Source of the DNA: Clostridiales bacterium
GTDB lineage: Bacteria > Bacillota > Clostridia > Oscillospirales > Oscillospiraceae
Direction: 5' to 3'
Length of the DNA: 42,668 nt
Assembly: GCA_012719235.1 (NCBI GenBank)
Contig: JAAYAR010000156.1
Coordinates: 1 to 42,668, forward strand
The notes under the pieces were generated by a model, which ran no database searches, was not told where the DNA came from, and saw only the letters and a program-made list of their open reading frames with translations. Made by a program: the position numbers and the translations under genes. Each line of letters begins with the position of its first letter. Position 1 is the stretch's first letter. Positions 1 through 42,668 of this stretch are shown piece by piece.

Positions 1-633
1 ATAACCGTCCCGCAGGGAAAGAACAAGGAGCCCTTAATCTTCGATACCGACGAGTTTCCCAACAGGACCACAAATCCGGAGAAGATGGCGAAGCTGAAAC
101 CCTGCTTCAATATCAGGCACGACGAAAAAGACCGCCTCTACAATTCTTCCGAGCTGACCGGCACCGTCACGGCCGGGTCGTCCTCCGGGCGGAACGACGG
201 AGCTTCCGCCGTGCTGCTCATGAGCGAGGAGAAGGCCAAAGAGCTGGGATTCAAGCCGATATGCAGGATAATCGGCATGAGCACGGCGGCTGTCGACCCC
301 CGGGTCATGGGTCTGGGGCCCGTTGTAGCGGTGCCAAAGGCGCTCAAGGACGCGGGGCTGACGATGGAAGACATTCAGCTCATAGAGCTCAACGAGGCGT
401 TTGCGGCGCAGGCCCTGGGCTGCATCAAGCTCCTAGGCTGGGAAGACAAAATGGACATTATAAACGTGAACGGCGGCGCTATTGCCCTCGGCCATCCCGT
501 GGGCTCGACGGGGTGCAGGTTGATAGTATCGCTTATGTACGAAATGAAGCGCCGCGGCCTCAAGTACGGTCTCGCGACCCTGTGCATAGCAGGCGGAATG
601 GGCCAGGCCACCGTTATTGAGATGTGCGAATAA
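1..633 (+). CDS. Thiolase (acetyl-CoA C-acetyltransferase), 3' part
   Basis: The reading frame is open from base 1, so the gene begins before the window and only about the last 210 residues are present. The C-terminal thiolase signatures are clear: ELNEAFAAQ, the NVNGGAIALGHPVG block that carries the catalytic His, and CIAGGMGQA with the second catalytic Cys near the end. Thiolases of this type split acetoacetyl-CoA with CoA into two acetyl-CoA, or run in reverse. It lies 68 bp upstream of a BKACE lyase on the same strand, probably in one operon. In the pathway proposed for this cluster it would cleave the acetoacetyl-CoA released by that lyase. The family assignment is certain; the exact acyl substrate is inferred from context. 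Confidence 0.93.
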   Translation: MTVPQGKNKEPLIFDTDEFPNRTTNPEKMAKLKPCFNIRHDEKDRLYNSSELTGTVTAGSSSGRNDGASAVLLMSEEKAKELGFKPICRIIGMSTAAVDPRVMGLGPVVAVPKALKDAGLTMEDIQLIELNEAFAAQALGCIKLLGWEDKMDIINVNGGAIALGHPVGSTGCRLIVSLMYEMKRRGLKYGLATLCIAGGMGQATVIEMCE

Positions 634-701
634 CGACTTCGCTATCGATACCGCGATATTAATCAGAATCAGTATGTTTTATTCTGAAAGGAGTAAATCA
701 A

Positions 702-1589
702 ATGGCAAAGAGTAACAAGATCATCATCCAGGCATGCATGTGCGGTGCGGGCACGAAAAAAGAAGTGGCGCCTACCGTCCCATACACCCCCGAGGAGATC
801 GCCCGCCAGGTTGTCGAAGTCGCTAAGGCCGGCGCGTCCATCGCCCACATCCATGTGCGCGAGGATAAGGAAGTAGACGGAGTCATGCAGATCGGCTACA
901 AGTCGATGAGCCTCGAGAAATTCACCGAGACTGTCGAGCTGTGCCGCAAGTATTGTAACGAGGCCGGCGTCGACATCATCATGAACCTGACGACCTCCGG
1001 CGGGGAGTACGAGGATTACAAGCGCCTGCAGCACCTCAGTGCCATCAAGCCCGAGATGTGCTCATTCGATCCCAACACGCTCAACTGGGCGAACAGCTAT
1101 ATCTTTGAAAACAGCCCCCGCTTCCTCAACAAGCTGTCCCAGGTCGTGGTCGAAGAGGACATCAAGCCGGAATTCGAAGTGTTTGACACGGGGCACATAG
1201 ACAGCGTCATGTACTACGTGAACAAGTGGAATATTCCCAAGCCGCCCCACATCCAGTTCATTATGGGAGTCGGCGGCTCGATGGCGGGCACGGCAACGGA
1301 TCTGGCGTTCATAGCCGGCAAACTGCCCGAGGGCGCCACATGGTCGGTCTCCGGCATAGGCAAAGCGCATATGCCCATGATGCTGGCCGGCCTCGCGCTC
1401 GGCTGTGACGGCCTGCGTGTCGGCCTTGAGGATAACGTCGTATACGGGTACGAAAACGGAAAGAAGATCATCGCTACGAACGTCATGCTCGTTGAGCGCG
1501 CCGTCGTCCTGTCCAAGCTGGCGGGCCGCGAGATCGCGACCGCTCAGGAAGCCCGCGAGATACTGGGCATCACAAGAAAGTGCCTGTGA
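702..1589 (+). CDS. BKACE-family (DUF849) beta-keto acid cleavage enzyme; candidate triacetate acetoacetate-lyase
   Basis: This 295-residue TIM-barrel enzyme belongs to the beta-keto acid cleavage family. Such enzymes condense a beta-keto acid with acetyl-CoA to give acetoacetate and a new acyl-CoA. Seen in the sequence: the metal-binding HIHVR motif (His49 and His51), the N-terminal GAGTKKEVAPTVPYTPEEIA stretch, and GLRVGLEDN with the conserved Glu243. The start is ATG after AAAGGAG. The family is the same as 3-keto-5-aminohexanoate cleavage enzyme (Kce), but no lysine-fermentation genes are nearby. The neighbours are instead a reductase, a ring-opening-type hydrolase and a hydroxyacid dehydrogenase, which fits the triacetate lyase of anaerobic phloroglucinol breakdown (3,5-dioxohexanoate plus acetyl-CoA to acetoacetate plus acetoacetyl-CoA). 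Family very likely; substrate inferred. Confidence 0.9.
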   Translation: MAKSNKIIIQACMCGAGTKKEVAPTVPYTPEEIARQVVEVAKAGASIAHIHVREDKEVDGVMQIGYKSMSLEKFTETVELCRKYCNEAGVDIIMNLTTSGGEYEDYKRLQHLSAIKPEMCSFDPNTLNWANSYIFENSPRFLNKLSQVVVEEDIKPEFEVFDTGHIDSVMYYVNKWNIPKPPHIQFIMGVGGSMAGTATDLAFIAGKLPEGATWSVSGIGKAHMPMMLAGLALGCDGLRVGLEDNVVYGYENGKKIIATNVMLVERAVVLSKLAGREIATAQEAREILGITRKCL

Positions 1590-1635
1590 ACTGAGACAGT
1601 ATCAACAGAAATCGTTATGAAGGAGTGGAAATATC

Positions 1636-2436
1636 GTGAACAAAATGTTTGATCTCACCGGCAAGACAGCCGTCGTGATAGGCGGCGCCGGAGGACTCGG
1701 GCAGGCGATAGCGCAGGGTTTGTGCCAGACCGGGGCGAAGGTTATGATCTCCAGCAGAAAAGAGGAATCCCTGAAGAAGGCCGCAGCGGAAATAAAGGAA
1801 GCCTGCGGAGCGGAGGTATTCTACGCGGCGGCTGACGCCATCGTCGAATCGCAGGTCGAGAACCTGCTTGCCGAGGCTGTAAAAGCCCTCGGAAAAGTGG
1901 ACATCCTTGTCAACGCCCAGGGCTTCAACAAGAAGATGGACGCGCTGGAGTTCGACATGTCCGCGTTTTCGGAGATGCTCACCGCGAACGTGGTGTCGGT
2001 CATGAATACCTGCAAGGTATTCGGAAAGCATATGGCTTCAAACGGCTACGGCAAGATCGTAAACCTCTCTTCCGTCCGCGGCAAGATAGCGACCAAGACT
2101 CCGGGCAACGCGGGTTACTGCACGACAAAGGGCGCAGTGGACATGCTTACAAAGCAGCTCGCCTCGGAGTTCGGCCCCTTCGGCATTACGGTCAACGCAA
2201 TCGGCCCGAACATCACCGCGACGCCGATGATGGTATCGATATTTGAAAAACGCGCTGCCGATGCAGGGGTGGACGTTGACACATACCTCAAACAGCAGGG
2301 TGCGGGTATCCCGATGCGCAGAATGGCGACACCGGAAGACAGCGTCGGCGCCGCAGTGTTCCTCTGCTGCCCGGCGTCCGACTTCGTGACCGGAAATATC
2401 ATCTATCCCGACGGCGGACTCACCGCCATAGGCTGA
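1636..2436 (+). CDS. SDR-family NAD(P)H reductase; candidate phloroglucinol reductase
   Basis: A 266-residue classical short-chain dehydrogenase/reductase. The Rossmann glycine motif is GGAGGLG (residues 16-22), LVNAQG is the NAG-type motif, and the catalytic set is Ser145/146, Tyr161 and Lys165 in GYCTTKG. The C-terminal PDGGLTAIG is typical of the gluconate-5-dehydrogenase-like branch. Translation starts at GTG 1636, preceded by AAGGAGTGG; the gap to the lyase gene is only 46 bp, so the two are probably co-transcribed. Known phloroglucinol reductases are SDR proteins of this size that reduce the aromatic triol to dihydrophloroglucinol. That role is suggested here by the company it keeps rather than by a diagnostic residue. 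A generic polyol or keto-acid reductase remains possible. Confidence 0.88.
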   Translation: MNKMFDLTGKTAVVIGGAGGLGQAIAQGLCQTGAKVMISSRKEESLKKAAAEIKEACGAEVFYAAADAIVESQVENLLAEAVKALGKVDILVNAQGFNKKMDALEFDMSAFSEMLTANVVSVMNTCKVFGKHMASNGYGKIVNLSSVRGKIATKTPGNAGYCTTKGAVDMLTKQLASEFGPFGITVNAIGPNITATPMMVSIFEKRAADAGVDVDTYLKQQGAGIPMRRMATPEDSVGAAVFLCCPASDFVTGNIIYPDGGLTAIG

Positions 2437-2446
2437 GAATAAAAAA

Positions 2447-2474
2447 CAGGGACCGCACGCTGCTGCGGTCCCTG
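2447..2474. terminator. Terminator between convergent SDR and merR genes
   Basis: An 11-bp perfect stem (CAGGGACCGCA with TGCGGTCCCTG) and a 6-nt loop lie 10 bp after the reductase stop. On the minus strand the stem is followed by TTTTTT, so it is a canonical intrinsic terminator for the merR gene. On the plus strand it lacks a strong U-tract but may still help end the catabolic transcript. Confidence 0.85.
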
Positions 2475-2492
2475 CCAAAGATCGATGCGGTT

Positions 2493-3296
2493 TCAGCGAA
2501 CCGGGATCCAGACTTCAAAGTAGCCCGTGAGCTCCCCGTTTTCGCTGACGCTCGCCAGAAGCGTGCCGCGGGCCGGGCCCGCGACGGAATGGCCGTTCTC
2601 CGCGGAGAAGCGCATGGCGTGATCGAGCATTCCGGCGCTGAATTTTCCCTTTCCGGAGCTTTTGCATACTGTGTGGATGCTCTTGACGGATTCGAGCTGA
2701 GCCATGGGAGCCACGGCCTCTACACCGAGTTCGCTCACGTAATCGCTTGAGAGAAAGTAGCCCCAGCGGTATCCGGCAGGGTCCTCACCACGGAGCGCGC
2801 TCTCGCTGAACTCAAAATAGCGGTGGCAGTAGGGCATCAGCTCCAGCCATTTTCTGGCCAGAGGGGCGTTCTCTTCGTTGTCGGGATACTCGTCCCCGTA
2901 ACGGTTCAGATAACATATACCTGACGGGCTCATCGAAACGTCGCACTGCCCGAGCAGTTCCATCCGTTCAACGCCGCTTCTGTATTCGGACGATCTTCGG
3001 ATAAGAAGCTCGCAGCGCCTGATGACCGCGCGCAGTTCCTCCTCTTTCGAGCTGAACATTTCGGTTATATCCGAGGCTGTGTAGCTGCGCACCATATCCG
3101 ATATCTGCTCTATGGAGAAGCCGAAGTTCTTGAACCACAGGCAATCCGTCAGAAAGTTGATATCCCAGGCGTCGTAATACCGATAATCGTTGTGTATGCC
3201 CTTCTGAGGCCTGACGACGCCTTTCTTTTCATAGTAACGCAGCAGGTCCGGCGATATGCCGAGCACGTTTGCGACTTCGCCTATCTTATATTTCAC
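2493..3296 (-). CDS. MerR-family transcriptional regulator with GyrI-like effector domain
   Basis: The chosen start is GTG at 3296, because GGAGGTG lies just upstream of it; the open frame runs 29 codons further upstream without a comparable site. The 267-residue product begins with a MerR winged helix (YKIGEVANVLGISPDLLRYY, then KGVVRPQK and NDYRYYD), followed by a dimerisation helix. The long C-terminal half resembles the SOUL/GyrI-type ligand-binding fold in pattern (ending SENGELTGYFEVWIPV). Such proteins bend the promoter DNA and activate it when a small molecule binds. The gene sits inside the catabolic cluster, convergent with the reductase and divergent from the cyclase-type hydrolase, so it most likely controls these genes in response to the substrate or an intermediate. 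The ligand is unknown. Confidence 0.88.
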   Translation of the reverse strand: MKYKIGEVANVLGISPDLLRYYEKKGVVRPQKGIHNDYRYYDAWDINFLTDCLWFKNFGFSIEQISDMVRSYTASDITEMFSSKEEELRAVIRRCELLIRRSSEYRSGVERMELLGQCDVSMSPSGICYLNRYGDEYPDNEENAPLARKWLELMPYCHRYFEFSESALRGEDPAGYRWGYFLSSDYVSELGVEAVAPMAQLESVKSIHTVCKSSGKGKFSAGMLDHAMRFSAENGHSVAGPARGTLLASVSENGELTGYFEVWIPVR

Positions 3297-3381
3297 AGCA
3301 CCACCTCCTGTATCGCCGGATAGGACGCTCCATGCGGCGTAATGACCGTGACCGTCCCGGAAAACGGCCTGCCAATACATC

Positions 3382-3411
3382 ATTATAATGCAAAGCGGGA
3401 GGAACCTTCAA
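3382..3411 (-). promoter_or_regulatory. Candidate sigma-A promoter of merR
   Basis: Read on the minus strand, TTGAAG (3406-3411) and TATAAT (3382-3387) are separated by 18 bp. The position, about 85 bp ahead of the merR GTG, and the perfect -10 support a promoter. This same intergenic space must also carry the divergent promoter for the hydrolase gene, for which I see no clear hexamers; MerR-controlled promoters often need the regulator because their spacers are long. Confidence 0.55.
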
Positions 3412-3482
3412 CAATAAAGCCGAAATTCCACGCGCACAGTGAGAAAAAATGAAATTATCATCAATAAACGGAGGTAAATACA

Positions 3483-4388
3483 ATGGCGTACATGCCGCTC
3501 AAAGACTGCAAGATGTATCTTGACGACAGCAAGATGACGAAGATCTACGACTTGTCCCAGCCCTGGGGCGTCGACACCCCGCTCTGGCCCTTCCCGGGCG
3601 CGCGGCAGGATCTTATTTTCCCCCGCGGACAGTACCTCGGCAGATTCCACAAGAGAACCATGACCTATACCGGAACTCTCCATGCCGGCACCCATATGGA
3701 TGCTCCGAATCACGTTCTCCACGAGGAAGAGGTCGACCGCGCGCGTAACGGCTACACGTTTGCCGAGATCCCTCTCTGCCGCTGCATCGGCTCAGGCGTA
3801 ATAATCGACATGCGCTACCTCTTTGACGAGTTCGAGGCGAAATGGAACGCCGCCGACGGCGATCCCGCCAAGATGCCCGAGGATATCTGGCACATCATAA
3901 TGCCCGACGAGCTTGAAGCCGCGGCAGCGAAAGACGGCCTTGAGATCCGCGAGAACGACTGGGTTGTCGTCAATACGGGCTTCCACCATCTTTGGAGGAA
4001 GAACAACGACAAGTACTACAACTATTACCCCGGCATGGGGCCCGAGCTCGCCCACTATCTCACCGACGTAAAGCATATCAAGGGTATAACCGGAACCTGG
4101 GGCGCTACCGACGCTCCGCTGTGGCACTACCCGCTCGCCGAGCAGATGCCCTGGCTCGACAAGGCCTATAAGCTGGCGACAGGCAAGGACGCGGCGCTGA
4201 AATTCCCGGATTACGAGCCCTGCCACCGCATCTTCATGCAGCACGGCGTTTGCACTATCGAAAACGCGGGCGGAGACATCGACGATGTCACCGGAAGGCG
4301 CATGACGATTGCGGCATTCCCGTTCCGCTGCGAGATGGCCGACGGCGGCTTTGTGCGCCTCGTCGCCTGGGAAGAGGGTTCGTTCTAA
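3483..4388 (+). CDS. Cyclase-family metal-dependent hydrolase; candidate dihydrophloroglucinol cyclohydrolase
   Basis: A 301-residue member of the kynurenine formamidase/cyclase superfamily. The metal-binding signature HAGTHMDAPNH (residues 67-77) is complete, and DLSQPWGVDTPLWP is the usual N-terminal strand. These enzymes hydrolyse C-N or C-C bonds next to carbonyls, and some open cyclic diketones. It follows an AACGGAGG-type ribosome site and is divergent from merR. In the phloroglucinol pathway a cyclohydrolase of this kind opens dihydrophloroglucinol to 3-hydroxy-5-oxohexanoate; the dehydrogenase needed for the next step is the next gene. An amide-hydrolysing formamidase is the alternative, but no tryptophan-catabolism genes are nearby. 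Confidence 0.88.
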   Translation: MAYMPLKDCKMYLDDSKMTKIYDLSQPWGVDTPLWPFPGARQDLIFPRGQYLGRFHKRTMTYTGTLHAGTHMDAPNHVLHEEEVDRARNGYTFAEIPLCRCIGSGVIIDMRYLFDEFEAKWNAADGDPAKMPEDIWHIIMPDELEAAAAKDGLEIRENDWVVVNTGFHHLWRKNNDKYYNYYPGMGPELAHYLTDVKHIKGITGTWGATDAPLWHYPLAEQMPWLDKAYKLATGKDAALKFPDYEPCHRIFMQHGVCTIENAGGDIDDVTGRRMTIAAFPFRCEMADGGFVRLVAWEEGSF

Positions 4389-4449
4389 AATCCGGAGCGT
4401 TTTTCGTACCGAATACTCCCAAGAGCACTGGCCTGGCGGGGGTAACGTG

Positions 4450-4475
4450 AAAGGGGCCGCCTTGTGGGCCCCTTT
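4450..4475 (+). terminator. Hairpin between hydrolase and dehydrogenase genes
   Basis: A 9-bp stem (AAAGGGGCC with GGCCCCTTT) and 8-nt loop, without a clear U-tract. It may be a weak terminator or a processing/stability hairpin that sets the relative level of the two flanking genes. Confidence 0.5.
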
Positions 4476-4559
4476 CATATAGGGCCGGAGCGATGTCCGT
4501 ATCGCGGCGGGATGCGTCCGGAGCATTACCCCCGGATTCACAGAAAGAAGAGGAAAGCT

Positions 4560-5525
4560 ATGAAAACTATCAACGACATTAAAAAGATCGCCGTTCTGGG
4601 CGCGGGCACCATGGGCCCGGGCATCGCGCAGACATACGCGATCGGCGGGTACGAAGTCACAATGTGGACAAGGAGCGAGCCGACAAGGGAGAAGGCGAAA
4701 GCCTCCCTGGCGGCGAGCCTCAGGACTTTTGCCGAGGAAGGCGAGATAGCGCCGGAAGATGTTGACAAGATATATGCGCGCATCAACTTCAAACTCACCG
4801 TAGCCGAAGCGGTCGAGGGCGCGGATTTCATCATGGAGACGATCGTTGAAAACAGGCAGGCCAAAGAAGAGCTCTACGCCCAGATCGCAGAGCTCGTGCC
4901 GGACGACGTCATAGTCGCGTCCAACACTTCGGCGCTGAACATCTTTGAGATCGTGCCGGAAAAACTGCTCCCCCAGATGATCATTTGCCACTGGTATGCT
5001 CCTCCTGAGCTGATACCTCTCGTCGAGGTCGTCAAGAGCGAACAAGCCCCGCAGGAATTTGCCGACATCGCCATGCAGATGCTCAAAAAGTGCGGAAAGA
5101 CCGCCGTATTCATGAAGAAATTCATTCAGGGGTATATCGTCAACCGCCTTCAGCAGTGCCTGAACCGCGAGGTTTTCTATCTTCTGGATAACGGCTACTG
5201 TGACGCGGAGGCTATAGACCTGGCTTCTAAGGCATCTTTTATACCGCGCGCAGTCGTGCTGGGCCTGCTTAAACGCGCGGACTTCGGCGGCCTTGATATG
5301 ACGGCCAATAACTATAAAAACAAGAGCTACAAGATGCCCGAAAACGGCGACGAGCTGCCGAAGACGCTCGAAGCTCTCGTCGCTGAGGGGAACCTCGGTG
5401 TCAAAACAGGCAAGGGTTTTTATGATTACACAGGCGTAGATATAGGCAAGCTCAAAGCAAAGCGCGACAAGCAGCTGTTTGAGGTGTTCCGCCTGGCGAA
5501 AAAGTTCCTGGACGACCCGGTGTGA
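4560..5525 (+). CDS. 3-hydroxyacyl-CoA dehydrogenase-like enzyme; candidate 3-hydroxy-5-oxohexanoate dehydrogenase
   Basis: The start is ATG 4560 (after AAGAGGAAAG), giving 321 residues; upstream in-frame codons lack family similarity. The N-terminal Rossmann fold has GAGTMG (residues 14-19), then SNTSA (121-125). The catalytic His144/Glu156 pair lies in HWYAPPELIPLVEVV, with the same 12-residue spacing as in 3-hydroxyacyl-CoA dehydrogenases. The usual Asn after the catalytic His (HFFNP) is replaced here (HWYAP), hinting at a substrate other than a standard acyl-CoA. The C-terminal helical domain ends in GVKTGKGFYDY. Given the preceding cyclase-family gene, the fitting role is NAD-dependent oxidation of the ring-opened hydroxy-oxo acid to triacetate. 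L-carnitine dehydrogenase belongs to the same family and is the main alternative. Confidence 0.87.
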   Translation: MKTINDIKKIAVLGAGTMGPGIAQTYAIGGYEVTMWTRSEPTREKAKASLAASLRTFAEEGEIAPEDVDKIYARINFKLTVAEAVEGADFIMETIVENRQAKEELYAQIAELVPDDVIVASNTSALNIFEIVPEKLLPQMIICHWYAPPELIPLVEVVKSEQAPQEFADIAMQMLKKCGKTAVFMKKFIQGYIVNRLQQCLNREVFYLLDNGYCDAEAIDLASKASFIPRAVVLGLLKRADFGGLDMTANNYKNKSYKMPENGDELPKTLEALVAEGNLGVKTGKGFYDYTGVDIGKLKAKRDKQLFEVFRLAKKFLDDPV

Positions 5526-5606
5526 TCCGTCAGACAGTATCCGGTTGATTCGACCTTGACTGACGGCAGCGCATTCTGTCCGTGAGTTAGTCCGGCAACG
5601 TAAATA

Positions 5607-5637
5607 CACGGGGATCCGCTCGCCGCGGGTCCCCGTG
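5607..5637 (+). repeat. 31-nt hairpin repeat, copy 1
   Basis: A 13-bp stem (CACGGGGATCCGC with GCGGGTCCCCGTG, one G-T pair) and a 5-nt loop TCGCC. An identical copy lies 248 bp downstream. There is no U-tract, so it is not a standard terminator. Confidence 0.85.
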
Positions 5638-5747
5638 CCGGTCTTTCGAAAAAGCATATCACGGCGACCACCGTCCTTTTGCTGAGCTGCGAGATTTTTA
5701 AATCGCGCTTCGTGTGCGTGACCGATTTCTGAAATCTGATCGATACC

Positions 5748-5780
5748 AGGCCATCCGGCGACATGTGCGTCGAATGGCCT
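5748..5780. repeat. Imperfect 33-nt inverted repeat
   Basis: AGGCCATCCGGCG faces CGTCGAATGGCCT around an ACATGTG centre. The outer seven base pairs are perfect. It lies between the two hairpin copies and could be part of one composite repeat unit. Confidence 0.55.
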
Positions 5781-5800
5781 CCCATTCGAGCCGCCGCGGC

Positions 5801-5848
5801 GGCGAGGTCTTTCCCCGGTCCGCTTCAAAGAACATTTGTTCTTTGAAA
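5801..5848 (+). repeat. GGCGAGG hairpin element, copy A
   Basis: GGCGAGGTCTTTCC, then CCGGTCCG, then a near-perfect palindrome TCAAAGAACATTTGTTCTTTGA shortened here to its arms TCAAAGAACA and TGTTCTTTGA. It is directly preceded by a GC-rich palindrome (GCCGCCGCGGCGGC). The same arrangement occurs at 8211-8259, also after a strong GC-rich hairpin. Confidence 0.75.
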
Positions 5849-5854
5849 CGCTCA

Positions 5855-5885
5855 CACGGGGATCCGCTCGCCGCGGGTCCCCGTG
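5855..5885 (+). repeat. 31-nt hairpin repeat, copy 2
   Basis: Identical to the copy at 5607-5637 in stem and loop. It sits directly after the GGCGAGG element and about 90 bp before the next gene. Confidence 0.85.
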
Positions 5886-5976
5886 CGCTGTGTTTCGGCA
5901 CGGAGTGAGATTATTCCTTGTTATGAAGGTGCCGCCATGCTATAATAGCCATATAACGACAAAGGGGGCGGTTAAC

Positions 5977-6741
5977 ATGCAGGAAGTATTCGTTTCGGGC
6001 GTGTCCTTGCCGGAAGCATATCATCGCGCGCTTCTTGCTCTTAATGAACGGGGGTTGATCTCACCGTGCCCCGATTACGATACCCGGCAGAAAGAGATAT
6101 CGCTCACGATGTCCGTTGAGGAACCTCTGGCCGAACCGATGATATCGAGGCTGTTCATCGGAGGCTACCGGGAGCTCGAGCAGTACAGGCAGGAGATGCT
6201 CGAAGGGGTCCTGGATTTTGAGATAGAGCGTGGCAATTGGGCATATACTTATCACAGCAGGATGAAGGAGCAGCTCCCCTGGCTCCTTGGCGAGCTCAGG
6301 CGCAATCCTTACAGCCGCAGGGCTGTGATTGACATCCGCGAGTGGCGGCACGACACGGAAGAGGGCAACGATTCGCCTGCCTGCCTTCAGCATATACAGT
6401 ATCTCGTGCGCGAAGGAGCCCTCCACTGTAAAACGCTTTTTCGCTCGAACGACGGCGTGAAAGCCACGTTCATGAACGCTTTCGCGCTCATTATGCTCCA
6501 GGAGAGGATCTCGCGCGAGCTGGGCGTAAAGATGGGGAGCTACACGCACAGAGCAAACTCGTTCCATTGCTACGAGAGGGATTTCGACCTGCTGTCGGGG
6601 TATGCCTCGCGGATAGCCTCGGCGGGGTCCCTGTGTGCGGACGAGATAACTTACGAGTACGACGGTGACTGGAAAGAGTTGATGGAAGAGAGCCGTCCCG
6701 GGATAGCCGAGCAGATCGAGCGCCTGAAACAGGGCGGATAG
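5977..6741 (+). CDS. Archaeal-type thymidylate synthase homologue
   Basis: The start is ATG 5977 (after AAAGGGGGCGG), giving 254 residues. The pattern follows the short archaeal-type thymidylate synthases rather than bacterial ThyA: NPYSRRAVI (111-119, phosphate-binding Arg pair), NDSPACLQHIQY with the nucleophile Cys136, FRSNDG (Arg156, Asp159), FMNAFALIMLQE (165-176) and SYTHRANSFHCYE (188-200). Canonical ThyA has PCH at the nucleophile and RSCD at the phosphate loop; here they read PAC-L and RSND. The enzyme would methylate dUMP with methylene-tetrahydrofolate, or hydroxymethylate a pyrimidine nucleotide. It is followed by unrelated membrane genes, so context does not settle the substrate. 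Membership of the superfamily is clear; exact activity is not. Confidence 0.8.
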   Translation: MQEVFVSGVSLPEAYHRALLALNERGLISPCPDYDTRQKEISLTMSVEEPLAEPMISRLFIGGYRELEQYRQEMLEGVLDFEIERGNWAYTYHSRMKEQLPWLLGELRRNPYSRRAVIDIREWRHDTEEGNDSPACLQHIQYLVREGALHCKTLFRSNDGVKATFMNAFALIMLQERISRELGVKMGSYTHRANSFHCYERDFDLLSGYASRIASAGSLCADEITYEYDGDWKELMEESRPGIAEQIERLKQGG

Positions 6742-6787
6742 CTGCCCGGGGCGGATTTATAATTTATGGAAAGGGGGTTGTGGCGCT

Positions 6788-7249
6788 TTGGAGATCTACG
6801 TTTGGGCCGGCTTGCTTGTCGCCTTTCTGGCGATCGAAGCGTTGACGGTACAGTTGACCTCTATCTGGTTTGCGGCGGGGGCGCTCGCCGCGCTCATTGT
6901 CGCATTTTTCGACGGGAAGATCTGGCTTCAGGTCGTCTTCTTCATAATCGTGACGGCGCTGATGCTGATCTTTACCCGCCCGCTGGTCAAAAAGAAACTG
7001 GCCCCGAAAAAATCGCCTACAAATGCCGACAAGAACATAGGGCGCGTCGCGGTCGTGACGGAGGCAATCGACAACCTCATGGGCGTGGGCAGCGCGAAGA
7101 TCAGCGGAGTTGAGTGGACCGCCCGGTCCGTCACCGGGGAGAAGATAGCGGAAGGGGAGACCGTTCGGGTTATAAGGATAGACGGCGTAAAGCTCATGGT
7201 CGAACCGGTGCCGGTCAGCGAGATCGGCAAACAAGAAGGAGGGAACTGA
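6788..7249 (+). CDS. NfeD-like membrane protein
   Basis: A 153-residue protein starting at TTG 6788 after an AAAGGGGGTTG site. Two or three hydrophobic segments occupy residues 5-65, followed by a soluble C-terminal beta-barrel (OB-fold type: IGRVAVVTEAIDN, GEKIAEGETVRVIRIDG). This is the short NfeD form without the serine-protease domain. The stop lies 2 bp before the start of the SPFH gene, the usual NfeD/stomatin partnership; the pair forms membrane scaffolds linked to lipid microdomains. Confidence 0.9.
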   Translation: MEIYVWAGLLVAFLAIEALTVQLTSIWFAAGALAALIVAFFDGKIWLQVVFFIIVTALMLIFTRPLVKKKLAPKKSPTNADKNIGRVAVVTEAIDNLMGVGSAKISGVEWTARSVTGEKIAEGETVRVIRIDGVKLMVEPVPVSEIGKQEGGN

Positions 7250-7251
7250 TA

Positions 7252-8151
7252 ATGGAATATGTCTTAGTGGGAATCGCCGTTATAGTATTCATAATCATTG
7301 TCGCAAATATCCGTATCGTTCAGCAGTCGAAGGCCTATGTCGTCGAGAGGCTCGGCGCTTTCAATACCGTGTGGGAGGTTGGTCTTCATTTCAAGATCCC
7401 GTTTATAGAAAGAGTCGCGAGAGTCGTCTCCCTGAAGGAGCAGGTAGCGGATTTCGTGCCGCAGCCGGTGATAACAAAAGACAACGTCACGATGCAGATA
7501 GACACGGTGCTCTTTTTCCAGATCACCGACCCGAAGCTTTACGCTTACGGTGTCGAGCGGCCGATGTCGGCAATCGAGAACCTCGCGGCGACGACGCTGA
7601 GGAATATCATCGGCGAACTCGAGCTTGACGAGACTCTGACGTCGCGCGACCTGATCAACTCAAGGATGCGCCTTATACTCGATGAAGCGACAGATCCCTG
7701 GGGCATCAAAGTCAACAGGGTCGAACTGAAGAACATCCTGCCTCCCCGCGAGATCCAGGATGCAATGGAGAGGCAGATGAAAGCCGAACGCGAGCGCAGG
7801 GAGGCTATTTTGCAGGCTGAGGGCACAAAGCAGAGCAAGATCCTTGTCGCGCAGGGCGAGAGGGAGTCGGCCATACTGCGCGCTGACGCCGAGAAGCAGA
7901 CGAAGATACTTGAAGCCACCGGTGAAGCGGAGGCTATCATGCTTGTGCAGAAGGCCATCGCGGAAGGCATCAAGCTTATTAACGAGGCTGATCCCACCGA
8001 TCAGGTCATCAAGCTGAGGGCCCTTGAGGCGCTTGCCAAGGTCGCGGACGGCAAGGCGACGAAAATAATCATTCCCTCAGAAATCCAGGGGCTGGCGGGT
8101 CTGGCCGCAAGCGCCAAAGCCCTGCTTGAAGGCGATAAAAATCAGGCCTGA
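7252..8151 (+). CDS. SPFH/Band 7 (stomatin, QmcA-like) protein
   Basis: The start is ATG 7252, preceded by AAGGAGGG and 2 bp after the nfeD-like stop; 299 residues. An N-terminal transmembrane anchor (EYVLVGIAVIVFIIIV) is followed by the SPFH domain (QQSKAYVVERLGAF, GLHFKIPF, ARVVSLKEQV). A long Ala/Glu-rich coiled coil follows (MKAERERREAILQAEGTKQS). The C-terminus is rich in short hydrophobics (IQGLAGLAASAKALLEG). It oligomerises on the membrane and is paired with NfeD. Stomatin-type homologues are found in most Clostridia. Confidence 0.93.
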   Translation: MEYVLVGIAVIVFIIIVANIRIVQQSKAYVVERLGAFNTVWEVGLHFKIPFIERVARVVSLKEQVADFVPQPVITKDNVTMQIDTVLFFQITDPKLYAYGVERPMSAIENLAATTLRNIIGELELDETLTSRDLINSRMRLILDEATDPWGIKVNRVELKNILPPREIQDAMERQMKAERERREAILQAEGTKQSKILVAQGERESAILRADAEKQTKILEATGEAEAIMLVQKAIAEGIKLINEADPTDQVIKLRALEALAKVADGKATKIIIPSEIQGLAGLAASAKALLEGDKNQA

Positions 8152-8183
8152 TCCACAGGCAGGGATACCCGAAGGTAAAAAAT

Positions 8184-8220
8184 GCCGCTGCGTTGACAGT
8201 TCAACGCAGCGGCGAGGTTT
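8184..8220 (+). terminator. Terminator after the SPFH gene
   Basis: A perfect 13-bp stem (GCCGCTGCGTTGA with TCAACGCAGCGGC) and 4-nt loop, followed by GAGGTTTTTCC. The T-run is displaced by four bases, so termination may be partial. The tail forms the start of the GGCGAGG repeat element. Confidence 0.7.
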
Positions 8221-8259
8221 TTCCGGTCCGTGTCAAAGAACAATTGTGTTCTTTGGCAA
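8211..8259 (+). repeat. GGCGAGG hairpin element, copy B
   Basis: GGCGAGGTTTTTCC, GGTCCG, then the hairpin arms CAAAGAACA and TGTTCTTTG around ATTG. It matches copy A (5801-5848) over nearly the whole length with a few substitutions and a 2-base gap. Both copies follow a GC-rich hairpin and lie between operons. Confidence 0.75.
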
Positions 8260-8276
8260 GCTTTTTGCTGCCCCGA

Positions 8277-9683
8277 TTATGAGCAGATGGCCAGGATGGA
8301 CCGGGCATAGATCTTCGCTGCGGCGAGCAGGTCGCCTATGGGCATGTGCTCGTTCGCTGAGTGCATCATCGTGTCATAGCCCGGCATAGCCGCTCCGAAA
8401 GCGACACCGCCCTCAACGTTGTGCACATAAGTCCCTCCGCCCATTGACTGGCAGAAGCCTTCTTTGCCCGTAACGGCCTCGTAGCAGCGCAGCAGCGCCT
8501 GCACAAACTCGCTGTCGGCGGGCGTATGGTGCGCCGGTTCGATATGGCCTTCGACAGTAAAGCCCGCGGCTCCGAGGCGCTCTTCGGCGATCCTGCAGCA
8601 GTTGTCCTCGGTCGCGCAGATGGGGACCCTGCCGTCAAGAGTGCATCTCACGCCGCTCTCATCCAGGCGCAGTATAGTAAAAGACAGAGTAAGAGGACCC
8701 GAAATATCATCCTCCTGCGCGATGCCCAGCACCTTTCCCCGGCTGTCTCCGAACGGGAAGATCCCGCTCAGGCGCCTTATCGCATCGGTACTGTCGCAAT
8801 CGGCGAGGGGGAGATCGGAAAGTATCCCGAGCAGCGCTGTAAGAGCGTTTCTGCTCCCATCCGGATAAGCCGCATGCGAGCTGACGCCTTTGACGCTGAT
8901 CTGAGCGCCGTTTCGCGCTTCAGAGCAGCTGATCATAACTCCGAGCGTGTCGGCGGCGGGTGCGCACAGGGTCTGCAGCTCGCCCGGGGAGATGCCTGCC
9001 ACGACGGCGCCCGCATCGGCGGGGATAACGTTGAACGTGTCGCCCGAACTCGCGCTCACGACCCGGGGCAGCGCGTCCGTGACTCCCCACGACCTGCTTA
9101 CGCTCATCAGATAGTGCCCCTTCTCCACGTTGACGACGGGGAAATGCGTGTCCGGGGATATCGTGCAGGGCGCCGGTCTGACGTCGGGGTTATCGTAGAA
9201 AAACGGCAGATCCTGCATGCCGCTCTCTTCATTTGTGCCCAGGATGACGCGGGCTCCCGCTCTGAGCGGCGCGCCCGATTCGGCCACTGCCTTCAAAGCG
9301 TAAAGCGAAGCTATCGCGGGCCCCTTGTCGTCCGCCGTACCCCGGCCGAACACGCAGCCGTCCTTTATGACCATCGTGTAGGGGTCGCTGTCCCAGCCCT
9401 CGCCGGTGCCCACGACGTCCAGATGGCAGATTATATCGAGCCCGCTCACTTTTTCGTTTATATCCGCTGTTGCGATACAGTCCCCGTACACGTTCGGTCT
9501 CAAGCCGAGCTCCCTGCATATGGCTACCGCTTCTTTGAGGGCGGCGGCAGGCCCCGGTCCGAACGGCGCGCCCTCGGAGGCCTCGCCTCTCTGGCTGGGT
9601 ATAGCGATCAGCCGCGCAAGGTCGTTGAGCATATCGCCGCAGTGTTCATCAAGCCATTGATCGGTGTATTCTTCCGCGCTCAT
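8277..9683 (-). CDS. M20-family dipeptidase (PepV/Sapep-like)
   Basis: A 468-residue zinc peptidase. Metal and catalytic motifs are all present: HLDVV (His87, Asp89), GRGTADDKGP (Asp118 and Asp119 region), GTNEESG (Glu152, Glu153) and SPDTHFPVVNVEKG (Asp178). The C-terminus carries MGGGTYVHNVEGG and the final metal His in MMHSANEHMP. The large insert domain and length fit the PepV/Sapep branch that cleaves dipeptides in the cytoplasm. The start ATG follows AGGAG and overlaps the end of the DUF2284 gene by 4 bp, so the two are translationally coupled. Confidence 0.92.
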   Translation of the reverse strand: MSAEEYTDQWLDEHCGDMLNDLARLIAIPSQRGEASEGAPFGPGPAAALKEAVAICRELGLRPNVYGDCIATADINEKVSGLDIICHLDVVGTGEGWDSDPYTMVIKDGCVFGRGTADDKGPAIASLYALKAVAESGAPLRAGARVILGTNEESGMQDLPFFYDNPDVRPAPCTISPDTHFPVVNVEKGHYLMSVSRSWGVTDALPRVVSASSGDTFNVIPADAGAVVAGISPGELQTLCAPAADTLGVMISCSEARNGAQISVKGVSSHAAYPDGSRNALTALLGILSDLPLADCDSTDAIRRLSGIFPFGDSRGKVLGIAQEDDISGPLTLSFTILRLDESGVRCTLDGRVPICATEDNCCRIAEERLGAAGFTVEGHIEPAHHTPADSEFVQALLRCYEAVTGKEGFCQSMGGGTYVHNVEGGVAFGAAMPGYDTMMHSANEHMPIGDLLAAAKIYARSILAICS

Positions 9684-10240
9684 TGATCGGTCTCCTGTTC
9701 CGTTTTCAGAAGAATGCAGCTGGTATATGCCAGAGTGTTTTTACCGTAGTAGTATTTCATGCCGTTGAGCTCGCAGACCTTGCTCACAAACAGGCCGTAA
9801 GCCTCCATGGAAGACGTTGCGGACTCAGGGAAGCGGCAGGGCGCGTCCGGATATGTGCATGAGTCGCACTTTGAGCACTCGCCGGCGCTCATGGGCAGCA
9901 GATCGCCGAAAATTGCGTGCAGTTTCGGTACGAGGGCGTGGAAATTTCGGCTGTGCCGCTTCGCAAGCTCCTCGATCGTCTCAAAATCAAACTCATCTTC
10001 AAGCTCACCGACAGACTGGACGATGATGCCTTTCTTATACGCGCGTACGCGCTTCTCGCACTCTTCCAGCGTGCCGCAAGCCGGGGGGCAGACCCAGTTT
10101 TTGTTATAGGCGCGGCATTTGTCGGCGGCGCACATATCCCGGACTTCGGGGTAGAATTCCAGTGTGCTTACGTCCAGTTCCCCCACGTGCGTAAAACCGC
10201 TTTTCAGGGCAATGTTGACAGCTTCTTTGATATCGGGCAT
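9680..10240 (-). CDS. DUF2284 Cys-rich metal-binding protein
   Basis: A 186-residue protein with a cysteine pattern typical of DUF2284: CAADKCRAYNKNWVCPPACG near the N-terminus and CSKCDSCTYPDAPCRFP near residue 125. These are likely to hold an iron-sulfur cluster or other metal. It starts at ATG 10240 after AGGAGG. It overlaps the dipeptidase start by 4 bp and lies 36 bp after rpe, suggesting one minus-strand operon. The function of the family is not known. Confidence 0.85.
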   Translation of the reverse strand: MPDIKEAVNIALKSGFTHVGELDVSTLEFYPEVRDMCAADKCRAYNKNWVCPPACGTLEECEKRVRAYKKGIIVQSVGELEDEFDFETIEELAKRHSRNFHALVPKLHAIFGDLLPMSAGECSKCDSCTYPDAPCRFPESATSSMEAYGLFVSKVCELNGMKYYYGKNTLAYTSCILLKTEQETDQ

Positions 10241-10276
10241 AAACAGCCTCCTGTAATAGAATGTGGACGCCGTCGT

Positions 10277-10945
10277 TTATCCGGTGATCGGCGTCTGACA
10301 CCGCAGAGCGGAGATGGCGCCGGCCATATCGTCCGAGCCGAACACGGCGCTGCCCGCGACGAGAATATCCGCACCCGCGAGGGCACAGCTCCCCGCGGTC
10401 CTGGCGTTGACGCCTCCGTCGACCTCCAGCTCAACGCTGAGGCGGCGGCGGGATATCTCCCCGCGCAGAGCCCGGACCTTGTCGAGTTCGGCCTCGATCA
10501 GGTGCTGACCGCCGAAACCGGGCTCCACGGTCATCACCAGCACAAGATCCAGTTCGCTCAGCCAGGGGAGCACCGCGGCGGCTGGGGTCTCCGGTTTTAT
10601 CGAGAGCCCGGCCTTTGCATTGCAGCGATGGATGAGCTCGATCGAACGGGAGATATTTTCGTCCGTCTCGGATTCGTAATGTACGGTGATATAGTCTGCG
10701 CCCGCTCCGGCAAAGCGCTCGACATACCTGTGCGGCTGCGTGATCATAAGATGCACGTCAAGCGGCAGGGATGTCACGCGGCGGATGCTCGCCACTACAG
10801 GTATACCTATTGTGATATTCGGCACAAATACCCCGTCCATCACATCCACATGGGCCATATCGGCACCGGCGCGTTCGATGGCGTGCAGGTCGCGTTCAAG
10901 ATTCGCAAAGTCCGCAGAAAGGATAGAAGGCGCGATTTTAACCAT
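10277..10945 (-). CDS. rpe: Ribulose-phosphate 3-epimerase
   Basis: A 222-residue TIM barrel with all family blocks: IAPSILSADFANLE (Ser and catalytic Asp), HVDVMDGVFVPNITIG, LDVHLMI, VEPGFGGQ and EVDGGVN. It interconverts ribulose-5-phosphate and xylulose-5-phosphate in the pentose phosphate pathway. The start ATG follows GGGGAGGAAAG. It is the first gene of a minus-strand run with the DUF2284 protein and the dipeptidase. Confidence 0.97.
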   Translation of the reverse strand: MVKIAPSILSADFANLERDLHAIERAGADMAHVDVMDGVFVPNITIGIPVVASIRRVTSLPLDVHLMITQPHRYVERFAGAGADYITVHYESETDENISRSIELIHRCNAKAGLSIKPETPAAAVLPWLSELDLVLVMTVEPGFGGQHLIEAELDKVRALRGEISRRRLSVELEVDGGVNARTAGSCALAGADILVAGSAVFGSDDMAGAISALRCQTPITG

Positions 10946-11058
10946 TCGGCTTTCCTCCCCGGCCTGTAATCCGCAATAAAACTATACCAAAGCGGCCCAA
11001 ATGTCAATGGCTCCGGTCTCCCCCGCGGCGGCGCCGGAAAATAGTCTTTTGTCTTTGC

Positions 11059-11087
11059 TTGACATTGAAATGGAAAAATTATAAAAT
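11059..11087 (+). promoter_or_regulatory. Sigma-A promoter of the MATE exporter
   Basis: TTGACA (11059-11064), a 17-bp spacer and TAAAAT (11082-11087). It starts a transcript with an untranslated leader of about 110 nt. Confidence 0.8.
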
Positions 11088-11091
11088 CGTC

Positions 11092-11207
11092 ATGTTGCAT
11101 GCGGAGAGCCGCCGATGCGGCGCCGGGTATAACGGAATATTTCTTTCATTTGCTCCCCCGCGGCGGTTTCGCAGCGAGGGGATTCAACATGATAATAAGG
11201 GGAATTC
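11092..11207 (+). other. Structured leader of the MATE exporter mRNA
   Basis: The leader contains a perfect short hairpin (GCCGC-CGAT-GCGGC, about 11108-11121). A second possible stem pairs TCCCC near 11153 with AGGGGA near 11176; the same CCCC run could instead pair with the AAGGGGAA ribosome site ahead of the start codon. That would allow translational control. I do not recognise a named riboswitch class here. Confidence 0.35.
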
Positions 11208-12596
11208 ATGGAAACGCTTATTGTTAGGGATAAAACGTTCTACAAGATGTTCATTGGCCTCGCTCTGCCTGTCATTCTGCAGAGCGCCGTAAACATGGGC
11301 GTCAACATCATGTCGACTTTGATGCTGGGCTCCTACGGTGAAGTGCAGCTCTCGGCGTCGTCGCTTGCCAACGACCTCATCAGCGTCTTCACCTATATCA
11401 CACTGGGCGTCGGCGGCGGGGCCGCCGTGCTCACCGCTCAGTACTGGGGGCGCGGGGACGTAACTTCGCTAAAAAAGATCGTTGCTATAATGCTTCGGAT
11501 CATTGTTTGCGTAGCCTTTGTGTTCATGGCGGCGGCAGCGTTTTTTCCGAAGCAGATAATGTCGATATATACAGATGACAAGGTAGTCATTAATGACGGG
11601 GCCCTGTTCCTGCGCGTGAGCATACCGAATTTTCTCCTTGTCGGGATCAACCTGTCGCTGACCGCGGTGCTGCGCTCTGTTCGCCAGGTCAGGCTGCCGC
11701 TTCTTACGTCCTGCTGTGCGTTTGTCGTGTACATCTTTTTCGGGTGGGTGTTCATTTTCGGAAACCTCGGCGCGCCCGAAATGAAAGTAGCGGGCTCGGC
11801 TCTCGCGTTGGTGATAGCCAGGTTTGTCGAAACAGGCGTAATGGTGTTTTACATATTGAAGATCGACAAAAAGATCCGTTTCAGGGTGAAGGACATCTTT
11901 GTCCCGGTGAAGGAGTACGTTTCGACATTTATCAAATACTGTCTGCCCGTCGTCGGGTCCGACTTGTTTTTCGGTCTCGGCAGCACGGCGATAGCTATCA
12001 TTATCGGCCATACGAGTACGGGGTACGTTGCCGCGAACGCGATACTGTCCACCGTCGTGCGTTTGACTCTTATCGTGACAAACAGCGTTGGCAACGCTGG
12101 CAGCGTCATTACGGGGAACACGCTCGGCAAAGGGGACGTCAAGCGGGCCTACTCAGGAGCGGTCACTTTTCTGATGTTGAGCACTATGCTCGGGATCATT
12201 TCGTCGCTGCTCGTCCTTATCATCGCTCCTATAGTCGTGGCCGGGTGCAATATCACGGAGGAGACGGCCGCCATCGCGAAAAGCCTTACGTACGCCGTCG
12301 GTCTCATGACTGTGTTCGTAGCTATGGACAACTCGCTCACGAAGGGGATCCTGCGCGGCGGAGGGGACACAAGGTTTCTTCTTGTCATGGACACCGTGTT
12401 TTTGTGGGGGATATCCATCCCGCTCGGAGCGCTCACGGCTCTCGTATGGAAGGCTCCTCCGTTCTGGATCTACTTATCTCTCCGCTCAGACTGGGTCATA
12501 AAAGTCGTTTTGTGCACGATCAGACTCATAAGCCGCAAATGGATACACGTTCTTGAGAGCCCCAAAAACGCGCAGTTGGAGAACTCCGCCACGTAA
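11208..12596 (+). CDS. MATE-family multidrug/cation antiporter
   Basis: A 462-residue polytopic membrane protein with about twelve hydrophobic helices. The N-terminus (FIGLALPVILQSAVNMGVNI, then MLGSYGEVQLSASSLAND) and the GVGGGAAVLTAQYWG segment are typical of MATE exporters of the NorM/DinF type. The second half repeats the fold (GRGD loop near residue 85; NTLGKGD near residue 307). It exports drugs or metabolites against sodium or protons. Start ATG after TAAGGGGAATTC. It stands alone between a minus-strand operon and an independently promoted dehydrogenase. Confidence 0.93.
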   Translation: METLIVRDKTFYKMFIGLALPVILQSAVNMGVNIMSTLMLGSYGEVQLSASSLANDLISVFTYITLGVGGGAAVLTAQYWGRGDVTSLKKIVAIMLRIIVCVAFVFMAAAAFFPKQIMSIYTDDKVVINDGALFLRVSIPNFLLVGINLSLTAVLRSVRQVRLPLLTSCCAFVVYIFFGWVFIFGNLGAPEMKVAGSALALVIARFVETGVMVFYILKIDKKIRFRVKDIFVPVKEYVSTFIKYCLPVVGSDLFFGLGSTAIAIIIGHTSTGYVAANAILSTVVRLTLIVTNSVGNAGSVITGNTLGKGDVKRAYSGAVTFLMLSTMLGIISSLLVLIIAPIVVAGCNITEETAAIAKSLTYAVGLMTVFVAMDNSLTKGILRGGGDTRFLLVMDTVFLWGISIPLGALTALVWKAPPFWIYLSLRSDWVIKVVLCTIRLISRKWIHVLESPKNAQLENSAT

Positions 12597-12679
12597 AGCC
12601 GCTATTCCTCCGGGAACATAGGGACATTCCGGCTCCGCGTTTGTTTATGCGCAGGCCAGGGCCAAATTTGCCTTTACAC

Positions 12680-12708
12680 TTGAAAAAGCTTTATATTATT
12701 TGTATAAT
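12680..12708 (+). promoter_or_regulatory. Sigma-A promoter of the alcohol dehydrogenase gene
   Basis: TTGAAA (12680-12685), 17-bp spacer, consensus TATAAT (12703-12708), about 62 bp before the start codon. Confidence 0.8.
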
Positions 12709-12770
12709 CAGTCTATAAGGCAGCATTATACTGGCATTTAGATTGGATATTATTTTAAGGAGGCAAAAAC

Positions 12771-13931
12771 ATGGGTATTTTCAAGTACACCCAGCTGAAC
12801 CCCGTTATTTTCGGAAACGGCGCCATCGGCTGCGTCGGCGACGAGCTTGAGAAGGCAGGCTGCAAAAAGCTTCTTTTTGTTTGCGGACCGAACGTCACAA
12901 AAGCCGGCGGTACGATTAAAGCCGAGCAGAGTCTGAAAGAAAAAGGCATCAATTTCGTCTACTGGAACGAGGTTGAGCCCGACGCTCCCTCCAAACTGAT
13001 CAACAAGGCGGCCGAGTTTGCCATCAACGAGGGCTGCGACGCGGTTCTGGGTATTGGCGGCGGCTCGTGCATGGACCTTGCGAAGGGCATCGCGCTGCTG
13101 CTTGACAAAAAAGAGACCAGCATAGAAAAATACCTGCCCCCCATCCCCCTGACGATCCAGCCGAATCTGCCGATCCTTCTTGCGCCCACTACAGCAGGCT
13201 CCGGCTCGGAGGGCACGATGGTCAGCGTGATCACACACGAGGATCTGGGAATAAAGCGCGCTCTGTTCATTCACGCGTCCGTCGGCATAGTCGACCCCGA
13301 GCTCACTTTGACGTGCCCGCCTTCCGTCACCGCTCAGGCAGGCTTTGACGTGCTTGGCCACTGCATCGAGGCTATCACAGCTGTGGCGCGCAATCCCCAC
13401 TCCGAAGTCCTGGCTCTTTCGGCCCTCCGCCGCGTGAGGGACAACCTTGAAGAGTGCTGCCGCAACGGCTCGAATCTTGAAGCCCGCGGCGAGATGGCCC
13501 TCGCTTCGAACTGGGCGGGACTCGCTTTCGTAAATACGGATATCCATCTCGGTCACTGCACTTGCGACTCGATCTCCGCCACGTGCCACACTCCGCACGG
13601 CATCGAGGTGGCCTGGGTTGAACCCGAGCTTTTGAAACTCATGGCGGACTACGTCCCCCGCGAGATCAAGCTGATAGCCGAAGCGCTTCGCGTTGAGCTC
13701 ACCGGAGACGAAACGAATCTGCAGGTCGCCGAGAAAGCGGCCGATGTGATCCATCAGATGATGCGCAACTGCGGCGTTAAGTCGCTGAAAGATTACGGCA
13801 AGGACAGGGAAACCGTCGTCAGCGGCGCTCAGCTCATCATGGACAGCCATCTGTGGCACAACTGCCCGGCACCGATGGATCTCGAAAAGGCGAAAGAGTT
13901 CCTCGGCAACATATACGACAATTATCAGTAA
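12771..13931 (+). CDS. Iron-containing (group III) alcohol dehydrogenase
   Basis: A 386-residue protein. The NAD-binding GGGSCMDLAKGI, the PTTAGSGSEGTMVSVI block, and metal-ligand region GHCIEAI ... GHCTCDSISATCHTPHG are typical of Fe-ADH (butanol dehydrogenase/lactaldehyde reductase family). These enzymes reduce short aldehydes to alcohols, or oxidise polyols, with NAD(P)H. It follows AAGGAGG, has its own strong promoter and is closed by two hairpins, so it is a single-gene unit. The physiological substrate cannot be read from the sequence. Confidence 0.94.
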   Translation: MGIFKYTQLNPVIFGNGAIGCVGDELEKAGCKKLLFVCGPNVTKAGGTIKAEQSLKEKGINFVYWNEVEPDAPSKLINKAAEFAINEGCDAVLGIGGGSCMDLAKGIALLLDKKETSIEKYLPPIPLTIQPNLPILLAPTTAGSGSEGTMVSVITHEDLGIKRALFIHASVGIVDPELTLTCPPSVTAQAGFDVLGHCIEAITAVARNPHSEVLALSALRRVRDNLEECCRNGSNLEARGEMALASNWAGLAFVNTDIHLGHCTCDSISATCHTPHGIEVAWVEPELLKLMADYVPREIKLIAEALRVELTGDETNLQVAEKAADVIHQMMRNCGVKSLKDYGKDRETVVSGAQLIMDSHLWHNCPAPMDLEKAKEFLGNIYDNYQ

Positions 13932-13961
13932 ACGCGACTGCCCGCTTCGGGCAGGTTGGCA

Positions 13962-13999
13962 GGCAGAAGGCGGACAGGTTTCCGCCTTCTGCCTTTTTT
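13962..13999 (+). terminator. Strong intrinsic terminator after the alcohol dehydrogenase
   Basis: A 13-bp stem (GGCAGAAGGCGGA with TCCGCCTTCTGCC), 6-nt loop and TTTTTTC. A smaller 7-bp hairpin (13938-13954) precedes it directly after the stop codon. Confidence 0.93.
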
Positions 14000-14015
14000 C
14001 CGCCAAAACGCCCAC

Positions 14016-14052
14016 GGCGCCCGCGAATCATGAGGATTCGCGGGCGCCTTTT
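14016..14052. terminator. Second terminator-like hairpin between convergent genes
   Basis: A perfect 14-bp stem (GGCGCCCGCGAATC with GATTCGCGGGCGCC) and 5-nt loop, followed by TTTT on the plus strand. It probably insulates the dehydrogenase and the convergent cobO operon from each other. Confidence 0.8.
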
Positions 14053-14067
14053 AGTTATCCGGGATAG

Positions 14068-14571
14068 TCAGTATTCCACACCCTCGCGGGCGGGCTGTCC
14101 GGAATCGTAGGGGTGGCGGATCTTCACCATCCGGGTAATATAGTCGGCCGTCTCAAGCAGTTCGGCGGAGGGATCACGGCCAGTCAGGACTACCTCCCGG
14201 TTTTCGGGGCAGTCCCGCAGAAAGGCGAGCAGCCTCTCAAGACTCAAGACTCCGACGCTCACGGCGCCGATAGACTCGTCAAGCACGATCATATCCGCTC
14301 CCGAGGCAAAAGCCGCATCAAGGAGCTTTTCGGCAAACTCGCAATATGAGGCCTTTTCGTTTTCGGTCATGCAGAATGTGAATTTCAGCGTATCAGGGCA
14401 GTCGCCCAGTTCGATGTTCGGTATCGCCCCGAGAGCCGAAATCTCGCCGCTCGCTTTCGACTTCAGGAACCGGGCAATGTAGACGCGCTTTCCGGCCCCC
14501 GCCGCCCGGACCGCAAGCCCGATCGAAGCCGTCGTCTTTCCCTTGCCTTCGCCGTAATAAATGTGAATCAT
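14068..14571 (-). CDS. cobO: Cob(I)yrinic acid a,c-diamide adenosyltransferase
   Basis: A 167-residue CobO/BtuR-type enzyme. The P-loop GEGKGKTTA lies at residues 7-15 right at the N-terminus; MIVLDESIGAVSVG carries the acidic metal-binding motif, and VVLTGRDPSAELLETADYIT is the family's C-terminal signature. It transfers adenosyl from ATP to cobalamin. Its start overlaps the stop of the upstream kinase-like gene by 4 bp (ATGA), so both are translated together. No other B12 biosynthesis genes are in view, suggesting salvage. Confidence 0.95.
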   Translation of the reverse strand: MIHIYYGEGKGKTTASIGLAVRAAGAGKRVYIARFLKSKASGEISALGAIPNIELGDCPDTLKFTFCMTENEKASYCEFAEKLLDAAFASGADMIVLDESIGAVSVGVLSLERLLAFLRDCPENREVVLTGRDPSAELLETADYITRMVKIRHPYDSGQPAREGVEY

Positions 14572-15182
14572 AAAACCCCGCTGAAGCGCAATTTCGTTTC
14601 GGCGAACGCTTTGATGGTCTCGGCGCAGCCTTCTATGCCGACCGCGCTGCTGTCGATCGCAAGGTGATAGTTGTTCAGATCACCCCAGCGTCTGCCGCTG
14701 TAGAAACTGTAGTAATTGGAGCGGTTCTTGTCGGTCTTTGAAACCATGGCCCGCGCTTTTTTCTCGTCTACGCCGTTCAGTTCCATGGTTCTGGCAATGC
14801 GGTGCTCCAAAGGGGCGTGGACAAAAACGCTTATGAGGTTCGGGTGGTCGCGGAGTGCGTAATCGGCGCACCGGCCCAATATCACGCAGGAACCCTTTTC
14901 AGCAAGTTTTTGTATTGTCTCAAACTGAGCCATGAACAGTTTCTGATTGATGGGCATGTGGTCGACCTGTTTTCCGACCACGACCGAGTAAAGCAGGCTG
15001 CTGGAGGGTTTCTCGTCATTCACTTCAAACAGTTCGCGGTTCATACCACTGTGTTCCGCGGCCGCCGAAAGGATCTCCTTGTCGTAAAAGCTTATTCCGA
15101 ACAGTTCGGCAACTCTCTTTGCGACCATGTTGCCGCCGCTCCCGGAGGATCTGCTGATCGTGATGACAAAATTTGCGTTCAT
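14568..15182 (-). CDS. Cytidylate kinase-like family protein
   Basis: A 204-residue P-loop protein of the cytidylate kinase-like family common in Clostridia. It has an ISRSSGSGGNMVAKRVAE nucleotide loop (degenerate Walker A, ending in a Gly-Gly rather than Gly-Lys-Ser), FYDKEIL, GRCADYAL, HAPLEHRIART and KTDKNRSNYY with the distinctive SGRRWG stretch. ATG follows AGGAGG. These proteins are usually not the housekeeping Cmk, and their substrate is not known. It overlaps cobO by 4 bp, an unusual pairing worth noting. Confidence 0.88.
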   Translation of the reverse strand: MNANFVITISRSSGSGGNMVAKRVAELFGISFYDKEILSAAAEHSGMNRELFEVNDEKPSSSLLYSVVVGKQVDHMPINQKLFMAQFETIQKLAEKGSCVILGRCADYALRDHPNLISVFVHAPLEHRIARTMELNGVDEKKARAMVSKTDKNRSNYYSFYSGRRWGDLNNYHLAIDSSAVGIEGCAETIKAFAETKLRFSGVL

Positions 15183-15226
15183 GGCACGCCTCCTATTTAC
15201 GCATACCGGTGACAGGACAGATGTTA

Positions 15227-15436
15227 CTATTCCTCTTCGATGTCTGCGAAATCACCGAAGCTTTCGGTGTCGGCGCTTTTGCAGAGTTTGAACGGGCAGC
15301 GCTTGGCCATCTTCCCTTTAAGGGCATCAAAATAATCCACAATCAGGTCATAATTTGCGATGGCGAGGTATACCGCGCCTGCCACAGCGGCCAATGCGGT
15401 GATGATGCCGGCGATTTTCCACAGCTTCATTTGCAT
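15227..15436 (-). CDS. Small single-span membrane protein, unknown function
   Basis: The chosen start is ATG 15436, 8 bp after AAAGGA, giving 69 residues; a longer frame extends 14 codons upstream without a ribosome site. One transmembrane helix (IAGIITALAAVAGAVYLAI) is followed by a basic stretch (KGKMAKRCPFKLCK) and an acidic tail (FADIEEE). I do not recognise the family. It precedes the kinase-like/cobO pair by 45 bp and could be part of that transcript. Confidence 0.65.
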   Translation of the reverse strand: MQMKLWKIAGIITALAAVAGAVYLAIANYDLIVDYFDALKGKMAKRCPFKLCKSADTESFGDFADIEEE

Positions 15437-15544
15437 TTCGTTCATCCTTTCTGGTGAATTTTTAAGACCGGTGGACAACTGAGAGATTTACAAATTATTA
15501 TACCACGTAAGGTAAATTGAGGCAAGCACCATTTTCCCCGGCGC

Positions 15545-18490
15545 TCAGCCCATGGAATAAAGCATTTTAGCCACCTCGGCGCGTGTCGCGCTGCCGTCCG
15601 GTTTGATGAGTCCGCCGCTGCCGTTCACAACGCCGCGTTTTACAAGCGCTCTCACAAAGGGCTCTGCCCAGGCCGGCACTTTGGACGCGTCGGTAAAGTC
15701 GAGGGGGGCCTCCCCGTACCCCATGGGCTGTGTACGGCCGATCATCGCCATGACCTGCGCGCGCGTAATATTTTCATCCGGATTGAACATCAGACGGCCG
15801 TTATCGGAGCTCCCCGTGACAATGCCGAGTGAGTACATTGCTTTCACGTGGGGGACAGCCCATTCGGGTATTGCAGCAGAATCCGCAAACGGGAGAACAG
15901 TGTTCGTGTACTCCGCTGTGTTCGTTCCCAGCCAGCGGCTGAGCATCACGGCAAACTCGGCCCTCGTTATCTTGTCGTCGGGCCTGAAAACGCTGGAACC
16001 TGAGACGACGGAACCCGTCACTATGCCGTGTCCTGCAAGGTACGTTATATTCTCCCGCGCCCAGTGGCTGCCTGTGTCGGCGAAGGGGTCCTTCACTGCG
16101 CCCCCGTTCAGGCTGAGCGTTGCGGAGGCGACGTTTCCGTACACGTCGGAGGCCGTGACGGTGAGGAGGTGCTCGCCGGGTGTCAGGGCGGGGATGACCG
16201 GGGTGAGGAGCCCGCTCGTAGCTTTGTATGAAAAAACGAGAGGCTGCCGGTCAAGAGTGACTTTCAGGTTAGAGAACGGAACTCCCCGGCCCGAGTCCAG
16301 GACAGTCGCCGGGCCTGTGCCGCTTTGATCGAAGGAGACGGTCGGCGCCGTCGTGTCGGCCGAGCCGCTCTTTGACTGGTAAACAGTGTCGATATAGACT
16401 TTCCCCTGGCCTGTTGACGCGCCCTCGGGGGGCAATACCGAGAAGCCGGTGACAGCAGACGCGCCCGAGGGGATAACGACAGAAGCGAATACCCACTCAC
16501 GGCTCCCCAGGGAAGCGAGCCTGACGGGAGAATCGGCCTGTGCAAACGAGACGTACAGGGAATTTTTGCTGCCGTCGCCTTTTATCCACATGCACAGCCG
16601 CTCGAACCCCTTGGCGAGGGGCGCGCTGAAGGGGACATCGGCGCTCAGGCCGTTCTGAGAGCCGGAGTATGCCAGGCAGGATGAGCGGGTCCCGTATTTG
16701 ACTAAAGTGAGGTCCCGGCACAGGGATAACGTTGCGTTCTGTCCTTCGGATACAGAGTCCGCGAAGTTTTCAAAGTCCTGTAGCATGACGGTATCGCCCG
16801 CGACCTTGATCTCAACGCTCGCGCTGACGGAACCGAAGCTCACGGTGACCTTTCCGGTACCTCCCGCCTCAAGCTTTGCGGCCGTGAAGACCCCGGAGCC
16901 GTCGATCTCGCCGACCCCGCCCGATGTGCTCCAGGTGAACTGCTCATCCTGAGACACCAGCGGAAGGCCGCCGCTGCGCGCCGCCGCAGTGAGATCGGTC
17001 TTCGAGCCCGCGGCTACCGTAAGAGTTTTTCCGGTCATATTCGTTTTACCCGAGAGGATGTCGAGCGTGTCCGGAGCGGTGACGACGTTGACGGTCGCCG
17101 AAGCGCTCAGCCACCCCGCTTGAGCCGAGATCGTGACATTGCCCGCCGTATTCGGCGCGGTCCACACCCCCTCCCGCGTGACTGTTCCGCCCGTTGCGCC
17201 AAACGACGGCGCTCCGGGAACGGGCGCGGCATGATACGCACTGTCGGAGGCCGCGGCCCTGAACGTGATCTGCGCGCCCGAGAGGGCGTTTTCTCTGTAA
17301 GGATAGACGTGCAGCGAGCTTGCCGAGCCCGTAGAGGGGGCCGTGTTCACCAGGAATATGAAGTTGGCGCACTTTCGCGGCGAACCGTCTGAGGGTGAGT
17401 TCACAGTGCTGAACTCCCCGAGGCCGGGGTATACGACGCCCATTACCGTGGAGCCGCCGCCGTCAAGTTCCGCGGCTGTTTTGCATCCGAGCTCGACCAT
17501 GCGCGCCGCCACCTCTTTGAGACCCGCTCCCAGGCTGCTGCCCTGCTGACGACCGTCCACTGTGTAGAAGACGATTGAGCCGTCCTGCCTTACGCCGACC
17601 GCCGTGCGGGGCGCTTTATCCTGATCGAGGCCGGCCGCGGCGCTGCCGTTCTGGACGAGGATCCTGTTTGTCCCTACGGCGTAGACCACGTCGGACCATC
17701 CCTCCGCGCAGCTGACGGTTATCGTTACGCTGTCACCCGTATTGAGAGCGCTCAGTTTGCTGTAATTGGAATTATTTGCAGTTACGGCGAGAATCATACA
17801 GCCTTCGGGGATTGACAGGGGGGAAGATCTGACGAAGGAGGTCAGAACTTCCGCAGTCACGGATCCGGACAGCGTGAGTTCGCCTGAGGTGGGTTTCAGT
17901 GTTACGTAGAGCGCCTCGAGGCTGGTGCGTGTAGTCGCCGAGAAATCGGGCGTGTATAAAAAGACGCCGGCCGACGAGAACGCCCTGTTGATAGAAAAAA
18001 CGGGGATAGTGCCGGATGGGAGCGCGGCGCTGACCTTCATTGAAGGCTTGCCGATTATAGCCGTGCCGTTCGCCTTGAAGCCGACAGCGTTCTGGTATCC
18101 GTCGGAGCCGCGAACTATTCCGTCAGTCACGACGATGCCGTTCGGCAGGCCCGTGGTCATGTTGAAGAAGTCGCCGTTGATCGCTGCCAGCACGGACATT
18201 CCTTTCGAGGAGAGGTACGAAGCCACGGTATCGTAAGTCGACGTGCCGTAGAGTTTGCTGCCGTAAGCGACAACGGGCTTCACGGCCCCCCCCGGGGTAT
18301 ATTCTATGTAGTTCTCGCTGCGGGGGATATCGGCGTTGTACCACACCCCGCCCGTCAATTTTGTTCCGGGTGCGATCACGTATGAGGAGCCTCCCCTGAA
18401 TGAGCCGTACGCCGCGGCGGATACGACAGTTACAAGCAGCGATATGATCGCTGCGGCACATAGCAGCCTGTTCCGGATTTTTATCTTCAT
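15545..18490 (-). CDS. Secreted SLH-domain protein with phosphodiester glycosidase (NAGPA-like) domain
   Basis: A 981-residue exported protein. Residues 1-28 form a signal peptide (basic MKIKIRNR, hydrophobic core, AAAYG). Residues about 75-385 match the phosphodiester glycosidase/NAGPA fold: AAINGDFFNMTTGLPNG, RTAVGVRQDGSIVFYTVDGR and AELDGGGSTVMGV. The middle region has bacterial Ig-like segments (GGTVTREGVWTAPNTAGNVT) and a carbohydrate-binding-like beta domain (SLGSREWVFASVVIPSG). Three S-layer homology repeats end the protein, each with a TRAE/TRAQ motif (KITRAEF, NITRAQV, SATRAEV). SLH domains tether proteins to pyruvylated cell-wall polymer, so this enzyme acts at the cell surface, possibly uncapping phosphodiester-linked sugars. 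Start ATG follows GGGAG. Confidence 0.93.
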   Translation of the reverse strand: MKIKIRNRLLCAAAIISLLVTVVSAAAYGSFRGGSSYVIAPGTKLTGGVWYNADIPRSENYIEYTPGGAVKPVVAYGSKLYGTSTYDTVASYLSSKGMSVLAAINGDFFNMTTGLPNGIVVTDGIVRGSDGYQNAVGFKANGTAIIGKPSMKVSAALPSGTIPVFSINRAFSSAGVFLYTPDFSATTRTSLEALYVTLKPTSGELTLSGSVTAEVLTSFVRSSPLSIPEGCMILAVTANNSNYSKLSALNTGDSVTITVSCAEGWSDVVYAVGTNRILVQNGSAAAGLDQDKAPRTAVGVRQDGSIVFYTVDGRQQGSSLGAGLKEVAARMVELGCKTAAELDGGGSTVMGVVYPGLGEFSTVNSPSDGSPRKCANFIFLVNTAPSTGSASSLHVYPYRENALSGAQITFRAAASDSAYHAAPVPGAPSFGATGGTVTREGVWTAPNTAGNVTISAQAGWLSASATVNVVTAPDTLDILSGKTNMTGKTLTVAAGSKTDLTAAARSGGLPLVSQDEQFTWSTSGGVGEIDGSGVFTAAKLEAGGTGKVTVSFGSVSASVEIKVAGDTVMLQDFENFADSVSEGQNATLSLCRDLTLVKYGTRSSCLAYSGSQNGLSADVPFSAPLAKGFERLCMWIKGDGSKNSLYVSFAQADSPVRLASLGSREWVFASVVIPSGASAVTGFSVLPPEGASTGQGKVYIDTVYQSKSGSADTTAPTVSFDQSGTGPATVLDSGRGVPFSNLKVTLDRQPLVFSYKATSGLLTPVIPALTPGEHLLTVTASDVYGNVASATLSLNGGAVKDPFADTGSHWARENITYLAGHGIVTGSVVSGSSVFRPDDKITRAEFAVMLSRWLGTNTAEYTNTVLPFADSAAIPEWAVPHVKAMYSLGIVTGSSDNGRLMFNPDENITRAQVMAMIGRTQPMGYGEAPLDFTDASKVPAWAEPFVRALVKRGVVNGSGGLIKPDGSATRAEVAKMLYSMG

Positions 18491-18966
18491 ATGTACACTC
18501 CCGTAACGCCAGCCGCAAACATCTGCGGCCGCATCTTTTTTCAGGCTCTGCTGAAGTCGCGCGAGGAACGCGGGCCGCCTGAGAACTCGTTTTTTTAGAC
18601 CACTTTGCTAGTATTAATGATATAGCCGCGATTTTCGGGGCTATTGAAATCTGCCCGCGCGCTGCCCGGCCGATGAGCCGTTTACATAATACTAACACAG
18701 AAGATCACGATAGACCACAGGTTTTCGACTTTTTTCGCCTTTGCAGGATATCCTTGTATAAACTGTACATGTCCAGCCCGGATATCGGGAGCTCTTGTCA
18801 ATACAGGCCTGAGCCGGGCATATGATATTTTCATGAACACGGGATCCCGGTCTGAATGCCGGCGCGTTTTTTCGTGCCGCCGGGACCCGAAAAGCCGAAT
18901 GAGCGCGCCGTATCTGCCGACGCACCCGTTAACCGCCTGTTTTGCGGGTTTGCTTTCCGCTGCAGG
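18491..18966. other. 476-bp spacer, likely 5' region of the SLH gene
   Basis: No gene recognised. Upstream of the SLH gene on the minus strand there is a small hairpin (GCCGCA/TGCGGC, about 18512-18529), but no clear consensus promoter. I looked for a cyclic-di-GMP riboswitch, which often precedes surface-protein genes, and saw none. Confidence 0.5.
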
Positions 18967-19314
18967 CTAGAGTATCACAAACGACACTCCGTTGTTGTGG
19001 CGCTCGAGGTCGGGGTCTTTTCGCAGTCCGTCGCACACGAGAAAGGCCTTTCTCGTGTCCTCGTCGAATATGGAGAAATTCTCGCCGGTGATGAAGCCCT
19101 TTATGAACCTTTTCCGCACCTGCTCTTCAAGGTAGCGCCGCGCCTCGACACGGATTCGCCCGCCCTTGCCCGTAGAGCCGTAGCCGTGTATTATCTTAAG
19201 CACCGTCACCCCCATGCTCTTGCTCAGGTGGAGTTCGTACGTCAGGCGGCGCACAGCCGCACCCGCGGTGGGCATCCCTAGTTCGAGATTGACTTCTCTG
19301 GGTATGTTTTTCAC
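18967..19314 (-). CDS. Smr-domain protein
   Basis: The start is probably GTG 19314, 7 bp after AGAGGG; an ATG six codons upstream lacks a site. About 115 residues. The Smr signature is clear: VNLELGMPTAGAAVRRL (start helix, where HG is more usual), VLKIIHGYGSTGKGG (the HGxGxG motif) and the C-terminal FVIL strand. Standalone Smr domains, like the MutS2 C-terminus, can nick nucleic acids and are linked to recombination suppression or ribosome rescue. It is a single gene on the minus strand, divergent from uppP. Confidence 0.85.
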   Translation of the reverse strand: MKNIPREVNLELGMPTAGAAVRRLTYELHLSKSMGVTVLKIIHGYGSTGKGGRIRVEARRYLEEQVRKRFIKGFITGENFSIFDEDTRKAFLVCDGLRKDPDLERHNNGVSFVIL

Positions 19315-19418
19315 AGGCGCACCCTCTTGCATTTATTTTTCATGTATTATATTATGTTAACGCATATTCAGCAACATTTTCCTGCCCGGTCACATTAAGT
19401 ATTCGGATGGTGGACGAT

Positions 19419-20255
19419 TTGAGTTTTTTTATGGCGCTCTTTCTGGGTTTTATACAGGGGTTGACAGAGTTCCTGCCGGTGTCCAGCTCCGGGCATCTGT
19501 CCATCATCCAAAACCTTATAACGGGCGGGGATATTGAGCGCGACCACATGTTTTTTGATGTGCTGCTTCATTTCGGCACGCTCGTTTCCGTGATACTGGT
19601 ATACAGGAAAGACATATCCGAACTGCTCAGGGAACTCTTCAGGGGCGCCGCGGCCGTCTTCGGAAAGAAAGAGCCCGGCGCGCCGGCGCCGCCGATGCGC
19701 CGGTTCGTGTGGCTGCTGATCGTCGCTTGCGTTCCCCTGATCGCCGTCCCTTTCGTAGCGGACTATGTCGAGAACCTCTACTACAACACGATATTCATCG
19801 GCTGCGCTCTCATATTTACGGGACTGCTGCTGTTCCTGTCCGACAGGATGCCGAAAGGCCGCAAAGACCATAAGAACGCAAAGGTCTCTGACGCTCTGGC
19901 TGTCGGCATAGCGCAGGCAGTGGCCGTTGTGCCGGGTTTGAGCAGGGCGGGTACGACGATAGCGATGGGCACATTCGCGGGATTTGACAGGGAGTTTGCC
20001 GTCAAATTTTCCTTTATTCTGTCTCTGCCCGCAATACTTGCGGCAAATATCCTCTCTCTTTTCAAAGCGGTAAAAGCCGGAATCGATATGTCGCTGGCAG
20101 GCGTATATGCGGCGGGTATGATATCGGCATTCGTATTCGGTGTTGCCGCGATATCTCTTATACGCTATCTTGCAAGAAAAGGCAAATTCGGCGTCTTCGC
20201 CTGGTACTGCTTTGCGGCGGGAGCTGCCGCCATATTGCTCACGGTTATCCTTTAA
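19419..20255 (+). CDS. uppP: Undecaprenyl-diphosphate phosphatase
   Basis: An integral membrane enzyme that recycles the undecaprenyl carrier for peptidoglycan synthesis and gives bacitracin tolerance. The signatures are LGFIQGLTEFLPVSSSGHL at the N-terminus and VPGLSRAGTTIAMG in the second half; both catalytic blocks are intact, and about eight hydrophobic helices are visible. The frame can start at ATG 19407 or TTG 19419; the TTG follows a GGTGG site and gives the usual MSFFMAL start, so I prefer it (278 residues). It lies 21 bp before ftsK. Confidence 0.93.
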   Translation: MSFFMALFLGFIQGLTEFLPVSSSGHLSIIQNLITGGDIERDHMFFDVLLHFGTLVSVILVYRKDISELLRELFRGAAAVFGKKEPGAPAPPMRRFVWLLIVACVPLIAVPFVADYVENLYYNTIFIGCALIFTGLLLFLSDRMPKGRKDHKNAKVSDALAVGIAQAVAVVPGLSRAGTTIAMGTFAGFDREFAVKFSFILSLPAILAANILSLFKAVKAGIDMSLAGVYAAGMISAFVFGVAAISLIRYLARKGKFGVFAWYCFAAGAAAILLTVIL

Positions 20256-20276
20256 GTACGAACGAAAGGGGCTGCC

Positions 20277-22778
20277 ATGACCGAACGTAAAAAACCGACC
20301 GCATCCGGGACTGCGACTCAAAGAAAAGCGCCCGGCAGGCCTCGAAACAGCGGCGCGGTCCCCAGGAGGCGGGAGATAGGGGGCGCGGCCTGTCTCGTGC
20401 TCGCTTTTCTGGCCGGACTTGCGTGTTTCCGGATCGATGCTGTCGTACTGCGGCTCATAGCAAATTCAGGAAAAGGGCTTATAGGCAGCGGGCTTTTCGT
20501 GCTGCCGTTTTCATTGCTGGCTTCGGGGATCATTTTGCTGCTGCACCGAAACAGGCCCGTGCGCCTGCGCGTGTGGTGCGCGATGCTGCTGAGCCCCGTC
20601 TTAGGCGCTATAGTTCATGTGCTGCAGGGGCGTCACGCCTACGTTTGGTCCTGGGGCATGTTTGTCTCGCTTTATAACGACGGTATCGCTCTCGTTTCCG
20701 GCGGGGCCCTGAGCGGTTTTTTCGCCGAAGGCCTGATTTTTCTTATAAGCCGGGTGGGGACGGCCGTCCTGTTCTTTGTCGCGTTTTTCCTGTGTCTGTT
20801 TTTGTCGCTGAACCTGTCGCTGACCGCGATAATCAGGCGCATAAGGGAGAGGCCGAGGTATCCCGGGCCCGAACCGGAGTACGAGCGCGGACGCGCCTCC
20901 CGTCAGATTGAAAAGAAGGGCGGTGCGCAAGTTGCCCCCGATAAGTCCCGCGGGGAAAAAGAAGAGGCGATGCGCGCGAAGGAGAACCGCGGGGCTCAGC
21001 GGAAGCGGAGTTCAAAACTCAACATCGACATAGCCCTCGACCCCGAGAAGCCCCCGGCCGGAGCCGCCGCCGAAACGGCAGCCGGCTTGCCTTTCATACC
21101 TGACAAGCCCGAGGCCGCGCAGGCTTCCGAACCGATAACTCCGGCTGCGCCGGTCGTGAAGTCAAAGGAGGAGCTCGCGAAGGAGCAGGAGCAGCAGCGC
21201 AGAATAAGCGAAGAAGTCGCGAAGGAGATAGAAAAAGAGATAATCACTCAGCCTGAATACAGGTACCCGCCGATAGAACTGCTGGCCAAACCCGCGCCTC
21301 CGTTTTCCGGCAGCGAAGCAGATCTCCTATTGACGGAGCAGCGCCTTGAGGACGATTTTATCAACTTCAATATAGCCGCCAGCGTGAAAGGGTATGTGAG
21401 AGGCCCAGTTGTGACCCGATACGAAGTCGAACTGGAAAAAGGCACAAAGCTGGGCAGCCTGACACGCCTTGCCGACGACATAGCGCTCACGCTGGGATGC
21501 AGCAGCGTGCGCATAGCCCCGATCCCGGGCCAAATTTCGAGAGTCGGCATAGAAGTGCCCAATAAACATGTCAGCAGTGTCGCTCTTCGCAGCGTCATTG
21601 ATTCGGATAAATTTAAAAACAACAAGTCAAAGCTCACGTTCGCCGTCGGAGAGGACATCTCGGGAGAGCCGATCATCTGCGACATAGCCAAGCTTCCGCA
21701 CCTGCTGATAGCGGGCACGACCGGTTCGGGCAAATCGGTTTGCATGAACTCGATCATTGTCAGTCTGCTTTATAAAGCGAGACCCGAGGAAGTGCGGATG
21801 ATAATGATAGACCCGAAGATGATCGAGCTGGGCATATATAACGGGATACCCCACCTGCTCATCCCCGTCGTGACAGACCCGAAAAAAGCTGCCGGCGCCC
21901 TGCAGTGGGCCATAACCGAGATGATGAAGCGATACCGGCTGTTCTCAGAGACCAACGCCCGCGATATCGAGTCGTATAACGCGGCGGTCGGCACACAGTA
22001 CCCCGACAGGGAAAAACTGCCGCACATTGTGATCGTCATCGACGAGTTGTCTGACCTAATGATAGCCGCGGCCAAAGACGTCGAGGAAGCGATCTGCCGG
22101 GTGGCGCAGATGGCCCGCGCGGCCGGCATGCACCTGATCATCGCCACGCAGCGCCCGTCCGCGGACGTGATCACCGGACTGATGAAGGCGAATATACCTT
22201 CGCGCATAGCGTTTGCCGTATCCTCGGCGATGGAGTCCAGGATCATCCTTGATTCGCAGGGCGCCGAGAGGCTCGTCGGCAAGGGTGATATGCTGTTTGC
22301 GCCGCTGGGAGAGGGAAAACCCATACGCGTTCAGGGTTGTTTTATATCGAGCGCCGAAGTTGAGGCTGTCTCGGAGTACGTAAAGAGCGGGGCGACAGCC
22401 GAATACAACGAGGAGATAATCAGCCAGATAGAAAAGAACGCAGAAAAGCAGACAGACAAGAGCGCTAAGGATGACGGCGGCGACTGGTCGGATGAAGATG
22501 ATGCTGACGAGCTGCTTCCGGAGGCCGTTGAGGTGATACTCGACACGGGGCAAGCGTCCGTATCGATGCTCCAGCGCAGGCTTAAGCTCGGGTATTCCCG
22601 CGCCGCGAGGCTCGTCGACCAGATGGAGCAGAGGGGGATTGTGGGGCCCTTCGAAGGCTCGAAGCCTCGCGCGCTGCTTATTACCAGGGAGCAGTGGCAG
22701 GAGTCGGGCAGATCCACGCAGCGTTTTGCCGCGCAGATGAAGATGGCAGAGTTTGAATCCGAAGAAGAGGAAAAATGA
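20277..22778 (+). CDS. ftsK: FtsK/SpoIIIE DNA translocase
   Basis: An 833-residue septal DNA pump. Residues 1-190 hold a basic start and about four transmembrane helices. Residues about 200-340 are a charged Pro/Ala/Glu-rich linker (many KEE and EKE runs). The motor domain follows, with Walker A GTTGSGKS (480-487), Walker B VIVIDELSDLM and HLIIATQRPSADVITG. The C-terminus is a gamma winged helix (LLPEAVEVILDTGQASVSML ... RLVDQMEQRGIVGP) that reads KOPS/SRS sequences. It moves chromosomes through the division or sporulation septum. ATG after AAAGGGG. The length is normal for the family. Confidence 0.96.
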   Translation: MTERKKPTASGTATQRKAPGRPRNSGAVPRRREIGGAACLVLAFLAGLACFRIDAVVLRLIANSGKGLIGSGLFVLPFSLLASGIILLLHRNRPVRLRVWCAMLLSPVLGAIVHVLQGRHAYVWSWGMFVSLYNDGIALVSGGALSGFFAEGLIFLISRVGTAVLFFVAFFLCLFLSLNLSLTAIIRRIRERPRYPGPEPEYERGRASRQIEKKGGAQVAPDKSRGEKEEAMRAKENRGAQRKRSSKLNIDIALDPEKPPAGAAAETAAGLPFIPDKPEAAQASEPITPAAPVVKSKEELAKEQEQQRRISEEVAKEIEKEIITQPEYRYPPIELLAKPAPPFSGSEADLLLTEQRLEDDFINFNIAASVKGYVRGPVVTRYEVELEKGTKLGSLTRLADDIALTLGCSSVRIAPIPGQISRVGIEVPNKHVSSVALRSVIDSDKFKNNKSKLTFAVGEDISGEPIICDIAKLPHLLIAGTTGSGKSVCMNSIIVSLLYKARPEEVRMIMIDPKMIELGIYNGIPHLLIPVVTDPKKAAGALQWAITEMMKRYRLFSETNARDIESYNAAVGTQYPDREKLPHIVIVIDELSDLMIAAAKDVEEAICRVAQMARAAGMHLIIATQRPSADVITGLMKANIPSRIAFAVSSAMESRIILDSQGAERLVGKGDMLFAPLGEGKPIRVQGCFISSAEVEAVSEYVKSGATAEYNEEIISQIEKNAEKQTDKSAKDDGGDWSDEDDADELLPEAVEVILDTGQASVSMLQRRLKLGYSRAARLVDQMEQRGIVGPFEGSKPRALLITREQWQESGRSTQRFAAQMKMAEFESEEEEK

Positions 22779-22781
22779 ATA

Positions 22782-22809
22782 TTGACTTGAAACGGTTCTA
22801 TGTTATAAT
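22782..22809 (+). promoter_or_regulatory. Promoter of tRNA-Ser
   Basis: TTGACT (22782-22787), 16-bp spacer, TATAAT (22804-22809), 43 bp before the tRNA 5' end. Confidence 0.82.
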
Positions 22810-22852
22810 AGCCTACGGCTCTTTCGCGGAAAGCGCGGAAAAGCCGCCGCAG

Positions 22853-22945
22853 GGAGATGTCGCCTAGTTTGGTCGAGGGCGCACGACTGGAAATCGTGTA
22901 GGCCGCAAAACGGTCTCGAGAGTTCGAATCTCTCCATCTCCGCCA
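22853..22945 (+). tRNA. tRNA-Ser(GGA)
   Basis: A 93-nt class II tRNA. The acceptor arm is GGAGATG with CATCTCC, the anticodon arm CACGA-CTGGAAA-TCGTG gives anticodon GGA, the variable arm is long (TAGGCCGCAAAACGGTCTC), the T-loop is GTTCGAATC, and CCA is encoded. It decodes UCC/UCU serine codons. It stands at the boundary where base composition changes. Confidence 0.97.
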
Positions 22946-22951
22946 TATAAG

Positions 22952-22987
22952 AACGCCGGTATTGATACATACAGGCGTTTTTATTTT
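22952..22987 (+). terminator. Terminator after tRNA-Ser
   Basis: A 6-bp stem AACGCC/GGCGTT, 16-nt loop and TTTATTTT, directly after the tRNA CCA end. Confidence 0.7.
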
Positions 22988-23277
22988 GCACACTGCAGCC
23001 GTTGTCACTGAATGTCACGATTAATCCAATTCGCAATATGGTAGTGTTTGGCTGGAAAGGTAGAATAATTGAACAAGAGCTATTTTGTCATTCGGCATAA
23101 TAGCTCTTGTTTCATTCGCGTATATACGGAAAAGCTGTATATGTAGGTGTTTGTCAAACTCATCTTGCCATTGAAAACTTGAGTTACATAGTCATTCCTT
23201 TTGCGGCGCAGATACGCTATACTTTTTCCTGAAGTAATACCTACTGGTTTTGTTCAGCTCACTTGCCCCCGATAAAC
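22988..23277. other. 290-bp spacer at the composition boundary
   Basis: No gene recognised. It holds one strong 13-bp hairpin (23072-23111) whose arms are AACAAGAGCTATT and AATAGCTCTTGTT, with a 14-nt loop. The hairpin has weak U-tracts on both sides and could be a bidirectional terminator. Base composition drops from GC-rich to AT-rich in this interval. Confidence 0.5.
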
Positions 23278-23333
23278 TTAAGCAAATCTTAAGCAATACC
23301 CAACTGGGTTCTTAATCCGGGACCGTATATAAT
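23278..23333 (+). promoter_or_regulatory. Two-component operon promoter with response-regulator half-sites
   Basis: TTAAGCA at 23278 and 23289 are direct repeats exactly 11 bp apart, a third TTAAT sits at 23312 (offset 34) and the -10 TATAAT is at 23328 (offset 50). The -35 region is weak. Direct repeats with 11-bp period in front of a promoter without a -35 are the usual layout for OmpR/PhoB-type activators. The same offsets recur ahead of the glycosyltransferase gene at 26067. Confidence 0.72.
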
Positions 23334-23362
23334 AATATCAGAATAAACAGGAGCCGTGTAAC

Positions 23363-24064
23363 ATGAACAACATTCTGATCTGTGACGATGACAAAGACAT
23401 TGTCAACGCCCTGAAGATTTACCTGACAAATCCAAATTATAAGCTCTTTGAAGCATATAACGGATATGAGGCACTGGAAATCGTAAAGAATGAGGATATT
23501 CATCTGATATTACTTGATATCATGATGCCGCAGATGGACGGTATGACTGCCATGGCCAAAATCAGAGAGAACGGGAACATGCCGATTATCATGCTGACCG
23601 CAAAGAGTGAGGAATCGGATAAGATTCTCGGCTTGAACATCGGGGCGGACGATTATATAACAAAACCGTTTAATCCGTTGGAGGTCACAGCCAGAGTGAA
23701 TTCACAGCTGAGAAGATATACCCGCTTCGGAGCGAAAATACAGCAGCCCGAGGTATATTCTAACGGCGGGATCGTAGTTAACGACAAGAGCAAAACAGTG
23801 ACGGTTGATGACGAACCGGTCATGCTGACTCCCAAAGAGTATGAAATACTGAAACTACTAATCTCCTCTCCGGACAAGGTATTCTCGCCAAAAGAGATAT
23901 ACAGCATTGTGTGGAAGGAGAGCCCGTTAAGCGGAAACGATAATACAGTAGCGGTGCATATCCGGCACCTGCGGGAAAAAATCGAAATCAACCCAAATGA
24001 GCCGCGTTACATAAAAGTAATCTTTGGGCAAGGTTATAAGATGGAAAAAGGAAGAAGGATATGA
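23363..24064 (+). CDS. OmpR-family response regulator (VanR-like)
   Basis: A 233-residue response regulator. Receiver domain: acidic DDD at residues 8-10, phospho-acceptor Asp52 in LLDIMMPQMDG, then the MLTAKS switch and KPF (Lys) at the end. The C-terminal winged helix follows (VMLTPKEYEILKLLISSP, then SGNDNTVAVHIRHLREKI). This is the OmpR/PhoB type, closest in style to VanR-like regulators of Firmicutes. It starts at ATG 23363 after CAGGAGCC and overlaps the kinase gene by 4 bp. The direct repeats upstream suggest autoregulation. Confidence 0.95.
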   Translation: MNNILICDDDKDIVNALKIYLTNPNYKLFEAYNGYEALEIVKNEDIHLILLDIMMPQMDGMTAMAKIRENGNMPIIMLTAKSEESDKILGLNIGADDYITKPFNPLEVTARVNSQLRRYTRFGAKIQQPEVYSNGGIVVNDKSKTVTVDDEPVMLTPKEYEILKLLISSPDKVFSPKEIYSIVWKESPLSGNDNTVAVHIRHLREKIEINPNEPRYIKVIFGQGYKMEKGRRI

Positions 24065-25992
24065 AGAGATTCATGCGATCCGTGGCAGGAAAAACCACAC
24101 TGTTTGTAGCGTTTACACTCTGCCTGTGTATAATTGCCGGCTGCGTTCTAGGCGTGACTGCCATGGTGGTACTTGAAGTCTACGATACTCCCCGGGAAGA
24201 GGTACTTTATAATTTTCGGCGCGACAGACTTTTTGCAAGAGCGTATAATTTCGCCGCCTTTACTTTGATGAGCAGCGGCGGTACAAACAATACCTATCCT
24301 GAAGAAGCAAATACCGATATTATTATTTATGATGAAAATAATAAAATGATTGCTTCGACGAGCGGCGCGGCTGCGGCGGCCGAGGACGGCAGCCTTGATA
24401 AGTATGAATACAGTCTTGGAGCGCTCAAGAGAGACGAAGAGATAACTGATATATACCGGCATGATTCGCCGCACACGGACACTAACGCCGCGTACTACTC
24501 CGTAGTCGTATATACCGATCCGGACGTGCCGCCGGATCCTCAGGACGGTCTGATAAGCAAAGCGGTCCATATGTGTTACTCTCTGAAATATGCGGTTTAT
24601 CCCATCGGTCTTGGGGCGCTGCTTGCCTGTTTAGTGATTTTCATAAGCCTTATGTGTATTGCAGGAAAGCATCCCGATACAGGTGAGCTCTGCCCGGGGC
24701 CGTTTTTTAAAGTACCATATGATCTTATCCTGGCGAGCGCTGTTTTCCTTGGCATATGCGCCTTGTTTATAATTGATTCATTCGGATATCCCGGGATTTA
24801 TTTCGGGGCAATTGCAGGCGGCATAATCGGGATCAATGTGTTTCTTGGCCTGTGCATGAGTTTTGCGTCCAGAGTCAAGCAAAAGGCACTTATACGCAAC
24901 AGCGCCATATATCTGTGTCTTCTGTTTCTATGGAAGCTGCTGCGTTGGCTGTTTAAAGGGCTCGGCGGCCTTTTCAGGTGGCTCCTGTCTGTATGTCGTG
25001 ATATTCCCATGGTCTGGAGAACCGCGCTGATCACTTTTGGGATCTGCTTCATCGAATTCATCGTTATTCTGTTTTGCTGGTATGAAACAGACGTCCTGTT
25101 GGTCTTTTGGATAATAGGAAGACTTATTCTTATCCCGGCAGTTTTATATGCTGCGATAACGATGAGGAAATTGCAGAAGGCAGGCATGGCACTTGCCGGA
25201 GGTGATCTTTCATACAGAGCGGAAACAAACGGCTTGTACTGGGATTTCAAACGCCATGCCGAAAACCTCAACAGCATTTCAGCCGGGATGTCGCAGGCGG
25301 TGGAGCAGCGTCTGAAGAGCGAGCGCATGAAGACCGAACTGATAACAAATGTATCCCACGATATAAAAACGCCGCTGACCTCCATTATCAACTATGCCTC
25401 ATTGATCGGGAACGAAAAGACGGACAATCGGAATATCTCCGAGTACTCTGAAGTTCTGGTAAGGCAAGCCGAGAAACTAAAAAGGCTGATCGAAGATCTT
25501 GTAGAAGCTTCAAAAGCATCTACCGGAAACCTTGATGTTGCCCCTGTTCCGTGTGACGCGGCGGTATTTATTGCGCAGGCGGGCGGCGAATACGAAGAAA
25601 AGATCACGGCTGCAGGGCTCTTGCTTGTTACGAATGTGCCCGAAAAGCAGCTTGGCATTATGGCCGACAGCCGAAGGATGTGGCGCGTTTTTGATAATCT
25701 TATGAATAATATCTGCAAGTATTCTCAAAGCGGCACGAGAGTATATCTGTCCCTGGAAGCCTCGGGGAAAGATGCGCTCATCACCTTCAGGAATACGTCC
25801 CGCGACCCTCTGAATATAAGTGCAGATGAGCTTATGGAGCGCTTTGTTCGCGCTGATACATCACGAAATACAGAGGGCAACGGTCTGGGTTTATCCATCG
25901 CCAGGAGCCTGACCGAACTTCAGGGCGGCACTTTCAATCTTAGTATTGACGGAGACCTCTTTAAGGTCGAACTGCGCTTTCCGATAATCTGA
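24061..25992 (+). CDS. Membrane sensor histidine kinase with large multi-span sensor
   Basis: A 643-residue kinase. One N-terminal helix (TTLFVAFTLCLCIIAGCVLG) is followed by an extracytoplasmic segment of about 140 residues. A run of about five to six more hydrophobic helices occupies residues 180-380, more than usual for VanS types. Then come HisKA with phospho-acceptor His433 (VSHDIKTPLTS), the N-box DNLMNNICKYS, and the G-box NGLGLSIARSL. It shares a 4-bp overlap with the response regulator and is its clear partner. The Pro/Asp-rich outer segment suggests a cell-envelope signal, but the ligand is unknown. Confidence 0.93.
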   Translation: MKRFMRSVAGKTTLFVAFTLCLCIIAGCVLGVTAMVVLEVYDTPREEVLYNFRRDRLFARAYNFAAFTLMSSGGTNNTYPEEANTDIIIYDENNKMIASTSGAAAAAEDGSLDKYEYSLGALKRDEEITDIYRHDSPHTDTNAAYYSVVVYTDPDVPPDPQDGLISKAVHMCYSLKYAVYPIGLGALLACLVIFISLMCIAGKHPDTGELCPGPFFKVPYDLILASAVFLGICALFIIDSFGYPGIYFGAIAGGIIGINVFLGLCMSFASRVKQKALIRNSAIYLCLLFLWKLLRWLFKGLGGLFRWLLSVCRDIPMVWRTALITFGICFIEFIVILFCWYETDVLLVFWIIGRLILIPAVLYAAITMRKLQKAGMALAGGDLSYRAETNGLYWDFKRHAENLNSISAGMSQAVEQRLKSERMKTELITNVSHDIKTPLTSIINYASLIGNEKTDNRNISEYSEVLVRQAEKLKRLIEDLVEASKASTGNLDVAPVPCDAAVFIAQAGGEYEEKITAAGLLLVTNVPEKQLGIMADSRRMWRVFDNLMNNICKYSQSGTRVYLSLEASGKDALITFRNTSRDPLNISADELMERFVRADTSRNTEGNGLGLSIARSLTELQGGTFNLSIDGDLFKVELRFPII

Positions 25993-26066
25993 TATACATA
26001 ATTGAATTCCGCAGGGGGCCAAAACGATGGGACGGCTCCCTGCGGTGTTTTTGTCTGCGCCTTTTC

Positions 26067-26122
26067 TTAAGGAGAACTTAAGCTGTTCGCTGCTTTAATC
26101 TTAAACAGAGGTTGCTTAGAAT
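26067..26122 (+). promoter_or_regulatory. Glycosyltransferase promoter with matching response-regulator half-sites
   Basis: TTAAG at 26067 and 26078 (11 bp apart), TTAAA at 26101 (offset 34) and a -10 TAGAAT at 26117 (offset 50). These are the same four offsets seen ahead of the two-component operon, which strongly suggests that the response regulator controls this gene too. Confidence 0.68.
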
Positions 26123-26173
26123 CATATACATATCAATTCATTATCCGCGGCCTGCACTGATGGAGAGTAAAAT

Positions 26174-27385
26174 ATGTATAACGATATCATTTTCGCAATT
26201 CTTTGTATACTTAAGTCTCTGATGGCGTATTACATAATCGTTGCATTATTTGCACTGATCCCTCGCCAAAAGGTCAGGAAGGCTAAACCGGCGACCCGGT
26301 TTGCTGTATTAATTGCCGCTCGCAATGAGGAACGTGTTATCGGGCGGCTTATACAGAGCCTCAGAAGACAACGATACCCGAAAGAATTATTTGATATTTA
26401 TGTTTTCCCCAATAATTGTACAGACAATACCGAAGCAGCTGCCATAAAAGCCGGAGCAGTTGTTATAAAGCCCGATGTTCCGGTTACATGCAAGGGTGAT
26501 GTACTGGGTTATGCCTGCTCCAACTTACCCGAAGGATACGATGCCGTCTGTGTCTTCGATGCAGATAATATCGCGGACGAAAATTTTCTGGCAGTATGTA
26601 ATGATTATTTTTTGTCAGGGGCAAAGATTGTTAAAGGATGCACCGAGGCGCTGAACCCTTATGATTCGTGGATAGCAGGCTGCTATGCAATCTATCATAA
26701 AACAATGAGTATTTTTTACAACAGGGCCAGGAGCAATCTGAACCTGTCGGCGAAATTGGTCGGAACCGCTTTTGCTGTAAGTTTGGCTCTGCTAAACGAA
26801 AATGGCGGCTGGAGAACCGAGACCTTAACCGAAGACTGTGAGTTTGCCGCAGACATGGCTATTCTCGGGGAAAAGGTGTGGTGGGCTCCGGAGGCTGTTT
26901 CATACGATGAACAGCCAAACTCGTTCAGGCTTTCCTTTGTTCAAAGGCGGAGATGGATAAGCGGTATAATGGACGTTGCACATCTTAAGCTGACAAAACT
27001 CATATCATCGGAAACAAATTTTTTCCAAAGAATCGACACCGCAATGCAGCTGGTTTATCCGTATATTTCGCTTATTGCGGCAATCGGCGGATACGTTGCA
27101 ATTGCTTTCTGCAAACCTTCATTCTTGCTTGTGAGCCTGCTCTTGAACATAATTGGGATGATTCTGGGGGCAGCATTGATTGCGCTGATATTCGGATATC
27201 GGCGGAAAAAGATAATTAAGTCAGTTATCGCGTTCCCGCTGTTTGTCCTGTCATGGCTGCCAATACAGGCTATTTCGGCTTTTTTCAGAGTAAAAGACTG
27301 GCACCCGATAGAACACGGAGCTGCTCATGGGGAACCGAGACCTCATGCACTCAGGTCCGGTTTAACGGTTGGCTTTGGTGAATGA
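26174..27385 (+). CDS. Membrane family 2 glycosyltransferase
   Basis: A 403-residue processive-type GT2 enzyme. An N-terminal helix precedes the GT-A domain: VLIAARNEERVIGRLI, DADN (Asp129, Asp131) binding the nucleotide-sugar metal, TED (Glu220, Asp221), and QRRRW (257-261) typical of polymerising glycosyltransferases. Two or three C-terminal helices (residues 290-380) complete the membrane part. It probably builds or extends a cell-surface polysaccharide. Start ATG follows GGAGAG. It has its own promoter carrying the response-regulator-type repeats, so it is likely the output of the adjacent two-component system. Confidence 0.9.
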   Translation: MYNDIIFAILCILKSLMAYYIIVALFALIPRQKVRKAKPATRFAVLIAARNEERVIGRLIQSLRRQRYPKELFDIYVFPNNCTDNTEAAAIKAGAVVIKPDVPVTCKGDVLGYACSNLPEGYDAVCVFDADNIADENFLAVCNDYFLSGAKIVKGCTEALNPYDSWIAGCYAIYHKTMSIFYNRARSNLNLSAKLVGTAFAVSLALLNENGGWRTETLTEDCEFAADMAILGEKVWWAPEAVSYDEQPNSFRLSFVQRRRWISGIMDVAHLKLTKLISSETNFFQRIDTAMQLVYPYISLIAAIGGYVAIAFCKPSFLLVSLLLNIIGMILGAALIALIFGYRRKKIIKSVIAFPLFVLSWLPIQAISAFFRVKDWHPIEHGAAHGEPRPHALRSGLTVGFGE

Positions 27386-27400
27386 CCCGGGAATAAACGA

Positions 27401-27426
27401 AGGTGCTATATTGTGCGACAGCCCCT
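27401..27426. mobile_element. Possible IS1182-type end at the truncation point of recD2
   Basis: On the minus strand GGGGCTGTCGCACAATATAG resembles, from memory, the terminal inverted repeats of IS1182-family elements. It lies exactly where homology of the recD2 remnant stops. It is nested in a 10-bp inverted repeat (ATAAACGAAG at 27393 with CTTCGTTTAT at 27429). No transposase of that family is in view, so this would be a solo scar. Alternatively it is only the terminator of the glycosyltransferase gene. Confidence 0.3.
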
Positions 27427-27436
27427 TTCTTCGTTT

Positions 27437-28418
27437 ATCCGGTATGGCCCTGAGGAGGTTGTACATGAGGATAATGTCGATCATGGAGCATTCATCTACA
27501 ATCAGGACGCCGCCCTCCAGCGGATTCTCCTCGTTCCTTTGATACCCTTCAGGCGGCTTGAACTCGAGCAGCCGGTGTATGGTTTTCGATTCCAGTCCGG
27601 TCGCTTCTGTCATGCGTTTCGCCGCCCTGCCTGTCGGGGCAGCCAGGAGTATTTCTAAGCCATTCGCCCGAAAGGCCGCGATAATCCCTTTGGTCGTGGT
27701 TGTCTTTCCTGTTCCGGGTTCACCGGTCAGCACCATTATCTTCGATGCTGCAGCCCGGACGACAGCCTCACGCTGCACCTTGTCATACTTGACTCCGGTG
27801 GAGGCTTCCAAGCTGTGCATATCGATAACTTCCGGCATGATCTTTTGCCCTGCCGCCGCGGCCAATTCCAGAAGCTTTTTAGCAACTCCGGTATTACTGA
27901 AATGCTGTCGTTCCCGTAAGTCTTATATATCTTAGCCGCATGAGCTGTGCTGACGTCATGGGCCCGGAGAAACAGCATGATGTTTTTAACTCCCTTCTGG
28001 TCTTCCCGGCCTTTGCGAATCATTTCTACCCGCTTCTTACCGATACCCGGAACTTCAGTAAGTCGTTCGGGGGTGTCTTCGTTTACCTGAAAAGTGTTCT
28101 CGCTGAATATAGAAACAATTCGTTTTGCGAACTTCGGCCCAAGCCCTTAATAAGGCCGCTGCCAAGGTATTTCTCAATACCATAGACGGTAGCAGGTAGT
28201 GTTTCCTCCCACTTTTCCGCAAAAAACTGCTGACCAAACTTACGGTCAAGTTTCCAATTTCCCTCGACAAGCAGGACAGAGCCGACACTCACGTCAAGAA
28301 GATTGCCGACAACCGTCACCAGATCGTTATATCCCTTGACCCGGACCTTTAAGACAGAGTAACCGGTAACCGGACTTTGATATGTAATTCTCTCCACAAT
28401 ACAACGAATCCGGATCAT
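27437..28418 (-). pseudogene. recD2: Decayed RecD2-type helicase
   Basis: The gene begins with a good GGAGGAG site and ATG 28418. The first part (residues 1-95, including VTGYSVLKVRVKGYN and YGIEKYLGSGLIKGLG) is RecD2-like, but a frame break follows near 28130. The second piece (28023 to about 27915) holds GREDQKGVKNIMLFL and YKTYGNDSIS, again RecD2. An internal deletion of roughly a hundred or more residues joins it to the motor start, which continues in another frame with Walker A TGEPGTGKTTTT, APTGRAAKR and Walker B VDECSMID. The rest of the helicase is missing after ILMYNLLRAIPD. At least two frame changes, one deletion and loss of the 3' half show it is dead. Confidence 0.88.
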
Positions 28419-28920
28419 GCTTGCTCCTCCGCGTCAATCATTAATCCGGATTATATCATTTACTAACAGCGATGTGAACATCGCATACCGACAGCTATTC
28501 GAAGAGGATAGTGTAATCTACATAACAAAGATATTGTCAAAGCCATCCTGCCTGTGAATACAACAGATTGTTTAATGCGCCTTATAAATTTATGTATACG
28601 CATATAACGACCTCCTAAACCTCACAACCGTCTCAACGCGGCTCGGGTTGATGGAATTGATGTCTGTGAACCGTTTTTTAGCATCTGTACGTGGGAACAT
28701 GTCAATGGCTTTTGTACCGGCCGCCATCAAAATCAACCACCGGCAACCGTATGATTCAGCTTCTTTTTCTCGGTGTCTTTTTCATGTTCGCGGCGATAAT
28801 CCGGAATTCATTTGCAAATTTATGCATACTTACTATTATATTGTTGAGATTGACCGGCGGTAATGACATAATGTTCATTATGCAAATATAACTACAAACG
28901 TATCAGCAGGAGTTGGTGAA
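28419..28920. other. 502-bp spacer with possible gene scraps
   Basis: No confirmed gene. On the minus strand there is a 46-codon frame (28603 to 28463) with an excellent AGGAGG site, whose product is basic with one hydrophobic stretch. Overlapping its start, another minus-strand frame (28727-28590) contains DMFPRT and, further on, VETVV, a pair reminiscent of the C-terminus of RlmD-type RNA methyltransferases. Plus-strand short frames here have no recognisable features. Confidence 0.4.
28463..28603 (-). CDS. Possible 46-residue basic peptide
   Basis: ATG 28603 follows AGGAGG at 7 bp, the strongest ribosome site in this stretch. The product has a basic amphipathic start (MRIHKFIRRIKQ), a hydrophobic part (VVFTGRMALTISLLC) and a Cys/Arg end. 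No homologue comes to mind. It may be a leftover start codon of a lost gene rather than a real peptide gene. Confidence 0.28.
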   Translation of the reverse strand: MRIHKFIRRIKQSVVFTGRMALTISLLCRLHYPLRIAVGMRCSHRC

Positions 28921-29580
28921 ATGATGGAGAAAATAGTGCTTTCATGGAGCAGTGGCAAGGATAGTACATTGGCGCTTTACGAACTAATGAAGCAGGGAAT
29001 TTGTGATATTACTTTGTTAACAACGGTTACGGGTAAATATGAGAAGATAAGCATGCATGGGGTCAGGGAAGCATTGCTTGAAAAGCAGGCGGATTCCGTG
29101 GGATGCCGTCTTGATATAGTGTATTTAACTCCTGAGTGTACAAATGAGGAGTATCAGAAAAAAATGGAAGAGGTTATGATTAAATACAGAGAACTCGGGT
29201 TTACAAAGGTGGCATTTGGAGACATTTTTTTAGAAGACATAAGGAAATACAGGGAGGAAAATTTGGAGAAGGTCGGAATGGAGGCCGTTTTTCCCTTATG
29301 GGGAAGAGACACCGGAGAAATTGCAGACACTTTTATAAATCTGGGTTTTAAAGCAATTATTACCTGTGTTGATACAAAGGTACTGAGCGGGGACTTTGCA
29401 GGAGAGTATTATGATAAGGATTTAATAGCAAAATTACCGGAGAACATCGATCCGTGCGGAGAGAACGGGGAGTTTCATTCTTTTGTGTTTGACGGACCTA
29501 TCTTTAAGAAGAAGATTGATATTTCAGTCGGTGAAAAGACCGTCAGGGACGGAAGATTTAAATTCTGCGACTTAATATGA
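28921..29580 (+). CDS. Dph6/MJ0570-like ATP pyrophosphatase
   Basis: A 219-residue adenine nucleotide alpha hydrolase of the diphthine-ammonia-ligase family. The PP-loop SWSSGKDST is at residues 8-16. ISMHGVRE, FGDIFLEDIRKYRE, VDTKVLSGDFAGEYYD and DPCGENGEFHSFVFDGP are the conserved blocks of the family. In eukaryotes and archaea Dph6 amidates diphthine; bacteria lack diphthamide, so the bacterial members act on another, unknown carboxylate, using ATP and ammonia. The start ATG follows AGGAG. It is a single gene among broken ones but looks intact. Confidence 0.9.
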   Translation: MMEKIVLSWSSGKDSTLALYELMKQGICDITLLTTVTGKYEKISMHGVREALLEKQADSVGCRLDIVYLTPECTNEEYQKKMEEVMIKYRELGFTKVAFGDIFLEDIRKYREENLEKVGMEAVFPLWGRDTGEIADTFINLGFKAIITCVDTKVLSGDFAGEYYDKDLIAKLPENIDPCGENGEFHSFVFDGPIFKKKIDISVGEKTVRDGRFKFCDLI

Positions 29581-29714
29581 GACTTAATATAAGATTTTTT
29601 AACGTATTTATAGAACTGCTCACGTTTTAAAGCATAGGGACCTTTATTCCAACCTTGGAACCTATTATCATCAAAAAGGTAAACACTTCGGCGGGGGTGT
29701 GACAAAATCTTGGA

Positions 29715-30032
29715 CTAAGCACAAAGCCCTGGATTTTGTCGATATTCCAGCGGGCTCATCCCGCCAAGGGAGCTTTTGATTCGTCTTTCTCGGTCCCAAA
29801 CCATATAGTCTTCAATGGTCTGAACAAAACTCTCAAGGGATACATCAATCCATGAAAATCCATAGAACATTTCATTTTTCATCCTGCCGAAGAAGCCCTC
29901 ACAAGCAGAATTGTCCGGGGAACAGCCCTTCTTTGACATGGAACGCTGTAATTGCGCCTCCTCCATTCTTTGAATCCAACCGGGCCAGCGATAATGACAA
30001 CCACGATCTGTGTGAACAATGCGAGTACACAC
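29715..30032 (-). pseudogene. IS3-type (IS150 group) transposase fragment
   Basis: Only the last third of the OrfB integrase core remains. HTDRGCHYR carries the second catalytic Asp; SMSKKGCSPDNSACEGFFGR carries the catalytic Glu; the end (MSPLEYR) is normal for the family. The first catalytic Asp and the whole OrfA/HTH portion are missing, and sequence upstream is in other frames, so the element cannot transpose by itself. The right end probably lies near 29700. It marks past insertion in this region. Confidence 0.87.
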
Positions 30033-30148
30033 AGCGAGATCAAATATTCGGTATTAATATGAACGTGGCTGCTGCATAAAGACAATGAATCTCATGTGCA
30101 GCAGCCACTCTGGCATATTGCCGTTCAGCGTTTAAAACAGGGTTAAGA

Positions 30149-31570
30149 TTAGCCGGAGGAGATATCGGAAATACCTCTGAACGTGTAGTTATACTGCTCA
30201 AAAGTTTCAAGAATCTTCTGCAGCGGCGAACCGGGCGCGTACTTATAGGATGGGTAAATATCCGGGGCCTGTGTTACCTCGATCCAGTCAGTCTCGATAT
30301 GCGGATGGTAGAAGAAGCTGCCCAACTCATTCTTTGTGAGGACGCTCTTTATTGTATCAATAAAACTGTCAAGCTCATATTTGTTGTTAAGATAACCGAT
30401 TGGAGTTCCAACAAACAGCGTTCCGTTTACCGAACAGAGTTGTTTCTGATTCTTCTTCGCCGGGTATTTTTGATAGATGATATTAAAATTTTCCTCCGCT
30501 ACTTTAATTTGCTTTGCGGTCGCAGCATAATGAGGAAATTCGAAGAAGGTATAAGGTATTTTCAGTTCGACGGCGGCGTTTTTTGCCCTGTCCATTTCAG
30601 CCTGGCAGGCCGAGGCGGTCACGTTTTGGGTTTTTCCAAAGTCAGTTCCAGCCGCCGTCGCGTTGTTTCCATCGGCGTGGGTATAACCGTGCAAACCAAT
30701 TGAACCTCCACGGAATTGCAGGTAATCCAAGGTGAAAACGAATCCGCAGTTACATATACTCCATGTCGTCTCACAGTCATTGTCAATGTTTTCACTCGGT
30801 ATAAGGCAGCGTGGAATCCAAGCTACTTGGAATGGGATACCTTTTCCATACAAAAGATCGGCAACCGCCCTGAGCCTGGCCTGCGCCAGGGCGTTATCAG
30901 CGTTATTTTGTCCGTCAGTATATATATCTTCAAGGCGAATAAGAGCGGTACCCCCGGTCAGGGTTTTCTGGGTCCCTTGAGCAATGGGATGTTCGTCCAG
31001 CCAAAAATTGACCGTTTGGTTTTCAAGATCCCAGGAAGTAACAAGATCAAAAACACGCGTCAGATTACTCATGCAGGTATAGACTAAACCGTCTTTTTCA
31101 ACCGGAATGTCAACAAGGTCTATGCTGCTTCCGTCAGAAACCGCGCATGCCGACTTGGTCATGTCAAAAGTATAGGCTTTTGTACCTATTGTGACAGTAT
31201 ATGTATTGCTGTCCCTGGAACTTTTACCTCCCAATAGGGCAGCAAAATCGTCCAGTGCGAAATAATACCGGCACGCGTCTACATAAACGGTGTTGCTAAA
31301 GCTGTCTCTCCCCTCAAATTTAAAGTTGACTGCAGAGGGAATGTTAAGCGCAGCGGGAAGTAAAACAAAAGCATTCCTGCCCGGTTTGACAACTGACTTG
31401 GCCTGAACGATCGCAGTTAACACTTCTCCTGAATCCGGCGGAGTCGTGTTCTGAACAGGCGCGAATGATGATATCGGCTTAGCTGTCAATACAGAGCATC
31501 CTGTCAGTGAAACTAATAAGAGGATGGATACTGTGATCATCGAAACAATGCTGATGTTTGCCTTTTTCAT
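30149..31570 (-). CDS. Lipoprotein with DUF2334-type polysaccharide deacetylase domain
   Basis: The start is ATG 31570, 5 bp after GGAGG; 473 residues. A lipoprotein signal (hydrophobic helix, LTGC, lipidated Cys25) anchors it outside. Residues about 85-195 resemble a copper amine oxidase N-terminal-like (wall-associated) domain (RYYFALDDFAALLGG). Residues about 205-470 form a polysaccharide-deacetylase-like barrel of the DUF2334 type: ALIRLEDIYTD (metal Asp region), GLHGYTHAD (the His pair) and FFYHPH near the end. It probably trims acetyl groups from a cell-wall or capsular polymer. It is isolated on the minus strand between remnants. Confidence 0.85.
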   Translation of the reverse strand: MKKANISIVSMITVSILLLVSLTGCSVLTAKPISSFAPVQNTTPPDSGEVLTAIVQAKSVVKPGRNAFVLLPAALNIPSAVNFKFEGRDSFSNTVYVDACRYYFALDDFAALLGGKSSRDSNTYTVTIGTKAYTFDMTKSACAVSDGSSIDLVDIPVEKDGLVYTCMSNLTRVFDLVTSWDLENQTVNFWLDEHPIAQGTQKTLTGGTALIRLEDIYTDGQNNADNALAQARLRAVADLLYGKGIPFQVAWIPRCLIPSENIDNDCETTWSICNCGFVFTLDYLQFRGGSIGLHGYTHADGNNATAAGTDFGKTQNVTASACQAEMDRAKNAAVELKIPYTFFEFPHYAATAKQIKVAEENFNIIYQKYPAKKNQKQLCSVNGTLFVGTPIGYLNNKYELDSFIDTIKSVLTKNELGSFFYHPHIETDWIEVTQAPDIYPSYKYAPGSPLQKILETFEQYNYTFRGISDISSG

Positions 31571-31915
31571 GAATGCCTCCACGTCTCAGCCCGGAAATAG
31601 CTGCTGCGCTATTTAGAGTCCGGTTTGCTAAAATATGTTCCGTAACCTCCCCCCGCTGAAGCCTGATTTCGTCCAATTATACTATATATCTGCAACAAAT
31701 CACGCCCTGCTCGATAATTAACAGGCAGCCGAAAGGCTCCTGTTTTGGTTCTTATGAAGCTGTCTTTACATTGATATTTTATAACATTATAACTCGTACT
31801 ATCTGAAGCCCCCATGGGTTGGTATAAAAGTACAGAAAGAGCCGTCGGCTACCGCATAGGAGAGTATTCCCTCGGGGAAACTCCATAAATGAAATTTCGG
31901 TAAGGCTGAACCCAT
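31571..31915. other. 345-bp spacer, nothing recognised
   Basis: A small AAATAGC/GCTATTT inverted repeat (31595-31614) lies just upstream of the lipoprotein start on the minus strand. Otherwise I see no gene, promoter of good quality or repeat. Confidence 0.5.
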
Positions 31916-32259
31916 GATACAGACGCCTGGAACTCCGATCGCAAGCAATCCACCATATGGGAGTTCGACAAACCCCAGAAGAACGCCGACCATCCGACCA
32001 TGAAACCGGTCCCGCTCCTGGCTTACCCGATCCTCAATTCCAGCATGACGGCTGCATTGTACCCGATCCTTTCGGCGGGTCCGGCAGTACTATCATTGCC
32101 TGTGAGCAGACGGAGCGCATCGGCTGCGCCATTGAAATCGACGAGAAGTACTGCGACGTGATAGTGAAGAGGTACTATCAGAGCCGGAGGGCTCAGATGC
32201 TCGTTGCGGCGCCTGTAGAGGGCGTCTTTTGTTTTATTGCCTTGTTCAGGTGCGTATAG
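31916..32259 (+). pseudogene. Phage-type DNA methyltransferase, frameshifted 3' remnant
   Basis: In one frame, 31916 onward reads TDAWNSDRKQSTIWEFDKP and then HPTMKPVPLLAYPIL, the C-terminal catalytic region of phage-type N4/N6 DNA methylases. Near 32045 the homology shifts to a second frame with DPFGGSGSTIIACEQTERI (the AdoMet motif FGGSGS) and EIDEKYCDVIVKRYYQ. The 5' half is missing and one frameshift is present, so this is a dead prophage relic. No integrase or structural genes remain nearby. Confidence 0.85.
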
Positions 32260-32446
32260 TATTCGACGTGGCGCGTGATAAGGTCAGCGACGCCCGCGGA
32301 TTATGTACAAGATGAGCATCCAGGCGAGCCAGTCTTCCCGCAGGCAATAGATACAAAGCACTGTCGGCATTTTTATAGTTCGGGCCGCACGCGAAAGCAC
32401 AAAGGAGAATCCCACCGGGGAGAGAAGTCCGGCGGCTCCGCCTCAA
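32260..32446. other. Spacer after the methylase remnant
   Basis: No gene recognised; possibly more decayed phage sequence. Confidence 0.35.
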
Positions 32447-33322
32447 TCAGAGGGTCAAGCCGGCAGCTTTTCGCTCGTACAGCGCGATAAGCAGGATTGA
32501 CAGCAGCACCAGTGCGCAGCCTACCAGCGACAGAGGGCTGATCTTGTCGCGGTAGAGCAGCGCACCTGCCAATAGACTGGTTACCGGCTCCAGCAAATTA
32601 CCGATGGCTGCATTGGACGCCCCCATGCGGCGGATGGCGCATGTCATCATAAAGATAGCAAATATATTATCGGCAGCGGCATTGGATATGATTAGCAGCC
32701 AGGATTTGACGTTTGGCGGAGACAGCAAACCACCCGTGACAAGCTGATAAGTTAAGAATCCCATAAACGACGCCAGCGATGTGAAAAATACCACCGTCAT
32801 CACAGGCAGCATGCTGAATGAGCTTTTACGCCCGGCAATCACATACGCGGCGTAGACGAACCCCGAAGCCAGCGCCAGAAGAGCGCCAGTCAGAGACAGT
32901 CCGCCAGAAATGTCCAGAATCAGGAACAAACCCAGCAGAGACACGGCGATAGCTGCAATTTTCAGTAAAGAGAGGTGCTCTTTAAAGATAATTACCATGA
33001 CGGCAGTGACGACGATAGGATAGCAGAAATGGAGAAAAGTGGCGATGCCGATGGGGAGCATACGGTAGGAGTAAGAAAGCAGCAATATCGTAAGCCCATA
33101 GCAGCCGCCGAACAGCATAAGCTGCCAAAACTGACGTTTTGTGATTCTCGGTCTGTTTTTCTGCAGAAGAAGTGCAGCCCCGGAAAGGAGCAATGAACTT
33201 GCGTTTGTAAAGACCAACATATTCATGGTGTCCATACCTGCGCCAACTATCTCGGTGGCAAACACCGGAGTAAATCCAAATGCCACAGACGCAAGGACGA
33301 CACAAAGGACGCCGATTAACAA
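32447..33322 (-). CDS. EamA/DMT-family metabolite exporter
   Basis: About 291 residues, with ten hydrophobic helices in two EamA repeats (NAIxNLLEPVTSLLAGALLY-like block in the second half, GIATFLHFCYPIVVTA in the first). Members export amino acids, nucleosides or drugs by proton exchange. The frame opens at TTG 33349, but GGAAGG lies 9 bp before TTG 33322, which I take as the more likely start. The gene is monocistronic and looks intact. Confidence 0.85.
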   Translation of the reverse strand: MLIGVLCVVLASVAFGFTPVFATEIVGAGMDTMNMLVFTNASSLLLSGAALLLQKNRPRITKRQFWQLMLFGGCYGLTILLLSYSYRMLPIGIATFLHFCYPIVVTAVMVIIFKEHLSLLKIAAIAVSLLGLFLILDISGGLSLTGALLALASGFVYAAYVIAGRKSSFSMLPVMTVVFFTSLASFMGFLTYQLVTGGLLSPPNVKSWLLIISNAAADNIFAIFMMTCAIRRMGASNAAIGNLLEPVTSLLAGALLYRDKISPLSLVGCALVLLSILLIALYERKAAGLTL

Positions 33323-33620
33323 TTTTAAAATCCTTCCCTCTATATGCAAGTTAGCGTAAAATGCCGAAGCCGCGCGAACCTATAGACCTTCTCCTCGTAA
33401 AGGGAAATAAACACCTGACTCATAATTAAATTGAACATCGAAGAGCAATAGAGTTCAGCACCCCGGTCGGAGATCAAAGACGATCAAAATTGTACAATAG
33501 TGTTCATCTGCCGCGGAGGCGAGTTCAACAGCAAGCTCAAAAGGTATAAAAGCTGTTCATAGATCCTGATATGTTTTCACAGCCGGTAGGATATACACCC
33601 GGCAAACGCGAACTTCGAAA

Positions 33621-33700
33621 CCGGGTGCATTTTGTATCAAACTCATGTCCTTTGCCAAAAAAGGTTGTAGATTCTGAGAGAAAATCTGCTGCCTTTTTTT
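33621..33700 (+). repeat. Dispersed repeat ending in a terminator, copy 1
   Basis: It begins CCGGGTGCATTTTGTATCAA, continues with TGTCCTTT and ends AAAATCTGCTGCCTTTTTTT. The copy at 40723-40795 shares the first 36 bases with a handful of changes and the same ending. The last part folds as AAAAAAGG/CCTTTTTT plus an inner GTAGATT/AATCTGC stem. Confidence 0.75.
33654..33700 (+). terminator. Intrinsic terminator within repeat copy 1
   Basis: An interrupted stem (AAAAAAGG with CCTTTTTT, inner GTAGATT with AATCTGC) ending in seven T residues. No gene on the plus strand directly precedes it. Confidence 0.6.
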
Positions 33701-33901
33701 ATGCTTAAAAAGCCTTGACTCCGCTGTTGTTGGTCTCTCTTTCCTGATAATTATTTACTATGGATGAAAAACCGGTATTATAAAGCTGAAGCGTATAAAA
33801 GATAATAGTGAGTCATATATGAATATGCAGGGAAAACAAATCAGTCATTCCATGTATCGGAGTTGTGTAATATTTTAGGAACCGGCAGGAGAACTAATTG
33901 T

Positions 33902-34612
33902 ATGAAATATGAATCAAATTATGAAGTTTCAAGACAGGACGCATTAAAACGTTTTTTGACTTACGATCAAGGACAAATTATTCAAAGACTGGGGTTACAG
34001 TCAGATGATGACTATATTTACATAGAATATTGTAAGTGTATATATCGTTTAGATCGAAAGAAACCCGGTCTGGATCGAAGTAATTTAATTATTATGAGTG
34101 AGAATAATGATTATTCAGCCCCGAACTTCTGGAAAGAAGCGGATTATAATGAAGCGTTGACGCTGTGCGATCTTTTGTGTCATACGGATGAACCTGTTCT
34201 CCTTTCAGAGAATTTCGTCTCACTTCAGAGTTTAAACAGCGTACAAGGAGGAACTACACAATCAACATTGGGAAAAGGGTTATTGAAAGAAACAGAGCAG
34301 TTTTTTGACGGAAAAGATATATTATTGAGTAGTGCTTGCGAAAGCCTGGGAGGTATTGCTATAGGGAAAGGTGATGTGGCATACGAGATTCCATTGTTTG
34401 AGCCGATTCATGCTCGATTTTCGTTTTACGATTCTGATGAGGAATTTGAAGCAAAAATGACTATCATGTTTCCTTCGAATATATGTAATTATCTTTATTT
34501 TGAAACATTGTGGTATGCATCGGCTATTATGCTTGATCGCCTTAAGGAGCTTATCTCAACAAATGAGGAAAAAAAACAGAGAGCAAATATCGGGTTATCT
34601 CACAACCGCTGA
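33902..34612 (+). CDS. DUF3786-family protein
   Basis: The start is ATG 33902 after GGCAGGAG; the open frame reaches 13 codons further upstream without a site. 236 residues. The layout matches DUF3786 as I know it: an N-terminal block (QDALKRFLTYDQGQIIQRLG), the YCKCIYRLDR strand, a central LCDLLCHTDEPVLLSENFVS helix region, GGIAIGKGDVAYEIPLFEPI and the C-terminal YLYFETLWYASAI. Members are found in anaerobes near corrinoid/acetyl-CoA enzymes, but no such gene is nearby and the function is unknown. Base composition is AT-rich like its surroundings. Confidence 0.72.
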   Translation: MKYESNYEVSRQDALKRFLTYDQGQIIQRLGLQSDDDYIYIEYCKCIYRLDRKKPGLDRSNLIIMSENNDYSAPNFWKEADYNEALTLCDLLCHTDEPVLLSENFVSLQSLNSVQGGTTQSTLGKGLLKETEQFFDGKDILLSSACESLGGIAIGKGDVAYEIPLFEPIHARFSFYDSDEEFEAKMTIMFPSNICNYLYFETLWYASAIMLDRLKELISTNEEKKQRANIGLSHNR

Positions 34613-34935
34613 AAGCAGCATATTCCGGTTAATCATATTAAGAACGATCCATATATAAAGGTTTGCTGTGCATCCGCGACCTTTGAATTGCACCCATTGA
34701 TTGAAATTCTATCAGCATATGAACTCTTTTCCACAAAAGGGCGCGCTGCAAAACGGAAATATTCTGCAGCGCGTCCTTTTTTGCCTCGGCGCGGCAAGCA
34801 ACATGAGTTTTCAACTATATAAGTCGAAATATGCGGGAACCTGACTTTATGGCTGAATTCTGACATCTGGTCAGCTGTTTTGCGTACTTATGTCGACAAG
34901 CTGACAGGAGGTTTTTACCACCGGTTTTGCGTAAT
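34613..34935. other. 323-bp spacer between convergent genes
   Basis: It contains one strong terminator (34739-34782) and nothing else recognised. Confidence 0.6.
34739..34782 (+). terminator. Strong intrinsic terminator after the DUF3786 gene
   Basis: A 12-bp stem (GGGCGCGCTGCA with TGCAGCGCGTCC, one G-T pair), 14-nt loop and TTTTTT. Confidence 0.9.
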
Positions 34936-35589
34936 TTAAGGCTGCTGTTTTTGGTTATTACCCCCATCTGTAACAAAGTGAATAGCAGCATTCAAGGCCT
35001 GTTCATCCCCAACGATATAGAGGATATCACCGCTCAGCAGAGATGAGTAGGGTCCGGGAGACAGAATGGTTTGCTCACCCCGTTCGATGGCAACAATTGT
35101 CGCACCGGTCATGTGCCAGAAGTTAAGGTCGCTGATGCTTTTACCCGCTATTGCTGAGGTAGGAGGTACGACGATCTCATAAGGAGTATAAGGAGTGGCT
35201 TTGTTAAGACGCCCCGAAGCATTTACGATGAACTGAATTTTCTCCATAGCAGCGGAGGTTTCGCTGATCTGACGCTCCATCCACGCGAATAGTTCGTTCT
35301 TTGCATTGGTAACGCTCTGTACTTCATGAAACTGCCTGAGAAAATCTGCTGCCTTCTGCACTGATATTATATACACACCACTGTTGCTCTTAACATCGAT
35401 AATACCAACATCCTTGAGCAGGTAGACAGCTTTTCGGATCGTCTCCGGTGAAACACCGTACTGTGAAGATAATACCGAGCGTCCTGACAATTTCTGGCCT
35501 TCCCGGTATTTGCCGCTCACAATATCCTGTGAAATGTCAATTGCAATTTTCCTATATACAGGTAAGGTTGTATTTTTGTTCTTATCCAT
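34936..35589 (-). CDS. BusR-like GntR/RCK_C transcriptional regulator
   Basis: A 217-residue protein with three parts: GntR-type winged helix (VYRKIAIDISQDIVSGKYREG ends the first helix region; QYGVSPETIRKAVYLLKDVG is the recognition helix, residues about 10-75), a helical linker (about 80-125) and a TrkA-C/RCK_C domain (EIVVPPTSAIAGKSISDL ... SLLSGDILYIVGDEQAL, about 140-205). This is the architecture of BusR, the cyclic-di-AMP-responsive repressor of betaine uptake in Lactococcus and Streptococcus. It is divergent from an OpuA-type betaine operon, as a BusR should be. The ligand is inferred, not shown, but domain order and context agree well. Confidence 0.87.
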   Translation of the reverse strand: MDKNKNTTLPVYRKIAIDISQDIVSGKYREGQKLSGRSVLSSQYGVSPETIRKAVYLLKDVGIIDVKSNSGVYIISVQKAADFLRQFHEVQSVTNAKNELFAWMERQISETSAAMEKIQFIVNASGRLNKATPYTPYEIVVPPTSAIAGKSISDLNFWHMTGATIVAIERGEQTILSPGPYSSLLSGDILYIVGDEQALNAAIHFVTDGGNNQKQQP

Positions 35590-35723
35590 GTCGTTTCACC
35601 GTGGTTTTTTGATTTACAGTCATAATTATAAATATTTTACAGCGCCTACAATCTATCACAAAGGACATAGAATGTCAAAAAAATGAGATTTCTGGCTGCT
35701 TTGCAGCAAGAAGCATGCTGAAC

Positions 35724-35765
35724 TTGACAAAGTGACAACCCATTACTATAATACAAGATGTCACT
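35724..35765 (+). promoter_or_regulatory. opuA promoter overlapped by an AGTGACA/TGTCACT operator
   Basis: The promoter is consensus: TTGACA (35724-35729), 17-bp spacer, TATAAT (35747-35752). AGTGACA (35731-35737) starts one base after the -35 box and its perfect inverse TGTCACT (35759-35765) lies at the expected +1. The 21-bp gap between arms places them on the same DNA face, straddling the -10, so a bound tetrameric regulator would block polymerase. From memory, BusR operators are widely spaced AGTGAC-type inverted repeats, which this closely resembles. Confidence 0.82.
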
Positions 35766-35797
35766 ATTATTAAATTCCATAAAAAGGAGAATGTTCT

Positions 35798-36793
35798 GTG
35801 AAAAGACTGGTAAAATACAGCATCTTGTTAATGGCGTTAGTTCTGCTGGTAATTAATTTTACAGCTTGCGCCTCGGTAAAACAGACTAAAACGCTGCGCT
35901 TTGCTGATGTAGGCTGGGACTCGATTTTATTCCACAACGCAGTAGCAGGCACAGTAGCGGAAGTCGTGTTTGGTTATCAATGGACAGAAGTATCCGGAAG
36001 CACTCCGATAACGCATGAAGCGGTGAAAGCCGGAGAGATTGACATACATATGGAAATGTGGACAGACAATTTGCCGAGTTACCAAAGTGATATTTCAGCA
36101 GGCTATCTTAAAGAAGTAAGCCTCAACTTTGATGACAATGCTCAGGGCCTCTATGTGCCGCGTTATGTTATCGAGGGAGATCCCGAGCGAGGCATCGAAG
36201 CGGTCGCACCGGATTTGAAAACAGTAGCAGACCTTAAGAATTACGCATCTTTGTTCCGGGATCCCGAAGATCCTTCAAAGGGGATTATCTACGGCGGAAT
36301 TGCAGGCTGGGAGATAACAGAAATCATTTACAAAAAGTATCTGCACTATGGTCTTGATGATACCTTCAATTATATAGAGCCGGGAACAGATGCCGCAACC
36401 AGTGCCGTGCTGGTATCGGCATATGATAAAGGCGAGCCGGTGGTTGCTTATTATTGGGAACCGACCTGGCTGCTGGGTAAGTATGATTTTGTCCTTCTTG
36501 AAGATGAACCGTATGACCAGGAGTTGTTCTTCGAAGGCAAGACCGAGTGTCCTTCAGTGAAAGTTACAATATGCACAAGCAATGACTTTTATGAAAGCGA
36601 ACCCGAGTTTATTGAATTTTTATCCAAATACCGAACGTCTTCGGCACTGACAAGCCAGGCCCTTGCCTATATGGAGGAAACGGGTGCGGATTATAAAACC
36701 ACAGCAATATGGTTTTTAAATGAGCATCGGGATATGATAGAAGGCTGGCTGAACGCAGAACAGGCTGAAAAATTATATGCAGAGATTGGATAA
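35798..36793 (+). CDS. opuAC: Glycine betaine/choline ABC transporter substrate-binding lipoprotein
   Basis: A 331-residue lipoprotein: signal helix, FTAC lipobox with Cys24, then an OpuAC-type periplasmic fold. It opens with LRFADVGWDSILFHNAVAG and has HMEMWTDNLP and VVAYYWEPTWLLGKYDFV; the aromatic residues Trp and Tyr of these blocks form the cation-pi cage for the trimethylammonium group. It starts at GTG 35798 after AAGGAG. It is the first gene of a three-gene operon under the repeat-flanked promoter. Betaine is the most likely ligand; choline or carnitine cannot be excluded. Confidence 0.91.
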   Translation: MKRLVKYSILLMALVLLVINFTACASVKQTKTLRFADVGWDSILFHNAVAGTVAEVVFGYQWTEVSGSTPITHEAVKAGEIDIHMEMWTDNLPSYQSDISAGYLKEVSLNFDDNAQGLYVPRYVIEGDPERGIEAVAPDLKTVADLKNYASLFRDPEDPSKGIIYGGIAGWEITEIIYKKYLHYGLDDTFNYIEPGTDAATSAVLVSAYDKGEPVVAYYWEPTWLLGKYDFVLLEDEPYDQELFFEGKTECPSVKVTICTSNDFYESEPEFIEFLSKYRTSSALTSQALAYMEETGADYKTTAIWFLNEHRDMIEGWLNAEQAEKLYAEIG

Positions 36794-36795
36794 GG

Positions 36796-37668
36796 GTGAA
36801 CGTGGACTGGCTATTTGATTTTCCTTATAGAATAAAACTCAATACGGACGCCATAGATAAGGCTGTTCGGGGTTTTGCTGCAGCCTATTCCGCTTTTTTT
36901 GACGGAATCAAGATGACACTTACAAGCTTTGTGGGGGCAATCAACTGGGTTTTAAGTCATGTTCCCTGGTTTATACTGGTGGCACTTGTGTTTTTTCTCG
37001 GATATAAGGGCCATAAGAAAGTCCGCTCAGGCATTTTGTACAGTATCCTGCTGTGTATTATAGGCATATTTGGCTTATGGAGCTTGATGAACCTGACGCT
37101 TTCCATTGTACTTGCCGGTGTGATAGTCGCACTGTTATTCGGCCTTCCCATTGGCGTTCTGCTTTCCAACTCCGAACACGCCAATCGACTGATAAGGCCG
37201 CTTCTGGATATGATGCAGACTATGCCGGTGTTTGTGTATTTGATCCCGGCAGTAATCTTTTTTGGTATGGGATCGGCATCCGCTGTTATTGCGACCGTAA
37301 TCTATGCTATGGTCCCTGTTATTCGTCTGACCAGCCTTGGTATTCGTCAGGTTAATACCGAAGTGGTCGAAGCTGCGCGTTCCTTCGGTTCCACCAAGCT
37401 GCAATTGCTTTTTAAGGTGCAGGTACCGCAGGCGCTTCCTACGATTATGGCCGGCGTTAATCAAACATTGATGATGGCTATGTCTATGGTGGTTACCTGT
37501 TCAATGATAGGTGCACGCGGTCTGGGTAATGAGGTGCTTATTGCGGTAAATCGGATTGAAATATCCCGGGGATTTATTGCGGGCAGTGCGGTTGTTATTT
37601 TAGCGATCCTTCTTGACCGGTTGACACAGGGGTGGTTTTCTGAGAAGAAAAAAGAAGGGGGTGAGTAA
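36796..37668 (+). CDS. opuAB: Glycine betaine ABC transporter permease
   Basis: A 290-residue integral membrane permease, GTG start 2 bp after the preceding stop. About seven hydrophobic helices are visible. The permease EAA-type loop reads VVEAARSFGSTKLQLLFKVQ, with the PQALPTIMAGVNQTLMMAMS continuation typical of the OpuA/ProW family. It forms the channel with the ATPase encoded next. Unlike the Lactococcus form, the binding protein is a separate gene rather than fused to the permease. Confidence 0.93.
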   Translation: MNVDWLFDFPYRIKLNTDAIDKAVRGFAAAYSAFFDGIKMTLTSFVGAINWVLSHVPWFILVALVFFLGYKGHKKVRSGILYSILLCIIGIFGLWSLMNLTLSIVLAGVIVALLFGLPIGVLLSNSEHANRLIRPLLDMMQTMPVFVYLIPAVIFFGMGSASAVIATVIYAMVPVIRLTSLGIRQVNTEVVEAARSFGSTKLQLLFKVQVPQALPTIMAGVNQTLMMAMSMVVTCSMIGARGLGNEVLIAVNRIEISRGFIAGSAVVILAILLDRLTQGWFSEKKKEGGE

Positions 37669-37670
37669 TT

Positions 37671-38846
37671 TTGAGTGATATTATTGTTGAGACCCGGCAT
37701 GTATCAAAGCTGTACGGTATACGCCGCGAGGATGCTATGAGAATGCTGCGAAAAGGTGCCACAAAAGAGGAGGTTCTGAAAGAAACCGGAGTGACAACTG
37801 CGCTATACGATATTAGTCTTCAGATTCCTCGCGGTAAAATATTCGTTATCATTGGATTGTCCGGTTCCGGAAAATCCACGATGATCCGCTGTTTTAATCG
37901 CCTGCACCGCCCAACCTCCGGGACTATTTTATTCGACGGCGTTGATTTGATGAAGCTTTCAAAACAGGAACTGCGCGAATTCAGAAGGCGCAAAGTGGCA
38001 ATGGTTTTTCAGTCCTTCGGGTTGATGAATCATCGTAATGTGCTGGGAAATGTGGCTTATGGACTTGAGGTTTCCGGCATGGCTCGCGGGGAACGCGAGC
38101 AAAGGGCCAGAGAAGCTATTGAGCTGGTGAGCCTGAAAGGCTGGGAAGAAGCAATGATCGACAGCTTGTCGGGCGGTATGCGCCAGCGTGTCGGATTAGC
38201 CCGCGCTCTGGCCAACGACCCTGAAGTTTTGCTGATGGATGAACCGTTTTCTGCGCTGGACCCGCTGGTTCGTAAAGACATGCAGTTCGAACTGTTATCT
38301 ATTCAACGCAGGCTTGGGAAAACTGTGATATTTATCACTCATGATATAGATGAAGCTTTCCGACTCGGAGACATGGTTGCCATAATGCGAGACGGGCGTT
38401 TAATTCAGGTTGATACACCTGAAGGGATGAGTACCAAACCCGCAAATGATTATGTCAGGCGCTTTATCGATTCTGCGGATAAATCAAAGGTATTAACGGT
38501 GAGAAATATTATGATTACGCCTGTCAGCCTGATTAAGCCGGATGACGGTATTGACCACGCCCTGCGTGTAATGCGATCAAATGCAATATCCTCGGTTTAT
38601 GTAGTGGATAATCAAATGAAGCTTACCGGAATTTTAACTCTCCTGGATGCAGTCAGGGCTAAACGCGATAATATAGAACTCTCGAAAATAATCTTAAAAG
38701 ACATTGCCAAAACAAGTATAGATGCTTCAGTAGAAGAAATAATGCCTTTGGCAGTTGAATCACCCTATCCTTTGACCGTAGTGGATGAGGAGCAGCGGTT
38801 GCTGGGCATCGTAACCAAGGCCAGTGTTTTATCCTCATTACTATAA
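37671..38846 (+). CDS. opuAA: Glycine betaine ABC transporter ATPase with tandem CBS domains
   Basis: A 391-residue ATPase, TTG start 2 bp after the permease stop. Walker A GLSGSGKST (62-70), Q-loop VFQSFGLMNHRN, signature LSGGMRQRV (from residue 166), Walker B LLMDEPFSALDP and switch THDIDEAF are complete. Residues about 275-391 are two CBS domains (NIMITPVSLIKPDDGIDHAL; VEEIMPLAVESPYPLTVVDE). In OpuA-type transporters the CBS pair senses ionic strength and can bind cyclic-di-AMP, giving control of transport activity itself. Together with the BusR-like regulator the system could be controlled twice by one nucleotide. Confidence 0.93.
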   Translation: MSDIIVETRHVSKLYGIRREDAMRMLRKGATKEEVLKETGVTTALYDISLQIPRGKIFVIIGLSGSGKSTMIRCFNRLHRPTSGTILFDGVDLMKLSKQELREFRRRKVAMVFQSFGLMNHRNVLGNVAYGLEVSGMARGEREQRAREAIELVSLKGWEEAMIDSLSGGMRQRVGLARALANDPEVLLMDEPFSALDPLVRKDMQFELLSIQRRLGKTVIFITHDIDEAFRLGDMVAIMRDGRLIQVDTPEGMSTKPANDYVRRFIDSADKSKVLTVRNIMITPVSLIKPDDGIDHALRVMRSNAISSVYVVDNQMKLTGILTLLDAVRAKRDNIELSKIILKDIAKTSIDASVEEIMPLAVESPYPLTVVDEEQRLLGIVTKASVLSSLL

Positions 38847-38990
38847 AAACAGGTATAGCAATTACCAGAGAACAGAGTTAATATAAAAGATTACGCACAA
38901 ATCGGTTTTATATCTCTGAGGGAATAAAGTCATCCAAGGAATAATCGCAATTGAACCCAGGAAATATTCAAATCATAGTATAATATAAGA

Positions 38991-39024
38991 AAAGAAATTC
39001 GGACTATATCTGTCCGATTTCTTT
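38991..39024 (+). terminator. Hairpin downstream of the opuA operon
   Basis: AAAGAAATTCGGAC pairs with GTCCGATTTCTTT with one bulged base, 7-nt loop. It lies 145 bp past the opuAA stop, and a TATAAT sequence lies just ahead, so it could also belong to a separate short transcript. Confidence 0.6.
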
Positions 39025-39046
39025 GTTTAAGGAGGAAAACTTTCGG

Positions 39047-39085
39047 ATGAGAGTCAGAGGAAATCACTACACTATACTTGACTAA
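39047..39085 (+). CDS. Possible 12-residue leader peptide
   Basis: ATG 39047 with a perfect AAGGAGG 11 bp upstream opens a 12-codon frame (MRVRGNHYTILD). It sits between two hairpins, and another terminator-like hairpin (39107-39140) follows. Such a layout resembles an attenuator leader or a remnant of a gene start. It is too short to judge by content. Confidence 0.25.
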   Translation: MRVRGNHYTILD

Positions 39086-39106
39086 ATGATATATCTGCTC
39101 CAATAC

Positions 39107-39140
39107 AACCGGCAACTTCTTTATTGAAACTGCCGGTTTT
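39107..39140 (+). terminator. Terminator upstream of the arsR promoter
   Basis: AACCGGCA with TGCCGGTT and a 16-nt loop, followed by TTTTGATTT. It ends any transcript arriving from the left before arsR. Confidence 0.7.
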
Positions 39141-39149
39141 GATTTAGTA

Positions 39150-39201
39150 TTGACTTAATCATATTAAATGATATAATTGATTAAGTGATTACTAAATCAT
39201 A
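39150..39201 (+). promoter_or_regulatory. arsR promoter with candidate operator
   Basis: TTGACT (39150-39155), 16-bp spacer, TATAAT (39172-39177). TTAATCA (39156-39162) and TGATTAA (39177-39183) form an inverted repeat spanning the core promoter, and a further TAAATCAT half lies just downstream. Short AT-rich inverted repeats overlapping the promoter are usual for ArsR/SmtB repressors. Confidence 0.7.
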
Positions 39202-39219
39202 TGAAAGGGTGTTGTTTTG

Positions 39220-39660
39220 ATGGATCAGACGCTGGTACTTAAGGCCATTGCTGATGAAACCAGGATGAAGATACTGTCGCTGCTGCTTAGGCACAACTAC
39301 TGTGTGCGGGCGCTGGCAAGAAAGCTGGGACTTTCCGAGAGCGCGGTCTCCCAGCATTTAAAGGTATTACGGGATGCCGGACTTCTGACCGGAGAAAAGA
39401 AGGGCTATTTCATCCATTATGATGTAAATCGGAATGTCCTTCATACTCTTGCTGCCGAGATCGAGGCATTGGCCTGTGTGGAGCGGGCGGCGTGCACGCC
39501 TGAAGCAGGCGAGTGTTCTTCTTCGGAGCAGGAACGCTGCCATGTGAAAAAACATAATTGCAGCGAGGAAGTCAAAGAGTTCTGCCATGGCAAAGATCGA
39601 GTGAAGGGAGAATTCGGCCGTGAGCACCACAGGCATTGTCAATGCCACAAACCTGAGTAA
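39220..39660 (+). CDS. ArsR-family regulator with Cys/His-rich tail
   Basis: A 146-residue repressor; ATG 39220 follows AAAGGGTG (a TTG one codon earlier is the alternative). Residues 1-85 form the winged helix (LKAIADETRMKILSLLL, SESAVSQHLKVLRDAGLL, KGYFIHYDVN). The last 60 residues are rich in Cys and His (CVERAAC, ECSSSEQERCHVKKHNC, HHRHCQCH), probably metal ligands. The repressor would release DNA on binding a soft metal or metalloid such as Zn, Cd, As or Ni. The genes it should control are broken: the ABC ATPase gene that overlaps its end is dead. Confidence 0.9.
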   Translation: MDQTLVLKAIADETRMKILSLLLRHNYCVRALARKLGLSESAVSQHLKVLRDAGLLTGEKKGYFIHYDVNRNVLHTLAAEIEALACVERAACTPEAGECSSSEQERCHVKKHNCSEEVKEFCHGKDRVKGEFGREHHRHCQCHKPE

Positions 39661-40018
39661 ACGTTACGGGAACTTAACGGCGGTAAACGGCATCTCTTTT
39701 TACATTAGCCGGGGCGAAATATCCGGCTTCCCCGGCCCTAACGGCGCAGGAAAACCACAACTGTCAATATGACGATCGGTCTTGCAAGACCCTCAGACTT
39801 TTCCGTCGAAATTGATGGGATCGATGTTTTAAAGAACGTCAAAAAGGCGCAGTCGTTCATGTCGGAACGATGCAGAGCCCTGTGAAATTCCTGACCGTAC
39901 GAGATGCTCTTTTCCGTTATTTTTTGAAGCCCCGCTCCGGATTTCGGGTCGTTCTTTTTTGCTGTTCCGTCATTATCCCGGTAAATAACATGCACAGACT
40001 CAGGATCATAAGCTGATG
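39620..40018 (+). pseudogene. Dead ABC-2-type exporter ATPase
   Basis: A start GTG at 39620, after AGGGAG and overlapping arsR by 41 bp, opens VSTTGIVNATNLSKRYG, typical of an ABC ATPase start, followed by ISRGEISGFPGPNGAGK. The Walker A is damaged (GAGKPQ instead of GAGKTT) and the frame then stops. The homology resumes in a second frame (SVEIDGIDVLKN) and a third (SPVKFLTVRDALFRYF), so there are at least two frameshifts. The Walker B and signature are lost. It was probably an exporter under ArsR control. Confidence 0.82.
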
Positions 40019-40028
40019 TTCATCTACT

Positions 40029-40625
40029 TTGTGTAATGCAGAATACCCGCCTGGGCAAACAGAGAACCCGTACCTTGCGGCACGCAAGATCTATGACTAT
40101 ATTGTAAATGAGGTCGAATACGCCTTTATGCCGCACTATGTGCTTTGGCCGCGCGCAGACCTGCCTGAATCGGTCTATGTCCAAGAAAATAAACGCGGTG
40201 ACTGCGGAGCTCAGTCTATGTACTTTTCCTCTTTGTGCCGTTCCCTCGGCATTCCGGCGCGAACGGCCGGCGGCTTTCAGTTATTCACAGATTCATTCCG
40301 TGGTCACTTTTGGGCAGAATTTTATCTCCCGAACTATGGCTGGGTTCCGGCAGAGGCTTCCGTCGCTCAGCTGGCGCTGTATCCGTACGATCTGACTGCG
40401 GAGCAGCGCCGGACATTTATCGGGTATTTTTTCGCTAATCAGGATTCTATGCGCTGCGTTGTGCAGAAAGACACGGACATCCCTTTGATCCCTCAGGCTG
40501 ATAGTTTGCCTTTATTATCTCTGGCGATTCAGGTCCCGACTGTTGAATACTCAATACCAAACGGAGAGATCCCGGGAAATGTTTTTCTGGAGTATTGGTC
40601 GATGGAATGTCAGAGAATTGACTAG
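40029..40625 (+). CDS. Transglutaminase-like protein, 5' truncated
   Basis: About 198 residues are readable. The transglutaminase core has RGDCGAQSMYFSSLCRSLGI (catalytic Cys), FRGHFWAEFYLPNYGWVPAE (catalytic His; the acidic residue that follows is Glu where Asp is usual). An N-terminal signal or membrane part is missing, the start (TTG 40029) has no ribosome site, and the frame begins just after the broken ABC gene, so this is most likely a truncated relic of a secreted or cell-wall protein. It could still be expressed if fused to the upstream remnant's transcript. Confidence 0.75.
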   Translation: MCNAEYPPGQTENPYLAARKIYDYIVNEVEYAFMPHYVLWPRADLPESVYVQENKRGDCGAQSMYFSSLCRSLGIPARTAGGFQLFTDSFRGHFWAEFYLPNYGWVPAEASVAQLALYPYDLTAEQRRTFIGYFFANQDSMRCVVQKDTDIPLIPQADSLPLLSLAIQVPTVEYSIPNGEIPGNVFLEYWSMECQRID

Positions 40626-40722
40626 TAAAATATCTGTACCGCAAGGCAGATCTGTTAAGTTGCGGTATCACCGTCAATTATGGATGTGCATAAAGCAAAC
40701 GGAACAAACGGAGACGGGTTTA

Positions 40723-40795
40723 CCGGGTGCAAATTGTATCAAACCCGTGTCCTTTTAAAAAAGACAGCAGGTTTTAAAAATCTGCTGTCTTTTTT
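40723..40795 (+). repeat. Dispersed repeat ending in a terminator, copy 2
   Basis: It matches the unit at 33621-33700 in its first 36 bases (CCGGGTGCAAATTGTATCAA start) and in its AAAATCTGCTGTCTTTTTT end. The middle differs. Each copy ends transcription from the left. Confidence 0.75.
40757..40795 (+). terminator. Strong intrinsic terminator
   Basis: A perfect 14-bp stem (AAAAAAGACAGCAG with CTGCTGTCTTTTTT) and 11-nt loop. Its A/T tails make it function on either strand, so it also closes the convergent phosphatase gene. Confidence 0.93.
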
Positions 40796-40819
40796 CCATG
40801 GCCATATTCTTTTAGCATT

Positions 40820-41281
40820 TCAATCATTTTCCCTGCAGAGGTGGGCCAGCAAAGCCGTACAGCCTTTGACAATGTCGTCATAGGTCACATCGAAGTCGCC
40901 TGTGTACCACGGGTCTTCGATGTCCCCGGGTCTGGATCCGAAGTCCAACAGTCGCTTCACCTTTCCCTGCGGGTCACCGCCAACGATACGGAGGATGTCA
41001 CGGATATTGGCGCTGTCCATGCCGATGATCAGGTCATAGCGGTCATAGTCGGATCTGCACAATTTCACGGCGCGATGGTCGCAAACAGGGATACCGGCTT
41101 CTTTCAGTTTCCGACGTGTCCCGTGATGGATGGGATTTCCGATATCATCGGAACTGGTGGCGGAAGAGTCGATATGAAACTCATCGGCAATGCCCCGCCG
41201 GGCTGCCATGTGCTTCATGACGCACTCAGCCATGGGAGAGCGGCAGATATTGCCGTGGCAAACGAACATGATGCGATGCAA
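40820..41281 (-). CDS. Low-molecular-weight protein tyrosine phosphatase
   Basis: A 153-residue enzyme with the P-loop VCHGNICRSP (Cys8 nucleophile, Arg14) and the acid loop DPWYTGDF carrying the catalytic Asp. It removes phosphate from tyrosines or arginines; in Firmicutes such enzymes act on polysaccharide-synthesis kinases or McsB. It stands alone, convergent with the transglutaminase. No kinase gene is close, so the substrate is open. Confidence 0.95.
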   Translation of the reverse strand: MHRIMFVCHGNICRSPMAECVMKHMAARRGIADEFHIDSSATSSDDIGNPIHHGTRRKLKEAGIPVCDHRAVKLCRSDYDRYDLIIGMDSANIRDILRIVGGDPQGKVKRLLDFGSRPGDIEDPWYTGDFDVTYDDIVKGCTALLAHLCREND

Positions 41282-41820
41282 ATAATCATTCCTCTCGACG
41301 CAGTTTTTGAATTAAGTGATATCACATTTCAGCCGATATGTCCACCGGTTCGATAGCGACGGCAGTCCCATTCGGGAAAGGCTGCATGCTGCGCATTACG
41401 GCTGCAGCACTGCACCCGGAGCACCGGATCTACGACAATACATGTTGGGAGGATATTTGGTAAATTACCGGGATACAAACCCGGAAAAACCAATGCCCCC
41501 GGCGAAGATCCGTTTATGACTGATACAAGCGGGCCTTAGAAGGTTGACGGAGCTACAGATTAATTACAGACCATCTCTCAGTCGGTTCTCCCGGCTGCTG
41601 CGGACCTGAAGGTGTTCTTCTGAGGGGCTTGACGCCTTTTGATTGTTCCTCAAAAATATGCCCCGGGATCCGGACGCCCGGACTGTGCCGGATCCCGGAA
41701 ACCGACGGGTGCAGAGGGTCGACAGGCGGCAGAAAGAATAAAAATAATTCATAGTATGCTATTGAAATCTTCTCGTCGAAGCTATATACTGTAAAAAGTT
41801 TGAATAAGCGGGAGGATAGT
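41282..41820. other. 539-bp spacer, no gene recognised
   Basis: It holds one 11-bp hairpin (41663-41698, CCGGGATCCGG with CCGGATCCCGG, no U-tract) and the marR promoter at its right end. Short open frames on both strands carry no feature I recognise. Confidence 0.5.
41762..41790 (+). promoter_or_regulatory. Promoter of the marR-MATE operon
   Basis: TTGAAA (41762-41767), 17-bp spacer, TATACT (41785-41790), about 30 bp before the start codon. Confidence 0.72.
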
Positions 41821-42243
41821 ATGCGAAGCGGTACTTGTGGGATGTTGATAAAGCAGATCTATGACGCTATTGGAAAACAAGCCAACAACGCGCTGCGAAA
41901 AAACGATCTGACACTGTCGCAAGTTCGCTTGCTGATGGAATTGGGCGAAGACGGCGGTGCGGCAAAATCCCTGAAAGAACTGGAACGCAGGTTTCAGGTC
42001 GCGCAGCCGACCATTTCCGGGATAGTACGACGGTCAGAGGCAAAGGGGCTTGTACATGTATTCACATCTTCAGAGGATAATAGGGTGAAGCTTGTCAAAC
42101 TTACACCCGAAGGCGAGGCACTCCAACAGTCGAATATGTGTGAAATCGAAAAAATGGAATGTCGATTGGTGTTGCGCTTAACCGAAGAGGAACAGCAGGA
42201 ATTACTTCGAATGCTGCATATTGTCTACAATAATATCAAGTGA
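41821..42243 (+). CDS. MarR-family regulator
   Basis: The start is ATG 41821 after GGGAGGATAG; the open frame extends seven codons upstream without a site. 140 residues with a winged helix: LTLSQVRLLMELGEDGG, LKELERRFQVAQPTISGIVRR (recognition helix), then the wing FTSSEDNRVKLVKLTPEG and a C-terminal dimer helix. It precedes a MATE exporter on the same strand by 54 bp, so it very likely represses that exporter and is relieved by a drug-like ligand. Confidence 0.92.
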   Translation: MRSGTCGMLIKQIYDAIGKQANNALRKNDLTLSQVRLLMELGEDGGAAKSLKELERRFQVAQPTISGIVRRSEAKGLVHVFTSSEDNRVKLVKLTPEGEALQQSNMCEIEKMECRLVLRLTEEEQQELLRMLHIVYNNIK

Positions 42244-42297
42244 TCAACACGGATCAACAATTGCTTGATATTAGCAGCTATATATCAGGAGGACAGA

Positions 42298-42668
42298 ATG
42301 AAAGAAAAGAAGAAAATAACCGGCCCTGAATTGATGGGAACCGGCCGTGTCGGATCAGTGATCATCAGATTGGCGCTGCCTATGATGGCCGCTATGCTGG
42401 CGCAAACGATCTATAACATGACCGATATGTTTTTCATCGGGCAGACAAAAGACCCAAATATGGTCGCCGCGATTTCACTGGCGCACCCGTTGTTTATGCT
42501 TTCGCAAGCTTTGGGCAACGTTTTTTCTACCGGCGGATCCAGCTATATCTCGAGAATGCTCGGAGCAAAGAATGGCGACGAGGCCAGGCGCACATCTGCC
42601 GTAGCTCTTTACACCGTTTTCGGCGTGGGGATCCTTTTGACCGCGATCCTGCTGGCGCTGAAGACCCC
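42298..42668 (+). CDS. MATE-family efflux protein, 5' part
   Basis: The frame is open to the end of the window; 123 residues are visible. ATG follows AGGAGGACAG. ELMGTGRVGSVIIRLALPMM, MLAQTIYNMTDMFFIG and SLAHPLFMLSQALGNVFSTG are typical of the MepA/NorM type, and the MLGAKNGDEA loop matches. It is the likely target of the preceding MarR regulator. It is unrelated in detail to the MATE gene at 11208. Confidence 0.92.
   Translation, partial: MKEKKKITGPELMGTGRVGSVIIRLALPMMAAMLAQTIYNMTDMFFIGQTKDPNMVAAISLAHPLFMLSQALGNVFSTGGSSYISRMLGAKNGDEARRTSAVALYTVFGVGILLTAILLALKT

Follow-up and report, generated by a model that had tools for sequence, protein, structure and literature searches.

Organization of the locus

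The window, a 42,668-nucleotide stretch of DNA from a clostridial genome, carries the gene of a GntR/RCK_C regulator on the reverse strand and a divergent three-gene importer operon on the forward strand (35798-38846), separated by an intergenic region of 208 bp (35590-35797; Table 1). The preliminary description had identified a GntR/RCK_C protein divergent from opuA, and both its coordinates and the succession of Pfam domains agree with our annotation (GntR and TrkA_C, then OpuAC, BPD_transp and ABC_tran with CBS). Pfam and NCBIfam together recover an OpuA/ProU-type gene set, comprising an OpuAC substrate-binding protein, a BPD permease and a ProV-type ATPase with a CBS domain; the substrate-binding protein is the one OpuAC protein found in the genome. 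A search of the window for Rfam riboswitches found none. The regulator gene is convergent with a gene for a DUF3786 protein (33863-34612, forward strand), and the gene at 39217-39660 (forward strand), beyond the operon, encodes an ArsR-family regulator whose C-terminal tail is rich in Cys and His and which may sense a metal.

Table 1 Features of the regulator and importer locus (positions in the window).
Feature	Position	Strand	Remarks
Terminator-like hairpin	34742-34773	-	Downstream of the busR-like gene
busR-like gene	34936-35589	-	217 aa; GntR winged helix, coiled coil, RCK_C/TrkA_C; Pfam GntR 2e-11, TrkA_C 7e-16
Possible promoter of the busR-like gene, TTGACA-N17-TAGATT	35650-35678	-	10/12; consensus match only; outside the operator
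-35 element TTGACA	35724-35729	+	
Operator AGTGACA-N21-TGTCACT (= GAC-N23-GTC)	35731-35765		Both arms perfect; similar sites recur in relatives
-10 element TATAAT	35747-35752	+	Inside the operator spacer
Substrate-binding lipoprotein, OpuAC family	35798-36793	+	Pfam OpuAC 2e-46; closest solved relative 7yle, 9.6e-27
ProW/OpuAB-type permease	36796-37668	+	Pfam BPD_transp_1; NCBIfam choline/betaine permease models below cut-off
ProV/OpuAA-type ATPase with CBS domain	37671-38846	+	TIGR01186 proV 401 bits versus cut-off 327; CBS

The importer could transport choline, DMSP or a different betaine instead of glycine betaine, and a switch at this locus would then govern nutrient acquisition no less than osmoprotection. 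Among solved structures, the DMSP-binding RnDmpX (7yle; PMC10030565) is closest to the substrate-binding protein. In the alignment, three of the four tryptophans of the DmpX cage (35, 84 and 202) are kept, as is Tyr200, and Trp152 and Glu113 are not; weak matches to models of choline-binding proteins and ProX, which stay under the cut-off, point the same way. The ATPase, however, passes the betaine/proline/choline subfamily model and possesses a CBS domain, as do osmoregulatory ATPases, and BusR loci of relatives regularly adjoin opu-type operons. On balance we regard a substrate other than glycine betaine as rather unlikely, although it is the most serious of the alternatives considered here.

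Identity of the regulator and its presumptive signal

By sequence and by predicted fold, the regulator is a BusR homologue. A phmmer search against solved structures matched 7wjg (4.8e-44), S. mutans BusR according to its structure title, and the S. agalactiae BusR entries 7b5t, 7b5y and 7oz3 (5e-40), and the window protein aligns to the BusR structures end to end and gap-free. Its AlphaFold2 model (pLDDT 88.4) comprises a winged helix, a single long helix (77-131) and an RCK_C fold, and the top 16 Foldseek matches of this model are all BusR entries, including a c-di-AMP-bound RCK_C domain. The length of the coiled-coil ruler is kept, the interval between R53 and W159 measuring 105 residues in the window protein, in S. 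agalactiae BusR and in 7wjg.

Ten of the 13 published pocket, rim and autoinhibition positions (PMC8517857) are identical to those of S. agalactiae (I153, N157, W159, H160, A164, T165, I166, G180, P181 and Y13). F182 is conservatively replaced by Y, a substitution described as frequent (PMC8517857), and the pocket changes are G154 to S and V158 to F, the latter being the majority residue among 114 relatives. An RCK_C domain without the c-di-AMP pocket, which the preliminary description would have taken as speaking against its reading, is thus not what the residue comparison reveals. Among the DNA contacts tested previously (PMC8517857), R38, R53, K54 and G72 are kept, and K36 and G70 are replaced by S and N, respectively.

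The genome also encodes a CdaA-type diadenylate cyclase (DAC and CdaA_N domains), the end of whose gene is overlapped by a YbbR (CdaR) gene. Candidates for a GdpP-type phosphodiesterase are three DHH proteins, whose open frames measure 706, 681 and 341 aa; two of them occupy long frames, as expected for GdpP. Under an alternative in which the regulator represses through its operator but the RCK_C domain responds mainly to ionic strength, K+ or another nucleotide, the differences from S. agalactiae at positions 154 and 158 would be readily understood, and DNA binding by L. lactis BusR is indeed dependent on ionic strength (reviewed in PMC10243994). This seems improbable given that the remaining pocket, the polar rim (N157 and H160) and the autoinhibition patch are kept, that F158 is the family majority and that the genes for c-di-AMP synthesis are present in the genome, all of which favour c-di-AMP as the signal.

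A second GntR-RCK_C protein of the same genome (C61; L033:6647-7360, minus strand) is 37% identical to the window regulator. Its gene is divergent from that of an MFS transporter and lies upstream of genes for a B12-binding protein and an octopine-dehydrogenase-like protein, and its upstream region contains no clear BusR-type operator.

A promoter-embedded operator

The importer promoter, TTGACA-N17-TATAAT (35724-35752), matches the sigma-70 consensus at 12 of 12 positions. The operator starts 1 bp past the -35 element, spans the -10 element and extends to the expected +1. The perfect AGTGACA/TGTCACT repeat with a 21-bp gap, and its position between -35 and +1 of a consensus promoter, had both been read correctly in the preliminary description, whereas the label 'textbook' proved too generous: in the published convention (GAC-N22-GTC) the operator reads GAC-N23-GTC, one base pair longer than all four experimentally determined BusR sites, which have a spacing of 22 (PMC8517857). 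The comparison with known BusR operators thus holds for motif and promoter position but not for spacing. A genome search proposed for further AGTGACA-N21-TGTCACT sites yielded no second perfect copy in 2.42 Mb. A single other place, a GC-rich site, lies within two mismatches, and the window site is the only clean match in fixed-gap searches allowing up to two mismatches. The more permissive pattern TGACA-N20..26-TGTCA occurs at 17 places, about the chance expectation; those inspected fall mostly inside coding sequence and none is promoter-embedded, and they were rejected as additional operators.

A repeat with 7-bp arms is unremarkable by itself, because one with a spacer of 15-30 turns up in 23% of shuffled versions of the 208-bp intergenic region; the whole window has 113 such repeats. 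The weight for the operator being real comes from conservation among relatives. A scan of a genome collection confirmed at least 528 relatives of the regulator; one row of the alignment that served as its query included four unsourced N-terminal letters of S. agalactiae BusR, which are excluded from the residue counts. The best 80 of these at least 528 relatives include proteins of Clostridium, Anaerocolumna, Anaerotignum, Lysinibacillus, Enterococcus, Vagococcus, Streptococcus and spirochaete metagenome-assembled genomes (MAGs), and of one MAG labelled Anaerolineaceae. Many BusR relatives among the matches listed adjoin opu-type operons.

We scanned for a TTGACA-type -35 element followed by an inverted repeat, allowing spacings of 17-29 equally and using the reversed sequence as control. 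Among the matches listed, GAC-N22-GTC accounts for 31 sites, N23 for 7, N24 for 2 and N26 for 1; the 40 sites at spacings 22-24 compare with 0 in the reversed controls, whose sole match has a spacing of 29. A weighted-matrix scan, restricted to the top-scoring site of each locus, found 37, 19 and 4 sites at spacings 22, 23 and 24, against 2, 4 and 1 in the control. Streptococcus ferus, our stand-in for the characterised streptococcal system, has a spacing of 22, as published. The promoter-embedded inverted repeat is not a product of chance and recurs in dozens of BusR loci. That the window repeat is itself a chance match unrelated to the adjoining regulator is hardly credible: generic 7-bp-arm repeats are common in the shuffles, but the BusR motif TGAC-N22..24-GTCA appears in only 0.6% of them, and the same motif returns at the same promoter position in relatives.

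Spacing classes as a lineage trait

Spacing follows lineage, with 22 in Lactobacillales, Lysinibacillus and (mostly) Clostridium, 23 in the clade of the window protein and 24 in an Anaerotignum group. On a tree of 112 proteins, 56 rows of which have a spacing state, the trait changes 5 times, and 200 shuffles of the labels never gave fewer than 15 changes; with Lactobacillales removed, 4 changes compare with a shuffle minimum of 10. The window protein belongs to an 11-member clade (SH-aLRT 99) that lies apart from the streptococcal BusR clade and comprises Treponema/Spirochaetaceae MAGs, Eubacteriaceae MAGs and four genomes of the same order. All members of this clade with a confident operator have a spacing of 23, as does L115 when read by hand; the L037 site is ambiguous, and those of L116-L117 are weak. 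In the nearest relatives, the operator is located just downstream of the -10 element, and in the window it covers that element.

The R53-W159 interval is 105 residues in nearly all proteins of each spacing class, and coiled-coil length was therefore rejected as the cause of the spacing difference. Residue columns that separate 22 from 23/24 do exist (for example, 148, 31, 37 and 52 in S. agalactiae numbering) and are confounded with phylogeny. Likewise, the correlation of residue 36 with half-site type (H with GTGAC-CAC, Y with GTAAC/CTGAC-AAC) follows clades. We favour, with some reserve, the view that BusR operators form heritable spacing classes (22, 23 and 24) that change rarely, the window operator being a 23-bp member; because spacing varies at constant coiled-coil length, the ruler would be set or tolerated by something besides that length. 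We found no description of spacing classes in the published BusR work examined, and the ruler has been probed in print with changes of +5 and -10 bp only (PMC8517857). The 22-, 23- and 24-bp classes offer a direct and inexpensive way of testing the molecular-ruler model proposed there.

A putative BusR-opu switch

Our results indicate that the locus is very probably a BusR-opu osmolyte-import switch. In the scenario we propose, c-di-AMP would be made by the CdaA of the genome at high internal K+ or osmolyte and bound by a tetrameric GntR-RCK_C repressor at its RCK_C domains. The loaded repressor would then straddle the -10 element, its paired winged helices resting on both half-sites, and block RNA polymerase. 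Under hyperosmotic stress, c-di-AMP would fall, the repressor would release the operator and the betaine-type importer would be made. The c-di-AMP control of osmolyte import claimed in the preliminary description is in keeping with the BusR homology, the largely kept pocket, the repressor-like operator position and the c-di-AMP synthesis genes; ligand binding, DNA binding, repression and the tetramer are inferred from the characterised BusR proteins of S. agalactiae and L. lactis. Counting against the switch are the spacing of 23, the G154S and V158F changes, the replacement of K36 by S and of G70 by N, and the downstream position of the operator in the nearest relatives.

The locus shares with the BusR-busA(AB) systems of S. 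agalactiae and L. lactis a GntR-coiled coil-RCK_C protein of equal length and fold and, at the promoter of an ABC importer for betaine, an overlapping operator of inverted GAC/GTC half-sites. It differs in having 23 rather than 22 bp between GAC and GTC and in its transporter, a three-gene operon for substrate-binding protein, permease and ATPase as opposed to an ATPase with a fused permease-substrate-binding protein. The regulator gene is divergent in the window, immediately upstream in L. lactis and unlinked in S. agalactiae (GBS), and one operator is seen in the window compared with two in GBS. The gene set of substrate-binding protein, permease and ATPase is also common to the DmpXWV and ProXWV importers, and the substrate-binding protein is closest to 7yle; unlike these, the window importer appears to be under the control of a BusR-type repressor.

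In C. difficile, BusR reportedly controls BusAA-AB (Oberkampf 2022). That c-di-AMP study is cited in PMC10243994. BusR-type regulators were already stated to occur in Clostridium (PMC6108528; PMC5919688), and the locus is therefore a further instance of an established system. The Clostridium homologues share the domain architecture of the window regulator; the opu-type neighbours and inverted-repeat operators of the clostridial loci were found in the present analysis, and the latter mostly have a spacing of 22, compared with 23 in the window's clade. The novelty implied by the phrase 'outside Lactobacillales' consequently does not stand, all the more as our scan showed the system to be widespread among Clostridia, Lysinibacillus and spirochaete MAGs. 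What the locus would add is a clean BusR-opu switch for a clostridial genome, together with the recurrence of a promoter-embedded operator across Firmicutes and in spirochaete MAGs.

Other BusR-type loci

Three clostridial loci (L040:6105-6172, L095:6037-6102 and L098:5804-5869) have two tandem BusR-type operators separated by 34-36 bp, an arrangement reminiscent of the paired sites in S. agalactiae. In Treponema/Spirochaetaceae MAGs (L034-L037 and L047), BusR adjoins opu-type genes. The proteins of L034-L037 are the closest named relatives of the window protein among the matches listed (47-49%), a closeness that hints at transfer of BusR between clostridia and spirochaetes.

In genomes of the same family, a BusR-like GntR-RCK_C protein is fused, according to Pfam, to an APH/choline-kinase domain in one open frame (L008:1495-3051, forward strand; L012:553-2112, reverse strand; L022:565-1824, reverse strand, split or partial). 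In L156, the fusion gene lies directly 5' of a gene whose product resembles, by eye, a BCCT-type choline/betaine transporter. The kinase part is 58-62% identical to LicA-like parts of those lic-type loci that also adjoin a BCCT-like transporter; this architecture suggests that c-di-AMP controls both choline uptake and the metabolism of phosphorylcholine.
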